A stretch of 64,000 bases of DNA, from contig JACRJM010000004.1 in assembly GCA_016219965.1 (NCBI GenBank), forward strand, positions 1 through 64,000, in the 5' to 3' direction. Shown one piece after another: positions 1 to 64,000 of the stretch (within the stretch, counting starts at the first letter, position 1; every line of letters begins with the position of its first letter). This DNA is from Candidatus Schekmanbacteria bacterium. GTDB lineage: Bacteria; Schekmanbacteria; GWA2-38-11; J061. The notes under the pieces are model-generated. The model had not been told where the DNA came from and did not search any database. It was given only the letters and a program-made list of their open reading frames with translations. The position numbers were made by a program, and so were the translations under genes.

Positions 1-1
1 A

Positions 2-919
2 GGGGATGGCGGTGACGGCGGAAGCGTAATATTCAGGGCGACCTCAAGTAAATCCACACTCATAGATTTCCGGTATCAGCCTCATATCCGTGCAGGAAAG
101 GGTATGCATGGAAAGGGTTCCGACCTTCACGGGAAAAACGGCGAAGACAAGGTTCTCATGGTTCCGATCGGGACACTCATCTATGATATCGAAGACTCAT
201 CCCTTGTATGCGACCTCGACTCTGAGGGGAAGGAATTTGCAGTTGCCCGCGGCGGCAAGGGAGGGAGAGGAAACACACATTTCAAGTCATCAACTAATCA
301 GGCTCCCCGCAATGCAGAGAAGGGAGAACCCGGGGAGGAAAAAGAGCTTAAGCTTGAACTTAAATTAATGGCTGATGTCGGGCTTGTAGGATTCCCCAAT
401 GCAGGCAAATCTACTTTTATCTCTGTTGTTTCCCATGCACACCCAAAGATCGCTGACTATCCTTTTACAACCCTTTCGCCTTCGCTTGGCGTTGTTGATG
501 CTGGCGATGAAAGAAGTTTTGTCATAGCCGACATACCGGGCCTTATAGAGGGGGCTCACGATGGCACAGGGCTTGGGCTGCGTTTCTTAAAACATATTGA
601 AAGAACAAGAGCTCTTTTGTATCTTGTAGATATCATGGGATATGATGGGAAGTCCCCTGTTGAGATATTCAGGATTTTGCGGGAGGAACTGAGCCAGTAC
701 AACCTTGAGCTCCTTGATAAGAAACAGATGATTGTGATAAATAAAACTGATCTTGAACCGGACCAGAAAAAAATCGCAGCCCTTAAAAAGAAACTTAAAG
801 AAGAGAGCGGCGGTCTTAAAGTGATGGATATATCCGCTGTAGCGCAAAAGGGATTAAAAGAACTAATCAGAGAGATTGCAAAAATGGTTGTGAGCGGGCA
901 AAAAAATGAAAAGCGGTGA
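2..919 (+). CDS. obg: GTPase Obg/CgtA, 5' end cut by window edge
   Basis: Ribosome-associated GTPase of the Obg family, acting in 50S subunit maturation and stress control. The reading frame is already open at base 2 and encodes the glycine-rich Obg fold (GGDGGS near the edge, later GGKGGRGN and NQAPR). The G domain follows with G1 GFPNAGKST, G3 DIPGL and G4 NKTD. An internal ATG at 104 is not the real start, because conserved Obg residues lie upstream of it. The protein ends soon after the G domain, so the extra C-terminal OCT domain of some Obg proteins is absent. The 3' end overlaps proB by 14 bp, implying translational coupling in the obg-proB-proA operon. Confidence 0.96.
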   Translation, partial: GDGGDGGSVIFRATSSKSTLIDFRYQPHIRAGKGMHGKGSDLHGKNGEDKVLMVPIGTLIYDIEDSSLVCDLDSEGKEFAVARGGKGGRGNTHFKSSTNQAPRNAEKGEPGEEKELKLELKLMADVGLVGFPNAGKSTFISVVSHAHPKIADYPFTTLSPSLGVVDAGDERSFVIADIPGLIEGAHDGTGLGLRFLKHIERTRALLYLVDIMGYDGKSPVEIFRILREELSQYNLELLDKKQMIVINKTDLEPDQKKIAALKKKLKEESGGLKVMDISAVAQKGLKELIREIAKMVVSGQKNEKR

Positions 920-2045
920 ATTCGATAAAAAAACCTTTGTTGAAAATATAAAGCGTATTGTTGTTAAAATAGGCAGTGCTGTTATTGCTGATGCAGACAA
1001 AGGGCTTAACTCAAGAAGAATATTAGCCCTGGTTGAGGAAATCATTAAATTAAAGGAAAAAAAATATGAGTTTGTCCTTGTTACGTCAGGTGCAATAGCT
1101 GCTGGTAAAGCAAAGCTCCAGCTTGGCGGAAGACCTTTTAGTCTTCAGGAAAAACAGGCTGCTGCTGCCGTGGGGCAGTGTACATTGATAAGAACTTACG
1201 AGCGTGTATTCGAGCAGGCTGGTATCGTGGTAGGGCAGATATTGCTGACACACGATGATTTAAGCTCCCGCAAAAGATACCTTAACGCCATAAACACCAT
1301 ACACGCGCTTCTTAATTGCGGCGCTGTGCCGGTCATAAACGAAAACGATACGGTTTCTGTTGATGAGATAAAATTCGGGGACAATGATTTTCTGGCAGCT
1401 GCAGTTTCAAGCATGATAGAGACTGACCTCCTTGTACTTCTTACAGATGTTGACGGGATCGAGGACAGAAGGCAGCCTGCTGAGAGAAATATAATAAGGG
1501 TTGCTGATGCTGCAAATCCAGCAATTTACCAGATGATTGATTCTACGACAGGCTCGCTTGGCACAGGAGGAATGATATCAAAGGTGCAGGCTGCAAGGAA
1601 AGCTGCGCACTCCGGTGTCGCCACATTGATTGCGAACGGCAAGAGAAAAAACGCTATAACCGATTTCCTTGCAGGCGAAGAAATAGGGACTGTTTTTCTC
1701 CCGAAAATTGAACGCCTGAAACGGCGCAAACACTGGATAGGATTCACAGTTAAATCCAGGGGTAAGATAATTGTGGATAGCGGTGCCAGAGAAGCGTTAA
1801 CGGACAAGGGTAAAAGTCTTCTTCCGTCAGGGATCATAGCAATAGAGGGTTCGTTCTCGGTTGGAGATTCAGTACTCCTTGTAGATGGAAACGGAAACAG
1901 TTTTGCAAAGGGGCTTGTAAATTACAATTCAATTGAGCTTGCAAAAATAAAGGGAAAGAAAACAGCAGACATAATTCATATCCTCGGGAAAAAGGATTAC
2001 GACGAGGCTATACACAGAGATAACCTGGTGATAATCAGTGAGTAG
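906..2045 (+). CDS. proB: Glutamate 5-kinase
   Basis: Phosphorylates L-glutamate to gamma-glutamyl phosphate, the first step of proline synthesis in the cytoplasm. The 379-residue protein has the amino-acid-kinase fold (VVKIGSAVI near residue 20, LVTSGAIAAG near 60, PVINENDTVS near 140, GTGGMISK near 220). A C-terminal PUA domain covers about residues 280-370, the usual two-domain length. The ATG lies inside the end of obg in another frame. proA follows after 11 bp with the site aggggga, so the enzyme and its partner are probably made together and channel the unstable intermediate. Confidence 0.97.
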   Translation: MKSGEFDKKTFVENIKRIVVKIGSAVIADADKGLNSRRILALVEEIIKLKEKKYEFVLVTSGAIAAGKAKLQLGGRPFSLQEKQAAAAVGQCTLIRTYERVFEQAGIVVGQILLTHDDLSSRKRYLNAINTIHALLNCGAVPVINENDTVSVDEIKFGDNDFLAAAVSSMIETDLLVLLTDVDGIEDRRQPAERNIIRVADAANPAIYQMIDSTTGSLGTGGMISKVQAARKAAHSGVATLIANGKRKNAITDFLAGEEIGTVFLPKIERLKRRKHWIGFTVKSRGKIIVDSGAREALTDKGKSLLPSGIIAIEGSFSVGDSVLLVDGNGNSFAKGLVNYNSIELAKIKGKKTADIIHILGKKDYDEAIHRDNLVIISE

Positions 2046-2056
2046 GGGGAATAATA

Positions 2057-3313
2057 ATGTCAATAAAAGATGAAGTCATTGCCATAGCGGAAAGGGCAAA
2101 AAAAGCAGGGGGAAAGCTTTCTAATCTTTCCACGGCAGATAAGAATAAAGCGCTTCTCATGATGGCAGAGGGGCTTGAGAAAAAAACTGCGGAGATACTA
2201 AAGGCAAATAAGATAGATATTGATAATGCCCGCAAAAACAATCTGAGTGATGCCATGATAGATAGATTGATGCTCGATGAAGGGCGCATAAAAAAGCTTG
2301 CAAAGGGAGTAAGGGAAGTTTCAGAGCTTTCTGATCCGTGCGGAGAAATAATAAAGATGTGGAAACGCCCCAACGGGATGCTCATAGGGCGGATGAGAGT
2401 GCCTGTGGGTGTTATCGGGATAATTTATGAATCCCGTCCCGGCGTTACTGCTGATGCAGCAGCTCTATGTCTTAAATCAGGGAATGCCATAATACTGCGC
2501 GGCGGGAGCGAGGCGATAAACTCAAACTGCATAATTGCTGAAGTGCTCTCTGAGGCTGCTTTGAAATGCGGAGTTCCCAGAGGTTCGATTGAGATAATCC
2601 CGTCAACCGACAGGCAGGCGGTCCTTGAGATGTTGAAGCTTGACCGCTTTATAGACATGATAATCCCGCGGGGAGGTGAGGGACTTATCAATTTTGTGAA
2701 AGAAAATTCCCGCATACCTGTTATCTGCCATGACAAAGGATTGTGTCTTACCTTCGTTGATTCGAGCGCTGACATTGATATGGCGGTTAATGTCTGCTTT
2801 AATGCGAAAGTGCAGCGCCCCGGTGTATGCAATGCAATGGAAACTTTGCTCGTCCACAGGGATATAGCAGAAAAATTTCTTCCCATCATTGGCGAGGAAT
2901 ATAAGAAAGCCGGAGTTGAACTTCGGGGATGTCCTGCGACCAGAAAGATTCTCCCCTGGGCGAAGGACGCTACGGAAGATGATTTCAATACGGAATTCTT
3001 GAACCTCACTCTTTCGGTGAAGGTTGTTGGCTCCATTGATGAGGCGATGGAGCATATAGACCGCTATGGCTCACATCACTCTGATGCAATTGTGACCAAT
3101 GATTATAACAACTCCCAGAGATTTCTGAGAGAAGTTGATTCGTCTTCTGTGTTTGTCAATGCCTCGACAAGGCTTGCAGACGGAGGTGAATACGGGCTTG
3201 GCGCTGAGATGGGGATAAGCACGCAAAAGCTTCATTGCCGCGGTCCTATGGGTCTTGAGGAACTTACTACGACTAAATTCATAGTTTATGGTAAAGGGCA
3301 ATTGAGGGAATAA
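2057..3313 (+). CDS. proA: Gamma-glutamyl phosphate reductase
   Basis: NADPH-dependent reductase converting gamma-glutamyl phosphate to glutamate semialdehyde, the second proline step. At 418 residues it is the usual full length. It shows the aldehyde-dehydrogenase-like fold with GVIGIIYESRPGVT near residue 115 and the catalytic cysteine in QRPGVCNAMET near residue 256. The C-terminus carries the typical GLGAEMGISTQKLHCRGPMG region. The gene sits directly behind proB and 8 bp ahead of nadD. proC was not seen in the window. Confidence 0.97.
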   Translation: MSIKDEVIAIAERAKKAGGKLSNLSTADKNKALLMMAEGLEKKTAEILKANKIDIDNARKNNLSDAMIDRLMLDEGRIKKLAKGVREVSELSDPCGEIIKMWKRPNGMLIGRMRVPVGVIGIIYESRPGVTADAAALCLKSGNAIILRGGSEAINSNCIIAEVLSEAALKCGVPRGSIEIIPSTDRQAVLEMLKLDRFIDMIIPRGGEGLINFVKENSRIPVICHDKGLCLTFVDSSADIDMAVNVCFNAKVQRPGVCNAMETLLVHRDIAEKFLPIIGEEYKKAGVELRGCPATRKILPWAKDATEDDFNTEFLNLTLSVKVVGSIDEAMEHIDRYGSHHSDAIVTNDYNNSQRFLREVDSSSVFVNASTRLADGGEYGLGAEMGISTQKLHCRGPMGLEELTTTKFIVYGKGQLRE

Positions 3314-3321
3314 TAAAACAG

Positions 3322-4008
3322 ATGAGCATAAATGTCGCAAAGGGAAGTATTGGAATGCTTGGCGGAACATTTAATCCTGTTCATTTCGGGCATCTGAGAA
3401 TTGCTGAAGAGGTCCGGGAAACCCTCGGGCTTGAAAAAATCTATTTTATCCCGTCCTATCTTCCACCGCACAAGAGCGGCGAAGGAATCGCGGAATGCAG
3501 CCACCGCCAGAAAATGGTGAGCCTCGCTATAAAGGGAAATCCACAATTCGAGCTTTCAACCATAGAAATTGAAAGGGGAGGAAAGTCTTATACTGTGGAC
3601 ACGATAGATTATTTCAGAAAGGTCTATGATGATAAGATTTACCTTATATCAGGGATAGATACTTTTGAGGAATTTTCTACCTGGCGCAAAGTCGATACTA
3701 TCCTGCGTTCATGCCATTTTGTTGTGACGTCAAGACCGGGATACAGCAGGGCAAAACTTATGACAGTCCTTGAGAACACCATTACCATGGCTTTCCCGGA
3801 GATAAGATTTGTATTGGAAAAGGATGCTGGAAAGATATCGATTTATACAATAACTACGAGCGATTTCAAATTGTACTGTCTTGAATCAACTCTTCTTGAA
3901 ATATCTTCCACAGAAATCAGAAAATGCCTTAAAACGGGAAAGTCTGTTAAATACCTTGTCCCTGAGGCAGTGGAAGAATACATTGAGAAGAATGGATTGT
4001 ACAGATAA
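3322..4008 (+). CDS. nadD: Nicotinate-nucleotide adenylyltransferase
   Basis: Transfers AMP from ATP to nicotinate mononucleotide in NAD synthesis. The nucleotidyltransferase signature GGTFNPVHFGHL occurs near residue 14, SYTVDTI near residue 80, and the ISSTEIRK motif near the C-terminus. Length 228 is slightly above the family norm because of about ten extra N-terminal residues. The ATG at 3322 is used, although no strong ribosome site precedes it and an in-frame ATG lies at 3355 just before the core. It is followed by rsfS, a pairing seen in many bacteria. Confidence 0.95.
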   Translation: MSINVAKGSIGMLGGTFNPVHFGHLRIAEEVRETLGLEKIYFIPSYLPPHKSGEGIAECSHRQKMVSLAIKGNPQFELSTIEIERGGKSYTVDTIDYFRKVYDDKIYLISGIDTFEEFSTWRKVDTILRSCHFVVTSRPGYSRAKLMTVLENTITMAFPEIRFVLEKDAGKISIYTITTSDFKLYCLESTLLEISSTEIRKCLKTGKSVKYLVPEAVEEYIEKNGLYR

Positions 4009-4040
4009 CGACAAAGACCGTATTCAGATTGGAGGAAAGA

Positions 4041-4457
4041 GTGAGGGAAGTTAAAGAAAAAAAGAAATCAGAAAGTAAAAAAGAAGTTAAGGCAATATCT
4101 CCCAAGAAGCTTACACCGCGCCAGATGGCTTTGAAAGCTGCAGAGTTTGCTGATGACAAGAAGGCGCTTGATATAATTATTTTCGATGTCAGGAAGCTTA
4201 CTACAGTCACAGATTTTTTCTGTATATGTCATGGTACTTCTGACAGGCATGCAAAGACGATTGCTGAAGATATAATCGAGCAATTCAAAAAGAACGGGCA
4301 CATTCCGCTTGCATCAGAAGGCTTTTCTACCTGCCAGTGGATAGTAGTAGATTTTGCAGATATCGTAGTCCATGTTTTCCAGAAAGATGCAAGGGACTAT
4401 TATAATCTCGAAGGAATCTGGGGCGATGCGCCGGTAGTTAAGGCAAAGGTAAGCTGA
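4041..4457 (+). CDS. rsfS: Ribosomal silencing factor RsfS (YbeB/Iojap)
   Basis: Binds ribosomal protein uL14 and blocks joining of the 30S and 50S subunits when nutrients are short. The domain starts at residue 30 or so with MALKAAEFADDKKALDI and includes FFCICHGTSDRHAKTIAEDI and the C-terminal DIVVHVFQKDARDYYNLEGIWG. The GTG at 4041 is chosen because GGAGG at 4031-4035 lies at ideal distance. A TTG at 4029 overlaps that site and is unlikely. The first 28 residues are an unusual lysine/glutamate-rich extension. Confidence 0.92.
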   Translation: MREVKEKKKSESKKEVKAISPKKLTPRQMALKAAEFADDKKALDIIIFDVRKLTTVTDFFCICHGTSDRHAKTIAEDIIEQFKKNGHIPLASEGFSTCQWIVVDFADIVVHVFQKDARDYYNLEGIWGDAPVVKAKVS

Positions 4458-4470
4458 TAAAGAGAACCTG

Positions 4471-4935
4471 ATGAAGATCCGCTTTATCTGGATAGATAAA
4501 ACAAAAGCTGGTCCGGAAAAAGATATAATTGATGATTATGCATCCCGCATTAAAAGATTTGCAGATGTTGAAGTAATAGAGATTAAATCCTCAGCGAGGC
4601 AGGAAAATCCGGAATCTGCCATGGAAGAGGAAGCAAGAGACATTGAAAAACATCTTCTCAAAGATTCATTTTTTATAGCAACAACTCCTTCAGGCAAAGA
4701 AATATCTTCCCATAAATTTGCTGAATTAATGAAAGATGTTCTGAAGGTGCAGGCAAAGCCGGTTGTCATTGTCGTAGGCGGCAGATACGGCATAGCCCCC
4801 CGGCTCATTAAAGCTTCGAACCTCAAACTTTCAATTTCGCAGATGACGTTAAACCATTACCTTGTGCGGATATTCCTCTTTGAACAGGTTTACAGAGGAT
4901 TCTGCATAATGGATGGTCTGCCGTATGCGAAATGA
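4471..4935 (+). CDS. rlmH: 23S rRNA (pseudouridine-1915-N3)-methyltransferase RlmH
   Basis: SPOUT methyltransferase that modifies pseudouridine 1915 in helix 69 of 23S rRNA using S-adenosylmethionine. The 154-residue protein shows the trefoil-knot features VIVVGGRYGIAP (SAM site) and SQMTLNHYLVRIFLFEQVYRG near the C-terminus. The family normally ends in PYH followed by a basic residue. Here the end reads PYAK, so a usually conserved histidine is alanine. It is the last recognised gene of the obg-to-rlmH operon. Confidence 0.94.
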   Translation: MKIRFIWIDKTKAGPEKDIIDDYASRIKRFADVEVIEIKSSARQENPESAMEEEARDIEKHLLKDSFFIATTPSGKEISSHKFAELMKDVLKVQAKPVVIVVGGRYGIAPRLIKASNLKLSISQMTLNHYLVRIFLFEQVYRGFCIMDGLPYAK

Positions 4936-4970
4936 ATATAATCTCACTCTCATAGTAACAGGAGGAAATT

Positions 4971-5804
4971 TTAATAATGCACGGTCGGCGGCAGTCCCAT
5001 CCAGCGCAAGGCTTCAAAGGGATGTCCCCTTTCCCTTCCCATCTTTACTGCGCCGTCTTTCATTAATGAATATTCAAGCCAGTGTGTGCGCATCTCATTC
5101 TTAAGAACATCATCATCTGTGCTGTACCGGAGGTCCTTTAATTTTTTTACTATTTCAATATAGCCGTTGAAAAATGTCTCTGCTCCATCCCTTACAACTG
5201 GGAAATTTTCCTCAAGAGGGAGCATCTTAAACTGGAAACCGGCTCTTGCTGCAAGCGGATACTGCCATCCTTCCATGTTGTATTGTTCCGCAAGCCCCTT
5301 GCTCAGCTCCCACTGGTCTTTTCCGTATTTTTTTGCCACCTCAGCCATTTTATTTCTTAAAGCATCCACATCTTCTTTGGGAGTGGCAGCTGGGAAAACA
5401 TCCATGTTTGCCATCATCATATTTTTTCCCGCATAGAAACGTTCGAGATTGAAATGTCCCATTGGCAGGATGGAAGAAGTCGGGAAGATCTCAATTTGAA
5501 GTACGCGTACGCTAACCGGCTCGGAAGGTGATGCAAGTTTCATATCCACAAGGGTCTTTGCCGCTTTTGGCCAGTCTATGAAGATTTCAGACACCGTAGC
5601 TTTTTCGAAGACCTCTCCCCTTGATGCATTCACTTCGTGACGGTAGGTGTATTCTATCTTTTCCGTGTCTTTCGGAGCAGGGCCCTTATGATCCCATGTC
5701 CTTGACCGCCAGGCTGAGCCATTCAGGCTTGTAATGGCATCTATCGCTTTCTTTTTTAGCCCGGCGATAAAATTTTCCGCTTCCGAGTTAGTTTTTTCAG
5801 GCAT
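4971..5804 (-). CDS. HemF-like (aerobic coproporphyrinogen oxidase fold) protein of unknown function
   Basis: A 277-residue protein that reads as a remote relative of aerobic coproporphyrinogen III oxidase. Visible family-like landmarks are RGEVFEKATVS (compare the HemF G-x-VFE-KAGVN segment), ILPMGHFNLERF (HemF P-T-x-H-x-N-x-R), and a C-terminal WLEYSLMKDGAVKMG followed by LRWMGLPPTVHY (HemF FN-L-YDRGT-FGL ... SLPP). The conserved arginine after the H-x-N segment is shifted or replaced and the HemF GGG-DLTP segment is not evident, so HemF activity is doubtful. A paralogue lies at 26650-27417. It is divergent from the AOR gene and convergent with rlmH. Assignment rests on motif reading, not on an alignment program. 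Confidence 0.72.
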   Translation of the reverse strand: MPEKTNSEAENFIAGLKKKAIDAITSLNGSAWRSRTWDHKGPAPKDTEKIEYTYRHEVNASRGEVFEKATVSEIFIDWPKAAKTLVDMKLASPSEPVSVRVLQIEIFPTSSILPMGHFNLERFYAGKNMMMANMDVFPAATPKEDVDALRNKMAEVAKKYGKDQWELSKGLAEQYNMEGWQYPLAARAGFQFKMLPLEENFPVVRDGAETFFNGYIEIVKKLKDLRYSTDDDVLKNEMRTHWLEYSLMKDGAVKMGRERGHPFEALRWMGLPPTVHY

Positions 5805-5876
5805 AATATTCTCTCTCCTCTAAAGGGATTGTTTCACATAAGTGACTAATTGAACTTCTATCATATAATCTTTTGT

Positions 5877-5905
5877 TTGACTCACAGACAATATTTTTCA
5901 ATACT
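5877..5905 (+). promoter_or_regulatory. Candidate sigma-70 promoter for the AOR gene
   Basis: TTGACT at 5877-5882 and AATACT at 5900-5905 are separated by 17 bp in the divergent intergenic region, 40 bp before the AOR start. The -35 matches consensus in five of six positions and the -10 in four. This is pattern matching only, in an AT-rich spacer. Confidence 0.35.
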
Positions 5906-5945
5906 AAATTCTAATAAACGTTTTTATAGATAAAAGGAAAATAAA

Positions 5946-7865
5946 ATGTCTGCTGAATTTGGATATGCCGGGAAAATCCTTAAGGTAGATCTTTCCTCGG
6001 CAAGAATGAGAGATGTACCAACGTCTGATTATGCTGATAGATTCATTGGAGGAAGAGGCATAGCCGCCAAAATCTATTGGGATGAAGTTGCACCGGAAAC
6101 AAGAGCCTTAGACCCGGAAAACAGGCTGATATTCATGACCGGTCCCATGGCAGGTTATCCTGGAGTGTCCGGTTCCATAAGTCAAATTTGCGGAAAATCC
6201 CCGGCCACTAATCCTGAGCAATTCTTTTACAGCAGTATGGGAGGGAGCTGGGGGGCTTATCTCAAATTTGCAGGTTATGATGGAGTTGTTATTCATGGCA
6301 AATCTGAGGAGCCTGTCTATCTTCTGGTGCAGGATGGGAGTGCGGAATTAAAAGATGCATCAGGCTTATGGGGGAAAGATGCAGGTGAGACACAAAGGCT
6401 GCTCAAGGCTGAACTTGGAAGCTCGGCAAGGGTATTGGCTATAGGACCTGCTGGCGAGAACCAGGTAATATTCGCCACTACTCTATCAGATGAAGATGCC
6501 GCTGCCTGGGGTGCAGCAGTTATGGGTTCAAAAAATCTTAAGGCGATAGTGGTAAGAGGAAAAGGTGTGCGCCCCCCTGCGGCTCATCCGGAAAAACTTA
6601 AAGAATTGTCGAAATATCTTCGTGGGTTGTGGCGCGGAGCCGGATATGGTGCAAAGTTATCTCACATACCAAGACGCAATATAAAGCAGCAGGTTTGCTA
6701 CGGTTGCGTAAACGGCTGTGTCCGTTCTACCCTTGAAACAACGGAAGGCATCAAGGTGAAGGTTTGCTGTCAGGCTGCTGGCGTCTATAGAGCAGCTGCA
6801 GACAGCTATTATGGCAAACCGACTAATGTGCCACTGCACGCCGCAAGGCTTTGCTTTGATTACGGGCTAGATACCCATGTCATCTCGGCTTTGCTGAAAT
6901 GGCTTAAAGAGGGATACAAAACAGGTGTTTTCACTGAGGAAGATACTGGGCTTCCTCTTTCAAAGTTTGGCAGCTGGGAGTTTATAGAATCACTGGTGAA
7001 AAAGATATCACTGCGGGAAGGATTTGGTGATCTGCTGGCTCAAGGGTTGCATCATGCTGCTGAAGTTCAAGGTCCAAAAGCCAGGGAATTAGTTGCCGGC
7101 TATCTTGATAAGAATGGGCAAAACATGGCGTATGGTCCACGCCTCTACAATATAAGCGGAATCTTTTACGCCACGGAACCCAGGATGTCGCTTCCGATAT
7201 TGCATGAAATGACCATACCATTGTCGAAATGGATCCAATGGGTTAAAGGAGCAGAAGGCTCTTACATGTCCTATGAAATGCTTTGTGATATTGGCAAAAG
7301 ATTCTGGGGAAGTGAGCTTGCTTTTGATTGCTCAACATATGAAGGCAAGGCCATAGCTGCCAAGAAAATCCAGGACAAAATACATACAGAAGAGTGCCTT
7401 ATACTTTGCGCCTTTTTCTACCCTTTAAGGTCTTGCGATTCCAGCGAGTCACATAAGGGAGACCCTTCTATTGAGAGCAGGCTTTACTCGGCAGTTACCG
7501 GAAAAGAGACGGATGAGGATGGGTTAAATAAAATAGGTGAGAGGGTCTTTAATTTGCAAAGGGCAATACTTACTCGTGAAGATCCTCGGGGAAAAAAGGT
7601 GGATGAGATTCCGGAGTTTAACTTTACGATACCTTATAACGGTGAAACCAACAATCCCGAAGCTCTTGTTCCGGGGAAGGACGGTGAGCCGATAATTAAA
7701 AAAGGCACTATGGTTGACACGGCAAAATTTACAAAGATGCTAAGTGAGTACTACGAAGTCAGGGGTTGGGATAAAAACAGCGGTTTGCAGACAAAGCAAA
7801 AGCTCATAGACCTTGATCTTGGAGATATTGCCCAAGTCATGGAGGAAAAAAAGCTTATCGTGTAA
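5946..7865 (+). CDS. Aldehyde ferredoxin oxidoreductase family protein (tungstopterin enzyme)
   Basis: Member of the AOR family, which oxidises aldehydes (or related substrates) to acids using a tungsten bis-pterin cofactor and a 4Fe-4S cluster, passing electrons to ferredoxin. The N-terminus has the family signatures GYAGKILKVDLSS and FIGGRGIAAK. The cluster cysteines are seen in CYGCVNGC from residue 251, and the likely fourth ligand is Cys497 in RSCDSSESH. The 639-residue length fits the family. Substrate cannot be read from sequence. A separate aldo/keto reductase follows after 36 bp and probably belongs to the same transcript. No dedicated ferredoxin or tungstate transporter is adjacent. 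Confidence 0.9.
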   Translation: MSAEFGYAGKILKVDLSSARMRDVPTSDYADRFIGGRGIAAKIYWDEVAPETRALDPENRLIFMTGPMAGYPGVSGSISQICGKSPATNPEQFFYSSMGGSWGAYLKFAGYDGVVIHGKSEEPVYLLVQDGSAELKDASGLWGKDAGETQRLLKAELGSSARVLAIGPAGENQVIFATTLSDEDAAAWGAAVMGSKNLKAIVVRGKGVRPPAAHPEKLKELSKYLRGLWRGAGYGAKLSHIPRRNIKQQVCYGCVNGCVRSTLETTEGIKVKVCCQAAGVYRAAADSYYGKPTNVPLHAARLCFDYGLDTHVISALLKWLKEGYKTGVFTEEDTGLPLSKFGSWEFIESLVKKISLREGFGDLLAQGLHHAAEVQGPKARELVAGYLDKNGQNMAYGPRLYNISGIFYATEPRMSLPILHEMTIPLSKWIQWVKGAEGSYMSYEMLCDIGKRFWGSELAFDCSTYEGKAIAAKKIQDKIHTEECLILCAFFYPLRSCDSSESHKGDPSIESRLYSAVTGKETDEDGLNKIGERVFNLQRAILTREDPRGKKVDEIPEFNFTIPYNGETNNPEALVPGKDGEPIIKKGTMVDTAKFTKMLSEYYEVRGWDKNSGLQTKQKLIDLDLGDIAQVMEEKKLIV

Positions 7866-7901
7866 GAATCCCGTTAATTTCCTATTAAGGGGAAAACAAA
7901 A

Positions 7902-8888
7902 ATGGAAAAACGAAAACTTGGAAGTCAGGGGCTCATGGTTTCAGGACAGGGTTTGGGTTGCATGGGGATGACAGATTTCTATGGAATTCGCGATGATGAG
8001 GAATCCATAGCGACAATTCAACTTGCGCTTGAGCTTGGTATTAATTTAATTGATACGGCAGACATGTATGGCCCTTTTACAAATGAGGAGTTAGTCGGCA
8101 AGGCTATTCGCGGCAGACGCGCTGAAGTCATACTTGCAACCAAGTTTGGCATAGTGCGTAGCAGTGATCCGAAGTTCCGTGCAATAAACGGCAGACCTGA
8201 ATATGTTCGCTCATCGTGCGACGGTTCCTTGAAGCGGTTGGGAGTGGATTATATCGACCTCTATTATCAGCATCGCATAGACCCCAACGTTCCTGTCGAG
8301 GAAACTGTAGGAGCAATGTCTGAATTGGTAAAGGCAGGGAAGGTCCGCTATATTGGATTATCTGAAGCTTCTCCGGAAACTATCAGACGAGCCCATGCAG
8401 TTCATCCTATAACAGCGTTGCAATCTGAATATTCTCTCTGGAGCAGAGAAGTAGAGGCAGAGATATTGATAACCGTCAGGGAACTTGGGATAGGGTTTAT
8501 TGCATACAGCCCTCTCGGGCGTGGTTTCCTCACTGGAGCAATTAAAAGCCCTGAAGATTTTGAGCCGGGCGACTTCCGCAGGAGTTTACCGAGATTTCAG
8601 GGAGAGAACTTCAAAAAAAATCTTGAACTCGTGGATAAAATAAAAGAGATTTCCAAATCAAAAGGAATTACGCCTGCACAGTTAGCCCTTGCCTGGGTGC
8701 ATGGACAGGGAGAAGACATATTCTCCATACCCGGCACAAAGAGACGCAAATACCTTAAGGAGAATATATCCGCATTTGATGTGACGCTTTCAAAATCTGA
8801 ACTTGATTATATCTCTAAAATAATTCCGCTGGAAGCGGTGCGAGGAACGAGATATTCCGAAAAGATAATGAAGATGCTGGATTCCTGA
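7902..8888 (+). CDS. Aldo/keto reductase
   Basis: NADPH-type aldo/keto reductase of 328 residues, TIM barrel. The catalytic tetrad can be read as Asp and Tyr in [10 protein letters not shown] near residue 55, Lys in ILATKFG near 83 and His in LYYQHRIDP near 127. The C-terminal cofactor region includes [13 protein letters not shown]. The sequence looks like the group of AKRs related to pyridoxal or plant auxin-type reductases, but the substrate is unknown. The start has AAGGGG at good distance. It follows the AOR gene closely, which suggests linked aldehyde/alcohol chemistry. Confidence 0.92.
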
Positions 8889-8898
8889 CCTTGCGATA

Positions 8899-10383
8899 CT
8901 ATTTAATTTCTACCGTTTTTTCTGCAATCGATATGTTGTTGTTCTCACTCCGTTCGATGATCTGTTTGTCGTAGTCACACAACACTTTGATATAATATGT
9001 TCCGGCAGGAACTGATTCCGGATCATTCCATTTAAAAGTAATATTTTTAAATGCTTTTTTCGCAATCTTGTCAACTGCCATATTCCCAATCACATAATAA
9101 TATGAATTGTCATTATTTGGATACAATGATAATACAACCCTTGATGGTGAAGCTGTCATTTCCCCGATGTTCTGTATTTTACACTTTACTGTCAGTGTTA
9201 TTGCGTTTTCTTCCATTGTTTTTTGCACTGAAACTTCTTTAACGACAAGGTCAGGTTGTTTTAATTTATCCTTTATTCCGTACTTCGAGATTATTTTTGG
9301 GGAAGATGGTTCATTAATATCAATTATTATCAATCCTTTTCCGTCTGCCACATAGGCGTATCTGCCTGATACTTTGATGTCGCTGGCATAGACTGGCGTA
9401 TCAATGGAGCCCAGTAATTCAAGAGAAGAATCATCGCTTTTATCGAATATTTCAACTCCCGATGCTCCTTCGGCAACATATAATTTATTTCCTGCCGCGG
9501 TCATCGCTGTAACTGTATCTGCCGCATGTTTCTCAATGTGATTTTTTGTTTTACTATCATAACCTGTGTATATGAAAGATTGAATGCAGTTTCCTACTGA
9601 ATAGATGGCTCTGTTGTCATATAAATTCATTATGCCTCCGTTTATACAGCCAGAAACATCGTATTCTTTACTGTTTAAATACCCAGAAAGGTCTTCCCCA
9701 AATAAATTAAATTTGCCAATATCAAATACAATATAGTAGGTGCGATTACCACAACCCTTCCAGCCAGCGCAATATTCTGTATACCATATTAGCCAGGCAG
9801 AAGTGCCGGATATGAAGATATTCTCAAATCTGCTTAGTGAATAATAACTGGCCCACCCGGTGCCCTCTTCTTTTAAATATGTCCATGCTTCAAGGCTTGG
9901 CATAGTGCTATCATTAACATCAACAATTTCCAAAAATGTGCTAAACCCTTCATAATAATCACCGGCACTGCTCACTATATAGGCTTTCCCATTGATTATC
10001 TTGAATTTGTTGATTTCCCCTTTTGCTTCATAAATATTTAAGACCTTAGGTGAAGAGGGCTTGCTGACATTTACTGAGGTAAGCGTGCTTCCAGAGGCAA
10101 CAAAAAGTGTTTTTCCTGAAAGGGCAAAATCAGAGACTTCTCCATTATAAACCCCAAGCAGTTTAGGGTGGGTAGGTTTTTTCACATCTATTATACTGAT
10201 TCCATAATTTCCATTGGAAACATAAGCTTTATTGTCTGACAGACTTATGCTGTACGTGTCCCTGTAAATGGTGCCCGCAGTTCGGAGTTCAGGGGGAGTT
10301 GTGCCGACATCAAATGCCTTTGAAGTGACTGGCAGTAATAAAATGGATACAAAAAGGAAAATGATTAGCAATTTGCTTGACAT
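8899..10383 (-). CDS. Exported LVIVD-repeat protein with C-terminal CARDB-like domain
   Basis: A 494-residue protein with a signal peptide (about residues 1-23, cut after SKA). Repeated units of the LVIVD type follow, such as YGISIIDVKKPTHPKLLG and GLIIIDINEPSSPKIIS, and should fold as a beta-propeller. The last 115 residues starting at QPDLVVKEVSVQ resemble a CARDB immunoglobulin-like adhesion module. It is probably a surface or periplasmic binding protein with no known ligand. It converges on the aldo/keto reductase, 10 bp from its stop. A larger relative is at 29470-31632. Confidence 0.85.
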   Translation of the reverse strand: MSSKLLIIFLFVSILLLPVTSKAFDVGTTPPELRTAGTIYRDTYSISLSDNKAYVSNGNYGISIIDVKKPTHPKLLGVYNGEVSDFALSGKTLFVASGSTLTSVNVSKPSSPKVLNIYEAKGEINKFKIINGKAYIVSSAGDYYEGFSTFLEIVDVNDSTMPSLEAWTYLKEEGTGWASYYSLSRFENIFISGTSAWLIWYTEYCAGWKGCGNRTYYIVFDIGKFNLFGEDLSGYLNSKEYDVSGCINGGIMNLYDNRAIYSVGNCIQSFIYTGYDSKTKNHIEKHAADTVTAMTAAGNKLYVAEGASGVEIFDKSDDSSLELLGSIDTPVYASDIKVSGRYAYVADGKGLIIIDINEPSSPKIISKYGIKDKLKQPDLVVKEVSVQKTMEENAITLTVKCKIQNIGEMTASPSRVVLSLYPNNDNSYYYVIGNMAVDKIAKKAFKNITFKWNDPESVPAGTYYIKVLCDYDKQIIERSENNNISIAEKTVEIK

Positions 10384-10790
10384 ATAATTAATAAATTAAT
10401 GAAAGGAATGAAAAAAGGCAATGTTAATTTTAATTAGGCTCTCGAATTTTTTATAATGCCTTTTAGTTTAAAGATGTTATGACTTCGCTAAAGTCGAGAG
10501 TTTTCAAAGAGAAAACTTTTAGTAGCGCCTTGATTTTGTAAAGAAAGTAAAATAAAAATTCACGTGTATTGACTGATAATATTTGAATCTTTATTTTGGG
10601 ATTTAAAAAATTAGAGCTCTCTCTACAACGAAAAATGTCAAAACTTGTACATCGTTGTCACGTTGTTGACGGAATGAAGAATCATTTATGGTGTAAATTT
10701 TTTTTCATAACTTTAACATGGAAAAATAAATAATTAACGTTATCAGGGGCATGCCTTGTTGAAATAGCTTGTAATGAGTTTGCTGTTACA
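10384..10790. other. AT-rich non-coding region upstream of the pilin operon
   Basis: About 400 bp with no credible ORF. It holds small hairpins (GTTTTC/GAAAAC around 10508-10525 followed by TTTT) and separates the minus-strand LVIVD gene from the control region of the plus-strand pilin operon. No further recognisable element was found. Confidence 0.6.
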
Positions 10791-10808
10791 TAGGCACAGT
10801 AATTGCAT
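10791..10808 (+). promoter_or_regulatory. Candidate sigma-54 (-24/-12) promoter of the pilin operon
   Basis: The sequence tAGGCACAGTAATTGCAT matches the RpoN consensus TTGGCAC-N5-TTGCA with one mismatch. The invariant GG at 10793-10794 and GC at 10805-10806 are separated by exactly 10 bp. Transcription would begin near 10818, about 57 bp before the riboswitch. Type IV pilin genes are commonly sigma-54 dependent. No enhancer protein gene is adjacent. Confidence 0.65.
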
Positions 10809-10874
10809 GTTCGCCAAAGCAACTTAATAAATTTGGAGAATAAGAAAAATATTAAACTTTAAATTGTAATTTAG

Positions 10875-10962
10875 CGGGTCTCCGAAAAGGTAAACCCTGT
10901 GAGAGCAGGGGGCACAAAGCTTCGAATCCTTCAAGGGATGGTCGGGCTACCGAAGAGACAAA
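10875..10962 (+). promoter_or_regulatory. GEMM-I riboswitch (probable cyclic di-GMP sensor)
   Basis: The layout fits GEMM-I. P1 is formed by GTCTC (10878-10882) and GAGAC (10955-10959). The conserved GGTAAACC is at 10889-10896. A CCCTGT/GCAGGG hairpin is capped by the GNRA loop GAGA at 10901-10904. CACAAAGC is at 10913-10920, and GGGATGG...GGGCTACCGA ends at 10953. The base corresponding to Vc2 G20 appears to be G (10889), which favours cyclic di-GMP over cyclic AMP-GMP, but this rests on a hand alignment. The 3' end of the aptamer can also pair with the following terminator arm, giving a switch. Confidence 0.85.
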
Positions 10963-10985
10963 TGAAACTAAGGCAGATTTAAGAG

Positions 10986-11024
10986 GCCTGTTTCTTCGGT
11001 ATTGAAGAAACAGGCTTTTTTTTT
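10986..11024 (+). terminator. Intrinsic terminator acting as riboswitch expression platform
   Basis: A perfect 12-bp stem (GCCTGTTTCTTC at 10986-10997 with GAAGAAACAGGC at 11004-11015), a 6-nt loop and nine T residues. Its 5' arm region 10990-10999 can instead pair over 10 positions, one a G-U, with 10950-10959, the end of the aptamer including the P1 3' strand. The two structures exclude each other. Ligand binding that stabilises P1 should free the terminator, so the expected output is OFF with ligand. Confidence 0.88.
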
Positions 11025-11038
11025 GGAAGAGAGTGATT

Positions 11039-11431
11039 GTGAAGGGGAACATTTTAAAACAGAATAAAGGATTTACTTTTGTTGAGTCGCTCGTTGCCTT
11101 ACTTATATTTTCAATTGTAATGATAGGTTTCAATGCTCTTTTAACAACCGTCATAAAAAACAATTTCTTAAATAAAAAAATTACCACAGCAACAGCCCTT
11201 GTTAGAGACAAAATCGAGGATTTAAAAAGCAAAGGATACACAAGTTCTGATTTATCTTCTGGTTCCCATTCGGATTCAAATAATCCAATTAATGAAATAG
11301 GAACAAACGGAGGAATATTTACCAGGAATTGGAATGTTGTTGAGGCAAGCAGCATGAAAAACGTTACTGTCACAGTCAGCTGGGATTCTGGTAAGCATAA
11401 TGTATCTCTTACAGCAAAGGTTATTCAATAG
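11039..11431 (+). CDS. PilV-like minor type IV prepilin
   Basis: Prepilin-like protein with leader ending KQNKG and mature N-terminus FTFVESLVALLIFSIVMIG, keeping the Glu at mature position 5 and the long hydrophobic helix. Prepilin peptidase should cut after the Gly. The GTG at 11039 is preferred to the GTG at 11033 because GGAAGA at 11025-11030 is 8 nt away. The start lies only 15 nt past the T-run of the riboswitch terminator. It is the first gene of a pilV-pilW-pilX-like operon whose products prime assembly of pili or pseudopili. Confidence 0.85.
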   Translation: MKGNILKQNKGFTFVESLVALLIFSIVMIGFNALLTTVIKNNFLNKKITTATALVRDKIEDLKSKGYTSSDLSSGSHSDSNNPINEIGTNGGIFTRNWNVVEASSMKNVTVTVSWDSGKHNVSLTAKVIQ

Positions 11432-11435
11432 CTCT

Positions 11436-12338
11436 ATGGCTATAAAGATAAAAAATAAAAATGGTTTTACCTTGATTGAGTTATTGGTTGCATTGTTTAT
11501 TTCATTAGCGACTGCATCTATAGCATATACGTTTATGAGCTTTAATGAAAAGGCTTACACGGTTGAGGACGAAAAACTTCATATGCAGCAGAGCGCAAGG
11601 ACAGCAGTTGAAATGATTCAGAGGGATATTTTGTTTGCAGGAATGGGTTCTAATGTATTCTGTTCGCAGGGTAATGTTGGATCAATAAAACCTGCTTATG
11701 GAGGAGGCGGTGCTAACTCTGATTCCATATCAGTATATTCTCCGACAGCTGATCCTGTTCTAACTACTCTAAGTATTGATATGGCGGATTCATCTGATCA
11801 GTTTCAGGTCACCGATGTATCAGGATTTGTAGGTTGGGTGAACGGTAAGGGAATAATCTGCGATGGTGTTAATTATCAGAGATTCAACATTAATCTGGTT
11901 CAGGAGGATACTAAAACAATTCAACACAATAGCGATTATCCAGCGGCACATCAATATGCTGCTGGTACGCAACTGTTACTTTTCAAAGGGAAGGAGATGA
12001 TTTACTCCATAGATAATTCTGATCCCTCGCATCCTTCACTTACTAAAGAAATATTATCTTGGGACAATACGCTCAGTTTAGGCGCTAGTTCCGGAAGAAA
12101 GATTGTCGCTAAAGATGTTGAAGCAATGCAGTTGGTTTATATTCTGGCTAATGGAACTTCTACTCAAAATCCCGCTAATCCCAGTGATATCCGGGCTGTG
12201 AAAATAACTTTCGTGGCGAGGACAGAACATTCTGATTCAAATTACAATCAGGGAGATAGCCCTTTTACTGCACTGAATGAAAGAGATGGATACAGAAGAA
12301 TGCTTTTGAGCGCAATAATCAAACCACGGAATATTTAA
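11436..12338 (+). CDS. PilW-like minor type IV prepilin
   Basis: About 300 residues. Leader MAIKIKNKNG is followed by FTLIELLVALFISLATASIAY, a standard prepilin cleavage site and helix with Glu5. A PilW-type C-terminal part follows, with QSARTAVEMIQRDILFAGMG typical of PilW proteins. The ATG at 11436 gives a short leader. An in-frame ATG at 11400 lies inside the preceding gene and would add 12 residues. There are 4 bp between the two genes, so translation is probably coupled. Confidence 0.85.
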   Translation: MAIKIKNKNGFTLIELLVALFISLATASIAYTFMSFNEKAYTVEDEKLHMQQSARTAVEMIQRDILFAGMGSNVFCSQGNVGSIKPAYGGGGANSDSISVYSPTADPVLTTLSIDMADSSDQFQVTDVSGFVGWVNGKGIICDGVNYQRFNINLVQEDTKTIQHNSDYPAAHQYAAGTQLLLFKGKEMIYSIDNSDPSHPSLTKEILSWDNTLSLGASSGRKIVAKDVEAMQLVYILANGTSTQNPANPSDIRAVKITFVARTEHSDSNYNQGDSPFTALNERDGYRRMLLSAIIKPRNI

Positions 12339-12373
12339 CATAACTTAAATACATTGTTGAAGGATGCTCAACT

Positions 12374-14041
12374 ATGAATAGAAGCAAAAACAATAAAGGC
12401 GCGGCGCTCATTATCATTCTGCTTATTAGTGCTGTTCTAACCATTCTGGGTACAGTAGCAATGACCATCTCAACTACTGAGAATAAGATGAACAGCAAAC
12501 AGCAGACTTCAAGTCAGGCTTTGTATGCTGCTGATGGAGGAGTAAATCATAGTATTTTAAATCTTAGAGCTCAGGTTAAAACAATTTTACCAGGCAATCT
12601 GAATTCAGTAACGGATGGTTCTTTGATTAATCAGTATGTGGTAAACAATGATCCGGCTGGATTCATGGCAGCTTATGGTGGTTTTAGCAAGATCAACAAT
12701 CAGAAAGCGACTCTTACATCTGTTTCCGGATCACTGGGACAGGGGAATTATACAGCGACTATTACCGTAGAATCCGATGGCAATCCCTCAAGCCCAAGCA
12801 CCAATATTTACGTGTTTCCCTTTAAATACACTATTCTCTCTAATGGATCCGGACTTAACAACTCGTCAAAAAGTATTATAGCTAACGGTACATTTGAAGT
12901 TACTGTAATGAGATCCAGTTTTGCACGTTACGCCCTTTTTACTAATGACCAAAGAAATGCTGTTGGTACCAGGGTCTGGTTTACGGGAAACACAAATTTT
13001 AAAGGACCAGTGCATACTAATGGCAGATTTAATTTCGCGAATAACCCAAGCGGAAGTTTCAGCGGATTGGTTACAAGTGCAGGAAGAGACTGCCCTACAT
13101 GTGCTCCAAGCAGTATGGCTAATTATTATAATAATGGTTCTATGAAAACCCTTGATGATAACCACAATGGTACGAAGGATGTTCCGACATTTACTGCTGG
13201 TTTTAACCGTGGTGTCAACCCAATAAATCTACCAACTTTAACAGATGCTGACACTCAAAAGAAAAGAGCTTTAGGTTTGTCTGATGCAGACTCAATTCCT
13301 GCTAAATCTACCGGAGTTTATGTTGAAACAGCTTCCGGCAATGTTAAAGGAGGAATTTATATAAAAGGAGCATCATCCATAACATTGGGGAAAGATGCAT
13401 CTGGAAATGAAAAACATACCATTGTTCAAGGTTCAACAACTTCAACCATAACCGTTAACAGGACAACTAATCAAACTATGGTTACCACTGGAAGTACCAC
13501 AAATACATATAATGGCATATTGAATGGCATGATATTCAACGATGGTGGGGATATTACAAGTTTTTCCGGAACAGTTCAGAAAGATTCTCAGATCACTGTT
13601 GCTTCATCAAACAATATAACCATTACTAATAATGTTACTTATGAAGATGTTAATTCAGGGCCTCCGGTAAATGCTTCCGGAAAAACAAATGTTTTAGGAA
13701 TTGTTTCCTGGAATGGAAACGTAAAAATAGGGGCAACAGCTCCTAATAACATTAATGTTCATGCCACTGTTATGTCCGTAAACGGCGAGTTTAATGTGAC
13801 TAATTATAACACAGGAAGCCCACGAGGAACAGCGACAGTTCTTGGCGGTGTCATAGAAAACACTTATGGTGCATTCGGGACATTCAGCGGGACAACACCG
13901 GTTAGCGGTTACGGAAGGAATTTTGTTTATGATCAAAGAATGGGTGAAGGTATGAGTCCCCCATTTTTTCCTACAACGAGCAGTTTTACAAGCCAACAAA
14001 GTGGTCTCGATAATCTGCCTGTTTGGAAAGGAGGTGGTTAA
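12374..14041 (+). CDS. PilX-like pilus assembly protein, large
   Basis: A 555-residue protein with the PilX-type N-terminus: a short charged leader, then KGAALIIILLISAVLTILGTVAMT and SSQALYAADGGVNHSI. This lacks a classical FTLIE site but matches PilX N-terminal domains. The remainder is Ser/Thr/Asn/Gly-rich and beta-prone, much longer than classical PilX (about 200 residues), and includes CPTC near residue 240. It probably forms a tip or surface part of the minor-pilin complex. SD-like AAGGA lies before the ATG. It is third in the riboswitch-controlled operon. Confidence 0.8.
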   Translation: MNRSKNNKGAALIIILLISAVLTILGTVAMTISTTENKMNSKQQTSSQALYAADGGVNHSILNLRAQVKTILPGNLNSVTDGSLINQYVVNNDPAGFMAAYGGFSKINNQKATLTSVSGSLGQGNYTATITVESDGNPSSPSTNIYVFPFKYTILSNGSGLNNSSKSIIANGTFEVTVMRSSFARYALFTNDQRNAVGTRVWFTGNTNFKGPVHTNGRFNFANNPSGSFSGLVTSAGRDCPTCAPSSMANYYNNGSMKTLDDNHNGTKDVPTFTAGFNRGVNPINLPTLTDADTQKKRALGLSDADSIPAKSTGVYVETASGNVKGGIYIKGASSITLGKDASGNEKHTIVQGSTTSTITVNRTTNQTMVTTGSTTNTYNGILNGMIFNDGGDITSFSGTVQKDSQITVASSNNITITNNVTYEDVNSGPPVNASGKTNVLGIVSWNGNVKIGATAPNNINVHATVMSVNGEFNVTNYNTGSPRGTATVLGGVIENTYGAFGTFSGTTPVSGYGRNFVYDQRMGEGMSPPFFPTTSSFTSQQSGLDNLPVWKGGG

Positions 14042-14097
14042 ACTAAAATTATTTTTTGTATCGCTTAAACAGAATACAACATAAGGAGGAGATTTAT

Positions 14098-14331
14098 ATG
14101 AGTATGAACAAAACTGCGTTAAGAAAAATCACGATTTGTATGTTTTTGATTTTATTCCTCACTCCCTTTTTCTCTTCCGGTTTGGCGAAATTTTCAGAAA
14201 CTAAAGTGATGCTGGGAATAACACAAGATACTGTCTCAATTTATATAGCTTCCGGGGAAGGAGATGATCCAACCACTCCAAGCCCAGAGCCAAACCCGAC
14301 GCCTGACGGAGGAGACATATTGACTCAGTAG
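14098..14331 (+). CDS. Small exported proline-rich protein, unknown function
   Basis: A 77-residue product starting at an ATG with a strong AAGGAGGAG site (14083-14091). It has a hydrophobic signal segment around residues 12-28, then a short folded part and an acidic/proline tail (TPSPEPNPTPDGG). The ATG-less extension upstream to 14056 has no support. It closes the pilin operon and is followed by a terminator, so it probably serves pilus assembly or surface display. I do not recognise a family. Confidence 0.72.
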   Translation: MSMNKTALRKITICMFLILFLTPFFSSGLAKFSETKVMLGITQDTVSIYIASGEGDDPTTPSPEPNPTPDGGDILTQ

Positions 14332-14358
14332 GCATTCTTTGAAATTTGTTTGTAATTA

Positions 14359-14416
14359 AGAGGGGTATATTATTTTCATATGAGTTGAAAAGTATATACC
14401 CCTCTAACCTTTTCTT
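14359..14416 (+). terminator. Terminator of the pilin operon
   Basis: Perfect 12-bp inverted repeat AGAGGGGTATAT (14359-14370) with ATATACCCCTCT (14394-14405), loop about 23 nt, followed by the T-rich AACCTTTTCTT. It lies 28 bp past the last gene. Confidence 0.75.
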
Positions 14417-14552
14417 CTAATTTCCCTTTCTGATGCAATTCGTATGACACTTTTTTTTGAAACTAATATTCCCTAATAATTTAAACATTGATTTTGTCAG
14501 ATAGATAAATTTATAAATGTTAGAAATAATGGTAGTATTTAAAATAAAAAAG

Positions 14553-14625
<73 letters not shown>

Positions 14626-14822
14626 ACCAATAATCAGCAGGAAAAATAAAATTGTGCTTTTATTTAAAAGAGCATTAGACAAAAGTCAAGGATTGATTTT
14701 CCTTCATAAGGGCTTATTATTAATTAAACTTTGACGAAGACCGCGAACCCGTTTCCGAGTAAATATTTAAATACTATTCGCTTTGTTTGGACAGTTTATA
14801 AAAGTTTCCAGGAGGATTTAAT

Positions 14823-17444
14823 ATTTTAAGTCATATAGGAAAACGATTTGTAATTTTGCTACTGTTAGTAGTTATTCTCCCAATTGTCATTATGACTTTT
14901 CTTTTTAATGATGAAGAGATTAAAATCAGTTCATTGGGTTTGTATATACATATTGCCATTCTTCTTACGGTTTCAATCAGTTTGATTACAATAATATCTG
15001 CTATTTATTCAAAAAAGATTGCAGCTCAACTCGCTGATATTGCGAACACGGCAGAGAAAATTTCAAAGGGGAATTTTAACGAGCGTGTGAAAGTTGAGAA
15101 CAAAAAAGGAGAAATTTTACGGCTCGCAACAGCATTTAATGAAATGGTTAAAAAGCTTGAAGAATCACTTCAGTTTCGTGAAAGCGACAAAAAGTATGCA
15201 GAGAACATTATAGAGTCTGCTAATACAATTATTATCGGTGGAGACCTCAAGGGTATAGTACGAATATTTAACAAGGAAGCAGAGAATATCACTGGTTATA
15301 AAAAAGAAGAAGTCATAGGAAGAAATTTTTTCGAAATTTTCGCGCCCAAAGAAATTGCCGCTTTTATACAGCAAAGGTTTATGGAATGGGCTATGAGTAA
15401 TCAGGATTATGTGAGGAATTCGCAATACCCTTTAGTTACAAAATCAGGAGATAACCGCATTATAGCCTGGCGAAACAGCGTAGTAAAAGAAGATGGAAAA
15501 ATTACAGGGACTATCTCATTCGGCATTGATATTACAGACCAGAAGAAAGCAGAAGAGTTCGAGGAGCGTCTTGTCTCGATTCTCAATGCATCACCAGATT
15601 TTATATCTCTTTTTGACCGTGAAGGGAATATTCTTTATCTGAACAGGGCGGGCAGGAGAATGGCAGGTGTCCCTGAGGGAGAGTATGTATCGTCTACCAC
15701 TGCTATCTATGACTATTATCCTGAAAGTGAGAGAGAGAGAATAAAAAATGAATGGCTGCCTGTTGCTGAACAGGATGGCATATGGTCAGGCGAGACATCG
15801 ATTTTAAACAGGACTGGATACGAAATACCTGTCTCCCAGGTGATTATTGCTCATAAGGAAAATGATGGCACATTGAGATATTTTTCATGCATAGCAAGGG
15901 ATATTACTGAAATAAAACAGATGCTGTCTGTGCTTGATCAGTCTGAAAGACGTTTCCGCGCTCTTTTTGAAGAGTCAAAAGACATGGTTTATATGAGCGT
16001 ACCTGAAGGCTATTTCATAGATATTAATCAGGCTGGAGTAGAACTGCTCGGATACTCGTCAAAAGAAGAGGCAATGCAGATTGACATTACAACATCCCTT
16101 TATTTAAACCCCATTAATAGAAAAAAATTGGCTGATGCCCTTGAAAACTATGGATTTGTAAAGGACTTTGAGACAGTTTTTATTAAGAAAAACGGAGACC
16201 TTATCAATGTGCTCTTAACATCTACAAACGTTCGAGATGATACAGGAAAAACAGTTATGTATCGGGGGATAATAAGGGACATTACGGAGCAGAAAAAGCT
16301 GGAACAACAATTGCTCCATGCACAAAAGATGGAAGCTATCGGCCAGCTTGCAGGCGGCATAGCTCATGACTTTAATAATATTATGACTGCAATAATAGGA
16401 TATGGAAGCATCATCCAGAGGAAGCTGGACGCGGATGATCCGCTATACGCTTATGTTGACCCTCTGCTGGCATCAGCTGAGAAAGCTGCAAACCTGACGC
16501 AGAGCCTGCTTACATTCAGCAGAAAACAGGTAATGAATCCAAGACCAATCGACCTGAATTCAATAATAAGCGGACTACAGAAGCTGATGTCAAGACTGAT
16601 TAGCGAAGAGATTGAACTGAAGATATCTCTCTCAAGTGAACATCTGACAATATTTGCAGACAAAGGACAGATAGAGCAGGTCCTTATGAATCTTGTTGCC
16701 AATGCGAGAGACGCCATGCCTGATGGAGGGGTTTTGACTATTAACACTGATTCTGAATTTTTGGATAATGTCTTTATAAGGACACATGGATATGGCAAGC
16801 AAGGGGAATACGTTGTTTTTTCTGTTAGTGATACAGGTATTGGCATGGATGAGAAAACAAGACTAAAAGTCTTTGAACCATTTTTTACTACCAAAGAAAT
16901 CGGCAAAGGTACCGGATTGGGGCTATCAATGGTTTACGGTATAATTAAACAGCATAACGGATATATTAATTTATACAGTGAGCCTGGCAAAGGTACAATA
17001 TTTAAGATATATATACCTCTTGAAAAAAAGAGGAGTGTAGAAGAAAAAGTTGAAAAAGAGTTAATCCCATCCGGAAAAGGTGAAATGATATTGATTGCAG
17101 AGGATGAGAGTGAAATAAGGAATTTGATAAGTGCTCTCCTTGATGAGTTTGGCTACAAGGTAATAGCAGCAGTTGACGGTGAAGATGCGGTATCAAAATT
17201 CAAGGAACATAAGGATGAAATAAATCTTCTTATCTTTGATGTAATAATGCCAAAGAAAAGCGGTAAAGACGCTTATTCTGAGATTAAGAAAATAGTTCCT
17301 AATATCAAGGCTATTTTTGTAAGCGGCTATGGAGGGGATATAATAACCCAAAAAGGCCTTATCGATGAAAACGCAAAATTCATACCAAAACCGATTTCTC
17401 CAAATGCATTTCTGAAAGCAATTCGTTCTGTCCTTGATTCATAA
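14823..17444 (+). CDS. Hybrid sensor histidine kinase: TM-HAMP-3xPAS-HisKA-HATPase-REC
   Basis: Membrane-bound sensor. Two membrane segments enclose a very short loop (about residues 9-28 and 42-63), then HAMP, three PAS domains (roughly 125-240, 245-365, 370-495), HisKA with the phospho-acceptor His in GGIAHDFNN near residue 515, an HATPase domain ending near 730 ([21 protein letters not shown]) and a C-terminal receiver ([13 protein letters not shown]). The best ribosome site AGGAGG (14810-14815) points to an ATT at 14823 seven bases later. The next possible start is a TTG at 14856 that has no site and cuts into the first membrane segment. It stands alone without an adjacent response regulator. 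The signal is unknown. Confidence 0.9.
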
Positions 17445-17486
17445 CGAAGTGTTCTTCTGATTTTATTTCTTTAAAGCTACAATGCC

Positions 17487-17557
17487 TGTCATTCCGCACT
17501 TGATGCGAAATCCAGTTTTCTCATTATTTCTGGATTCCCTCTTTCGAGGGAATGACA
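17487..17557. repeat. GTCATTCC palindromic repeat, complete two-hairpin copy
   Basis: Starts TGTCATTCCGCACTTGATGCG and ends CTTTCGAGGGAATGACA. The two ends are inverted copies, each forming a hairpin, with the ATCCAG/CTGGAT boxes pairing inside. Related copies occur at 27424 and 31680. It lies between the kinase and RHS genes. This is a common dispersed intergenic repeat type in many bacteria. Confidence 0.8.
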
Positions 17558-17672
17558 AAAAAGAATGATAATAATTGAATCCCCCCAGCACTTACCGTGG
17601 CAACGACGAGCGAAATTTTCAGTTGCTTTATATTGCTATAATTAAATATAACTTGTTAATAATATATTTATA

Positions 17673-17700
17673 TTGACAATTTAAACGTTAATGGTATTTA
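17673..17700 (+). promoter_or_regulatory. Candidate sigma-70 promoter for the RHS gene
   Basis: TTGACA at 17673-17678 is a perfect -35. TATTTA at 17695-17700 is a weak -10 after 16 bp. It lies 55 bp upstream of the RHS start in an AT-rich stretch. Support is by pattern only. Confidence 0.35.
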
Positions 17701-17754
17701 AGGTGCCGTTGGTGAGAATTCTATCTCTTATATTAAAAGCCTGGGAGAGATTTG

Positions 17755-20700
17755 GTGAAATACAGATTGTTATTCTTCCTCTGCTTATTTGCTTTTATTC
17801 CTTTACGGCTCTATGCTGAAGATTCTCCTCCGCAGGGTCTTTCAGCAGTGCTTGTTCCCGATTATGACCTTTATGGCAATGCGCAAAAAAGGCTCATGGT
17901 TTCATGGACGCCCTATGATGACATAAGTATCAGCTGCTGTGACTACAATATAAAAGCGCTTGCGGGTTATGAGATAACACTTGGTGTTCAAAGAGCATGC
18001 ATGCACGATGGAATGAGTACCCATTTTGAAATTGGAATGGATAATTCCTACTCCACATTGCTTTGGGCAGATACTAATTCGGTGCAGGTTTATGTTTATG
18101 CGCGTTTAAGATTTGGTTGTTTTAGATGCGGTACCGAAGGAGATCGCCTTACTCCCGCTGCCACATTTTTTATAACGCCGACAGAACTTTGTAATACTCC
18201 AATCTCTGTGCCTCCTGCTGAACAAGATGTGTGTCAGACGCAGAAGTTAAGCGTTGGTGAGCCGGTAAGTGTTTTAAACGGCGAGATGACAAATGAAGAA
18301 ATTGATTTCAAAGTCAGTGGTATCAATATGGATCTAGAATTCAAACGTTCCTATTCAAACAGGCTTCAGATCCCAGCTTCTTCTTCAGGTGTATCAACGC
18401 CTGTCAGCAAATCCAATGGTTCTATCGTGTTTAGCGAACTTTCTGAAATGGGCTATGACGGGGTTTCGTCAGCGTCTCCTTCAAGGACTTTAACGCTTGA
18501 GAGGGATGGGATTCCTATGGGGTATGGCTGGACCCACAATTTCAATGTGCACATTGATTTTCTTCAGTCTGGTAATGCCATAAGATTTTTTGATGAAAAG
18601 GGAAGAAGCTCTTATTTCTATAAAAAAGATGGAGTCTATCTTCCTTCGCTCGAGCCATCTGCATATGAATTTACCGACAATGGCAACGATACATATACGC
18701 TTATTTATCCGGGCGGCAAAACGCTCTTATTCGGCAGCGACGGAAGACTTCTTTCAGTTACTCATCCTGCCGGCAACAGCATCGAGCTTTCATATAATTC
18801 CAGCGGACAGCTTACAGAGCTATACGATACCATAGGAAATGCATTTACTATCAGTTATGACTCTTCCGGGCGGATGACTGCCGTCTATGGTCCGCAAACT
18901 GCAAAAAACCTGACAGGCAAACTTGCTGAATATCAGTATGCAAGCTATGGGCGTCTTCAGAAGGTAATTTATCCTGACGGCTCGTCAACTACGTATGAAT
19001 ACGGAGATGCAAATGATAATGTCAATATTACGAAGATAACCGGGCGTGATGGAAGAGTTCATACATATATTTACGATTCGCAGGACAGGGTTTCGAGCTT
19101 TTCTGAAGATAACGGGCAATCCAATTCGACACTCACATATAATCCGAATAGCTGGTACACGACTCTAACTAATACGCGCGGCTATTCTACAAACTTTTAT
19201 TATGATGTAAAAAACCGTTCCGGATTTCTAAAAAACTCAACAGGCGGTTCAACATGCTCAACCTGTACTTCCCCATATTATTCTTACACCAATGACAGCA
19301 TGGGGAGGACAACAGCGGTAACAGATTATTACGGGAATATAACTCTTTACGAGCTTTTTGATTCTGAAGGGAAGCCGGAAAGAATAATATACGGCAGCGG
19401 TACGATAGACGAAGTTGTGATGACCTACACTTATCATCCGTCACTTGATATCCCTGTGTCATTGACGACGCCAAGTGTGTTCGGCAGCAGCAGCGGTGAC
19501 AGAGAAATCGTTGTTGATTATGATAATGATGGAGATGGAACACCTAATGAAAGCCCAGAAGCTTTGCCGCAAAAGCTTATTCAGAAAGGTTATACAAAGG
19601 ATGCCTCCCGGCAGATCATCCCCTATAACTATGTATCAACTTTTTCTTATGATGAATATTCAAGACTTATTTCCGCCGATGGCCCGCGGGGAGATGTATC
19701 TGATACAGCATATTTTGAATATTATTCATTTGATATCTCAAATGGCATGAATCGCGGCAGGCTTAAAAAGATCACCGATACTGCCGGCAATGTCTATGTT
19801 TATGACTTGTACGATATTTACGGAAATCCGGGGAAGATCACTTATCCGGCCGGTGCTGTTTATGAACTTGATTATGATTTGAGCGGCAACCTCATTGAGA
19901 TTAAGAATGGTGAGTCAGTTCGTAGCTATGAATATTATCAGGGAGGGAAGGTGCATTACGAGATCCTGCCTGAAGGGAATATCGTCGAGTACATTTACAA
20001 TGAGCTTGGGGATGTGAGCAAGGTGAAGCTGAGGCGAGGACCAGGAAAGACATCATCTGTGATTGAAACATCGCTCTATGAATATGACCGCGAAAGAAAC
20101 CTCACTGCCTATGAAGTTAAAGAAGGAGATGAAAACGGTGTACGCGCGCTCAGGGAAGAGTATGTGTATGCAGCCTGGAATAAATTGAAGACTATTTATC
20201 CTGAAGCGGGAAATAATAGCATAAGTTATGGAATTGGTCAGCACCTCAAGTTTGAAGGAGCAAGAGAGCCTGTCACTCCTGTAGGCACACCCGGATGGTT
20301 TTATTATTATGACCATATGCTACGCCTGATAAAGGTTGCCGAGTTTCCAAATTCTCTGAATCTTATTACGCAATACACATACGACAACTTCGGAAGCATT
20401 AAGTCCATGACAGACTCAGCAGGAAATACCACCAATTTTGAGTACGATGACATGGGAAGGCTTCTTTACGTTAATTCAGAGGAAAGAGGTGAAAGCATTT
20501 TCTCTTATGATGAGATGTCAGAGCCTGCGACAATTATAGATGGAAATGGCAGGACAAAGCAGATTTCATATGACTCCGAAGGAAGAGTGACAGGCATTGC
20601 ATATGAGAACGGTGATGATATAAGCCTTATTTATGATGAAGCGGAATCAAGCTATGGCAAAGGAAGGCTCACTTCAGTTGATGATGGAAAATCGGTCATA

Positions 20701-22869
20701 CGCTATAACTATGATGAAACTGGTAATGTAACAAGCGAAGTCAAAAGCATGGATGGTAAAAATTATAATATGACTTATGCGTATGATAAAAACGGAAGGG
20801 TGGCTAAGAATATCTATCCTTCGGGCTTGGAAGTTTCCTATGAGTATCCGTGGGGCGGTGATTATCCTGACAGGATAAAAATAAAAAAAGAAAATGGCTC
20901 TGTTGCCGAGGTTGATTTCGAACGGGGTGCATTTGGAAGCGAAAAGGTAATTACATATTCAAATGGCGTGAGAGAAAACATTGCTTATGATTCTCAGTTC
21001 CGCGTCACAGGGATCACAGCCGGCAAAGGCTCAGGCAGTAGTTTCCTTGAACTTGATATTTCGCGAGACTGGAACGGGAATATCCTTGAGATAGCAGATG
21101 GAATTGATTCATCGGATGGCTATTCATATTTGTACGATTCTTTTAATCGTCTAATATCTGCCTCAGGTCCATTTGGTGAAATGAGCTTTGCATATGACAA
21201 TGTGGGAAACAGAGTCACTTCAATTCTTAATGGAGGAGAAAAAAATTATACCTATTCTGGGAACCGCCTTATGGGCGTTTCCGGCGACACGTCGGGAACT
21301 TTTTCTTATAACGATGCAGGAATGCTTGTATCTGACGGAGAGCACATTTATAATTATGATAAAAATAGCATGCTGGAGTCGGTTGTTAAGAACGGTGATA
21401 AGGCAGGGCAATACAGATATGATTATATGGGGATGCGTGACAGAAAAATAAAGCATGGCAATTGGCAAAACTATTTTTATGATCTTGACGGCAGACTGAT
21501 CAGTATAACTGACAGGAACGGGAATCAGGTCTCTGATTTTGTTTATGCAGGGGAAAGAAGGATTGCCGCTGTAATGCCTGATGCTGACACAGCGCCTCAA
21601 AGTTACAGGGGAAAGGGAATTAAGAAAAAAACAGGGATTAAGGTTATTGGAAAATACACTGTTACAGTTGATGTTGGCGGAGGAAATCCAAAGCTGAAGA
21701 TAAAGAAGCGTATAAAAAAGAGAAAAGGGAAGAGCTTTAAGTCAAAGGTTGAATCTGATGTTGATGTATATGGTTCTGCATCATGGGACAGCATAAAAAA
21801 GATAGTGTCTGCAAATGTTACCTTGAAGAATAAAGACAGCGCAAAGACCTTATATGATGTAGATGCCAGACTCACTTATACCAGCGTTGCTTCCGTGAAA
21901 GTTAGAAATCGGGATGGCACGACTTCAGATGATAAACCTTACTGGTATTATGGGAAGATAGCGGCAGGTGATGAAAACATCGTTCATTGGGAGTTCTCAG
22001 ATCCTGATATCGTGTCTTTTACTTTCAGCGTCACTGTGATGGGTTCGTACAATCCAGACGGACAGAAGATTTACTATTACCACAACGACCATCTTGGCAG
22101 ACCTGTAATCATGACAGATGAGGATGGCAGCGTTGCATGGAAGGGAAACTATTATCCATTCGGGAAACTTTATCAATCTGAAGGCACGATAAAGAATAAC
22201 TTCCGTTTTCCGGGACAATGGGAAGATGAAGAGAGCGGTTTGTTCTATAACGGCGCCCGCTATTACGACCCATCAACAGGCCGCTACATAAGCCCCGATC
22301 CAGTCCTCGGCGACCAATACCTCCCGCAAACCCTGAACCCCTATGTGTATGTGACGAACAATCCGTTGGCTCTGACCGACCCGGAGGGGATTTGGCCGGA
22401 GGATATTCATAACAAAATAATTGGTCGTGGATTAAGTGATATACTGCTCCCAAATGAAATTAAAACTCTTGAGAAGGCAAGCAAAGATATAGATAATCCT
22501 TTAAATCAAGGTAAGGATTCATCTTATCAGCATGCAATGTGTTCACCCTGTCAAACGCCGCAGGAAGCTGAAAGATTATGGAACTTATTTATAGAGCAAC
22601 AACTTCAAAATGCCATTAATGCACCTAACAGAAAAGAAGCAATTTATGAACTTGGTAAGGGCATGCATGCCTTGATGGATAGCACATCACCAACTCATAA
22701 GGGTTTTCAGGTGTGGGGCGGGATGTGGCCGCCATCAATATGGCGTGAGGATTTAAAGCACACTAGAGGAGAAAGAAATATCTCCTATAATGAATTGCAA
22801 CAAACATCAAGAATAGTAAGAGACTACTACTTAAAATACCAACAGATGAAAATGAGGTGTAGCAGATGA
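17755..22869 (+). CDS. RHS/YD-repeat protein with signal peptide and variable C-terminal toxin-like tip
   Basis: About 1704 residues. A signal peptide (residues 1-22, ...LRLYAE) is followed by an N-terminal cysteine-rich region, a long run of YD repeats (such as YEYGDANDNV, YDFDGRL-like units) and the RHS core ending in YYHNDHLGRP, FYNGARYYDPSTGRYISPDP and NPLALTDPEG near residue 1545. The last ~159 residues form the tip, with sharply more AT-rich codons. The tip holds DIHNKII, SSYQHAM and GMHALMDSTSPTHKGFQ, a His/Asp pattern reminiscent of the zinc phospholipase C/P1 nuclease fold. GTG 17755 has GGGAG at 7 nt; a TTG just before is less likely. The next gene overlaps by 4 bp. Confidence 0.9.
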   Translation: MKYRLLFFLCLFAFIPLRLYAEDSPPQGLSAVLVPDYDLYGNAQKRLMVSWTPYDDISISCCDYNIKALAGYEITLGVQRACMHDGMSTHFEIGMDNSYSTLLWADTNSVQVYVYARLRFGCFRCGTEGDRLTPAATFFITPTELCNTPISVPPAEQDVCQTQKLSVGEPVSVLNGEMTNEEIDFKVSGINMDLEFKRSYSNRLQIPASSSGVSTPVSKSNGSIVFSELSEMGYDGVSSASPSRTLTLERDGIPMGYGWTHNFNVHIDFLQSGNAIRFFDEKGRSSYFYKKDGVYLPSLEPSAYEFTDNGNDTYTLIYPGGKTLLFGSDGRLLSVTHPAGNSIELSYNSSGQLTELYDTIGNAFTISYDSSGRMTAVYGPQTAKNLTGKLAEYQYASYGRLQKVIYPDGSSTTYEYGDANDNVNITKITGRDGRVHTYIYDSQDRVSSFSEDNGQSNSTLTYNPNSWYTTLTNTRGYSTNFYYDVKNRSGFLKNSTGGSTCSTCTSPYYSYTNDSMGRTTAVTDYYGNITLYELFDSEGKPERIIYGSGTIDEVVMTYTYHPSLDIPVSLTTPSVFGSSSGDREIVVDYDNDGDGTPNESPEALPQKLIQKGYTKDASRQIIPYNYVSTFSYDEYSRLISADGPRGDVSDTAYFEYYSFDISNGMNRGRLKKITDTAGNVYVYDLYDIYGNPGKITYPAGAVYELDYDLSGNLIEIKNGESVRSYEYYQGGKVHYEILPEGNIVEYIYNELGDVSKVKLRRGPGKTSSVIETSLYEYDRERNLTAYEVKEGDENGVRALREEYVYAAWNKLKTIYPEAGNNSISYGIGQHLKFEGAREPVTPVGTPGWFYYYDHMLRLIKVAEFPNSLNLITQYTYDNFGSIKSMTDSAGNTTNFEYDDMGRLLYVNSEERGESIFSYDEMSEPATIIDGNGRTKQISYDSEGRVTGIAYENGDDISLIYDEAESSYGKGRLTSVDDGKSVIRYNYDETGNVTSEVKSMDGKNYNMTYAYDKNGRVAKNIYPSGLEVSYEYPWGGDYPDRIKIKKENGSVAEVDFERGAFGSEKVITYSNGVRENIAYDSQFRVTGITAGKGSGSSFLELDISRDWNGNILEIADGIDSSDGYSYLYDSFNRLISASGPFGEMSFAYDNVGNRVTSILNGGEKNYTYSGNRLMGVSGDTSGTFSYNDAGMLVSDGEHIYNYDKNSMLESVVKNGDKAGQYRYDYMGMRDRKIKHGNWQNYFYDLDGRLISITDRNGNQVSDFVYAGERRIAAVMPDADTAPQSYRGKGIKKKTGIKVIGKYTVTVDVGGGNPKLKIKKRIKKRKGKSFKSKVESDVDVYGSASWDSIKKIVSANVTLKNKDSAKTLYDVDARLTYTSVASVKVRNRDGTTSDDKPYWYYGKIAAGDENIVHWEFSDPDIVSFTFSVTVMGSYNPDGQKIYYYHNDHLGRPVIMTDEDGSVAWKGNYYPFGKLYQSEGTIKNNFRFPGQWEDEESGLFYNGARYYDPSTGRYISPDPVLGDQYLPQTLNPYVYVTNNPLALTDPEGIWPEDIHNKIIGRGLSDILLPNEIKTLEKASKDIDNPLNQGKDSSYQHAMCSPCQTPQEAERLWNLFIEQQLQNAINAPNRKEAIYELGKGMHALMDSTSPTHKGFQVWGGMWPPSIWREDLKHTRGERNISYNELQQTSRIVRDYYLKYQQMKMRCSR

Positions 22870-23921
22870 AGTTACAAAATATTTTTTTTGTAATCATCAT
22901 TATTTTAGTTGGCACTTTGCCATTGTGTTTTGTTGCAAACTCAAATGAGTTTGATACTGCAGTATCTGTTTTGTTTTCTTCATACAAAATTGGCTTTGCA
23001 GTTGATGCTGACAATAAAATATGGAAAACTGATGATGCGGGGAAAACATGGCATGTTGTTTATAATCCCATAGGGAATGATTTAGATATAGTTATTAATA
23101 ATTTTTATATTGGTAATCAAGGTAGAATTTATGCAATAGGAACCGGAATTTTAAAAACTGATGATGGTGGAAAAACATGGGAAAAAATTGGAATCCAAAA
23201 ACAAATTAATTTAAAGAACTTATTTTCTATAGGTATAATTAATTTGAATTCTATGGAACTCGTATATGCTTCAGTCTCAAACAATATATATGTATCTTCT
23301 AATAATGGGGATACATGGAACTCTATAAGATGGCAAAAAAATAATGAAAATGTGTCTATCCTATATGGGGGAAATTCCTATTTGGTGGCAGGCACAGATA
23401 AGGGTTTTATTTATAAGAGTTTAGATAAAGGAATTACATGGAAGAAGGTTGGGATGAATATATCAGAAGGTCAGATTGTGAATGGGAAGAAAATAGTTAA
23501 TGCGCCTCCTGATTGTTGGGTTATTCATACTTTAAAAATATTTCCGTCAGGTGTCGGTTATACAATAAATTATGTTGGCGGTGTGTCAAAGACTGAAGAT
23601 AATGGCTTAACTTGGAAGATTGTCAGACATCCAAATCCTAAAGATGAAACACTTCATAGGTCAGCTTTAATTTCAGATCAAAATAGAATTTTTATCCCAG
23701 GTGAAGGTGGGGATCTTCTTTATACTCATGATGGCGGGAAGAGTTGGCAAAAGGCGGTAATTACAAACCTTGATGGTAGCAAATCTGAGAAAGACTTCTG
23801 GTCTGTTTCAATGGTTGATGTAAATATTGGCTGGCTTATTAGTTTTGATGGATTGCTTTATAAAACAGTTGATGGTGGAAAAACGTGGAAGCAGCAGGAA
23901 TATAAAGTTATCAAGAAATAG
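22866..23921 (+). CDS. Exported BNR/YCF48-like beta-propeller, coupled to the RHS gene
   Basis: A 351-residue protein with an N-terminal signal or anchor (MKLQNIFFVIIIILVGTLPL). At least five Asp-box/BNR motifs of the form S/T-x-D-x-G-x-T-W are present (TDDAGKTWHV, TDDGGKTWEK, SNNGDTWNS, LDKGITWKK, VDGGKTWKQ). This predicts a beta-propeller like YCF48 or sialidase-type folds, without a visible catalytic set. Its ATG overlaps the RHS stop (ATGA), so it is translated with the toxin-like tip, and it shares the tip's AT-rich composition. By position it could be an immunity or accessory protein. This is inference only. Confidence 0.78.
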   Translation: MKLQNIFFVIIIILVGTLPLCFVANSNEFDTAVSVLFSSYKIGFAVDADNKIWKTDDAGKTWHVVYNPIGNDLDIVINNFYIGNQGRIYAIGTGILKTDDGGKTWEKIGIQKQINLKNLFSIGIINLNSMELVYASVSNNIYVSSNNGDTWNSIRWQKNNENVSILYGGNSYLVAGTDKGFIYKSLDKGITWKKVGMNISEGQIVNGKKIVNAPPDCWVIHTLKIFPSGVGYTINYVGGVSKTEDNGLTWKIVRHPNPKDETLHRSALISDQNRIFIPGEGGDLLYTHDGGKSWQKAVITNLDGSKSEKDFWSVSMVDVNIGWLISFDGLLYKTVDGGKTWKQQEYKVIKK

Positions 23922-23929
23922 TAGATAGT

Positions 23930-24184
23930 TTAACTGTAACGAACTTTATAGTCATTTAAGAAAAAATATTCCTTCTGTTCATGTGATAATTCTAGCCCTA
24001 TTACTTCATTAAAGTCAGTTTTCAATAAATATTCTTCTTCTGTTATCATTTTTTCAAAAGCTTCTTTAATGGTTGCTCCTGTTCCAAAACCAATTACTTG
24101 ACAGTTTTCCATGTCAGGTTCTTGAGCTTCAGAATTTGGCTGAAAAGTAATCCCTTCATTTGTAATGAATATAAATGATTTCAT
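23930..24184 (-). CDS. Small conserved-looking protein, third gene of HNH cassette
   Basis: An 84-residue acidic protein beginning MKSFIFITNEGITFQPNSE, with FGTGATIKEAFEKMI and EYLLKTDFNEVIG. The pattern resembles small hypothetical proteins of about this size found next to nucleases, but I cannot name a family. Its start overlaps the stop of the 24181-24372 gene by 4 bp, so the three genes are translated as one unit. It converges with the BNR gene 8 bp away. Confidence 0.7.
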   Translation of the reverse strand: MKSFIFITNEGITFQPNSEAQEPDMENCQVIGFGTGATIKEAFEKMITEEEYLLKTDFNEVIGLELSHEQKEYFFLNDYKVRYS

Positions 24185-24372
24185 ATATTTTCGAAGTAAT
24201 TTTCTTCAATAATACCTGTGCCAATCAATTGTGTACAGCTTTCAGGTGATTTCAAGAATAAATCTCTCAGTATAGTTTTCAAAAGCTCAGCATCTTCTGG
24301 AAATTCACTCTTCCCGCTCCATTCATCAGATATTCTTTCAGCAATAGCGTCTGTCCACTTTGAATCTATCAT
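24181..24372 (-). CDS. Small acidic protein, second gene of HNH cassette
   Basis: A 63-residue protein (MIDSKWTDAIAERISDEWSG...), acidic and predicted helical, with no membrane segment or known motif. It overlaps the HNH gene upstream and the 84-residue gene downstream by 4 bp each (ATGA), strong evidence that it is really translated. An inhibitor or partner of the nuclease would fit, but that is a guess from context. Confidence 0.65.
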   Translation of the reverse strand: MIDSKWTDAIAERISDEWSGKSEFPEDAELLKTILRDLFLKSPESCTQLIGTGIIEENYFENI

Positions 24373-24962
24373 AGTCTCGATTCTACCTCCCTTAACAAGA
24401 ACTTTTCAATATCAATTCGTGTTTTTGTATCGCTATAATGTGCCATCCGATGATGATGTGCGCATAATACAGACAAATTCCACAATCCATCTTCACCGCC
24501 TTTATATAAAGGTATAATGTGATGGACCTCAATATAGCGAGTGCCATCTTCCCTCAAGAATGTGTTACTGCAATTGTAATAGAGACATAAATCTCCAAAA
24601 TTCTTTTTGGCTTGTTTAGCCCACGACACATTTCTTACATATGTCTCAACAAGATATTCTCTTTTTTCAGGTTCCTCTTTAGTCAAATCAATAGTCTTTG
24701 TTTCATCTCTTTCTGCTTCAAGTAAATCTATACCTCTTAAAGTGTAATGACCGGAATTATCCAAAAAGCTAATTAATTTCTCGTCGCGAAGATATTGAAG
24801 CTGCTGTCTTATTTTGGCTTCCACATGCTTATTCTCAGGGCGAAATTGTCTGAAAATATCTAATCTTTCTTTTAAAATATCTTGGAGAGAGAATGTTCTA
24901 GACCCTTGCTTGTTGCAATGCTCTATCACTTGTTTATAGACAAAATCTTTCCATTTCATCAT
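24369..24962 (-). CDS. HNH endonuclease with N-terminal winged-helix-like region
   Basis: A 197-residue protein. Residues 1-75 (RTFSLQDILKERLDIF, VEAKIRQQLQYLRDEKLISFL, HYTLRGI) look like a winged helix-turn-helix of the kind found on restriction enzymes. The C-terminal half is an HNH nuclease with YIEVHHIIPLYKGGEDGLWNLSVLC and HHHRMAH. The McrA-type zinc cysteines are degenerate (CLYYNCSNTF, one C-x4-C). The first ATG has GGAG at 8 nt. It is first in a three-gene overlapping cassette, AT-rich like its surroundings and unlike the flanking housekeeping genes. A restriction or anti-phage role is likely by family, and no methylase is present. Confidence 0.85.
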   Translation of the reverse strand: MMKWKDFVYKQVIEHCNKQGSRTFSLQDILKERLDIFRQFRPENKHVEAKIRQQLQYLRDEKLISFLDNSGHYTLRGIDLLEAERDETKTIDLTKEEPEKREYLVETYVRNVSWAKQAKKNFGDLCLYYNCSNTFLREDGTRYIEVHHIIPLYKGGEDGLWNLSVLCAHHHRMAHYSDTKTRIDIEKFLLREVESRL

Positions 24963-25326
24963 TCTGTATCTCCAGCCAATTGCTGCATGACATTCCTATT
25001 CATCATCGTAAAAATACATCTTACACAGATTTAGCATAACTATCAATTAAAACTGACTTATAGTAAATCCCCTGTCAATTGTATAAAAAATGGAGAGTAA
25101 TCAAATATAATGTTTAACAATGGGCTTATAGGTATTGTAAAAAAATTTACGATATACGTTTAGGAAACGTAAATCGTAAAAAATAATACAATAGTAAAAA
25201 TGCCTGCATTCTAAGAGAACACATAAGCTTCCCCCTCCCATTCCTATTGACCTTTAGAAACTGTTCTCTTAAACTCCAATAAAATTTGTTATTTCTTCAT
25301 AATGTGGAACGGAGAATAGTGCCAAT
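24963..25326. other. AT-rich intergenic region between HNH cassette and rmuC
   Basis: About 360 bp without a credible ORF, between divergently transcribed genes. Apart from the hairpin at 25146-25180 it shows only AT-rich sequence. It must contain the promoters for the HNH cassette (minus) and rmuC (plus), but no convincing -35/-10 pair could be picked. Confidence 0.6.
25146..25180 (-). terminator. 35-bp near-perfect palindrome, terminator-like on the minus strand
   Basis: TTTACGATATACGTTT and AAACGTAAATCGTAAA pair over 16 positions with one mismatch around the 3-nt loop AGG. Read on the minus strand the hairpin is followed by TTTTTTTACAA, the layout of an intrinsic terminator, about 180 bp ahead of the HNH start. 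No minus-strand gene lies upstream of it, so it could be a leader attenuator or a protein-binding palindrome. Confidence 0.55.
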
Positions 25327-26628
25327 ATGATTCAAACCCTCCTGCTGGTCGTTATAATTATCCTGCTCTTTATCAATTTATATTTCGCCTATCAGGCAGG
25401 CAGAAAGAAAGATGAAAAAAAGTTTGTGGCAATCGAGACCTCGATTGACGCGATAGACAAAAGCCTTTCCAAATTTGAAAACTCCGTAAAAGATGAGTTT
25501 GCCAGAAACCGCGAGGAGACCGGAAAAAATTCAAAAGACCTGCGTGAGGAAGTGGGCGGCTCATTCAAGTCTTTGAGCGATTCCATGCTGAACAGGCTTG
25601 ATGTGCTAACAAAAAGCAACGACGATAAACTCGGCAAAATGACAGACACAATAGAGGTGAAACTAAAATCTATTCAGGATGACAATAACGAAAAACTTGA
25701 GAAGATGCGCCAGACCGTTGATGAGAAACTCCACAAGACACTTGAGGAAAGACTTGGGGAATCGTTCAAGCTCGTAAGCGAAAGGCTTGAGCTTGTCCAT
25801 AAAGGACTAGGTGAGATGCAGACATTGGCGGCAGGTGTCGGGGATTTAAAGAAAGTCCTCTCCAATGTAAAGACAAGAGGAACGCTCGGCGAATACCAGC
25901 TTGAGAATATCCTTGAACAGCTTTTAACAGCAGACCAGTATGCAAAAAATGTGGCAACAATAAAGGGGAGCAGTGAGAGGGTGGAGTTTGCCATCAAGCT
26001 TCCCGGCAGGGATAAGATTGAAGATATTGTATGGCTTCCTGTTGATTCCAAATTCCCGCTTGAAAAATATCATATGCTCCTCGACGCCTATGAAAGCGGC
26101 AGCATCGACATGATTGAGCAGACAAACAAGGAGCTTGAAAAAGCGATAAGGATTTCAGCGAAAGATATAAGGGACAAGTATCTGAGCCCTCCTGATACAA
26201 CGGATTTTGCGATAATGTTCCTCCCTGTAGAAGGATTGTACGCTGAGGTTGTAAGACGCACAGATCTTTTTGACACATTGCAAAGGGAATATAAGGTGAC
26301 AATAACAGGTCCTACAACACTCGCGGCATTCCTTAACAGCCTGCGGATGGGATTCAGGACGCTTGCTATTGAAAGCCGTTCAAGCGAGGTATGGAGCCTG
26401 CTTGGCGCTGTCAAAACCGAGTTCGGAAAATTCGGCGATATGCTGGACGGTGTCAGGAAAAACCTTGAAACGGCAGCAAACAAAATAAGCGATGCAAGCA
26501 GGAAATCTCGCACCATAGAACGTAAACTTCGCGATGTGCAGGAACTTCCGGCAGGAGAGTCTGCAAAATTCCTCGGGGCAGGAGATGAGAGTGATTTAAC
26601 AGATAATGAAGAATCTGAAAATCTATAA
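25327..26628 (+). CDS. rmuC: DNA recombination protein RmuC
   Basis: RmuC-family protein, thought to limit DNA inversions and related to nuclease folds. An N-terminal membrane anchor (MIQTLLLVVIIILLFINLYFAY) is followed by a long coiled coil of about residues 25-165. The RmuC domain contains VLSNVKTRGTLGEYQLENIL, LPVDSKFPLEKY, FLPVEGLYAEV and TLAAFLNSLRMGF. Length 433 is typical. The ATG is preceded only by a weak site. A HemF-like gene follows 21 bp later and may be co-transcribed. Confidence 0.95.
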   Translation: MIQTLLLVVIIILLFINLYFAYQAGRKKDEKKFVAIETSIDAIDKSLSKFENSVKDEFARNREETGKNSKDLREEVGGSFKSLSDSMLNRLDVLTKSNDDKLGKMTDTIEVKLKSIQDDNNEKLEKMRQTVDEKLHKTLEERLGESFKLVSERLELVHKGLGEMQTLAAGVGDLKKVLSNVKTRGTLGEYQLENILEQLLTADQYAKNVATIKGSSERVEFAIKLPGRDKIEDIVWLPVDSKFPLEKYHMLLDAYESGSIDMIEQTNKELEKAIRISAKDIRDKYLSPPDTTDFAIMFLPVEGLYAEVVRRTDLFDTLQREYKVTITGPTTLAAFLNSLRMGFRTLAIESRSSEVWSLLGAVKTEFGKFGDMLDGVRKNLETAANKISDASRKSRTIERKLRDVQELPAGESAKFLGAGDESDLTDNEESENL

Positions 26629-26649
26629 TTAGATAGCGGAGGTGCCATT

Positions 26650-27417
26650 ATGGATGTTGAAAAACTGTTTTCTGAATTTACAGATGCAATGGCTAATGGC
26701 GTTGAAGCAATAGACGGAAAGAAAGCCTGGGAGCAGAAACAGTTCAAGATGAGTTCAGGCTCATTTGAGATCACTTCATTCAGAGGCAATTGGATTGAGA
26801 AAGCGTCAATCGGGAGAATAAAACTCAAAGTAGAAAAGACAATACAGGGTCCCGGCGATAAAGTGAGCCCAATGAACCTTAACAGCCTTCAGCTAAACAT
26901 ATTCCCGTCAAACCCGCTCCTGCCTGTGGGATTGTTCAATGTTGAGAACAGGATGGGAATTAAAGGTGCTGACAAGCTTGGCGGTTATTTCAGCATATTC
27001 CCAATGAAGGATGAAGAAGCAATCACCGGCAGCATCAAGAAACTTTTTTTCTCAAAAATCAAAAGCCATGGCAAAGCTTCCGCAAAATTGCTTAAAGACT
27101 ACGCTGAACTCTGGCAGTGGCTTGACTGGCCTTACAAGGGCGAGAATGGGATAGGGATGAAGATAAATGCTGAGGAGAATGAAGTCCCGTTTGTCAGGGA
27201 TATGGTTATGTCAGTATTAAAGGAATATTTAGACTGCATATCAACGCTCAAGGATATTGACTTTAACAAAGAAGACGGCGACGTAATGTTCTCTTTCCGC
27301 TACAAGCTTGCAGAATTCGTATTTATGAAAGATCCGAGTACAAAGTTTTGTTTTGAGAAGGGAGTGCCGCTTGATATTCTGGCGTCAATGATATTCCCGC
27401 CAACGGTGAGGTTTTAA
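26650..27417 (+). CDS. HemF-like protein, paralogue of the 4971-5804 product
   Basis: A 255-residue protein with the same landmarks as its paralogue: LNIFPSNPLLPVGLFNVEN (compare FPTSSILPMGHFNLER), FVRDMVMSVLKEYLDCISTLKDI, and the ending FCFEKGVPLDILASMIFPPTVRF (compare PFEALRWMGLPPTVHY). It matches the aerobic coproporphyrinogen oxidase fold in outline. The histidine of the HemF P-T-x-H motif is leucine here, so the usual catalytic chemistry is not expected. It lies 21 bp behind rmuC with GGAGGTG before the ATG. Function unknown. Confidence 0.72.
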   Translation: MDVEKLFSEFTDAMANGVEAIDGKKAWEQKQFKMSSGSFEITSFRGNWIEKASIGRIKLKVEKTIQGPGDKVSPMNLNSLQLNIFPSNPLLPVGLFNVENRMGIKGADKLGGYFSIFPMKDEEAITGSIKKLFFSKIKSHGKASAKLLKDYAELWQWLDWPYKGENGIGMKINAEENEVPFVRDMVMSVLKEYLDCISTLKDIDFNKEDGDVMFSFRYKLAEFVFMKDPSTKFCFEKGVPLDILASMIFPPTVRF

Positions 27418-27423
27418 GCAGCA

Positions 27424-27452
27424 TGTCATTCCCTCGAAAGAGGGAATCCAGA
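27424..27452. repeat. GTCATTCC palindromic repeat, half copy
   Basis: TGTCATTCCCTCGAAAGAGGGAATCCAG, a single hairpin (ATTCCCTC/GAGGGAAT) with a GAAA loop, directly after the HemF-like gene. It corresponds to one half of the copies at 17487 and 31680 and could also act as a terminator between convergent genes. Confidence 0.78.
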
Positions 27453-27536
27453 ATAGTACTTTATAGCAGATGGGTTCCATTATAAAAAAAATATAAAAAC
27501 ACTTATTTTAGAATAAGATAAAAAACGCTCATGACT

Positions 27537-28277
27537 TCAGTGATAATAGGTCGGTCTGTCGTCGGAGTCATCAATATCATCTGCTTTGCCGCCGACCATG
27601 ACTTTAAGTTTCCTTCTAATCCACCAGTATCTGATTTTAAGATACATATTCCTGAATATTCCATTTCCTCCGCCTTTCCCAAAGTATGTGAGATAGATGT
27701 ATCCGAATATCATCCCGCCCAGGTGTGCAATATGGGCTACTCCGGCATTGGTGGCTGAAATAGTTGAGAAGAACTCGATGCCTCCAATAAGTATCAGGAA
27801 ATAGCGCATCTTCATCGGGAAAACGAAATACATAAGAATCGTCCTGTCAGGATAGAGCAAGCCATACGCAAGGAGTATCCCGTAAACTGCTCCTGATGCG
27901 CCGATGATAGGAACCATCGATGATGGCGTAAAAGCAGTTGACGATATGCCGGCCCAGATTGCGCAGAGGAAATAATATTTCATGAAAAACCCGCTCCCCC
28001 ATCTTCTTTCAAGGTCGCTTCCAAACATCCAGAGGGCAAGCATGTTGAACAATATATGGAAGAGTCCTCCGTGGAGGAACTGGTAAGTGAATAGCTGCCA
28101 CACATAAAGCTCGCCGATTACGAGCTTAGGTATGAGACCAAAGATAAAAAGAATCTTGTCTTTTGTGAAGGTCTGGAGGAGGAAGAAACCGGCATTAATA
28201 TAAATTAATGACTTAACCGCCGGAGTAAGCGAGCCTCCGAACGAGTAACGGTAACCTCCTCTGTAGTATGTGTTCAT
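27537..28277 (-). CDS. Rhomboid-family intramembrane serine protease
   Basis: A 246-residue membrane protein with six predicted helices. The catalytic serine lies in IIGASGAVYGI and the histidine in VAHIAHLGGMIFGY. The HxxxN-like HILFN and the WRxxxx-equivalent loop are in the usual places. A hydrophilic C-terminal tail ends DDSDDRPTYYH. The ATG at 28277 overlaps the stop of the preceding aldo/keto reductase (ATGA); an upstream in-frame ATG at 28379 would lie inside that gene. Substrate unknown. Confidence 0.92.
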   Translation of the reverse strand: MNTYYRGGYRYSFGGSLTPAVKSLIYINAGFFLLQTFTKDKILFIFGLIPKLVIGELYVWQLFTYQFLHGGLFHILFNMLALWMFGSDLERRWGSGFFMKYYFLCAIWAGISSTAFTPSSMVPIIGASGAVYGILLAYGLLYPDRTILMYFVFPMKMRYFLILIGGIEFFSTISATNAGVAHIAHLGGMIFGYIYLTYFGKGGGNGIFRNMYLKIRYWWIRRKLKVMVGGKADDIDDSDDRPTYYH

Positions 28278-29305
28278 TTTGAAGCTGTTCCTTCCACCAT
28301 CTCTATTATTGCTTTTATCCTGTTCCTTGTCGGAAGCTCGTAAGGACATTTGTCCTCGCACTGTCCGCACTCTGAACATGCCTTAAGGCTTGGCAGCAGC
28401 CTTTTCCCTAGCTGCAGTGTATATTGGACATCATCATTCATTTCCCTTCCATAACATCTCTGATAGACTCCATGGACAAAAGGGATCATGATATTCGACG
28501 GACAGGGCTGGCAGTATGAGCATCTTCTGCAAAAATCCTTCCCGAATACTTCGACAGATTTTTTAAGCTCTGCAAGTTCATCAAATGAGAGTTTCTTCTC
28601 TTCACTCACTGCTTTGAAGTTATGCTCCAGCTCTTTTATCTTTGCCATTCCTACAACTATGATATCCACCGGATGTGAAAAGAAGAACCTCAAAGCCAGA
28701 GAAGATTTCTCTATCACTCCTCCTGCAAGGGGTTTCATGATTGACGATGCTATGTTGTGCTTCCTTGTCTCGGCGATGAGTCCGTCAAGAGGCTCCTGCT
28801 CGATCACATTGAAGGGGAAGAAGATCATCTCGAAGATATTCTTTCTCGCTGCTTCTGCCATTACAAGATGGTTATGCCCTGTGATAAGAAGATGCCTCAC
28901 TTTCCCCCGCTCTTTTGCTTTCTGGAGGAGTTCCAGCGGCTTTCCCATCACGGATTCGAGTTCATCCATTTTATTCACGCTATGGAACCCGTAGAAGTCG
29001 AAGTAATCAACCTTTGCTGATTTAAGGCTGACGTCGAGGTCCTCTATGAATTTCTCTGGGCCCATCTTCCATGAGAATGCGCGGCTCGTGAGTATCACCT
29101 TGTCCCTTATCTTTGGTATTACTCTTGAGAGTTTTTCTTCACTGTCCTGATATGCCCTTGCGGTGTCTATGTAATTTATACCCATATCAATCGCTGTGTT
29201 TATGAGTTTGTCAGATTCAGCCGGTGTGAGGCGCGGGATATGCATTGCACCGAAGGCAAGTTTTGTTGCGGTTAAGCCTGTGCTGCCAAGTGCGACTTTT
29301 TTCAT
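28274..29305 (-). CDS. Aldo/keto reductase with C-terminal 4Fe-4S ferredoxin domain
   Basis: A 343-residue protein. The N-terminal 240 residues form an aldo/keto reductase barrel (NYIDTARAYQDSE with Asp/Tyr, VILTSRA in place of the usual K-containing strand, and GFHSVN with His). The C-terminus has two cysteine clusters, CRRCSYCQPCP and CSECGQCEDKCPYELPTR, typical of the AKR-ferredoxin group. The lysine of the catalytic tetrad seems to be serine (LTSRA), which is common in this group. GGAGGTC precedes the ATG. It is followed by the rhomboid gene with a 4-bp overlap. Confidence 0.92.
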   Translation of the reverse strand: MKKVALGSTGLTATKLAFGAMHIPRLTPAESDKLINTAIDMGINYIDTARAYQDSEEKLSRVIPKIRDKVILTSRAFSWKMGPEKFIEDLDVSLKSAKVDYFDFYGFHSVNKMDELESVMGKPLELLQKAKERGKVRHLLITGHNHLVMAEAARKNIFEMIFFPFNVIEQEPLDGLIAETRKHNIASSIMKPLAGGVIEKSSLALRFFFSHPVDIIVVGMAKIKELEHNFKAVSEEKKLSFDELAELKKSVEVFGKDFCRRCSYCQPCPSNIMIPFVHGVYQRCYGREMNDDVQYTLQLGKRLLPSLKACSECGQCEDKCPYELPTRNRIKAIIEMVEGTASK

Positions 29306-29469
29306 GAAAGACCTCCGCAGGATTAATTCAAATCAATAAATTACAATTATGTTTTTGATGGTTACAGATTTTTAAATTGGAATTCAAGGATATTTAAAAT
29401 AAAAAAATCACAGCACAGACAGCATTTTTTAATTGAAAATTGTTTAATTTAAGTAATAAGGATACTTAT

Positions 29470-31632
29470 ATGTTTAAGAGAACTCTCATAATCGGAATAA
29501 CGCTTTATTTCCTTGCATTCCCAAATTACCAATCATTTGCGGCTGACAGCGGCAGTCTTGAACTTGAAGCTCGAGGTTCTTACGGCGAATATTTCAATGT
29601 GGAAGCATTATCAGGGAAGTATGCCTATGTTGGGACTCAGAAAGGTCTTAAGGTTTTTAATATATCAGATCCTTCATCTCCATCCCTTGCAGGCAAGTAT
29701 GAGTTTTCGGGTCTTGTTGACAACCTCTATGTGTCGGGAGGAAAGGCATATCTGACATATGAAAACGGAGACTTTTTAATTCTGGATGTGACTAAGCCGT
29801 CAAAGATAAAACTCCTCGGAGGCCTTGATGCCAGAGGATTTGGCGGAATGTCTGTGTCCGGAAAAAAGGTTTACCTCATCCAGGATGATCTTAAAATATA
29901 TAATGTAAGCAAACCTGAGATTCCTAAACTCTCAGGCTCATACAAGCTTTCAAACTATGATAAGGAAAAACTGACTTATGTGTGTGTGTCCGGCAATCTG
30001 GCATATCTCGGTTATAATAACTTTGAGAACACTGAAAGTAATGTCAACACACTTCGGATAGTAGATGTTTCCAAGCCTTCGGCCCCGTATCTGCGCGGTG
30101 AATATAATGTAGGTTATTATATAAACAAGATCTTTGTTTACGGAGGCAAGGCTTATATCATTGGAGAAAGTGATAATATAACCATCCTGAATATTTCAGA
30201 TCCATCAACTCCTCTTTTCCTTGGAAGCTATGCTACTCAGCAGCCTACTGACATATTTGTTTATGGCTCGCTGGCCTACATCTGTGATTCTGATTCAGGG
30301 CTTTCAATAGTCGATCTTTTCGATCTTGCAAATCCGGTCTTGCTTGGAAAATATGATGGGAACTCTCTTGTTAAAGTTTATGTCACTGGCGGTAAGGCAT
30401 ATCTTACAGGGTATGCCGGATTTTTTGTGGTGAATGTTGCCAATCCATCATCCCCTGCAATCCTTGGTTCCTACAACACTGTAAGTTATGCCACAGGTGT
30501 TTTCATTGACGGCTATAGGGCGTTTGTCGCAAACGGTTACGGCGGGCTTGTGATACTTGATGCCAGTGAGCCATCATCACCATCGCTTATTGGGGTGCTG
30601 GATACGAAAGGTTATACAAACAAAGTTTTTGTAGCGGAAAATAAAGCATATATAGCAGACAGCTATAACGGGCTTGTTATAGCAGATGTGACTGACCTTA
30701 CAAACCCTGTCATCCTCGGGACATACGAGACTCCTAGTGCTGAATGGGTTTGTGTTTCAGGGAATACTGCCTATGTTGCAGACAGCACCGCCGCTGCATT
30801 ATACCTTTTAGATGTTTCAGATCCGTCTTCTCCTGAATTGATCAATGCTTACAGTGTGGGAAACAATATTACAGGTCTCTTCGTTTCTGATGATGTGGTC
30901 TATCTTTCCAATAAGGCTTATACAAGTCTTAAGGGGTTTTATATGATAGATGTCCTGAATCCCGCCGAAGCCGACCTTTTATCACAGTATTCCGGAAGGT
31001 TTAACGGGTCCGCTGTTTCAGGCTCTACTGCGTATTTGACAGTTACAGGCGGTGCGCTTGAAATTTTAGACATCACAGACAAATCCTCTCCGCAGCTTTT
31101 AAAGGATGTGGAAATATGCGATGACAGCGGTCCTGTTATTGTCTCAGATAATAAGGCTTATTTCTTTGGTAAAAAATGGACTGATGAATCAAATAAATCC
31201 AAAAAAAACGGGGTCGCTGTTGTTGATGTGACAAATCCCGCAGAGGCAGCACTTGAAACCATATATGAACTTGGCGCTGATCCGCTGCAACTCACTGTCT
31301 CCAGCTCGACAGTATATGTCGCACATGGATTGAACGGTCTGATTATAGTCGATGCCTCTCCACCTGTTTTACCATCAGCGCTCAGCAGCAATAAAGGAAA
31401 GGCAGGAGCAGAGATTACTATTACGGGAAGCGGTTTTGGAAGCATTGAAGGGAAGGTGCTGATTGTGAAAGGCAAAAAAGAAAAGTCCTGCACTGTCACA
31501 TCATGGACCGACACGGAAATTAAAGTGACTCTTCCCTCGGGAGTAACAGCCGGGAAGAAAAAGATATTCGTTGAAAATTCCCATGGCAGAAGAGCTAAGA
31601 CAGGTCTTGCCTTTACGTATCTGAAAAAGTGA
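29470..31632 (+). CDS. Exported LVIVD-repeat beta-propeller with C-terminal IPT/TIG domain
   Basis: A 720-residue protein starting at the ATG at 29470 (AAGGA 7 nt before) with signal peptide MFKRTLIIGITLYFLAF...SFAA. The earlier in-frame start at 29440 lacks a site. At least a dozen LVIVD units such as GLSIVDLFDLANPVLLG and GLVILDASEPSSPSLIG make a propeller of about residues 25-620. The last ~85 residues (PSALSSNKGKAGAEITITGSGFG) form an IPT/TIG module. It is probably a secreted or surface binding protein. Shorter relative at 8899-10383. Confidence 0.87.
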   Translation: MFKRTLIIGITLYFLAFPNYQSFAADSGSLELEARGSYGEYFNVEALSGKYAYVGTQKGLKVFNISDPSSPSLAGKYEFSGLVDNLYVSGGKAYLTYENGDFLILDVTKPSKIKLLGGLDARGFGGMSVSGKKVYLIQDDLKIYNVSKPEIPKLSGSYKLSNYDKEKLTYVCVSGNLAYLGYNNFENTESNVNTLRIVDVSKPSAPYLRGEYNVGYYINKIFVYGGKAYIIGESDNITILNISDPSTPLFLGSYATQQPTDIFVYGSLAYICDSDSGLSIVDLFDLANPVLLGKYDGNSLVKVYVTGGKAYLTGYAGFFVVNVANPSSPAILGSYNTVSYATGVFIDGYRAFVANGYGGLVILDASEPSSPSLIGVLDTKGYTNKVFVAENKAYIADSYNGLVIADVTDLTNPVILGTYETPSAEWVCVSGNTAYVADSTAAALYLLDVSDPSSPELINAYSVGNNITGLFVSDDVVYLSNKAYTSLKGFYMIDVLNPAEADLLSQYSGRFNGSAVSGSTAYLTVTGGALEILDITDKSSPQLLKDVEICDDSGPVIVSDNKAYFFGKKWTDESNKSKKNGVAVVDVTNPAEAALETIYELGADPLQLTVSSSTVYVAHGLNGLIIVDASPPVLPSALSSNKGKAGAEITITGSGFGSIEGKVLIVKGKKEKSCTVTSWTDTEIKVTLPSGVTAGKKKIFVENSHGRRAKTGLAFTYLKK

Positions 31633-31679
31633 AACTGTTTTAATCAAAAGAATTTCTCATGCTCTATATCGTGGTGAAT

Positions 31680-31751
31680 TGTCATCCCCGCGAAAGCGGG
31701 GATCCAGAAATAATAAATAAACCTGGATTCCGCATCAAGTGCGGAATGACA
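31680..31751. repeat. GTCATTCC palindromic repeat, complete two-hairpin copy
   Basis: TGTCATCCCCGCGAAAGCGGGGATCCAG, a 16-nt spacer, then CTGGATTCCGCATCAAGTGCGGAATGACA. The left half resembles the 27424 copy and the right half is the inverted form of the left end of the 17487 copy. It sits between convergent genes. Confidence 0.82.
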
Positions 31752-31798
31752 GCGTTGTATTAGTATTTGAATATCTCGTAGCTTGCTGTGAAGTAGTT

Positions 31799-31948
31799 TT
31801 AATCTTCCTCATCATCGAAAATCCTGTATTTCTGGTTTTCAAGGTCTTCGAACTGGTCAGTCTTCACAGCCCACAAAAATATAAGCCATCCTCCAAAGCC
31901 AAGCGCAAGGCATAAAAAAAAGAGCAGGAATATAGTCCATATCTCCAT
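31799..31948 (-). CDS. ccoS: cbb3 oxidase maturation protein CcoS
   Basis: A 49-residue protein missed by length cut-offs. It begins MEIWTIFLLFFLCLALGFGGW (one membrane helix) and continues FLWAVKTDQFEDLENQKYRIFDDEED, matching the CcoS pattern F-W-x-x-K-x-x-Q-F-x-D-L-x-x-x-x-x-R-I-x-x-D-D-E. CcoS is needed to place copper and heme in the catalytic subunit. It starts 1 bp after the ccoI stop and closes the oxidase operon. Confidence 0.9.
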   Translation of the reverse strand: MEIWTIFLLFFLCLALGFGGWLIFLWAVKTDQFEDLENQKYRIFDDEED

Positions 31949-31949
31949 G

Positions 31950-34124
31950 TCATGCCCTCAATGAGTTTAAACAGACTGACACAGAGCTGATGCTCATCAG
32001 CGCAGCCGAAAGCACAGGCGGAAAGAATCCTGCCGCCGCAAATGGTATGGCGATTATGTTGTATATGAATGCCCAGAAAAGATTGCTCTTTATTATTTTC
32101 ATTGTCTTTCTGCCGGTCATGATCGCATCTTTAACACCATTGAGGTTATTGTTCATAAGTACGACGTCCGCTGATAATGGGGCAAGCTGTGAAGGCTCAT
32201 TCATGGCAACTCCTATGTCGGCTTCCATTATTGAAGGAGTGTCGTTGATGCCATCGCCTACGAACAGCACATGTTCTCCATTGCTTTTGAATTTTCTGAT
32301 TATATCAAGCTTCATTTCCGGCAGCAGACATGCCTCATATGAGCTTAATCCGAGTTTGTCAGCTATGCGCTTTGCTGTCTCTGCTGAATCGCCGGTCAGC
32401 ATGTCTGTCTTCAGATTAAGCGTCCTGATGAAAGAGCAAACATCTTCTGCTTCGCTTCTTAATCTATCATCGAATGAAATGAGAGCTTTCACCTCAAAGT
32501 TTTCCGCGTAATAGATTATTATTTTTCCTGAAGATAAAAGATTAATGGACTGGTCATTAATAGAATCACTGACTCCTATTCCTTTTTCTTCCATTAGTAT
32601 TCTGTTCCCAAGCAAAATATTATTGCCGTCTATTTTACCTTCAACCCCTTTGCCCGGATGATATTTTATATCTTCCGCTTTTAATGTTACTTCCTGATTT
32701 TTATACCTGCTTAACGATAAAGCCAGCGGATGCTGAATATTCTGTTCAAGGGCAGATGCTTTTGCAATGATAGATTCAATGATAGAGCCGGTGCCTGCAA
32801 CTCCATCAGCGCATATAACATCTGATACTGCAAAGCTTCCTTCAGTAAGCGTCCCTGTTTTGTCAAATACAACTCTGTCAACCATGCTTAAGACCTCTAT
32901 GGTTTCCGGGTTCCTGAAAAGTATCCCTCTTTTCAATGCCGAGGTTATTGCGCTGTTTAAGGCAAGCGGGGTTGCAAGTCCAAGCGCACAGGGGCAGGCA
33001 ACGATAAGTACGGATACTGTTGACATCAGGGCTGTGGCTGCATTTTTACCTGAAAGATAGTGTGATAAAAAAGTGATTATGGCTATCACTATGATAGCGG
33101 GGACAAAAAATGAAACTACCCTGTCTGCAAGTCTCTGGACAGGAGCTTTTGATAGAAATGAGTTCCTGAGAAGCGCCATTATTTTTGCTGCATAGGAGTT
33201 TTCGGAGCTAGTCAGCGCTTTGCATTCAATCTTCCCCCAGAGATTCGAAGTGCCGCCTACCACAGTTGTACCCATCTCTTTTTTTACCGGCAAGGACTCT
33301 CCGGTCATTATGCTTTCATCAACTTCGGTAGCGCCTTTCAATACCTCGGCATCACAGGGGATTCTCTCAAAGGGATGGACGATGAAAATATTCCCTGTGC
33401 TGATGTCTGATGCAGAGATCTCTTTTTCTTCACCTGTCGCTGCATCAATGACAAAAGTTTTTATTTTAAGAAACTCCCGGAACTTATCAAAGACTGATGA
33501 GGTTTTTTCCTTTGCATAGGCTTCAATGGTTCTTCCGGCAAGTATGAATGTTATTATCATTGCCGCTGTATCAAAATATACTTCTCCCCCTGAGAATAAT
33601 CCTGCCGTGCTGTAGACATACGCCGCAAGGGTTCCGGCGCTTATCAGCGTGTCCATGGTCACTGTCCTGTGTATGATGCCTTTTATCGCTTTAACATGGA
33701 AACCCCATCCGCAGTAAAATACGACCGGAGTTGAAAGAACGAATGAGGCTATCTCGAAGAACTTTTTTGAGAGTACATCCATCCCGTCAAAATATCCTGA
33801 GTAAAGAGCGACGCTTGCAGCCATTATCTGCATTGAGAGGAAGGCTGCTGTGCCGAGCCTGTAAAGTAGGTCCTTTTTCTGTCTGCTGAAGTCTGCGGCG
33901 AGGTCGTCAATCGCGGCTTCTTTTGCCCTGTAGCCTAAAGATTCTATGACTCTGATAATATCTGATGAATTTACTTTGCCATTATCAACAACTATGTCGG
34001 CAAGGCCGGTTTCAGCTGATATGGTGAGATTTCGAACACCGCTGATTTTTTTTACTGTTTCTACTATTGATGAGATGCAGGATGAGCAGTCTATCCCTTC
34101 GATTAAAAAGCTTATTGTTGTCAC
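31950..34124 (-). CDS. ccoI: Copper-transporting P1B-type ATPase (CcoI/FixI type)
   Basis: A 724-residue P-type ATPase that exports Cu(I) for cbb3 oxidase assembly. An N-terminal heavy-metal domain carries GIDCSSCISSI. The metal-site helix has ACPCALGLATP, the phosphorylation site is DKTGTLTEG, the TGES loop is present (MTGESLPVKK), and the hinge is GDGINDTPS. About eight membrane helices. The pairing with ccoS and the oxidase genes supports the CcoI role over general copper resistance. Confidence 0.93.
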   Translation of the reverse strand: MTTISFLIEGIDCSSCISSIVETVKKISGVRNLTISAETGLADIVVDNGKVNSSDIIRVIESLGYRAKEAAIDDLAADFSRQKKDLLYRLGTAAFLSMQIMAASVALYSGYFDGMDVLSKKFFEIASFVLSTPVVFYCGWGFHVKAIKGIIHRTVTMDTLISAGTLAAYVYSTAGLFSGGEVYFDTAAMIITFILAGRTIEAYAKEKTSSVFDKFREFLKIKTFVIDAATGEEKEISASDISTGNIFIVHPFERIPCDAEVLKGATEVDESIMTGESLPVKKEMGTTVVGGTSNLWGKIECKALTSSENSYAAKIMALLRNSFLSKAPVQRLADRVVSFFVPAIIVIAIITFLSHYLSGKNAATALMSTVSVLIVACPCALGLATPLALNSAITSALKRGILFRNPETIEVLSMVDRVVFDKTGTLTEGSFAVSDVICADGVAGTGSIIESIIAKASALEQNIQHPLALSLSRYKNQEVTLKAEDIKYHPGKGVEGKIDGNNILLGNRILMEEKGIGVSDSINDQSINLLSSGKIIIYYAENFEVKALISFDDRLRSEAEDVCSFIRTLNLKTDMLTGDSAETAKRIADKLGLSSYEACLLPEMKLDIIRKFKSNGEHVLFVGDGINDTPSIMEADIGVAMNEPSQLAPLSADVVLMNNNLNGVKDAIMTGRKTMKIIKSNLFWAFIYNIIAIPFAAAGFFPPVLSAALMSISSVSVCLNSLRA

Positions 34125-34149
34125 ACATCACTCACAGTGCTCACATCAA

Positions 34150-34308
34150 TCAATGATAAAGCACGATATAGACAAAAAGGAAAACTGTCACGACAGCATA
34201 GAGGAAATAAATTATAACCGGGATTTTTTTGCCAGTTTCTTCTTTTTCGAGGCGAAGCTCTCCATTGTTTTTATTATTGTTCATTTTATTATTTATGTTA
34301 TTATTCAT
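34150..34308 (-). CDS. Small single-pass membrane protein in the cbb3 operon
   Basis: A 52-residue product if translation begins at the ATG at 34308, 1 bp after the ccoQ stop. It has an Asn-rich start, a charged stretch (RLEKEETGKK) and one C-terminal helix (IPVIIYFLYAVVTVFLFVYIVLY). No ribosome site is obvious and the frame stays open to 34380, so the start is uncertain. It lies where a ccoP or ccoH gene would be expected, but no heme or CcoH motif is seen. It might be an accessory oxidase subunit. Confidence 0.5.
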   Translation of the reverse strand: MNNNINNKMNNNKNNGELRLEKEETGKKIPVIIYFLYAVVTVFLFVYIVLYH

Positions 34309-34309
34309 G

Positions 34310-34474
34310 TCATTGTTCGTCATCATTGATGTTGTCATTGTCATCGAGCATCCTGTATTTGGGCCTTTCGACCTCGTCATACCGCTTTTTATTGAAATAA
34401 AAAATTATCAATGCAATGAACACGACTCCAAAAACCGCAATGATTCCAAGATAAACCCATTGGTTAAGTTCCAT
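34310..34474 (-). CDS. ccoQ: cbb3 oxidase small subunit CcoQ-like
   Basis: A 54-residue protein starting MELNQWVYLGIIAVFGVVFIAL with one membrane helix, then YFNKKRYDEVERPKYRMLDDND, the typical K-R-x-x-x-E-x-P-K-Y-x-M-L-D-D ending of CcoQ/FixQ-type subunits. CcoQ stabilises the oxidase complex. It follows the ccoO-ccoP fusion by 9 bp. Confidence 0.85.
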   Translation of the reverse strand: MELNQWVYLGIIAVFGVVFIALIIFYFNKKRYDEVERPKYRMLDDNDNINDDEQ

Positions 34475-34483
34475 GATGGCCGC

Positions 34484-35721
34484 TCACTTTTTCCTTGCTA
34501 CTGACCTTATGAATGAGATCACCTTCCAGATATCGTCATCGGATATATTCTTTCCCCATTTCGGCATTCCCTCTGCCTCAACACCGTTATAGATTGTTTC
34601 AAAGATCTGATTGTCGCGGTTCCCGTATTCCCATACTTCATCTGTAAGATCTGGTCCGATATTTCCCGTAGCATCCTCTTTGTGGCAGACGGAACAGTTT
34701 TTAAGAAAGACCTCTTTACCTGTTTTTATAGCGTCTGCTTTTCCTTCAAAGGGGTTCTTAGTATTGTCAGGAAGTTTAAATGCAGGTGCTGCTTTTTCTT
34801 CTTTCTCTTCTGTTGGTATCGACTCTATGAAAGCAGCGACTTTCCATATATCATCATTTGATATTTTATTTCCCCATGATGGCATTCCTTTGGGCCTTCC
34901 ATCATATATGGAAATGAATATGTCTCTTTCAGTTCCGCCAAAGAGCCATTCTGCATCAATTAGATTTGGCCCGATGCTTCCCTTCAAGTCTTTTCCATGG
35001 CAGGCGCCGCATTTTTCCATATATATATGTTCTCCCTTTTCTATGGCAGCTTTGTCAGCACTGTAAGGATTTTTAGCATCGGCAGGTATGATTAGCTCGG
35101 CTTTCGCTCCTGCTTCGGGCTTCTGTGTATTCCCGATTCTTTGCAAGTATGCGACCATTGCATCCATCTCAGTCTTTCCTTCAAGCGCTATCAGTTCATT
35201 CTGGGTATATGGATAATCAAGTACCTCCATCTTTTTTAATGTGTATGTCGTATCAAGCGGTGTTTTCTCCAGAAACGCGTACGAAGGCATTATCGAAGCA
35301 AGCACTATGCTCCTCGGGTTTCTCATGTGTTCGTAGTGCCATTTGTCAGGATATTTTCCTCCGATCCTGGCAAGATCAGGTCCTGTCCGCTTCGACCCCC
35401 ATAGGAAAGGCCTGTCATATTCAAATTCCCATGTTTCTGAAACCTTCCCATAGCGGGTTTGCTCATCCGGAAAGGGTCTTACAGTCTGTGTATGGCAGCT
35501 ATTGCATCCTTCCCGGATATAGATGTCCCGTCCTTCAAGCTCAAGGGGTGTGTATGGATGGTTATTCTCATTGTGAGGGGTCATGTCCTTCATAAAAAGA
35601 GGGACGACCATAGTTACGATAGTTCCCACTGCTATCACTATTACAGCCATGATTGTGAGAAGCGCAGGCTTTTCATATATGCTCATTAATTTGATCATAA
35701 ATCTGCTCATAAGTTTGCTCA

Positions 35722-35722
<1 letters not shown>
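34484..35722 (-). CDS. ccoO: Fused cbb3 oxidase subunits CcoO and CcoP: tri-heme cytochrome c
   Basis: A 412-residue protein with one N-terminal membrane helix (about residues 18-42). The CcoO domain carries EGCNSCHTQTVRPFPDEQTRYG and the usual WGSKRTGPDLARIGGKY. Two further cytochrome c domains follow, with CGACHGKDLKG near residue 240 and CSVCHKEDATG near 345, each with a downstream Met ligand region (GMPSWG, GMPKWG). Normal CcoO has one heme and normal CcoP has two plus its own anchor. Here all three hemes are on one chain and there is no separate ccoP. The start overlaps the ccoN stop. Confidence 0.93.
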
Positions 35723-38235
<2,513 letters not shown>

Positions 38236-38241
38236 ACTTGG

Positions 38242-38367
38242 TCTGAACGTAATATTTGGCGGCATACTTTGTCAGCGGGCAATTCGAAAATGCTCACGTA
38301 CAGAAAAGTACGCTCCGCGTTTCTCATTACCCGCTTTCGCGTCTGCCACTCAAATCTTGCGTTCAGA
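38242..38367. repeat. 126-bp imperfect palindrome after gap
   Basis: Two 60-bp arms of equal length around a 6-bp centre. The outer ends TCTGAACG/CGTTCAGA and the inner GTAC/GTAC match exactly, and the interior matches at about two thirds of positions without needing gaps. It lies 6 bp after the gap stop. No T-run follows, so it is more like a mobile or repetitive palindrome than a simple terminator. No second copy was found in the window. Confidence 0.7.
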
Positions 38368-38492
38368 AAATACAGCCTTGTCGTTAAAAATTCTTTAAAG
38401 AAATTTTTAATTAATCAAGTTTGACATCATTCTTAACAACCTCATATAATTTCATAAATCTATAATAAATATTGTATGCGTGGGAAGTCACA

Positions 38493-38972
38493 GTGAAAAA
38501 TCCTATCCTAAGAACTATTGTCGCTGGCTTGGCAGGAGGCCTGGCCTTGAATGTCGCTATGCTGCTGACCTTTCGTCTTATAGGATTTGGCTGGAATGGC
38601 GGAGGAATACTCCTTGATCCGTCAATACAAAACGAGAAACTTATTGCAGTATGGACAAAGATCAGGCCATTGCCATTAGTTGTTTCTAATCCGGCGCCGG
38701 TTGTCTTCGGGTTCATATTGTTTGGAATCGGGCATGCGTTTATATACCGATGGCTTTCTAATGCATGGCCTTCAGGCGTGGCAGCAAGGGGAGTTAGGTT
38801 TGCTGCGCTTCTTTTATTCCTTTCTTTTTTCTTCTGGGAGTTTTTTACTCCATTTAACCAGTTTGGCGAGCCGCTTCTCCTTATTGGTTTGGAACTGATA
38901 TTTTGGACAATAATAGCTGTTGCAGAAGCATTCACCATAGCGTCTATCATTGAATTGGGAACGAAAAAATAA
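38493..38972 (+). CDS. Membrane protein of unknown function
   Basis: About 159 residues, starting at the GTG at 38493 with GGGAAG 6 nt before. Four predicted membrane helices (around residues 5-27, 55-80, 90-110, 120-150). No motif I can name. It lies 21 bp ahead of the AlkD-like gene on the same strand and may be co-transcribed. The in-frame TTG at 38472 is less likely as start. Confidence 0.72.
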   Translation: MKNPILRTIVAGLAGGLALNVAMLLTFRLIGFGWNGGGILLDPSIQNEKLIAVWTKIRPLPLVVSNPAPVVFGFILFGIGHAFIYRWLSNAWPSGVAARGVRFAALLLFLSFFFWEFFTPFNQFGEPLLLIGLELIFWTIIAVAEAFTIASIIELGTKK

Positions 38973-38993
38973 AAATAAAATAGGTTATTAGCT

Positions 38994-39710
38994 TTGAAAT
39001 CTACCATAAAAGAAATCCATATCCGTTTGCAGAAGCTCGGGAGCAAGGAAAAAGCGAAGTTCCTGCAGGGGTTCTTCAAAACAGGACCGGGTGAATATGC
39101 CGAAGGTGACATTTTTCTTGGCATTAGCGTTCCTGATATCAGGAAGCTGGTAAATGAATACAAGACACTTACTGCAGAGGAAATACTGCCTCTCCTTAGG
39201 TCTCCCATACACGAGGAAAGATTGTTTGCTCTTCTCATACTTGTTTACTCCTATTCAAAAGGAGATGAACCTGTGAGAAAGCACATTTACGGGATGTATC
39301 TGAATAACACAAAGTACATAAATAACTGGGATCTCGTTGACAGCTCTGCCCCTATGATCGTAGGGGCTTATCTTTTTGACAGGAACAGGAAGCCTCTTTA
39401 TCAACTGGCAAAATCAGATAGCCTTTGGGAGCGCCGAATTTCTATGATAGCGACGTTTCATTTTATCAAATATCGCCAGATTTCAGATACTTTGAAGATT
39501 GCAAAATTGCTGCTCAGAGATAAGGAAGACTTGATACATAAAGCAGCGGGGTGGATGTTGCGCGAAGTCGGAAAAAAGGATATGCGAAGCGAGGAAGAGT
39601 TTTTGAAAGAGCACTGCAAAAAAATGCCACGGACCATGCTCAGATATGCGATAGAAAGGTTCCCTCAGCAAAAGAGAAAAATCTATCTTGATGGGAATAT
39701 AATAATATAA
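38994..39710 (+). CDS. AlkD-like DNA alkylation repair protein (HEAT-repeat DNA glycosylase)
   Basis: A 238-residue all-helical HEAT-like protein of the AlkD/DNA alkylation repair family, which excises positively charged alkylated bases. Landmarks are LGISVPDIRKLV, YINNWDLVDSSAP, LWERRISMIATFHFI, HKAAGWMLREVGK and MPRTMLRYAIERF. TTG start at 38994 with a weak site, following the membrane protein by 21 bp. Confidence 0.93.
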   Translation: MKSTIKEIHIRLQKLGSKEKAKFLQGFFKTGPGEYAEGDIFLGISVPDIRKLVNEYKTLTAEEILPLLRSPIHEERLFALLILVYSYSKGDEPVRKHIYGMYLNNTKYINNWDLVDSSAPMIVGAYLFDRNRKPLYQLAKSDSLWERRISMIATFHFIKYRQISDTLKIAKLLLRDKEDLIHKAAGWMLREVGKKDMRSEEEFLKEHCKKMPRTMLRYAIERFPQQKRKIYLDGNIII

Positions 39711-39809
39711 GTAAAACATATAAAAAAATTGACTTTTCGTCCCCCCTTGGATATGTAAACGCCTAAAAAAATGGCTTTTTCTATTGTGTATTTATAAAGG
39801 TGTTTTGGT

Positions 39810-41000
39810 GTGGCACTGAATAAAATAAGCATAAGAGATTTGAAACTTGCAGGAAAGAAGGTCTTCATACGCGTTGATTTTAACGTGCCGTTAAAAGACG
39901 GGAAGATCACTGATGATACGCGTATCCGCGAATCACTGCCTACAATAAAATATGCCCTGGACAATGGGGCGGCTATTATTTTAGCTTCTCACCTTGGAAG
40001 GCCAAAGGGGAAGGTTGTCCCTGAAATGAGTCTTCGCCCTGTGGAGGTAAGGCTTGGTGAGCTTTTAGGAAAGAATGTGATAATGGCTCCGGACTGCATT
40101 GGTGATGAGGTAAAAAGGCTTGCCGGCAGCATGAAACCTGGAGATGTGATGCTCCTTGAGAACCTTCGGTTTTATAAGGATGAGGAAGCCAACGAACCGG
40201 TGTTTTCACGCCAGCTTGCTTCCCTTGCAGATCTATATGTCAATGATGCTTTCGGGACATCTCACAGAGCGCACAGCTCCGTTGAAGGGATAACGAAATT
40301 CATGTCCCCTGCTGCGGCAGGGTTCCTCATGGAAAAGGAGATAGAGTTTTTAGGTAATGCAGTTACATCTCCTGCCAGGCCTTTTGTCGCAATATTGGGA
40401 GGCGCTAAGGTTTCTGATAAGATAGGAGTGATACAAAATCTACTTACAATGGTTGATTCCCTGCTCATTGGCGGGGCTATGGCTTACACTTTGCTCAAGG
40501 CTAAGGGGATAAATATCGGGAATTCCCTTGTCGAGGAGGACAAGGTTGAACTTGCCAAAAGAATTATTTCAATTGCATCGGAAAACAGGAAGGAGCTTCT
40601 TTTACCTTGCGACCATGTTATCACTGCTGAACTAAAATCTGGTGCAGGGTACAGTATATCTGAAAAAGACATACCGGCAGGGATGAAGGGCGTTGATATT
40701 GGTCCTGCTACTGTTGACGCTTATTCGAAAATCATAATGGGCGCGAAAACAATAGTATGGAATGGTCCGATGGGGGTCTTTGAAATAGATGAGTTCTCAA
40801 AAGGTACGTTTTCCATCGCAAAGGCGATCGCAGAATCAGGAGCAACGAGCATAGTAGGCGGCGGTGATTCGATAGCCGCTGTGAAAAGAAGCGGGATGGA
40901 AAGTAAATTTGCGCATATCTCAACCGGCGGTGGAGCCTCTCTTGAATTCCTTGAGGGGAAAGAGCTTCCGGGAATAGTAGCGCTAACGGATAAAAATTAA
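39810..41000 (+). CDS. pgk: Phosphoglycerate kinase
   Basis: Glycolytic kinase of 396 residues making ATP from 1,3-bisphosphoglycerate. The N-terminal [12 protein letters not shown] and [16 protein letters not shown] are present, the nucleotide site [11 protein letters not shown] is mid-protein, and the C-terminal [13 protein letters not shown] and [16 protein letters not shown] are typical. GTG start with AAAGG about 9 nt before. tpiA begins 3 bp after the stop. Confidence 0.97.
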
Positions 41001-41003
41001 AAA

Positions 41004-41771
41004 ATGCGAAAGACAATAATAGCCGGAAACTGGAAGATGAACATGAATTTGCCTGAGGCAGAAGCGCTGGCTTCCGGTATCTTGTGTGAATGCCTGCATG
41101 TGCAGGATGTAGAAATAGTGATAGCCCCGCCTTTTACTGCTCTTGTCCCTGTATGGGAAAAAATAAAGATGCACAGGAGAATAAGGCTTTCAGGACAGAA
41201 CTGTTTCTGGGAAGAGAAAGGCGCTTTTACCGGGGAAATCTCACCGGCCATGCTCATAGATGCCGGCTGTACATATGTCATAATCGGCCACTCCGAGAGG
41301 AGACAGTTTTTCGGTGAGACTGATGAGACTGTGAATCGTAAGATAGCAGCAGCATTAAGATTCGGGTTAAAGCCCATTGTCTGTGTCGGCGAGACGCTTT
41401 CTGAACGGGATGGAGGCAAGACGTTTGAAGTAATCGAACAGCAGATAACAGGGGGATTTAAAGAAATTTTAAAATCAGATTTTCAGAAGATCGTGGTTGC
41501 TTATGAGCCTGTATGGGCTATAGGGACAGGAAAGACGGCAACACCGGCGCAGGCAGAAGAAGTCCATTCTTTTATCAGGAGTTTGTTACAGAGGGAAAAA
41601 GGCGACGAAGTCGCAGAAAATACTTCTATTTTATATGGAGGGAGCGTGACACCTGACAATGTTAAGGCTATAATGAGTGAAGCTGACATAGACGGTGCTC
41701 TTGTCGGAGGCGCAAGCCTCAAGCCGGAAAGTTTTTCAAGGATCGTAAAATTTAAAGAGGAAGGAAAGTAA
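41004..41771 (+). CDS. tpiA: Triosephosphate isomerase
   Basis: Interconverts dihydroxyacetone phosphate and glyceraldehyde 3-phosphate. 255 residues with Asn/Lys in AGNWKMNMN, His in VIIGHSERRQFFGET, the catalytic Glu in VAYEPVWAIGTGKTATP and the phosphate loop LYGGSVTPDN. Starts 3 bp after pgk and is followed 1 bp later by secG. Confidence 0.97.
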   Translation: MRKTIIAGNWKMNMNLPEAEALASGILCECLHVQDVEIVIAPPFTALVPVWEKIKMHRRIRLSGQNCFWEEKGAFTGEISPAMLIDAGCTYVIIGHSERRQFFGETDETVNRKIAAALRFGLKPIVCVGETLSERDGGKTFEVIEQQITGGFKEILKSDFQKIVVAYEPVWAIGTGKTATPAQAEEVHSFIRSLLQREKGDEVAENTSILYGGSVTPDNVKAIMSEADIDGALVGGASLKPESFSRIVKFKEEGK

Positions 41772-41772
41772 G

Positions 41773-42129
41773 ATGCATACATTTTTGCTCGTGATACACA
41801 TAATCGTTAGTCTTTTCCTTATACTTGTTGTTCTGCTTCAACGGGGAAAAGGAAGCGAGATGGGGGCTGCATTCGGAGGATCAAGCCAGACTCTATTTGG
41901 AAGCTACGGCTCTTCAGGTTTTTTAGGAAAACTTACAACGGCTGCAGCAACTATATTTATGATAACTTCCCTTATGCTTTCTTCCATGTCATCGAAATCA
42001 AGCGCGACATCGGCTATCCCTGATATGCCTGTATCATCTCAGAGCAGTAAGACAGCGCCTGTGTCGCCGTTACAGCAGGGAGAGAAGACTCCGGAAAATG
42101 CACCGGTTCAGGTTCCAGAAACAAAATAA
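41773..42129 (+). CDS. secG: Protein-export membrane protein SecG
   Basis: Small subunit of the SecYEG translocon. A 118-residue protein with two membrane helices separated by the typical GKGSEMGAAFGGSSQTLFGSYGSSGFLGKLT loop, followed by a Ser/Pro-rich cytoplasmic or periplasmic tail of about 50 residues. Position behind tpiA is the usual one. Confidence 0.95.
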   Translation: MHTFLLVIHIIVSLFLILVVLLQRGKGSEMGAAFGGSSQTLFGSYGSSGFLGKLTTAAATIFMITSLMLSSMSSKSSATSAIPDMPVSSQSSKTAPVSPLQQGEKTPENAPVQVPETK

Positions 42130-42152
42130 ATACTCTAACTTTATTATAAATA

Positions 42153-43259
42153 ATGACTACTAACGGAAACCCTCGCAGGACGCCTCTTTATCCGATTCAC
42201 GTAAAGCTGGGTGCAAGGATTATAGATTTTCATGGTTGGGAAATGCCTGTGCAATACAGCGGTATCAGGGAAGAACATTTTGCTGTCAGGGAAAAAGCCG
42301 GGATCTTTGATGTCTGCCACATGGGGACTGTCGGTATAAAAGGGAAGAACGCACTTAAGATGGTGCAGAAAGTTTATACCGGGGATGCTTCCCCGATGAG
42401 GGAAGGGGACATTCATTACGGTCTTCTCTGCAATGAAAACGGCGGGATAATTGATGATGTGACGCTATTCAAGGTTTCTGAAGAAAATTATTTTTTTTGT
42501 GTCAATGCCTCTAATGTCAGCAAGGATTATGATTGGATTAAAAATGTCATAGGAAACGATGCTGAAGCTATAAATGAGAGTGAGACGGGTGGGATAATCG
42601 CCCTGCAGGGGCCTCTTGCAGATGATATACTTTCCGGCGTGAGCGAAGGAGTTGATCTGAAATCCATAAAAACTTTTAAATTTGATTATGGCAGGGTTGC
42701 CGGAGTAAACGCCATTATCTCAAGAACAGGTTATACCGGCGAAAGAGGATTTGAATTTTTCTTTGAACGGGAAAAGGCTCTTCTTATCTGGGAGGAGATA
42801 TTCAAGGCAGGAGTCGGTATGGGGCTAAAGCCTGCCGGCCTTGGAGCGCGGGATACTCTCCGTCTTGAGATGAAATACACCCTTTACGGCAATGACATTG
42901 GCGATAGTGTCTCACCTATTGAAGCATGTCTTGAAAGGTATATCAGCTTTGATAAGGGGGATTTCATAGGACGTGATGCACTGCTCAAGGAAAAAGAGTC
43001 TGGCTCTAAAAGGCGTCTTGCAGGATTCAGGATGATTGATTTAGGGATACCGAGGCAGGGCTTTGAAATAATGATCGATGGAATGGTCATCGGGTATGTC
43101 ACAAGCGGGGGACATTCTTTCTCCACTGAAAACAATATAGGAATGGCTCTTGTTGATACGAGACATTCGGTTGTAGGTACACAGTTTTTTGTTTCTGTTC
43201 GCGGCAAAGAACTCAAAGCTGAAGTGGTGGAGACTCCGTTTTATAAAAGAAAAAAATAA
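42153..43259 (+). CDS. gcvT: Glycine cleavage system T protein (aminomethyltransferase)
   Basis: Moves the aminomethyl carbon from lipoyl-GcvH to tetrahydrofolate and releases ammonia. 368 residues with [18 protein letters not shown] at the start, [25 protein letters not shown] mid-protein and the C-terminal barrel with YVTSGGHSF. No clear ribosome site precedes the ATG, and no glycine riboswitch fits in the 23-bp gap after secG, so it may depend on readthrough. Confidence 0.96.
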
Positions 43260-43265
43260 TCTCTT

Positions 43266-43290
43266 TCTCTCTTTCATTTTCAAAGAGAGA
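43266..43290 (+). terminator. Weak hairpin between gcvT and gcvH
   Basis: TCTCTCTTT (43266-43274) and AAAGAGAGA (43282-43290) form a 9-bp stem with a 7-nt loop just after gcvT. The following AATTAATAATATTTTT is only partly T-rich, so it may be an attenuator or mRNA processing/stability hairpin rather than a full terminator. Confidence 0.45.
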
Positions 43291-43347
43291 ATTAATAATA
43301 TTTTTAATTGTCATATTTATTGAAAAAATTTTACATGGAGGAATAAC

Positions 43348-43743
43348 ATGGGATTTCCTGATGAACTGAAATATACCAAAGAGCATGAGTGGGCCAGAGT
43401 AATGAACGGCAACGAGGTGCGTATAGGGATTACTGATTATGCCCAGAAAGAGCTTGGCGATATAGTGTTCATCGATATCCCATCAGCCGGAACTGAAGTT
43501 GAACAGGGGAATGCCTTCGGTGTAATTGAATCTGTAAAAGCAGTGTCTGACCTCTATTCGCCGGTGACCGGCAAGATAAGCAGTGTTAATGAAAAATTGC
43601 AGGATGCGCCTGAACTTGTCAACAATGATCCTTATGGCGAAGGATGGATGCTCTCAGTAGAGATGAGCGACAGTTCTCAGCTTAACAGTTTGATGGATAC
43701 GGCAGCTTATACGGCTTATGTTGAAGAGGTTAAAAAGGGTTGA
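43348..43743 (+). CDS. gcvH: Glycine cleavage system H protein
   Basis: Lipoyl carrier of 131 residues. The lipoylated lysine lies in GVIESVKAVSDLYSPVTG near residue 65. TKEHEWARV at the N-terminus and DPYGEGWMLSV near the C-terminus are typical. Strong TGGAGGA before the ATG. Its stop overlaps the TTG start of gcvPA. Confidence 0.97.
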   Translation: MGFPDELKYTKEHEWARVMNGNEVRIGITDYAQKELGDIVFIDIPSAGTEVEQGNAFGVIESVKAVSDLYSPVTGKISSVNEKLQDAPELVNNDPYGEGWMLSVEMSDSSQLNSLMDTAAYTAYVEEVKKG

Positions 43744-45092
43744 AGTATATCCCCAATACTGCTGAAGACAGGGCAAATATATTAAAAACCCTGGGCAAAT
43801 CGAATTTTTCAGAGCTTTTGGGAGATATCCCCGGGAATATCGTACTCAAAGAGAATATTGATATACCGGCTCCGGTTGGAGAAATAGATGTTGAAAGATC
43901 TCTTGAAGGACTCTCTGAAAGGAACAGCCATAACCACCAGATCCTAAGCTTTGCAGGCGCAGGCTCATACGATCATTATATCCCTGCGCATATTGATTCA
44001 ATTACATCAAGGTCTGAGTTCCTCACAGCCTACACTCCATACCAACCCGAGATAAGCCAGGGTACTCTTCAGAGCATATACGAATACCAGAGTATTATCT
44101 GCGAGCTTACGGGGCTTGATGTGGCAAATGCCTCAATGTATGACGGGAGTTCAGCTCTTGCTGAGGCCGTCATAATGGCTGCCCGCATCAAAAAAGGGAA
44201 CAAAGTAGTGGTGGCCGGGACTGTGAACCCCCTTTATTGCAGAGTGATTGAAACATACGTGCAGGGACTGGGGATTGAAGTGGTTTATGTGAAGACGGAT
44301 AATGGCGTGCTGGATCTTGACCATTTAAAGAGCCTAATTTCCGATGATGTCATAGCAGCGGTATTCCAGTATCCGAATTTCTTCGGGAACATCGAAGACG
44401 CTAAGGAGTTGTCGGAGCTTGTAAAATCAAAAGGAGCAGTCCTTATCTTTTCAGTTGATCCAATCTCGCTTGGAATCCTTGAAAGTCCGGCTAAATTCGG
44501 TGCTGATATAATAACCGGCGAGGGGCAGTCTGCCGGGATTCCAGTTTCTTTTGGCGGTCCTTATCTTGGTTTTTTTGCATGCAGGAGAGAACATATGCGT
44601 CAGATTCCGGGCAGGATAGTCGGAGCTACAGTTGACTCTGCCGGACACCGCGGCTATGTTCTTACGCTTCAGACAAGGGAACAGCACATAAGGCGCGAGA
44701 AGGCAACTTCCAATATATGCTCCAATCAGGCACTTATGGCGCTTGCCTCTACCATATACTTTGTGAGCCTTGGGAAAGAAGGCCTTCGCGAGGTCGCGCT
44801 TCAGTGTCTTTCGAAATCTCATTACGCTGCAAATGAGCTTTGCAAAAATTCTGAAATTGAACTCTTGAATGATATGCCGTTCTTTAAAGAATTTGCTGTA
44901 CGTCTCCCTGTACAGGGAAAAGTTGTCATTGACAGGATGAGCCTTGCAGGAATTCTTCCTGGTGTGCATCTTGAACTGCTGGGTGACGAATATGCGAACG
45001 TACTTCTTGTGGCTGTAACAGAAAAAAGAAACAAGAATGAAATATCCTCTCTTGTAAGCGGATTAAACAAGGTTTTAAAACAGGTGTTGTAG
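43740..45092 (+). CDS. gcvPA: Glycine dehydrogenase (decarboxylating) subunit 1
   Basis: N-terminal half of the split P protein, which decarboxylates glycine on pyridoxal phosphate. 450 residues beginning MKYIPNTAEDRANILKTLG, with FAGAGSYDHYIPAHID, EISQGTLQSIYEYQ and DGSSALAEA. It does not carry the PLP lysine. TTG start overlapping the gcvH stop (TTGA). It forms a heterodimer with the next gene. Confidence 0.96.
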   Translation: MKYIPNTAEDRANILKTLGKSNFSELLGDIPGNIVLKENIDIPAPVGEIDVERSLEGLSERNSHNHQILSFAGAGSYDHYIPAHIDSITSRSEFLTAYTPYQPEISQGTLQSIYEYQSIICELTGLDVANASMYDGSSALAEAVIMAARIKKGNKVVVAGTVNPLYCRVIETYVQGLGIEVVYVKTDNGVLDLDHLKSLISDDVIAAVFQYPNFFGNIEDAKELSELVKSKGAVLIFSVDPISLGILESPAKFGADIITGEGQSAGIPVSFGGPYLGFFACRREHMRQIPGRIVGATVDSAGHRGYVLTLQTREQHIRREKATSNICSNQALMALASTIYFVSLGKEGLREVALQCLSKSHYAANELCKNSEIELLNDMPFFKEFAVRLPVQGKVVIDRMSLAGILPGVHLELLGDEYANVLLVAVTEKRNKNEISSLVSGLNKVLKQVL

Positions 45093-45095
45093 ATT

Positions 45096-46577
45096 ATGAA
45101 AGAGAACATTGATAAAAACAGCGTAAGCGAAAAGCTGATATTCGAACAAAGCAAAAAAGGTAAACGCGGGTATTCTCTTTCTAAACTCGATGTACCGGAA
45201 ATTTCTCCGGCAAAGGTTCTGCCCAAGCATCTTGTACGCAGTGAACCTGCAAGACTTCCCGAAGTGTCGGAGCCTGAGATAGTGAGGCATTATGTGAATC
45301 TCTCGAAAAAGAACTATTCTGTGGATACAGGTTTTTATCCTCTTGGCTCCTGTACAATGAAATATAATCCAAAGATAAATGAGAAGATGTCTTCACTTTC
45401 AGGATTCAGTCTTCTTCATCCCCTTGTACCCGAAGAGCTGTGTCAGGGCGCATTGAGATTGATGTTCGAGCTTGAGAAGATGCTGTGCGCTATAAGCGGG
45501 ATGGGAAGGGCCACTCTCCAGCCTTCTGCCGGGGCGCAGGGCGAGCTTTGCGGCACACTCATGATGAGGGCTTATTTTAAGGACAGAGGAGAAGAAAGAA
45601 AAGAGATAATAATCCCGGATTCAGCGCATGGGACAAATCCTGCAAGCGCAGCTCTTGCAGGAATGACTGTGAAAACCGTCAAATCCTGCGCAAGAGGAGA
45701 GCTTGACCTTGATACATTGAAGCAAGCCGTGAATAAGAATACAGCCGCCCTTATGATTACAAATCCCAATACTTTGGGGCTATTCGAATCAAAGGTTTTG
45801 GAAATAGCTTCAGTAATGCATTCCAACGGAAGCCTTCTTTATCTTGACGGAGCAAACCTCAATGCCATGCTAGGGCTTATGAAGCCGGGCGACATGGGTT
45901 TTGACATAGTTCATTTTAACCTCCATAAAAGTTTTTCCACGCCTCATGGATGCGGGGGGCCAGGGGCCGGTCCAGTTGGAGTAAGAAAAGGACTTGAAAA
46001 ATATCTGCCGGTTCCGCTTGTCGGACTCGATGGGGAGAGATACTATTTTGACTATGATGTGCCAAAAACAATAGGCAGTCTCCACGCCTTTTATGGAAAT
46101 TTTCTTGTTCTGGTCAGGGCCTACACGTATTTACTCACAGTAGGTAATTCCGGACTTAGGGAAATCAGCGAAAATGCAATACTTAATGCCAATTACATAA
46201 TGCACAGCCTTAAGGAGTTCTATGACATTCCCTATGACAGGGACTGCATGCACGAGTTTGTTCTTTCCGGTATCAGGCAGAAGAAGAAAGAGGTCAGGGT
46301 TCTGGATATAGCAAAGAGGCTGATGGATTACGGATTTCATCCTCCAACGATATATTTCCCGCTCATCGTCAGCGAGTCAATGATGATAGAGCCTACTGAG
46401 ACTGAAAGCGTCGAGACTATGGACAAATTCATTGAAGCAATGAAAGCGATTGCAATTGAGGCTGAAAATGCACCTGAAAAGGTAAGGCATGCCCCATATA
46501 CTCTTTCCATTTCAAGGCTTGATGAAGTAAAGGCGGCAAAAGAGCTTGATATTAATTATTTTTCAAGAAAGCAATAA
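45096..46577 (+). CDS. gcvPB: Glycine dehydrogenase (decarboxylating) subunit 2
   Basis: C-terminal half of the split P protein, 493 residues, with the PLP lysine in HFNLHKSFSTPHGCGGPGAGP and the conserved GFYPLGSCTMKYNPK and GAQGELCGTL segments. It lies 3 bp after gcvPA. Together with gcvT and gcvH this makes three of the four activities. The shared L protein (dihydrolipoyl dehydrogenase) is not in the window. Confidence 0.97.
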   Translation: MKENIDKNSVSEKLIFEQSKKGKRGYSLSKLDVPEISPAKVLPKHLVRSEPARLPEVSEPEIVRHYVNLSKKNYSVDTGFYPLGSCTMKYNPKINEKMSSLSGFSLLHPLVPEELCQGALRLMFELEKMLCAISGMGRATLQPSAGAQGELCGTLMMRAYFKDRGEERKEIIIPDSAHGTNPASAALAGMTVKTVKSCARGELDLDTLKQAVNKNTAALMITNPNTLGLFESKVLEIASVMHSNGSLLYLDGANLNAMLGLMKPGDMGFDIVHFNLHKSFSTPHGCGGPGAGPVGVRKGLEKYLPVPLVGLDGERYYFDYDVPKTIGSLHAFYGNFLVLVRAYTYLLTVGNSGLREISENAILNANYIMHSLKEFYDIPYDRDCMHEFVLSGIRQKKKEVRVLDIAKRLMDYGFHPPTIYFPLIVSESMMIEPTETESVETMDKFIEAMKAIAIEAENAPEKVRHAPYTLSISRLDEVKAAKELDINYFSRKQ

Positions 46578-46748
46578 TCTGTATCCTCTGTATAAAAATA
46601 AACGCAGAGTCCTCCGAGTTTTGAAAAAGAGTTCACAGAAAAATGTTTTGAGAACTTTTAAATTACAGAGGTCATAAAGAAAAATTCTTTCGACTCTGTG
46701 TTCTCTGTGGTTATCTTTTATATCTGATTTTCTCCTGCAAAGTGTAAC
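46578..46748. other. Non-coding spacer with direct GTGTTCTCTGTGG-type repeat sequence
   Basis: No ORF. It contains CTCTGTGTTCTCTGTGGTT at 46695-46713 and related CTCTGT/CAGAG words in both orientations, like a degenerate dispersed repeat known from many bacterial genomes. It separates gcvPB from the lipoate ligase gene. Confidence 0.4.
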
Positions 46749-46751
46749 ATG

Positions 46752-47600
46752 ATGAATAGTATGGAAAATTTTAATGAAAATTGGGATCTGGTCAAAAAAG
46801 TAAAGTGGCGCATTATTGACAGCGGTTTTGCTGATGCCTTTTTTAATATGGCGGCAGATGAATATCTAATGGGGTTTGTGAGGCGTACGTCGATCCCGGT
46901 TCTTCGTTTTTATCAATGGGAACCATCCGCTATAACAATAGGTTACGCTCAGAATATTAACGAGTTTCTTGATATTGATTTTATTGCTTCACAGGGTATG
47001 GACTGGGTAAGGAGAATAACGGGCGGAGAAGCGGTGCTTCACAAGGGGGACCTTACATATTCTTCATCTGTTCCTGAAAATATCATTCCTCGCAGGTCAC
47101 CACGGAATTTTTACTTACTGTTAAGCTATGCGATTTCCGGTGCCATCAGAAAGCTTGGTGTATTAACAGATAACCTGGAGCTACTCCCATCAGGAAGAAC
47201 AAAAAATTTCAACTGCTTTGTTTCAAAATCCAACTATGAAGTTTCCTTTGAAGGGAAAAAAATAGTCGGCAGTGCCCAGCGGAGAAGCAATGGCATCCTG
47301 TTACAACATGGTGCTATCATGCTTGATGTTGATTACAAATGCCTTGACAGAGTATTTATGAGAAATGACTATATAGTTAAAGGCGAAAATGAATTGAAAA
47401 AAAGACTTTGCGGTGTCAATGAGATTGCAAAGAAGAAGGTTGAACCTGAAGAAATAAAGACGTTGATATTAAAGACGATAGAGGAGTTCGGAATTTCTTA
47501 TGAGGAAAAGGCTTTTTCTGCCAATGAGTTATCTGAAATTGATGAGATTGCAAAAAGAAAATACAGGATTGCAAGCTGGAACCGGGAAGGACGGTATTAA
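46752..47600 (+). CDS. Lipoate-protein ligase A / octanoyltransferase (LipM-like)
   Basis: Attaches lipoate or octanoate to carrier lysines such as that of GcvH. About 282 residues with AFFNMAADEYLM, the RRITGGEAVLHKGDLTYS signature, a cysteine in NCFVSKSNYEV (the position of the LipM catalytic Cys) and GKKIVGSAQRR with the usual lysine. The Cys favours an octanoyl transfer mechanism over the ATP-dependent ligase, but both families share these motifs. The ATG at 46752 or the one before it could serve as start. Placement behind gcv genes fits a GcvH role. Confidence 0.87.
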   Translation: MNSMENFNENWDLVKKVKWRIIDSGFADAFFNMAADEYLMGFVRRTSIPVLRFYQWEPSAITIGYAQNINEFLDIDFIASQGMDWVRRITGGEAVLHKGDLTYSSSVPENIIPRRSPRNFYLLLSYAISGAIRKLGVLTDNLELLPSGRTKNFNCFVSKSNYEVSFEGKKIVGSAQRRSNGILLQHGAIMLDVDYKCLDRVFMRNDYIVKGENELKKRLCGVNEIAKKKVEPEEIKTLILKTIEEFGISYEEKAFSANELSEIDEIAKRKYRIASWNREGRY

Positions 47601-47608
47601 CTGAATTT

Positions 47609-49411
47609 ATGGATAGAAAATTCTTAAGAGAATCAGCCCAAAGGGCGCTTCAGAAAGGAGAGCTCACAAAGGCACTTTCATTGTATAAGGAAGTTTCCGA
47701 CTCTGAGCCCGATGACCTTCAGACGCGCAATACGCTTGGAGATATTTGTGTAAGGCTCGGAAAATTAGATGAAGCGGTAAAATATTATATCCAGGTTGCC
47801 AAAGAGATAGCGAGGAAGGGCTTTTATCATAAAGCCATTGCCATACATAAAAAATCCCTGAGGATTGCTCCTGAAAATCCATCGATTTACCAGGAGATGG
47901 CGGAGCTTTACAGGCTTCTTAAACTAAGCAATGAGGCGAGAGCTTGTTACAACTGGTTGCTTAAGTATTTCAGGTCAGCCGGGATGAGGAATGACGAGAT
48001 AACAGTGATGAAGAAGCTTGTTTCCCTTGCTCCCAATGATGAATCTGCAAAAAAAGAACTTATAAATAAACTTGTAGATTCAGGCTCCGTAGAAGAGGCT
48101 TCCAACCAGCATCTCTTTTCCGGCAAAAAATCTTATGACGCTCAACAATATGAAGAAGCATTTGCTTATTTTGAGGACTCGATAAGAATCTACCCTGAAA
48201 ATTTAGAAGCGCTTTTATTGGGCGGGGATTGTCTGCTTAAACTTGGCAGGCAGAATGAGGCTTTAGAGTATTTTGAGAATGCGTTGAAACGTGACAATGA
48301 GAACATAAATGTTCTTAAGCAGCTGAGCCGGGTTTATTATATGGAAGAAAGATATGCGGAAGCTTTAGCTATGATAATCAAAATAGTTGAAAAAGAGCCG
48401 CAGAACCTTGAATACAACAAACTGCTTTTACGTGTATACGCAAAGCTCGGAAAGATGAAAGAAGCGGTGGAATGCTCGCAAAATGTATTGTCATTATTAA
48501 TATCTCAGCAGAACTATGATGAATTTTTTGTAATATGTGAAGATCTGGAAAAGAAAGGAATGTTTGATACGTCAGCCCGGAAGAAAAGGGCTGAAATCAG
48601 CGAGATCGTGGGAGACATCAATAGTGCAGTCAGCGATTATAGTGCAATGGTCGAGGAACTCATAAAGGATGATAATTGCAAGGAAGCCATTGCTCTTGCT
48701 GAAAAGGCTCTAAAACTTTCACCCGAAAATGCAGAGATAAGAAAGCAGATAGAAATCATAAAAACAAAGCGCGGGACAAGAGTTGACAGGGGCGAATCAC
48801 TTTCGCCTGCTGATTCAAGTCTGAGAGTTACAAACGAAAGAAAAGTCCCCAGAGGTGTGATCTTTGATCTTTCTTCCGAGCTTAAAAAAGAAATGAATGA
48901 GCGGAATAATAATAGTAAGGATGAAAAGGTTTTACCGGTAAATGATGTTTCTTCTGCAGTTTCTGAAGCTACACTTTCTGAATTCAAGAAGGAAGTTGAC
49001 AGCAAGATAGATGTCAAGGACACAGCAACGCATTTTAATCTTGGGATGGCTTATATGCAGATGGAACTTTTTGAAGATGCAATATCGGAGTTTAAAAAGG
49101 CAAAGAATGATAAGACATATATGTTGGATTGCATTACATTTATGGCAGAGTGCGAGCATAAGCTTGGAAGAAGCGAATCAGCTATTGAAATGCTGATGTC
49201 TGTCATAAACAATTATGTGGGAGAGCAGGAGCGAATCATACCGTTAAAATATACCGCTGCAAAATTCCTTGAGGAGATTAAGATGTTCGATCGTGCTATG
49301 GACCTTTACCTTGATGTCAGTAATTCAAATCCGGGTTATAAGGATGTCAAACAGCGAATTGCCTTTTTGCAGAAAACAACAGGTTCGTTTTCTGTTACGC
49401 GACGAAACTAA
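47609..49411 (+). CDS. TPR-repeat protein of unknown function
   Basis: A 600-residue cytoplasmic protein made of tetratricopeptide repeats: about eleven units including DLQTRNTLGDICVRLGKLDEAVKYY, NPSIYQEMAELYRLLKL, NLEALLLGGDCLLKLGRQNEALEYF and THFNLGMAYMQMELFEDAISEF. A low-complexity linker is near residues 395-450. No signal peptide. It resembles TPR scaffold proteins found with pilus or surface-export genes but has no specific family name. It starts 8 bp after the lipoate ligase gene. Confidence 0.85.
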   Translation: MDRKFLRESAQRALQKGELTKALSLYKEVSDSEPDDLQTRNTLGDICVRLGKLDEAVKYYIQVAKEIARKGFYHKAIAIHKKSLRIAPENPSIYQEMAELYRLLKLSNEARACYNWLLKYFRSAGMRNDEITVMKKLVSLAPNDESAKKELINKLVDSGSVEEASNQHLFSGKKSYDAQQYEEAFAYFEDSIRIYPENLEALLLGGDCLLKLGRQNEALEYFENALKRDNENINVLKQLSRVYYMEERYAEALAMIIKIVEKEPQNLEYNKLLLRVYAKLGKMKEAVECSQNVLSLLISQQNYDEFFVICEDLEKKGMFDTSARKKRAEISEIVGDINSAVSDYSAMVEELIKDDNCKEAIALAEKALKLSPENAEIRKQIEIIKTKRGTRVDRGESLSPADSSLRVTNERKVPRGVIFDLSSELKKEMNERNNNSKDEKVLPVNDVSSAVSEATLSEFKKEVDSKIDVKDTATHFNLGMAYMQMELFEDAISEFKKAKNDKTYMLDCITFMAECEHKLGRSESAIEMLMSVINNYVGEQERIIPLKYTAAKFLEEIKMFDRAMDLYLDVSNSNPGYKDVKQRIAFLQKTTGSFSVTRRN

Positions 49412-49566
49412 ACTGTCTGAAATATTTTTTCTGATTGTGTCCTGAATACAAATCAAGATTTTAATTTTGGGTTGACTTTTTTTATTTCATGTGTGACTGG
49501 ATAGCACCCGCATAAATAAATCTTTTTTTTAAACAATGTTGATAATTAATGAGAAGGAAGAGTTAT

Positions 49567-50484
49567 ATGCATATACATCATAGAAAGAAAATATACGTGC
49601 GGTTTGGATTTGCAGTGTTATTGCTTATTGCAAGCGGCGGAGCATTTCTCGCAGGTTCTTACTATCAGAAGAAGATTGCAGAAGAGAAATTTGAGACAGT
49701 TGTAAAAACAAAAGAGCTGTTAAAGACTGAGAACGAACAATACCGCCAGGAGCTTTCTGAGATCAGACTGCACCTCACTAAGCTGAAATCTCTTGAAGAC
49801 AAACTCATTGATATATTCGGTTTAAAGAATACAGACGCTACGCGTAAACCTGCGGCTAAATCTGCAGCTAAACCCTCGGCTAAAACAGCTAAAAAAAATG
49901 GAGTCGGCGGACCGGAAGTATCACAGAGGACTGAAGTCATGTTCCGCAATGAATTACTTACAGAGAAAAGTTTTTATCACAAGGATGCGGCTAAACTTTA
50001 TTTTAACATATTGCGCAAAGAAGAGGTTTTTTCAGAGATAAACGATTATATAAACACTAAGAAAACGAATTTTAAGAACCCGATGTTTGTTTATACTCTC
50101 ATGCCTGCTAACGGTAAAATAAACTCCAATTACGGTACAAGGATGGACCCTTTGACTGAAGAAGTGGCTTTTCACGAGGGGATAGACATATCAGCGAATT
50201 ACTGGACACCTGTGAGAGCGGTTTCATCCGGGAAGGTGACTTTATCGGGGTGGGACTCTTCAGGCTACGGCAAGATGGTGATCATAGATCACGGAAGAGG
50301 CTATTCGACAGTGTACGGCCATAACTGCACGACGATTGTGAAACCTAATGAGGTTGTAAAAAAGGGAGAAGTAATAGCTTACGTGGGAAATACAGGCAGA
50401 AGCACAGGACCTCATTTACACTTTGAAGTCAGATATAACGGAAGGTCATTTAACCCGCTTAATTATTATTATAAGCGCGGGTGA
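49567..50484 (+). CDS. M23 family metallopeptidase (LytM-type), membrane-anchored
   Basis: Peptidoglycan endopeptidase-like protein of 305 residues. One N-terminal membrane helix (VRFGFAVLLLIASGGAFLAG) is followed by a coiled coil (residues 40-95), an Ala/Lys-rich linker (RKPAAKSAAKPSAKTAKK) and a LytM domain with HEGIDIS, GHNCTTIVK and GPHLHFEV, so both zinc motifs H-x3-D and H-x-H are intact and an active enzyme is expected. ATG 49567 is preferred because GAAGGAAGAG lies just before it. Confidence 0.92.
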   Translation: MHIHHRKKIYVRFGFAVLLLIASGGAFLAGSYYQKKIAEEKFETVVKTKELLKTENEQYRQELSEIRLHLTKLKSLEDKLIDIFGLKNTDATRKPAAKSAAKPSAKTAKKNGVGGPEVSQRTEVMFRNELLTEKSFYHKDAAKLYFNILRKEEVFSEINDYINTKKTNFKNPMFVYTLMPANGKINSNYGTRMDPLTEEVAFHEGIDISANYWTPVRAVSSGKVTLSGWDSSGYGKMVIIDHGRGYSTVYGHNCTTIVKPNEVVKKGEVIAYVGNTGRSTGPHLHFEVRYNGRSFNPLNYYYKRG

Positions 50485-50495
50485 TTCTCCCTTCT

Positions 50496-51704
50496 CTAAG
50501 CCCCGTATTTTAGAAGCTTGCCTGCATTAGCAAGAGCAAGCGGCATGATATCAACTGCCTGGATTATCCCAAGGCTTCCTCTCAGACATTCGTTTTCATT
50601 GAAGATTTTAACACTGTCAGGTCTGCAATAGTTGCCCCAGATTATTACAGGTACCGGGTGCCAGCCGTGTGATTTCATTATTGCCGGAGTGGAATGGTCG
50701 CCTGTGAGCACAATGGTATCGAACTTAAGATTCAGTATTTCCGGAAGCCTTTTGTCGAACTCTTCAGCTGCCGCTATCTTTCCTTTGAAGTTTCCGTCTT
50801 CCCCCATTGCGTCAGTCTTTTTAATATGGAAATAGAAGAAGTCAAAGCGGTTGTAGTTTTCATGAAGAGCTTTGATTTCCCCGTCTAATGTGTCTCCTGT
50901 ATCAAGAACTTCCATGCCAAGGAGCCGCACTATGCCCTTGTACATCGGGTAAGTGGCTATGGCAGCCGGTGTAAGATTATAGACATCCTGCATCTGCGGG
51001 AGACCATGGTAACCTGAGATTCCGCGGAGCATAAGATAGTTTGCTGGGGTTTTTCCTTTAAGGATTTCTCCTGCCTTTTCTATGAACTGATTTGCGAGTT
51101 CTGCGGCATGTCTGCTTTTTTCATCGAGTGCAACCGCCTTTTTAGGTTTCAAACCTTCCTTCTGCGGATCTGTGTCAGCTATGTTTCCACCAAGGTCTGT
51201 TCCTCTTAAAACCATAGCAGCACGATGTTCCTTTACTGCCCTTACGAAGACTTCAACTCCGGGCAATTTGATTTTGCTGTTCAGTTCTTCGCAGAGTTTA
51301 GCTGAAATTTCTGTTTTTACCCTGCCCGCTCTCCTGTCGGTGATGATACCGTTCGAATCAACTGTGGCAAAATTTATCCTGAAAGCAACGTCGCCTTTTT
51401 TAAGCGGAAAGTTCACTCCTAAGGCTTCAAGCACACCGCGCCCTACTTCATATGTGAATGGATCGTAGCCAAAGAGCGACAAATGCGCGGGACCGCTGCC
51501 GGGGGTTATCCCGTGGGAGACAGGCACTGAAAGCCCGCATGCCGCACGCGATGTCAGCGAATTTATATTCGGAATATTTGCAGATTCCAGCTCTGATTTT
51601 CCGGTTGCAGGATCAGGAAGCCCTCCCAATCCGTCAAGAATGAGAAACAGGATTTTCGAATCCGTTTTTGTTGCAAGAGATTTAATTATGTTGAATGGTA
51701 CCAT
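50496..51704 (-). CDS. apgM: 2,3-bisphosphoglycerate-independent phosphoglycerate mutase, archaeal type (ApgM)
   Basis: Converts 3-phosphoglycerate to 2-phosphoglycerate. A 402-residue metal-dependent alkaline-phosphatase-fold enzyme with LFLILDGLGGLPD at the start, PGSGPAHLSLFGYDP with the catalytic Ser, DRRAGRV, and the C-terminal FFYFHIKKTDAMGEDGN and VLTGDHSTPA metal-ligand motifs. These match the archaeal aPGAM family rather than GpmI. The ATG at 51704 is 6 nt from GGAG; the TTG before it is unlikely. It completes the lower glycolytic set beside gap, pgk and tpiA. Confidence 0.95.
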   Translation of the reverse strand: MVPFNIIKSLATKTDSKILFLILDGLGGLPDPATGKSELESANIPNINSLTSRAACGLSVPVSHGITPGSGPAHLSLFGYDPFTYEVGRGVLEALGVNFPLKKGDVAFRINFATVDSNGIITDRRAGRVKTEISAKLCEELNSKIKLPGVEVFVRAVKEHRAAMVLRGTDLGGNIADTDPQKEGLKPKKAVALDEKSRHAAELANQFIEKAGEILKGKTPANYLMLRGISGYHGLPQMQDVYNLTPAAIATYPMYKGIVRLLGMEVLDTGDTLDGEIKALHENYNRFDFFYFHIKKTDAMGEDGNFKGKIAAAEEFDKRLPEILNLKFDTIVLTGDHSTPAIMKSHGWHPVPVIIWGNYCRPDSVKIFNENECLRGSLGIIQAVDIMPLALANAGKLLKYGA

Positions 51705-51810
51705 CAATGTCTCCTAAATTTAATAACATGTTAAACATTAAAGCTTCCGGAATGGAAAATGTTATTTAAATATTATTTGGATTTATATAAAGATATGGTC
51801 TAATGTCAAT

Positions 51811-52506
51811 ATGCCAGTCACTTTTAATTCTTTTAGGAATCTTGCTGATGGTTTTATTGATCTTCTTTTTCCCCCATCCTGTTTTTATTGCGGGACGGAG
51901 CTTTTTGGTTTTCCGGAAAAAAATATATGCGCTTCATGTTTTCAAAAGATAATAGATGATCCAATCCATCTGGCTGAAAGAGGACATGGATTTAGCAGCT
52001 CTGTATCGAATGTCTTTGTGATTGGAAAGTATGATGGAATTCTCCGCGAAGCAGTGCATTCATTCAAATATAAACACAGGATTTCACTTGGACGGGAGAT
52101 AATGCGGGTGTTTTTCTCATCCGGGAAAAGCGGTATATCAACATTCTGCCCTGATGCTATCCTATATGTTCCTCTGCATCCCTTGAGGGAATGGGAAAGA
52201 GGTTTTAACCAGTCACGTATAATCGCATCAGAACTTTCGAAGGTGCTTGCAACTCCCTCTTTAGATATTTTGCGCCGTCGAAAGTATACGAGGCAGCAGG
52301 TGGGGCTTGGCAAGGTTGAACGGGAGCGGAATGTTAAGGGTGCCTTTGCAGTCAGGAGAAGAGCGGATAAGTTGATTGCGGGGAAAAAGATCTTGCTGGT
52401 TGATGACGTGATAACAACTGGTGCCACGGTAAGCGAATGTGCCAATGTTCTTATAAGAGAAGGGAGAGCAAATGAAGTCGCAGTTTTTGCAATGGCGAGG
52501 AGATGA
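51811..52506 (+). CDS. comF: ComF family phosphoribosyltransferase-like protein
   Basis: A 231-residue protein related to ComFC, involved in DNA uptake. Two zinc-type cysteine pairs (CFYCGTE, ICASCFQ) near the N-terminus and the phosphoribosyltransferase motif ILLVDDVITTGATVSECANVL near the C-terminus are seen, with RGFNQSRIIAS and RKYTRQQVGL between them. Single gene, with the minus-strand mutase gene divergent upstream. Confidence 0.95.
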   Translation: MPVTFNSFRNLADGFIDLLFPPSCFYCGTELFGFPEKNICASCFQKIIDDPIHLAERGHGFSSSVSNVFVIGKYDGILREAVHSFKYKHRISLGREIMRVFFSSGKSGISTFCPDAILYVPLHPLREWERGFNQSRIIASELSKVLATPSLDILRRRKYTRQQVGLGKVERERNVKGAFAVRRRADKLIAGKKILLVDDVITTGATVSECANVLIREGRANEVAVFAMARR

Positions 52507-52519
52507 GTTTAAAATTTGC

Positions 52520-52584
52520 TTGGTTTGGCAGTCCCCGCTTAGGCTTAAAACTTCATGCGCCTGCCGCGGGAACTGCCAAACCAA
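52520..52584. repeat. 65-bp palindromic element, copy 1
   Basis: Outer arms TTGGTTTGGCAG (52520-52531) and CTGCCAAACCAA (52573-52584) pair perfectly over 12 bp; inner CCCGC/GCGGG and AGGC/GCCT also pair. The core CCCCGCTTAGGCTT...GCGCCTGCCGCGGGAA is nearly identical to that at 57466-57531, where the outer arms have a different sequence that still pairs. No T-run follows. It lies 14 bp after comF and 35 bp before the cupin start. Confidence 0.88.
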
Positions 52585-52616
52585 ATAATGTTGATAACTG
52601 AAATGGAGGAATTGAG

Positions 52617-52976
52617 ATGAAAAAACGAGACAATGATGAAGAGTTCGATGAAGGGCTGCTTCCTGCTTCAACTGCCGTGAATGTCGGGAAATTTGTTGAA
52701 TATGCGAAAGGCTCGGTCGTGAGCAAGACTCTTGTTGATAACAGTGCAGGCACTCTTACCCTTTTTTCATTCGATAAAGGGCAGGGGTTGAGCGAGCATT
52801 CGGCCCCCTTTGATGCAGTAGTTCAGGTCATTGATGGAGAAGTTGAAATTAGAATAGGCGGCAAACCTGTAAAAGCCTCCGAAGGAGAGATGGTACTAAT
52901 GCCTGCCAATATTCCGCATGCTCTTAAGGCAATTAAAAAGTTTAAGATGCTGCTTACAATGCTGAGGGCGAAATAA
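52617..52976 (+). CDS. Cupin-domain protein
   Basis: A 119-residue single-domain cupin. The two cupin motifs are seen as SEHSAPFDAVVQVIDGEVEIRIGG (residues ~60-85) and GEMVLMPANIPHALKAIKKFK (residues ~90-112), including the histidines of a metal site. TGGAGGAATTGAG before the ATG. Substrate unknown. It converges with the CruF-like gene 3 bp later. Confidence 0.9.
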   Translation: MKKRDNDEEFDEGLLPASTAVNVGKFVEYAKGSVVSKTLVDNSAGTLTLFSFDKGQGLSEHSAPFDAVVQVIDGEVEIRIGGKPVKASEGEMVLMPANIPHALKAIKKFKMLLTMLRAK

Positions 52977-52979
52977 AAA

Positions 52980-53831
52980 TTAAATCCTTATTTCTCTGTG
53001 TATAAGCACTTCGATTGAGAGCGCAGAGAGGGAAATGACAAGCAGAACAGGCATGCTGACGAAGAACCAGTTTATTACAAGCTCAATGAGAAAAAAACCG
53101 TGAAGGCAAAGCCGGATGAAATATATCACAGGATGGATGGATGCCGGGAAATGACCTCTCATTTTTATAAAACTTATAATGCAGGGAGATGCGAATAAGA
53201 TCACTATAGCCAGAAAAGTGAGAAGCTTCATGTTTTCATCCAGTCCCAGATAAACATTTACTGTTCCTGTTACAACAATGCTTATGAACAGCGCGGCATA
53301 CGAGAGAATCGGGACTATCCCGATCAGAAGAAGATACTTCTTGTTTTTATTATAGAGTACTCTTGTCACCCTGCAGAACAGAGAGAAGAAGAATACGACA
53401 AACATCCATGCGTAGAGGTTTCCTGCCGGGACCCCGAACCACCCCTGGTTCATAGGTATATTCCACTGCCAGTAACCGAGCCTTATTGCAATCATATCAA
53501 CAGAAAGATCTATAAGTACCGCCGTGAGGGCATCGAAGAAGGGCCTTGCATAATCATCGAGCGGATAGCAGTCTGAGATTTGCATGCTTGTGTAGATGAT
53601 TATTGCCCAGGCAAGGGCAATGACTACGGGGACATTCCCTATAACCAGAGAATATCCGTCACCGTAGTGATAGGTTTTAAAGAATCTTATGTCCAGCTCT
53701 TCAAAAAGCAGGGCATAACAAAAGGCAACCCAGAATTCTGACTTATGATATGATTGTCTCCTTGCAGAATGCCATAAGGTCGCAAGAAATATGGCAAGCA
53801 CTGAAAGCTCAAAAAAAATAAACGATTTCAT
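52980..53831 (-). CDS. CruF/DUF422-like membrane protein (carotenoid hydratase family)
   Basis: A 283-residue protein with about eight membrane helices. It matches the DUF422 carotenoid family pattern: GNVPVVIALAWAIIIYTSMQISD, DALTAVLIDLSVDMIAIRLGYWQW and NQGWFGVPAGNLYAWMFV. Members such as bisanhydrobacterioruberin hydratase and CruF hydrate carotenoid ends. No other carotenoid gene is in the window, so the substrate is open. AT-rich upstream, convergent with the cupin gene, 80 bp from era. Confidence 0.75.
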   Translation of the reverse strand: MKSFIFFELSVLAIFLATLWHSARRQSYHKSEFWVAFCYALLFEELDIRFFKTYHYGDGYSLVIGNVPVVIALAWAIIIYTSMQISDCYPLDDYARPFFDALTAVLIDLSVDMIAIRLGYWQWNIPMNQGWFGVPAGNLYAWMFVVFFFSLFCRVTRVLYNKNKKYLLLIGIVPILSYAALFISIVVTGTVNVYLGLDENMKLLTFLAIVILFASPCIISFIKMRGHFPASIHPVIYFIRLCLHGFFLIELVINWFFVSMPVLLVISLSALSIEVLIHREIRI

Positions 53832-53911
53832 ATGAGTTCTGTCTTTATTTTTACCAAGAATTAATCATACTGTGCTAAGATAAAGAAAACAATCAAAGAA
53901 CGGACATTGCG

Positions 53912-54844
53912 ATGAATAAAAAAAACAATAAGGCGGCTAATGAGAATGATAATTTCCGCTGCGGTTTCGTGACGATATTTGGAAGGGCAAACACAGGCAA
54001 ATCAACCCTGCTCAACAGCATACTGGGGAACAAGCTTTCAATAACTTCAAACAAGCCTCAGACAACCAGGAACAAGATCACGGGTATATTGAACGGAGAC
54101 GGTTACCAGATAGTATTCATCGATACTCCCGGGATAGGCGCGGCGAAGGGGGTAATGGGAAGCAATCTTGTCCGTATTGCGTACGGCTCGCTGAACAGTG
54201 CAGATATAATCCTCGTAATCATAGATGCCTTGGCCGGTATTACCCGTGAAGATGAAAAGATTCTTAGCCGCACCACTGACACAGGCGCCATAGTGTATCT
54301 CGTGATAAATAAAATCGACCTTATTGGAAAACAGAACATCCTTCTCATGATCGAAAGCATGAAGAAGTATAAGCATATAAAAGAATTTATTCCTGTCTCA
54401 GCCAAGAAAGGTACGAATCTGGAAAGGCTTATAGCATGTGTCAGCAATGATCTTCCTGTTGCTCACCGGTACTTTGAAGATGATCTGATAACAGACCGTC
54501 CTGAGGAGTTTGTTTTTTCCGAATTCATAAGAGAAAAGATATACAGGTTGCTAAAGCAGGAGGTCCCTTATTCAGCGCTTGTTGAAGTAAATGAGATAAA
54601 AGAAGGCAAGAATGAAGTTCTTGTTGTATCAGCCAATATATTTGTTGAAAAAGAATCGCAGAAGGGTATTATTGTTGGCAAAAATGGAGAGATGATAAAG
54701 AAAATAGGAACTTCGGCAAGGGAAGATATTGAAGAATTCACGGGCTGTAAGGTCTTCCTTGATTTGCACGTGCGCGTGAAACCGCGCTGGACAGAAGATA
54801 TAGATACCCTGCATAAGCACGGCTACACAACTGAAGAAAACTGA
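53912..54844 (+). CDS. era: GTPase Era
   Basis: Essential GTPase in 16S rRNA maturation. A 310-residue protein with G1 GRANTGKSTLLN, G3 DTPGIG, G4 NKID, and a C-terminal KH domain with GIIVGKNGEMIKKIGTSAREDIEEF. Full-length. The ATG has no strong site (ACATTGCG before it) but aligns with the family start after an Asn/Lys-rich extension of about 18 residues. Confidence 0.96.
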   Translation: MNKKNNKAANENDNFRCGFVTIFGRANTGKSTLLNSILGNKLSITSNKPQTTRNKITGILNGDGYQIVFIDTPGIGAAKGVMGSNLVRIAYGSLNSADIILVIIDALAGITREDEKILSRTTDTGAIVYLVINKIDLIGKQNILLMIESMKKYKHIKEFIPVSAKKGTNLERLIACVSNDLPVAHRYFEDDLITDRPEEFVFSEFIREKIYRLLKQEVPYSALVEVNEIKEGKNEVLVVSANIFVEKESQKGIIVGKNGEMIKKIGTSAREDIEEFTGCKVFLDLHVRVKPRWTEDIDTLHKHGYTTEEN

Positions 54845-54883
54845 TAAAAGTAAATCCTCATTAAGGACATTAGGACAGAGATT

Positions 54884-56149
54884 ATGTACCTTGTAGGAGA
54901 GATATTTTTAAGCGAGGTAATAGGGAAGAAGATTTATGACAGGGAAGGTGAGTCTATAGGAAAACTTACCGACCTCGTGATAAGACTTGGAGACGTGTTC
55001 CCGCGCGTTGTGGCGCTTGCAGCCGAGACAGCAAAAAATGAGACCACTGTGATTCCCTTTGAGAACCTTGAACTTTTCAACCGCAGTACCATAACAACCG
55101 TCATCCTTAAGGGAGAGGTCAACGGCAGACAGATACTTGAAAACGAGATGCTAATCTGCAGGGACCTTCTTGATAAGCAGATTGTCGATATTACGGGCGC
55201 AAAGGTTGTGCGGGTAAATGATGTAAAGCTTGGCGATGTGAAAGGCAACCTCTGTCTCATCGCAGCCGATGTCAGTTTCAGCGGAATAATGAGAAGGCTT
55301 GGGATGGAAAATGTATCGCAGGACATAATGAAGCTGTTCGGCTACAAAAAAGCCCCGGACCTGATCGGCTGGAATTACCTTCAACCTCTCCAGACTACCG
55401 AGAGCAGCCTTACTCTTAATGTCCAGCGCTCGAAGCTGTCAGAGCTTCATCCTTCAGATATCGCATCTATCATGAGCCAGATACCTCATCGTGAAAGGGC
55501 AGCCCTTTTCGATACCCTTGACCTTGAAACTGCCGCAGAGGCTTTGCATGAACTTGAGCCTGATGCGCAGGTTTCGATTATCCACAACATGGACAAGGAA
55601 CAGGCTTCTGAGCTTCTAGAATTAATGCCTCCTGATGAAGCGGCGGATCTGCTCGGCGACCTGCCTGAGGATAAAGCGCAGGAGCTCTTAAATCTCATGG
55701 AGGCCGACGAGGCAGAGGATGTGCAGGAACTCCTTGAGCATGAAGACGATACGGCCGGTGGTCTTATGACTACTGACTTTCTCTCTTTTCCTCCAAATGT
55801 CACTGTGGCAGAGACTTTCAAGAACCTGAGACTTGTGGCTCCGGATGTTGAGATGATTTATTACGTCTATGTAGTTGATGATAACGACAAACTCCTCGGA
55901 GTATTATCAATAAAAGACCTTCTTGTGTCGCACGACAACAGTATGCTTTCAGAAATAATGCAGGATCAGGTAAAGTCTGTCTCTCCTGACGCAGACCCTG
56001 AGGATGTGGCAGATATGATATCGAAATATAATTTTTATGCCATCCCTGTTGTGAATGATGATGGTATAATAATGGGTATTATAACAGTTGATGATATAGT
56101 TGACCTTTTAATCCCTCCGGCATCAAGAAGGAAAACGCAGAGGATCTGA
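54884..56149 (+). CDS. Soluble PRC-barrel / MgtE N-domain / CBS-pair protein lacking the MgtE channel
   Basis: A 421-residue cytoplasmic protein. Two PRC-barrel-like units occupy residues ~1-85 and ~90-165 (IGKKIYDREGESIGKLTDLVI, VDITGAKVVRVNDVKLGDV). An MgtE_N domain of about 190-295 has LHPSDIASIMSQ and repeated MPPDEAADLLGDLPEDKAQELL. A CBS pair runs from DTAGGLMTTDF to ITVDDIVDLL. In MgtE these parts sense Mg2+ and gate the pore, but here the transmembrane domain is absent. The next gene, 7 bp on, is an Nramp-related transporter, so a regulator-transporter pair is probable. AGGACAG precedes the ATG. Confidence 0.88.
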   Translation: MYLVGEIFLSEVIGKKIYDREGESIGKLTDLVIRLGDVFPRVVALAAETAKNETTVIPFENLELFNRSTITTVILKGEVNGRQILENEMLICRDLLDKQIVDITGAKVVRVNDVKLGDVKGNLCLIAADVSFSGIMRRLGMENVSQDIMKLFGYKKAPDLIGWNYLQPLQTTESSLTLNVQRSKLSELHPSDIASIMSQIPHRERAALFDTLDLETAAEALHELEPDAQVSIIHNMDKEQASELLELMPPDEAADLLGDLPEDKAQELLNLMEADEAEDVQELLEHEDDTAGGLMTTDFLSFPPNVTVAETFKNLRLVAPDVEMIYYVYVVDDNDKLLGVLSIKDLLVSHDNSMLSEIMQDQVKSVSPDADPEDVADMISKYNFYAIPVVNDDGIIMGIITVDDIVDLLIPPASRRKTQRI

Positions 56150-56156
56150 GTTTCCC

Positions 56157-57443
56157 ATGATTTTCAGAAAAAATGAAAAAAAGCCTTCCAACAGGCTCTG
56201 GATATTCCTTGCCATGATAGGGCCGGGAATAATTACCGCAAACGCCGACAATGACGCCGGCGGCATCGCCACCTATACGATTGCCGGCGCAAGGGAAGGG
56301 TACAGCATGCTGTGGGCCCTTTTCCTTATAACTATTGCCCTCATAGTTATCCAGGAGATGGCGGGCCGCATGGGGGTTTATACCGGCAAGGGGCTTGCAG
56401 ATCTTGTAAGGGAAAACTTCAGCATAAAGACAACCTTTATAACAATGATTCTCCTCATAATCGGAAATCTTACTGTGACTATTGCAGAGTTTGCAGGTAT
56501 CGCAGCAGGCTTCGAGCTTTTTGGCGTAAGCAAGTATGTTTCCGTTCCGATTGCGGCATTCCTTATCTGGATCATAGTCATAAAGGGCAGTTACAGGGCA
56601 GTGGAGCGCGTCATGCTTTTCTTCTGCGTAATTTATTTTACTTATGTTATCTCAGGGTTCATGGCCGGGCCCAAATGGGACCATGTCCTTAAGGGCTTTA
56701 TGGTCCCTACTTTCAAGTTCGAGACAGATTACATCAACATCTTTATAGCCCTCGTAGGAACAACGATAACCCCGTGGATGCAGTTTTATCTTCAGGCTTC
56801 CGTAGTTGACAAGGGGGTAAAGCGCGAAAAATACAATTATCTGAAATGGGATATTTATCTGGGCACATTCGTCACAGATTTTGTCGCCATGTTCATCATA
56901 ATAGCGGCGGCAGCTACTCTCTATGTGAACGGCATCAATGTTGATTCTGCCGAGGAAGCTGCCATTGCTTTAAAACCTCTTGCTGGAAATTATGCTTTCA
57001 TACTCTTTGCCATCGGTCTTCTCAATGCATCCGTGCTTGGCGCAATCATACTTCCTCTTTCAACTGCCTATGCAGTGAGCGAAGCCTTCGGATGGGAATC
57101 GGGGCTCGGGAAAAAATTCGGCGATGCACCCCGTTTCTTCTGGTTTTATACCATAGTGCTTTTAGCTGGCGCTGCGTTTGTCCTGATACCAGGGATTCAC
57201 CTCATATTCGTGATGATTTTTTCGCAGACAATAAACGGGATACTCCTGCCTATCATCCTTATCCTCATGCTGAAGCTTATAAACAACAAACGGATAATGG
57301 GGGACAAGGTCAACACTTTATACCAGAATGTTCTTGCCTGGGGAACGTCCGTGATGCTCATCATTCTTACGGCACTGCTCCTTGCCGGAATGATATATCC
57401 GAGGTCGCTTGATTACATTACGGAGATGGTGAAAAGGATTTAA
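56157..57443 (+). CDS. Nramp-related transporter with Mg2+-type (NRMT-like) motifs
   Basis: A 428-residue protein with eleven membrane helices of the Nramp/SLC11 fold. The first helix reads ADNDAGGIATY (residues 30-40) where Mn/Fe Nramps have DPGN, and the sixth reads TTITPWMQFYLQ (about 202-213) where they have the M-P-H ligand motif. Loss of these ligands, and the DNDAGG form, match the described Nramp-related magnesium transporters (NRMTs). Magnesium import is therefore the best guess, strengthened by the upstream MgtE-type sensor. Translation begins 7 bp after it. Confidence 0.87.
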   Translation: MIFRKNEKKPSNRLWIFLAMIGPGIITANADNDAGGIATYTIAGAREGYSMLWALFLITIALIVIQEMAGRMGVYTGKGLADLVRENFSIKTTFITMILLIIGNLTVTIAEFAGIAAGFELFGVSKYVSVPIAAFLIWIIVIKGSYRAVERVMLFFCVIYFTYVISGFMAGPKWDHVLKGFMVPTFKFETDYINIFIALVGTTITPWMQFYLQASVVDKGVKREKYNYLKWDIYLGTFVTDFVAMFIIIAAAATLYVNGINVDSAEEAAIALKPLAGNYAFILFAIGLLNASVLGAIILPLSTAYAVSEAFGWESGLGKKFGDAPRFFWFYTIVLLAGAAFVLIPGIHLIFVMIFSQTINGILLPIILILMLKLINNKRIMGDKVNTLYQNVLAWGTSVMLIILTALLLAGMIYPRSLDYITEMVKRI

Positions 57444-57465
57444 TTTTTGTTGTTCATTGCGTTCG

Positions 57466-57531
57466 ATTGCCTTGGCAGCCCCGCTTAGGCTTCAAACTTC
57501 AGGCGCCTGCCGCGGGAACTGCCAAGGCAAT
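57466..57531. repeat. 66-bp palindromic element, copy 2
   Basis: Outer arms ATTGCCTTGGCAG (57466-57478) and CTGCCAAGGCAAT (57519-57531) pair perfectly over 13 bp. The core (CCCCGCTTAGGCTTCAAACTTC.. GCGCCTGCCGCGGGAA) is nearly identical to copy 1. Relative to copy 1 the outermost bases changed on both arms and still pair, as in a conserved RNA or DNA hairpin. It lies 22 bp after the Nramp gene. Confidence 0.88.
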
Positions 57532-57749
57532 AAATATAAGTTTGATGTTCAAGCTTCCCCATTATTATAGTTTTCTACTGCTCTGTTTTTCTCAAATTTT
57601 GCAAAAATTAGCGGCATGAACCGGTAGGTCAATTGCATTATTTTATAGGTCCTCAGGGTTGTTTTTTTATGTAAAAAGACTAGATATTGAAGTGTAGATT
57701 AAGAAGCAAGATAGTGGTTTTAAGGTGGGGAAAAGGAAGGTGGTTTACA
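57532..57749. other. Leader region before the Tyr/Trp-rich secreted protein
   Basis: About 220 bp, AT-rich, with no confident ORF. It includes the word AATTTTTGCAAAAATT at 57594-57609 (an imperfect palindrome). The open frame that continues upstream from 57750 to 57687 has no supporting start site. No riboswitch was recognised. Confidence 0.5.
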
Positions 57750-58424
57750 ATGAAAAAGATAACAACGACATTATTCACTCTCCTTTTTTTCCTGCTTATT
57801 TCGCTTGTTAATGCGCAGGAAAATCAAGGTTCAGTAAATACTTCTTCCACTGGACAGCCTCTGGTAAATGAAGGAAATAATTCAACTTCAGATTACAGCA
57901 GCAGCCAAAGTACTCCGGGAGGGACGTATGACTATTACTACGGTCACTGGATGCCGGATTATGGTTATTATCGATCTGGATGGGACTATGGCTACGGCAT
58001 GTATTCGTGGAGCCCTTATCCATTCTGGTGGGATGACTTCTGGTTTCCTGGCTTTGTGGTAGGCGATTTAGACAGACATAGAGACCGAGATAGAGACAGA
58101 GACATGGACAGAGATAGAGACAGCGGAAGAAGGTTTAGAGAATTTGAAGAACATGGGAGAAAGGTAGATTCACGCCATGACAATGACCGGGCAAGGGAAA
58201 TATGGTCAAAGCCTATGGTTGAAAGAAACAATAACTCTTCCGAACGAACACATAGCGAGTTTAATACGGAGCATAGAAGCGCGAGAATTGTTAGTCATGC
58301 AGAGAGTGGTGTCAGTCACCAGATGCATAACTTTGAAAGCAATGCAAGGTCTGAGAGAGGATATTCAGGTTCCCATTCCTTTGAAGGCAGAGGTTTTATG
58401 GGAGGGTTTCGCGGCAGAAGGTAA
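57750..58424 (+). CDS. Secreted Tyr/Trp-rich protein with Arg-Asp repeat, unknown function
   Basis: A 224-residue protein from the ATG at 57750 (AAGGAAGG 9 nt before). Signal peptide MKKITTTLFTLLFFLLISLVNA is followed by a Ser/Thr-rich part, a compact Tyr/Trp/Gly-rich block (YYYGHWMPDYGYYRSGWDYG, WSPYPFWWDDFWFPGF), then an Arg-Asp dipeptide run (about residues 109-125), and a basic C-terminus ending GFRGRR. The RD run is coded by a tandem array of GAYAGA-type hexamers. It looks like a cell-envelope low-complexity protein. No family recognised. Confidence 0.78.
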   Translation: MKKITTTLFTLLFFLLISLVNAQENQGSVNTSSTGQPLVNEGNNSTSDYSSSQSTPGGTYDYYYGHWMPDYGYYRSGWDYGYGMYSWSPYPFWWDDFWFPGFVVGDLDRHRDRDRDRDMDRDRDSGRRFREFEEHGRKVDSRHDNDRAREIWSKPMVERNNNSSERTHSEFNTEHRSARIVSHAESGVSHQMHNFESNARSERGYSGSHSFEGRGFMGGFRGRR

Positions 58425-58501
58425 GAGTTGGTTTCCTATAACCAATAGAAAGGAGGATGAACATAGTTACATTAACAATGCTTAAAAGGGAAGGGCGATG
58501 A

Positions 58502-59485
58502 TTACTGTTTAGGCGCATCAAACAGTTCTTCAATCGCCTTTCTCATATCTGCGCAGGAAGATATCTTGTTTACCTTTTGTCTGAAGCCGATGGCGCCCCG
58601 TATCCCTTTTGCATACCAGGCAGCGTGATTCTTGAAAAGATTTATACCGCGTCTTTCTCCAAAATAACAGATGTTGAGGTTTAGATGTTCGAGCATGACA
58701 GATTTTATCTCAGTCTGCGAAGGATGGGGAATGATTTCTCCAGTTTCAATAAATGCAATGGTTTCCCTGAAAAGCCATGGCCTGCCAAGAGTACCTCTGC
58801 CTAACATTATGGCGTCGCAGCGGGTCACTTCAAACATCTCTTTAGCGGATTGAACGGTAGTTACATCTCCGTTTCCAATTACAGGGATTGAAACATTGCT
58901 TTTTACATTTGCGATTATGTTCCAGTCTGCCTTTCCGGTAAATCCTTGCAGGGCAGTCCTCCCATGCACGGTAATTGCCTTTACTCCGCATTCCTCAGCA
59001 ATCTTTGCAATCTCAACTGCATTTATGTTTTTATTGTCCCAGCCAATGCGGATCTTAACGGTGACAGGAATATCTACGCAGTTAACAACTGCTTTAAGCA
59101 TTTCTTTGATTTTGCCCGGATCTTTCAAAAGTGCTGCACCGGAGCGCGATTTTACAACCTTCTTTACCGGACACCCCATATTGATGTCTATGAGCCTTGC
59201 CCCGGTTTTGGCAACTTTTTCCGCAGCCATTACCATTGTTTCCGTATTTGCGCCAAAGAGCTGAACACCTACAGGTTTTTCCCGGCTGTCGGTTTTAAGT
59301 AAAACCTCAGTTTTTTCGTTCCTTCTTGAAAGCGCTTCTGCGCTTATCAACTCAGTGTAAACAAACCCTGCCCCATATTCAGAAGCGATTATCCGGAATG
59401 GAAGGTTCGCAACCCCTGCCATTGGAGCTAAAAGCAGAGGAGGAGAAATCTCGATATTGCCTATGATAAGTGGAGAAAGCTTCAA
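58502..59485 (-). CDS. dusB: tRNA-dihydrouridine synthase
   Basis: Reduces uridine to dihydrouridine in tRNA with FMN and NADPH. 327 residues with PLLLAPMAGVANLPFR, the catalytic Cys in DINMGCPVKKVVKSRSGAALL, GWDNKN and the phosphate site GNGDVTT, plus DAIMLGRGTLGRPW. Family typing to DusB is by the MGCP and length pattern. Its start overlaps the bioF-like stop (ATGA). Confidence 0.94.
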   Translation of the reverse strand: MKLSPLIIGNIEISPPLLLAPMAGVANLPFRIIASEYGAGFVYTELISAEALSRRNEKTEVLLKTDSREKPVGVQLFGANTETMVMAAEKVAKTGARLIDINMGCPVKKVVKSRSGAALLKDPGKIKEMLKAVVNCVDIPVTVKIRIGWDNKNINAVEIAKIAEECGVKAITVHGRTALQGFTGKADWNIIANVKSNVSIPVIGNGDVTTVQSAKEMFEVTRCDAIMLGRGTLGRPWLFRETIAFIETGEIIPHPSQTEIKSVMLEHLNLNICYFGERRGINLFKNHAAWYAKGIRGAIGFRQKVNKISSCADMRKAIEELFDAPKQ

Positions 59486-60645
59486 ATTCTGATTGCCCGT
59501 CTCATCTTTGAAAAGACATCAAGCACAAACTCCATCTCTTTCATTGTATGGGTTGCCATTACGGTAATCCTCAACCTTGACATATTTGGCGGAACTGTAG
59601 GCGGTCTGATGGCTGGAACGAATATGCCGTTTTCGTAAAGAAAGTTAAATGCCCTGATTGCAAGCTCTTCGCTTTTCATTAATACCGGGATTATCTGCGT
59701 CTCGCTTTTCATCGTATCATAGCCGAGGCTGTCGAGCCCGGCTTTCAGTATTTCTACGTTCTTTAAAAGCTTATCCCTCAAGCTTCTATCTTTTTCGATT
59801 AGTTCTATTGCTGCCGTTCCCGCGGCAAGCGCTGAAGGAGGAAGTCCGGTTGAATAGATAAAGCTCCTGCTTTTGTTTATAAGAAAATCTATTAATTCTT
59901 TTTTTCCGCAGATAAAACCTCCGGCGCTTCCAAGCGCCTTGCTGAGGGTTCCCATGTAAATGTCTATCCTGCCGTCAATCCTGAAGAGTTCCGAAGAACC
60001 GCGTCCGGTTTTTCCAAGCACACCTGTGGCATGGGCATCATCGACAAACAATATGCAGCCGTGCTTTGATGCTATATTCTTTATTTCTCCAAGCGGCGCG
60101 ATGTCGCCGTCCATGCTGAATATGGAGTCTGTGATTATAAATTTCTTTCCCCTGCCTCTGTATTTTTTAACCATCCATTCCAGCTTGTCTGCGTTGCTAT
60201 GGGGATAGACTTTTATGTCCGCTCCGCTCAGCCTGCATCCGTCTATTATGCTTGCATGGTTTAGCTCATCTGAAAAAATGGTGTCCTTTTCTGATGCCAG
60301 TGCAGATATTGTCCCGACATTTGCGGCATATCCTGATGAGAAAACAAGAGCGCTTTCCGTTCGTTTGAAACGTGAAATGGTCTTTTCAAGTTCATCATAT
60401 AGCTCAATGTTCCCTGATATCAACCTCGATGCTCCTGCTCCTGTGCCATATTTAATGAGAGCCTCTGCTGATTTCTTTTTTATAAGCTTGTGGTTGGCAA
60501 GACCAAGATAATTATTTGAAGAAAGGAGTATGAATGATTTCCCGGCGATTTTAATGCGGTGATCCTGCGGGGTTGAAACTGGTCTTAGGACTCTGTAAAG
60601 ATTTTTATCTTTAAGCCTCTTAAGCTCCTCATCAATAAAATCCAT
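59482..60645 (-). CDS. 8-amino-7-oxononanoate synthase / glycine C-acetyltransferase family enzyme
   Basis: PLP-dependent alpha-oxoamine synthase of 387 residues. NNYLGLANH, GTGAGASRLISGN, FSSGYAANVGTISAL, DELNHASIIDG, FVDDAHATGVLG, and the PLP lysine in GTLSKALGSAGGF are all typical. Sequence alone does not distinguish BioF (biotin) from Kbl-type enzymes, and no other biotin genes are present. It follows the HNH gene with no gap and overlaps dusB. Confidence 0.9.
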   Translation of the reverse strand: MDFIDEELKRLKDKNLYRVLRPVSTPQDHRIKIAGKSFILLSSNNYLGLANHKLIKKKSAEALIKYGTGAGASRLISGNIELYDELEKTISRFKRTESALVFSSGYAANVGTISALASEKDTIFSDELNHASIIDGCRLSGADIKVYPHSNADKLEWMVKKYRGRGKKFIITDSIFSMDGDIAPLGEIKNIASKHGCILFVDDAHATGVLGKTGRGSSELFRIDGRIDIYMGTLSKALGSAGGFICGKKELIDFLINKSRSFIYSTGLPPSALAAGTAAIELIEKDRSLRDKLLKNVEILKAGLDSLGYDTMKSETQIIPVLMKSEELAIRAFNFLYENGIFVPAIRPPTVPPNMSRLRITVMATHTMKEMEFVLDVFSKMRRAIRI

Positions 60646-61176
60646 TCATGCGTCCATGAAAAGATATTTGTGCCATTGTTTTTTCGTGTTTCCGATGTTG
60701 CGGATTATCTGAAGATAAATCGGCACAGATGGCGACTTTGGAGGACGTCTGAGTTTCATATTAGCCTCTTCGGGTGTACGGTTCCCCTTTTTCTTGTTGC
60801 AGGGGATGCAGGCGGTAACGATGTTGTCCCAGTTATTCCATCCACCCTTGGATTTTGGAAGCACATGGTCAAGGGTGAGTTCCTTGGGTCTTAACTGGTC
60901 GTTGCAATAGTAGCATGTGAAGTTGTCGCGCAAGAATATGTTCTTCCTCGTAAATGATACCAGTTTATATGTTATCTTAACATAACGGTGCAGCCTTATT
61001 ACTGACGGTACAGGCATGCTGAATGTAGGAGAGCGATAGTAGCGGTCTGACAGTTCCTCAGCTACAGCCACACCTTTTAGGACCAGGATTATAGCCCTTT
61101 TTGTATCACAAATATTTATTACCTCATAGGTCGAGCTTAAGACAAGAACCGATGTTTTAGTTAAATACCTGTGCAT
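60646..61176 (-). CDS. HNH endonuclease family protein
   Basis: A 176-residue protein of the widespread HNH group that begins with a VLVLSSTYEVINICDTKRAI segment and carries a C-terminal nuclease: FTCYYCNDQ, LTLDHVLPKSKGGWNNWDNIVTAC and CIPCNKKKGNRTPEEA, giving two CxxC zinc knuckles around the His of DHV. GGAGGTTAT before the ATG. Its cellular role is unknown, although it is common in non-mobile chromosomal settings. It is co-directional with bioF-like and dusB. Confidence 0.88.
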   Translation of the reverse strand: MHRYLTKTSVLVLSSTYEVINICDTKRAIILVLKGVAVAEELSDRYYRSPTFSMPVPSVIRLHRYVKITYKLVSFTRKNIFLRDNFTCYYCNDQLRPKELTLDHVLPKSKGGWNNWDNIVTACIPCNKKKGNRTPEEANMKLRRPPKSPSVPIYLQIIRNIGNTKKQWHKYLFMDA

Positions 61177-61253
61177 ATAACCTCCTGCATTGCTGATTGA
61201 AATAGCAAAAAATCATCAGGTTGACAAGAATTTTTCTAAACGAAGACCTTGCA

Positions 61254-61287
61254 TTGTAGGGGGGAGGTTTAAAACCTGTCCCTACAA
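61254..61287. repeat. 34-bp palindrome between ald and the HNH gene
   Basis: TTGTAGGGGGGAGGTTT pairs with AAACCTGTCCCTACAA with one mismatch and a bulge. The TTGTAGGGG-CAGGTTT/AAACCTGCCCCTACAA form is a recurring intergenic palindrome in several bacterial groups. No T-run follows on the minus strand, so terminator function is uncertain. Confidence 0.6.
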
Positions 61288-61317
61288 TTTACGAAACAGA
61301 AAAATTGGAAAAGAATA

Positions 61318-62430
61318 TTACAAGATATTTTCAACCGCTGTATAATTCATTGAAAATGACTCGGCAACTCCTCTGCATGTAATATTCCCTGCGAAGGTGT
61401 TGACTCCAAGACCCAATGCAGAATCACTCTTTACAGCCTCTTTGAATCCCATCACTGCTATCTTTACTGCATAGGGGATGGTCACATTTGTAAGTGCATA
61501 GGTTGACGTGCATGCAACTGCGGCAGGCATGTTTGTCACGCAATAATGTATGACACCTTCTTCTACAAATACCGGATTTGAGTGGGTTGTAGGTCTTGTA
61601 GTTTCAGCACAGCCTCCCTGGTCAACGGCAATATCTACAAAGACGGAGCCTTTCTTCATGGAACTTATTAGCTTTTTTGGTATCACGACCGGTGCTTTCT
61701 TTCCCGGGATGAGGATTGCACCTATGACGAGATCGGCTTCAGAAAGCGATATCTCTATGTTGTGGGAGTTCGACATGAGGGTTTTTATCCTTGCTCCGAA
61801 TATGTCATCTATATAAGCCATTTTTTCCTGCCTGATATCAAGGATTGTAACGTCAGCTCCCATGCCGCAGGCTACCTTCGCAGCATTTATCCCCGCAGTC
61901 CCGCCTCCTATAATGGTGACTTTGCCGGGCAGGACCCCCGGGACACCTCCGAGAAGAATCCCTCTGCCGCCATGTTCCTTCTCAAGGAATGAAGCGCCAA
62001 CCTGTATCGAAAGTTTTCCCGCTATTTCACTCATAGGGACAAGAAGAGGAAGACTTCCGTTTTCAAGCTGTATTGTCTCATAGCCTATGGCGGAGACTTT
62101 GCGTTTAATCAATTCTTCCGTAAGTTCTCTGTTTGATGCAAGATGGAGAAAAGTATAGAGGATAAGATCTTTCCTTAAAAAAGGATATTCTGCAGGAAGA
62201 GGTTCCTTTACCTTGATTACCATTTCTGAACTATTGTAAACCTCTTTTGCTGATTGGAGGATCTTTGCGCCTGCTTCTTCATATTCCCTGTCAGCTATAT
62301 TGCTTCCAATCCCTGCTGATTTTTCGACTACTACCTTTGCGCCTGCCTCAACAAGGGCGCGTACTCCGGACGGGACAACGCCTACCCTGTATTCGTGGTT
62401 CTTTATTTCCTTAGGGATTCCAATGATCAT
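61318..62430 (-). CDS. ald: Alanine dehydrogenase
   Basis: NAD-dependent conversion of L-alanine to pyruvate and ammonia. 370 residues with GIPKEIKNHEYRVGVVPSG at the start, KVKEPLPAEYPFL, the Rossmann glycines in VTIIGGGTAGINAAK, and DIAVDQGGCAETTRPTTHSNPVF. Full-length; the GGAGGGC site precedes the ATG. The terminator-like palindrome downstream separates it from the HNH gene. Confidence 0.97.
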   Translation of the reverse strand: MIIGIPKEIKNHEYRVGVVPSGVRALVEAGAKVVVEKSAGIGSNIADREYEEAGAKILQSAKEVYNSSEMVIKVKEPLPAEYPFLRKDLILYTFLHLASNRELTEELIKRKVSAIGYETIQLENGSLPLLVPMSEIAGKLSIQVGASFLEKEHGGRGILLGGVPGVLPGKVTIIGGGTAGINAAKVACGMGADVTILDIRQEKMAYIDDIFGARIKTLMSNSHNIEISLSEADLVIGAILIPGKKAPVVIPKKLISSMKKGSVFVDIAVDQGGCAETTRPTTHSNPVFVEEGVIHYCVTNMPAAVACTSTYALTNVTIPYAVKIAVMGFKEAVKSDSALGLGVNTFAGNITCRGVAESFSMNYTAVENIL

Positions 62431-62631
62431 CGCAATGCCCTCCTCGTTTATCTATCAACAATATCTAGCAACAAGTATGAAAAAATATTACTTTAACAAT
62501 CTAATGCGGGCAATAACTAAAATTGCTGTTAAGCAAAAATCTGTTGACTTCACCATGCCCTATCTATTCCAATATGTAGTGTAATCTATCTTAATTTTCT
62601 ATCAAAGAAGATTAACAGATAAGGAGGCGAG

Positions 62632-63234
62632 ATGAAACATAAAGATAAGCGAAAAAAGATAATAGTAGATATGAGCTCCCAGTCGAAATATGCGATAATG
62701 GTGTTTGCCTACCTGATGATTTATTCACTGATAGTAAATGTCCTTGTTTACCTGCCTACAGTTTCTGTCCTCGAGAATGAGAACCTGCCATTAGAAAGCA
62801 GGATTGCCGCATCCAAGGAATTTTTTTTCCTTGAAAGCAGGTATCTGCCTATTGCCGTGCTTGTAATGGTGGTGATGTCTCTGCACAGCTTCAGGATAAC
62901 GCACAGGTTTTTTGGCCCAATTTACAGATTCAAGGAAACAATAAAAGAAATAGCAGGGGGAAATCTGGACATCAGGGTCAGACTCAGGAAAAATGACTAT
63001 CTGAAAGATGTGGAATCTGTTTTTAACGGAATGCTTGATACGCTTTCTGCCAGGTTCAGAGATGTCTTTACATCTAACCTTAAATGCCGTCTCATAATTG
63101 CTGAAATCATGCAGGGTGCTGATAAAGGAACGATCTCAAAAGAGCAGATGAACGAAAAACTGCAGAATATCAAGGAGCAGCTTGAGATAGTTGAGCGGCT
63201 TACGGGAAGCAGTGTAAATAATAAAAAAGAATAA
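62632..63234 (+). CDS. HAMP-domain membrane protein without output module
   Basis: A 200-residue protein with two membrane helices (about residues 22-44 and 70-90) enclosing a ~25-residue periplasmic loop, then a HAMP domain (FFGPIYRFKETIKEIAGGNLDIRVRLRKNDYLKDVESVFNGML) and a helical tail. It resembles the front half of a chemoreceptor or kinase but ends after HAMP. GGAGGCGAG before the ATG. It lies 6 bp before a pilin gene, suggesting a pilus-linked signalling or positioning role. Confidence 0.85.
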   Translation: MKHKDKRKKIIVDMSSQSKYAIMVFAYLMIYSLIVNVLVYLPTVSVLENENLPLESRIAASKEFFFLESRYLPIAVLVMVVMSLHSFRITHRFFGPIYRFKETIKEIAGGNLDIRVRLRKNDYLKDVESVFNGMLDTLSARFRDVFTSNLKCRLIIAEIMQGADKGTISKEQMNEKLQNIKEQLEIVERLTGSSVNNKKE

Positions 63235-63240
63235 TAAGTT

Positions 63241-63627
63241 ATGACTATGAAAAAACCCAAATCAAAGCAGGGTGGATTCAGCATCATTGAACTCGTCGTA
63301 GTCATTCTTATCATCGGTGTAGTTGCAGCTATTGCAATACCGACATATTTGAATTACAGGAAAAAAGCCATAAGCGTAGAGGCGACAACAAACCTGATAA
63401 ATATCTATAAATTTGAAATGCAATATTTTGCAGAAAAGAATACCTTTACGGACAGCATGAACCTTCTCTCCTTTGAAGCAAAATCGAATCCCTATTATAC
63501 TTATTCCATAGTTGCGACTCAGCTTTCATTTACTGCCGAGGCTCGCGGTAATATTGACAATGATCCTGACGAAGATGTCTGGACTGTTAATGACAGCCAG
63601 GCGATCGTCCATACATCGATAGATTAA
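63241..63627 (+). CDS. Type IV pilin / pseudopilin
   Basis: A 128-residue prepilin. Leader MTMKKPKSKQGG is cut before FSIIELVVVILIIGVVAAIAIP, retaining Glu5 and the Pro22-type kink. The rest has a short globular domain with NIDNDPDEDVWTVNDSQ, similar to Ca-binding or minor pilins of type II secretion and pilA families. The ATG at 63241 or the ATG 6 bp later is the start. It follows the HAMP gene by 6 bp. Confidence 0.88.
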   Translation: MTMKKPKSKQGGFSIIELVVVILIIGVVAAIAIPTYLNYRKKAISVEATTNLINIYKFEMQYFAEKNTFTDSMNLLSFEAKSNPYYTYSIVATQLSFTAEARGNIDNDPDEDVWTVNDSQAIVHTSID

Positions 63628-63768
63628 AGTGGCAGCAACCTGATCAGGCAATCGCTTTCCATACTCCATTCTAATTTTTTGACATATGATTAAGCATGTA
63701 TTATGTTTAGTATATCTCTGTTAATTTAAAATCTAATTGCTCAACTAATGCGGATAAAAGTGGATTTA
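63628..63768. other. Intergenic spacer before the last gene
   Basis: About 140 bp, AT-rich, no ORF or repeat recognised. No clear promoter pair. Confidence 0.5.
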
Positions 63769-64000
63769 ATGAAATCAAAACTTCAAATCACTGCTTTATT
63801 CTTTTTAGTTCTAAGTTTTCTTTTTCTTTCCAATAGTATTTCAGCCGCAACATTCAAGGTAAGCACAACGAGCGAGTTCCGTCAGGCACTTTTAGATGCC
63901 GCTGGAAACGGGGAAGATGATACAATTATTTTAAATGCCGGGACTTATAAGACCACAGATGACGGGCTGGGAACTTTTACGTTTTCCGACAGTGAAGCTC
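63769..64000 (+). CDS. Exported protein, probable parallel beta-helix start, cut by window edge
   Basis: 77 codons are visible from the ATG at 63769 to the window end. A signal peptide (MKSKLQITALFFLVLSFLFL...SISA) is followed by ATFKVSTTSEFRQALLDAAGNGEDDTIIL and NAGTYKTT, a pattern common at the start of secreted parallel beta-helix proteins (compare the FREAL-x-A-x-x-x-G-x-D-x-I-x-L start of right-handed helix proteins). An in-frame ATG at 63748 is possible. The length and full nature cannot be judged. Confidence 0.7.
   Translation, partial: MKSKLQITALFFLVLSFLFLSNSISAATFKVSTTSEFRQALLDAAGNGEDDTIILNAGTYKTTDDGLGTFTFSDSEA

Follow-up and report, generated by a model that had tools for sequence, protein, structure and literature searches.

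The leader of the minor-pilin operon within the window (the whole stretch of 64,000 nucleotides analysed here) raises the question of which signal it reads and whether this signal turns the pilin genes on or off. We consider it very probable that the modelled RNA is a class I c-di-GMP riboswitch acting as a transcriptional OFF switch for this pilV-pilW-pilX-type operon. The aptamer, the terminator, the mutually exclusive helix and the operon were computed, while the ligand, the direction of the response, the use of the promoter and the biological role are what we infer from them.

An earlier note on this DNA had proposed a GEMM-I aptamer at 10875-10962 and a covariance search as a means of checking it. 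This search was carried out and the GEMM model indeed matches above its gathering score. The general Rfam model for class I c-di-GMP aptamers (RF01051) yields 58.3 bits (gathering score 35), and RF03167 (c-di-GMP-I-GGC) yields 60.7 bits at 10880-10955 (gathering score 59; E value 7.6e-12, cmscan of the window). In the genome-wide covariance search the aptamer reaches an E value of 1e-13. Weak matches to PyrR, the L10 leader and other Rfam families stay under their cut-offs and were dismissed as chance. The aptamer comprises the following elements:

10878..10959, plus strand: class I c-di-GMP (GEMM-I) aptamer, P1 to P1 (covariance models)
10878..10884, plus strand: 5' strand of P1, GUCUCCG (constrained fold of the aptamer state and covariance alignment)
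10889, plus strand: G at Vc2 position 20, a base-selective contact, where cGAMP riboswitches have A (model alignment)
10895..10910, plus strand: P2 with a GNRA (GAGA) tetraloop at 10901-10904 (sequence, fold)
10916, plus strand: A at Vc2 position 47, stacking between the ligand bases (model alignment)
10950, plus strand: C at Vc2 position 92, Watson-Crick partner of the ligand, buried in the antiterminator by G10999 (model alignment, fold)

By eye and in the fold, P1 is formed by the pairs of 10878-10882 with 10955-10959 together with C10883-G10952 and G10884-C10951. The P2 loop conforms to GNRA in the window (GAGA) as well as in the two other aptamer copies of the genome (GCAA and GUAA). According to the model alignment, G10889, A10916 and C10950 occupy the pocket positions G20, A47 and C92 in Vc2 numbering (PMC11218506). 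As RF03167 outscores RF01051 and exceeds its own gathering threshold, the aptamer might also be a c-di-GMP-I-GGC variant sensing a different, perhaps unknown, ligand. We regard this as highly improbable, however, as the margin amounts to about 2 bits over RF01051 and just 1.7 bits over the cut-off, and the pocket reads G-A-C like that of ordinary c-di-GMP aptamers. The name GGC presumably describes the pocket bases. Since the variant consensus (CGAAG) has a G at the A47 position while the window reads CAAAG with A10916, we do not file the aptamer under this variant; the other two copies also carry A.

Judged from sequence, the ligand is most likely c-di-GMP rather than cGAMP, a preference which is based on the G20/A47/C92 pocket and on the lack of a Hypr-type GGDEF domain and of a SMODS nucleotidyltransferase. 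It is at position 20 that cGAMP riboswitches differ. The A expected there for a GEMM-Ib aptamer is found in none of the three copies of the genome, all of which have G20. A G20A mutation enables a c-di-GMP aptamer to bind cGAMP (PMC7288161). Thirteen GGDEF matches (PF00990) are present in the genome, three of them degenerate; all ten motif-bearing domains possess the canonical Asp nine residues past the conserved Asn, at the place where Hypr cGAMP synthases carry Ser348. The CD-NTase search, which covered the SMODS clade, gave no match in the 98%-complete genome, and neither a Hypr GGDEF nor a CD-NTase that could serve as cGAMP synthase emerged from the PF00990 and SMODS searches.

Should the natural ligand of the same switch nevertheless be cAMP-GMP (cGAMP), the locus would resemble the Geobacter GEMM-Ib riboswitches on pilus and cytochrome genes, which share fold and gene types with it and one of which controls the pilM pilus operon (PMC9262584). 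In addition, another aptamer copy in the genome lies upstream of a gene whose product has CxxCH haem motifs, and some G20 aptamers could be promiscuous, given that changing the equivalent G in Cd1 has little effect (PMC9262584). We still deem cGAMP very unlikely, not only in view of the uniform G20, the Asp of the ten GGDEF domains and the missing SMODS enzyme but also because the pilM cGAMP switch is ON-wired (PMC9262584) and a class II c-di-GMP aptamer precedes the homologous operon in other genomes. The proposal, made on the basis of G10889, that c-di-GMP is bound is thereby supported and the reservation concerning cAMP-GMP is narrowed, with the ligand still being a prediction.

Downstream of the aptamer, two structures compete for the same bases:

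10949..10960, plus strand: 5' strand of the antiterminator, i.e. the P1 3' strand plus C92 (fold, shuffle test)
10986..11015, plus strand: intrinsic terminator hairpin of 12 bp (fold)
10989..11000, plus strand: 3' strand of the antiterminator, overlapping the 5' arm of the terminator (fold, shuffle test)
11016..11024, plus strand: nine-T tract of the terminator (sequence)

The terminator, which is present as the earlier note had described it, reads GCCUGUUUCUUC-GGUAUU-GAAGAAACAGGC. It was missed by a simple terminator scanner, probably because the stem rule of this scanner runs into the T tract. Likewise, the ten pairs, one of them G-U, which had been claimed between 10950-10959 (CCGAAGAGAC) and 10990-10999 (GUUUCUUCGG) do exist, and the folded helix turned out slightly longer with 12 pairs between 10949-10960 and 10989-11000. 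The complementarity of P1 strand and terminator arm is not a product of chance: an equally good pairing with the P1 3' strand is reached by two of 5000 shuffled terminator arms and by three of 31,990 16-mers sampled from the window.

Folding of growing transcripts, which had also been suggested, reveals the order aptamer, antiterminator, terminator. The base-pair probability of the outer P1 helix amounts to 0.88-0.98 for transcript ends up to about 10987. At ends 10990-10993 pairs begin to form between the P1 5' strand and the terminator arm as it emerges, the antiterminator attains a probability of 0.96-1.00 at ends 10999-11008, and from end 11017 onward the terminator forms with a probability of 1.00. 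Since the antiterminator captures both the P1 3' strand and C10950, antiterminator and bound aptamer are mutually exclusive in the fold, as had been postulated. The bound aptamer would free the terminator arm, so the switch is predicted to be OFF with ligand, a prediction from the earlier note which covariance, folding and comparative tests support. Across 10999-11008 the aptamer state lies about 7-8 kcal/mol above the free ensemble (8.1 at 3' end 11003). In view of this instability in the decision interval, the ligand would have to bind while the polymerase covers the 40 nt from the aptamer to the decision point, which implies kinetic control.

The genes at stake and the putative promoter are arranged as follows:

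10792..10807, plus strand: candidate sigma-54 (RpoN) promoter AGGCACAGTAATTGCA of the -24/-12 type (10 of 11 consensus bases)
11039..11431, plus strand: first gene, PilV-like minor pilin with GTG start at 11039, an in-frame GTG at 11033 being also possible (Pfam N_methyl)
11436..12338, plus strand: PilW-like minor pilin, likely starting with ATG at 11436, the ORF opening at 11400 (Pfam N_methyl, weak PilW)
12374..14041, plus strand: PilX_N / DUF4900 protein (Pfam, homologues)
14056..14331, plus strand: small predicted secreted protein, likely the last gene of the operon (position; no Pfam match)

Pfam thus confirms the minor-pilin operon (N_methyl pilin, PilW-like, PilX_N/DUF4900), and GTG 11039 follows the T run by 15 nt, exactly the distance that had been reported. 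The candidate sigma-54 site is located 88 nt before the covariance-model match, agrees with TGGCAC-N5-TTGCW in 10 of 11 bases and would place the transcript start near 10818. Sites of the same quality (10/11) occur at -96 of the C9 copy and at -90 of the riboswitch at a same-order locus; when the six upstream regions were shuffled 2000 times, three such loci were never reached (mean 0.02). Besides the consensus site, RpoN itself is encoded in the genome, where 53 perfect TGGCAY-N5-TTGCW sites contrast with one for the reversed control, so that by its sequence genome G000 possesses a large sigma-54 regulon. A scan for sigma-70 promoters upstream of the riboswitch yielded none above chance. The sigma-54 promoter would represent a second, testable layer of control. 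Further along the window, at 17752-22869 and downstream of a hybrid histidine kinase, a very large YD-repeat protein (Rhs-like by eye) is encoded.

We envisage that RNA polymerase starts near 10818, probably at the sigma-54 promoter, and that the aptamer is made first. Once transcription without ligand has passed about 10999, the emerging 10989-11000 strand would take up the P1 3' strand and C10950, and the 12-bp antiterminator would hold the terminator 5' arm, enabling transcription of the pilin genes. With c-di-GMP bound, P1 and C10950 would be locked, the 10986-11015 hairpin would form and the transcript would end 15 nt short of the first start codon. The minor pilins would then presumably be produced at low c-di-GMP.

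The genome carries three class I aptamers, the one in the window and those on contigs C9 and C3, each of which is followed by a terminator. The C9 copy (G000:C9:42612-42687; L007 4613-4688) is situated about 400 nt upstream of a repeat-protein gene with CxxCH haem motifs, and the C3 copy upstream of a gene for a secreted Ig-like protein. A second aptamer considered in the stretch from the C9 riboswitch to the gene following it has no Rfam support and was rejected. Compared with the window (10878-10959), the C9 aptamer is 91% identical while its expression platform is just 46% identical, which, together with the different targets, suggests recent copying of the aptamer. Together with one locus in a same-family genome (G001_C40) and two in a same-order genome (G003_C135 and G003_C122), six related loci were compared, and at all six a separate terminator follows the aptamer. 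Pairing between the P1 strand and the terminator arm is individually significant for the window (2/5000), for C3 (0/5000) and for G001_C40 (1/5000). In the 16-nt test it is not individually significant for C9 (934/5000), G003_C135 (462/5000) and G003_C122 (2088/5000), in the folds of which linker bases contribute to the pairing. As the expression platforms align poorly, sequence covariation of the antiterminator across the six loci was left out of the evidence. Two further class I aptamers in these related genomes, L064 (G001:C116:1488-1578) and L068 (G003:C144:5016-5092), are devoid of a terminator and complementary to the Shine-Dalgarno region, so control looks translational there.

These relatives also bear on the idea that the aptamer is intact but does not switch, or switches ON, the terminator being a constitutive attenuator. 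At equilibrium the full-length RNA folds into the terminated state in any case, several of the c-di-GMP riboswitches in C. difficile do not function (PMC6366702), and homologous operons in two other genomes (G118 and G255, see below) appear to be ON-wired. Yet no part of the terminator belongs to the aptamer, the match between terminator arm and P1 strand far exceeds chance, the pocket is intact, and the arrangement recurs, despite diverged sequence, at the loci from the same family and the same order, which makes a mere attenuator or an ON switch very unlikely.

The preferred OFF switch has a close counterpart in Cd1 (Cdi-1-3) of the C. difficile flgB operon, an experimentally established OFF switch which likewise combines a class I aptamer with a separate downstream terminator and an antiterminator that engages the ligand-pairing C along with the P1 3' strand (PMC9262584, PMC6366702). 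Both the terminator outside the aptamer and the antiterminator derived from the P1 3' strand are found in the window. In Cd1 the antiterminator buries the ligand-pairing C, with the kinetic logic derived from NMR and modelling (PMC9262584), and all functional class I c-di-GMP switches of C. difficile are OFF (PMC6366702). Cd1 differs in its flagella target and its longer expression platform, whereas the window has its decision point about 40 nt past the aptamer and controls minor pilins. The pilM GEMM-I riboswitch of Geobacter metallireducens shares with the window a homologous aptamer before pilus genes and transcriptional control (PMC9262584) but responds to cGAMP, is ON and has a terminator using the aptamer's own strand, as opposed to the G20 and the separate terminator of the window. 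Type IV pilus genes are also controlled by termination in the case of the C. difficile c-di-GMP-II riboswitch Cdi-2-4 on pilA1 (PMC6366702), which differs in its unrelated aptamer class, its ON response and the major pilin as target. Bc1 and Bc2 of B. thuringiensis are terminator-based class I riboswitches with the same G20/A47/C92 pocket (PMC11218506), although their targets are others, Bc2 is ON and Bc1 has two terminators. We see the window element as an ordinary representative of the c-di-GMP-I class, predicted to be wired like Cd1, and its mechanism is already known. Cyclic dinucleotide riboswitches on pilus genes are known as well; as both pilM and pilA1 are ON, the window adds a case in which c-di-GMP is predicted to switch pilus-tip genes OFF.

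Searching public genomes with the PilX/DUF4900 protein yielded three Omnitrophota MAGs (37-42% identity), and in all three a class I aptamer is located upstream of the pilin genes. In one of them (L070) some twenty bases separate the end of the terminator from the pilV-like start, similar to the window, and the modelled wiring looks, less clearly, OFF. In another Omnitrophota locus (L069) the pilin operon is followed, at a distance of a few kb, by a group I intron match (8223-8474, 57.8 bits).

A PilX/DUF4900 protein (E below 1e-20) is encoded in 20 of the 386 genomes sampled. The PilX-type operon is preceded by a class I aptamer in G255 and, in two copies, in G118, and by a class II aptamer, structurally unrelated to class I, in G220 and G349; in the other stretches no such aptamer was detected. 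The terminators of G118 and G255 use the 3' strand of the aptamer itself as their 5' arm (GCCGGGUUACCG with GGUAAUCCGGC), and ON wiring as known from pilM is predicted. A perfect sigma-54 site stands immediately before the class II aptamer and the homologous minor-pilin operon in G220 and G349 (L109 about 3018-3132 and L111), where, by eye, the terminator 5' arm overlaps the aptamer end, which points to ON wiring.

Taken together, the class I OFF-like, class I ON-like and class II ON-like loci appear to couple homologous pilin operons to c-di-GMP through aptamers of different kinds and with opposite signs. We see an even chance that a conserved pilV-pilW-pilX(DUF4900) operon has repeatedly and independently been placed under a c-di-GMP riboswitch in distant bacteria, as class I OFF in this genome, class I ON in G118 and G255 and class II ON-like in G220 and G349, several with sigma-54 directly upstream. 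If so, the operon would be a standing c-di-GMP target whose coupling is kept while the RNA sensor, and even the polarity, is swapped. As far as we searched, the same pilus operon behind two unrelated kinds of c-di-GMP sensor with opposite predicted polarity in distant bacteria is new. In a literature search largely outside the subscription journals, we found no work joining c-di-GMP riboswitches, pilins and Omnitrophota, nor any joining sigma-54 with a c-di-GMP riboswitch. The recurring coupling with its change of sign across lineages is the part worth following: homologous operons with two unrelated aptamers and opposite polarity allow one to ask whether the c-di-GMP input is retained in evolution while its sign changes, and which role minor pilins play in cells with low as compared to high c-di-GMP. 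With 19 RF01051 matches in 2.6 Mb, two of which precede PilX/DUF4900 genes, G118 is unusually rich in such aptamers.
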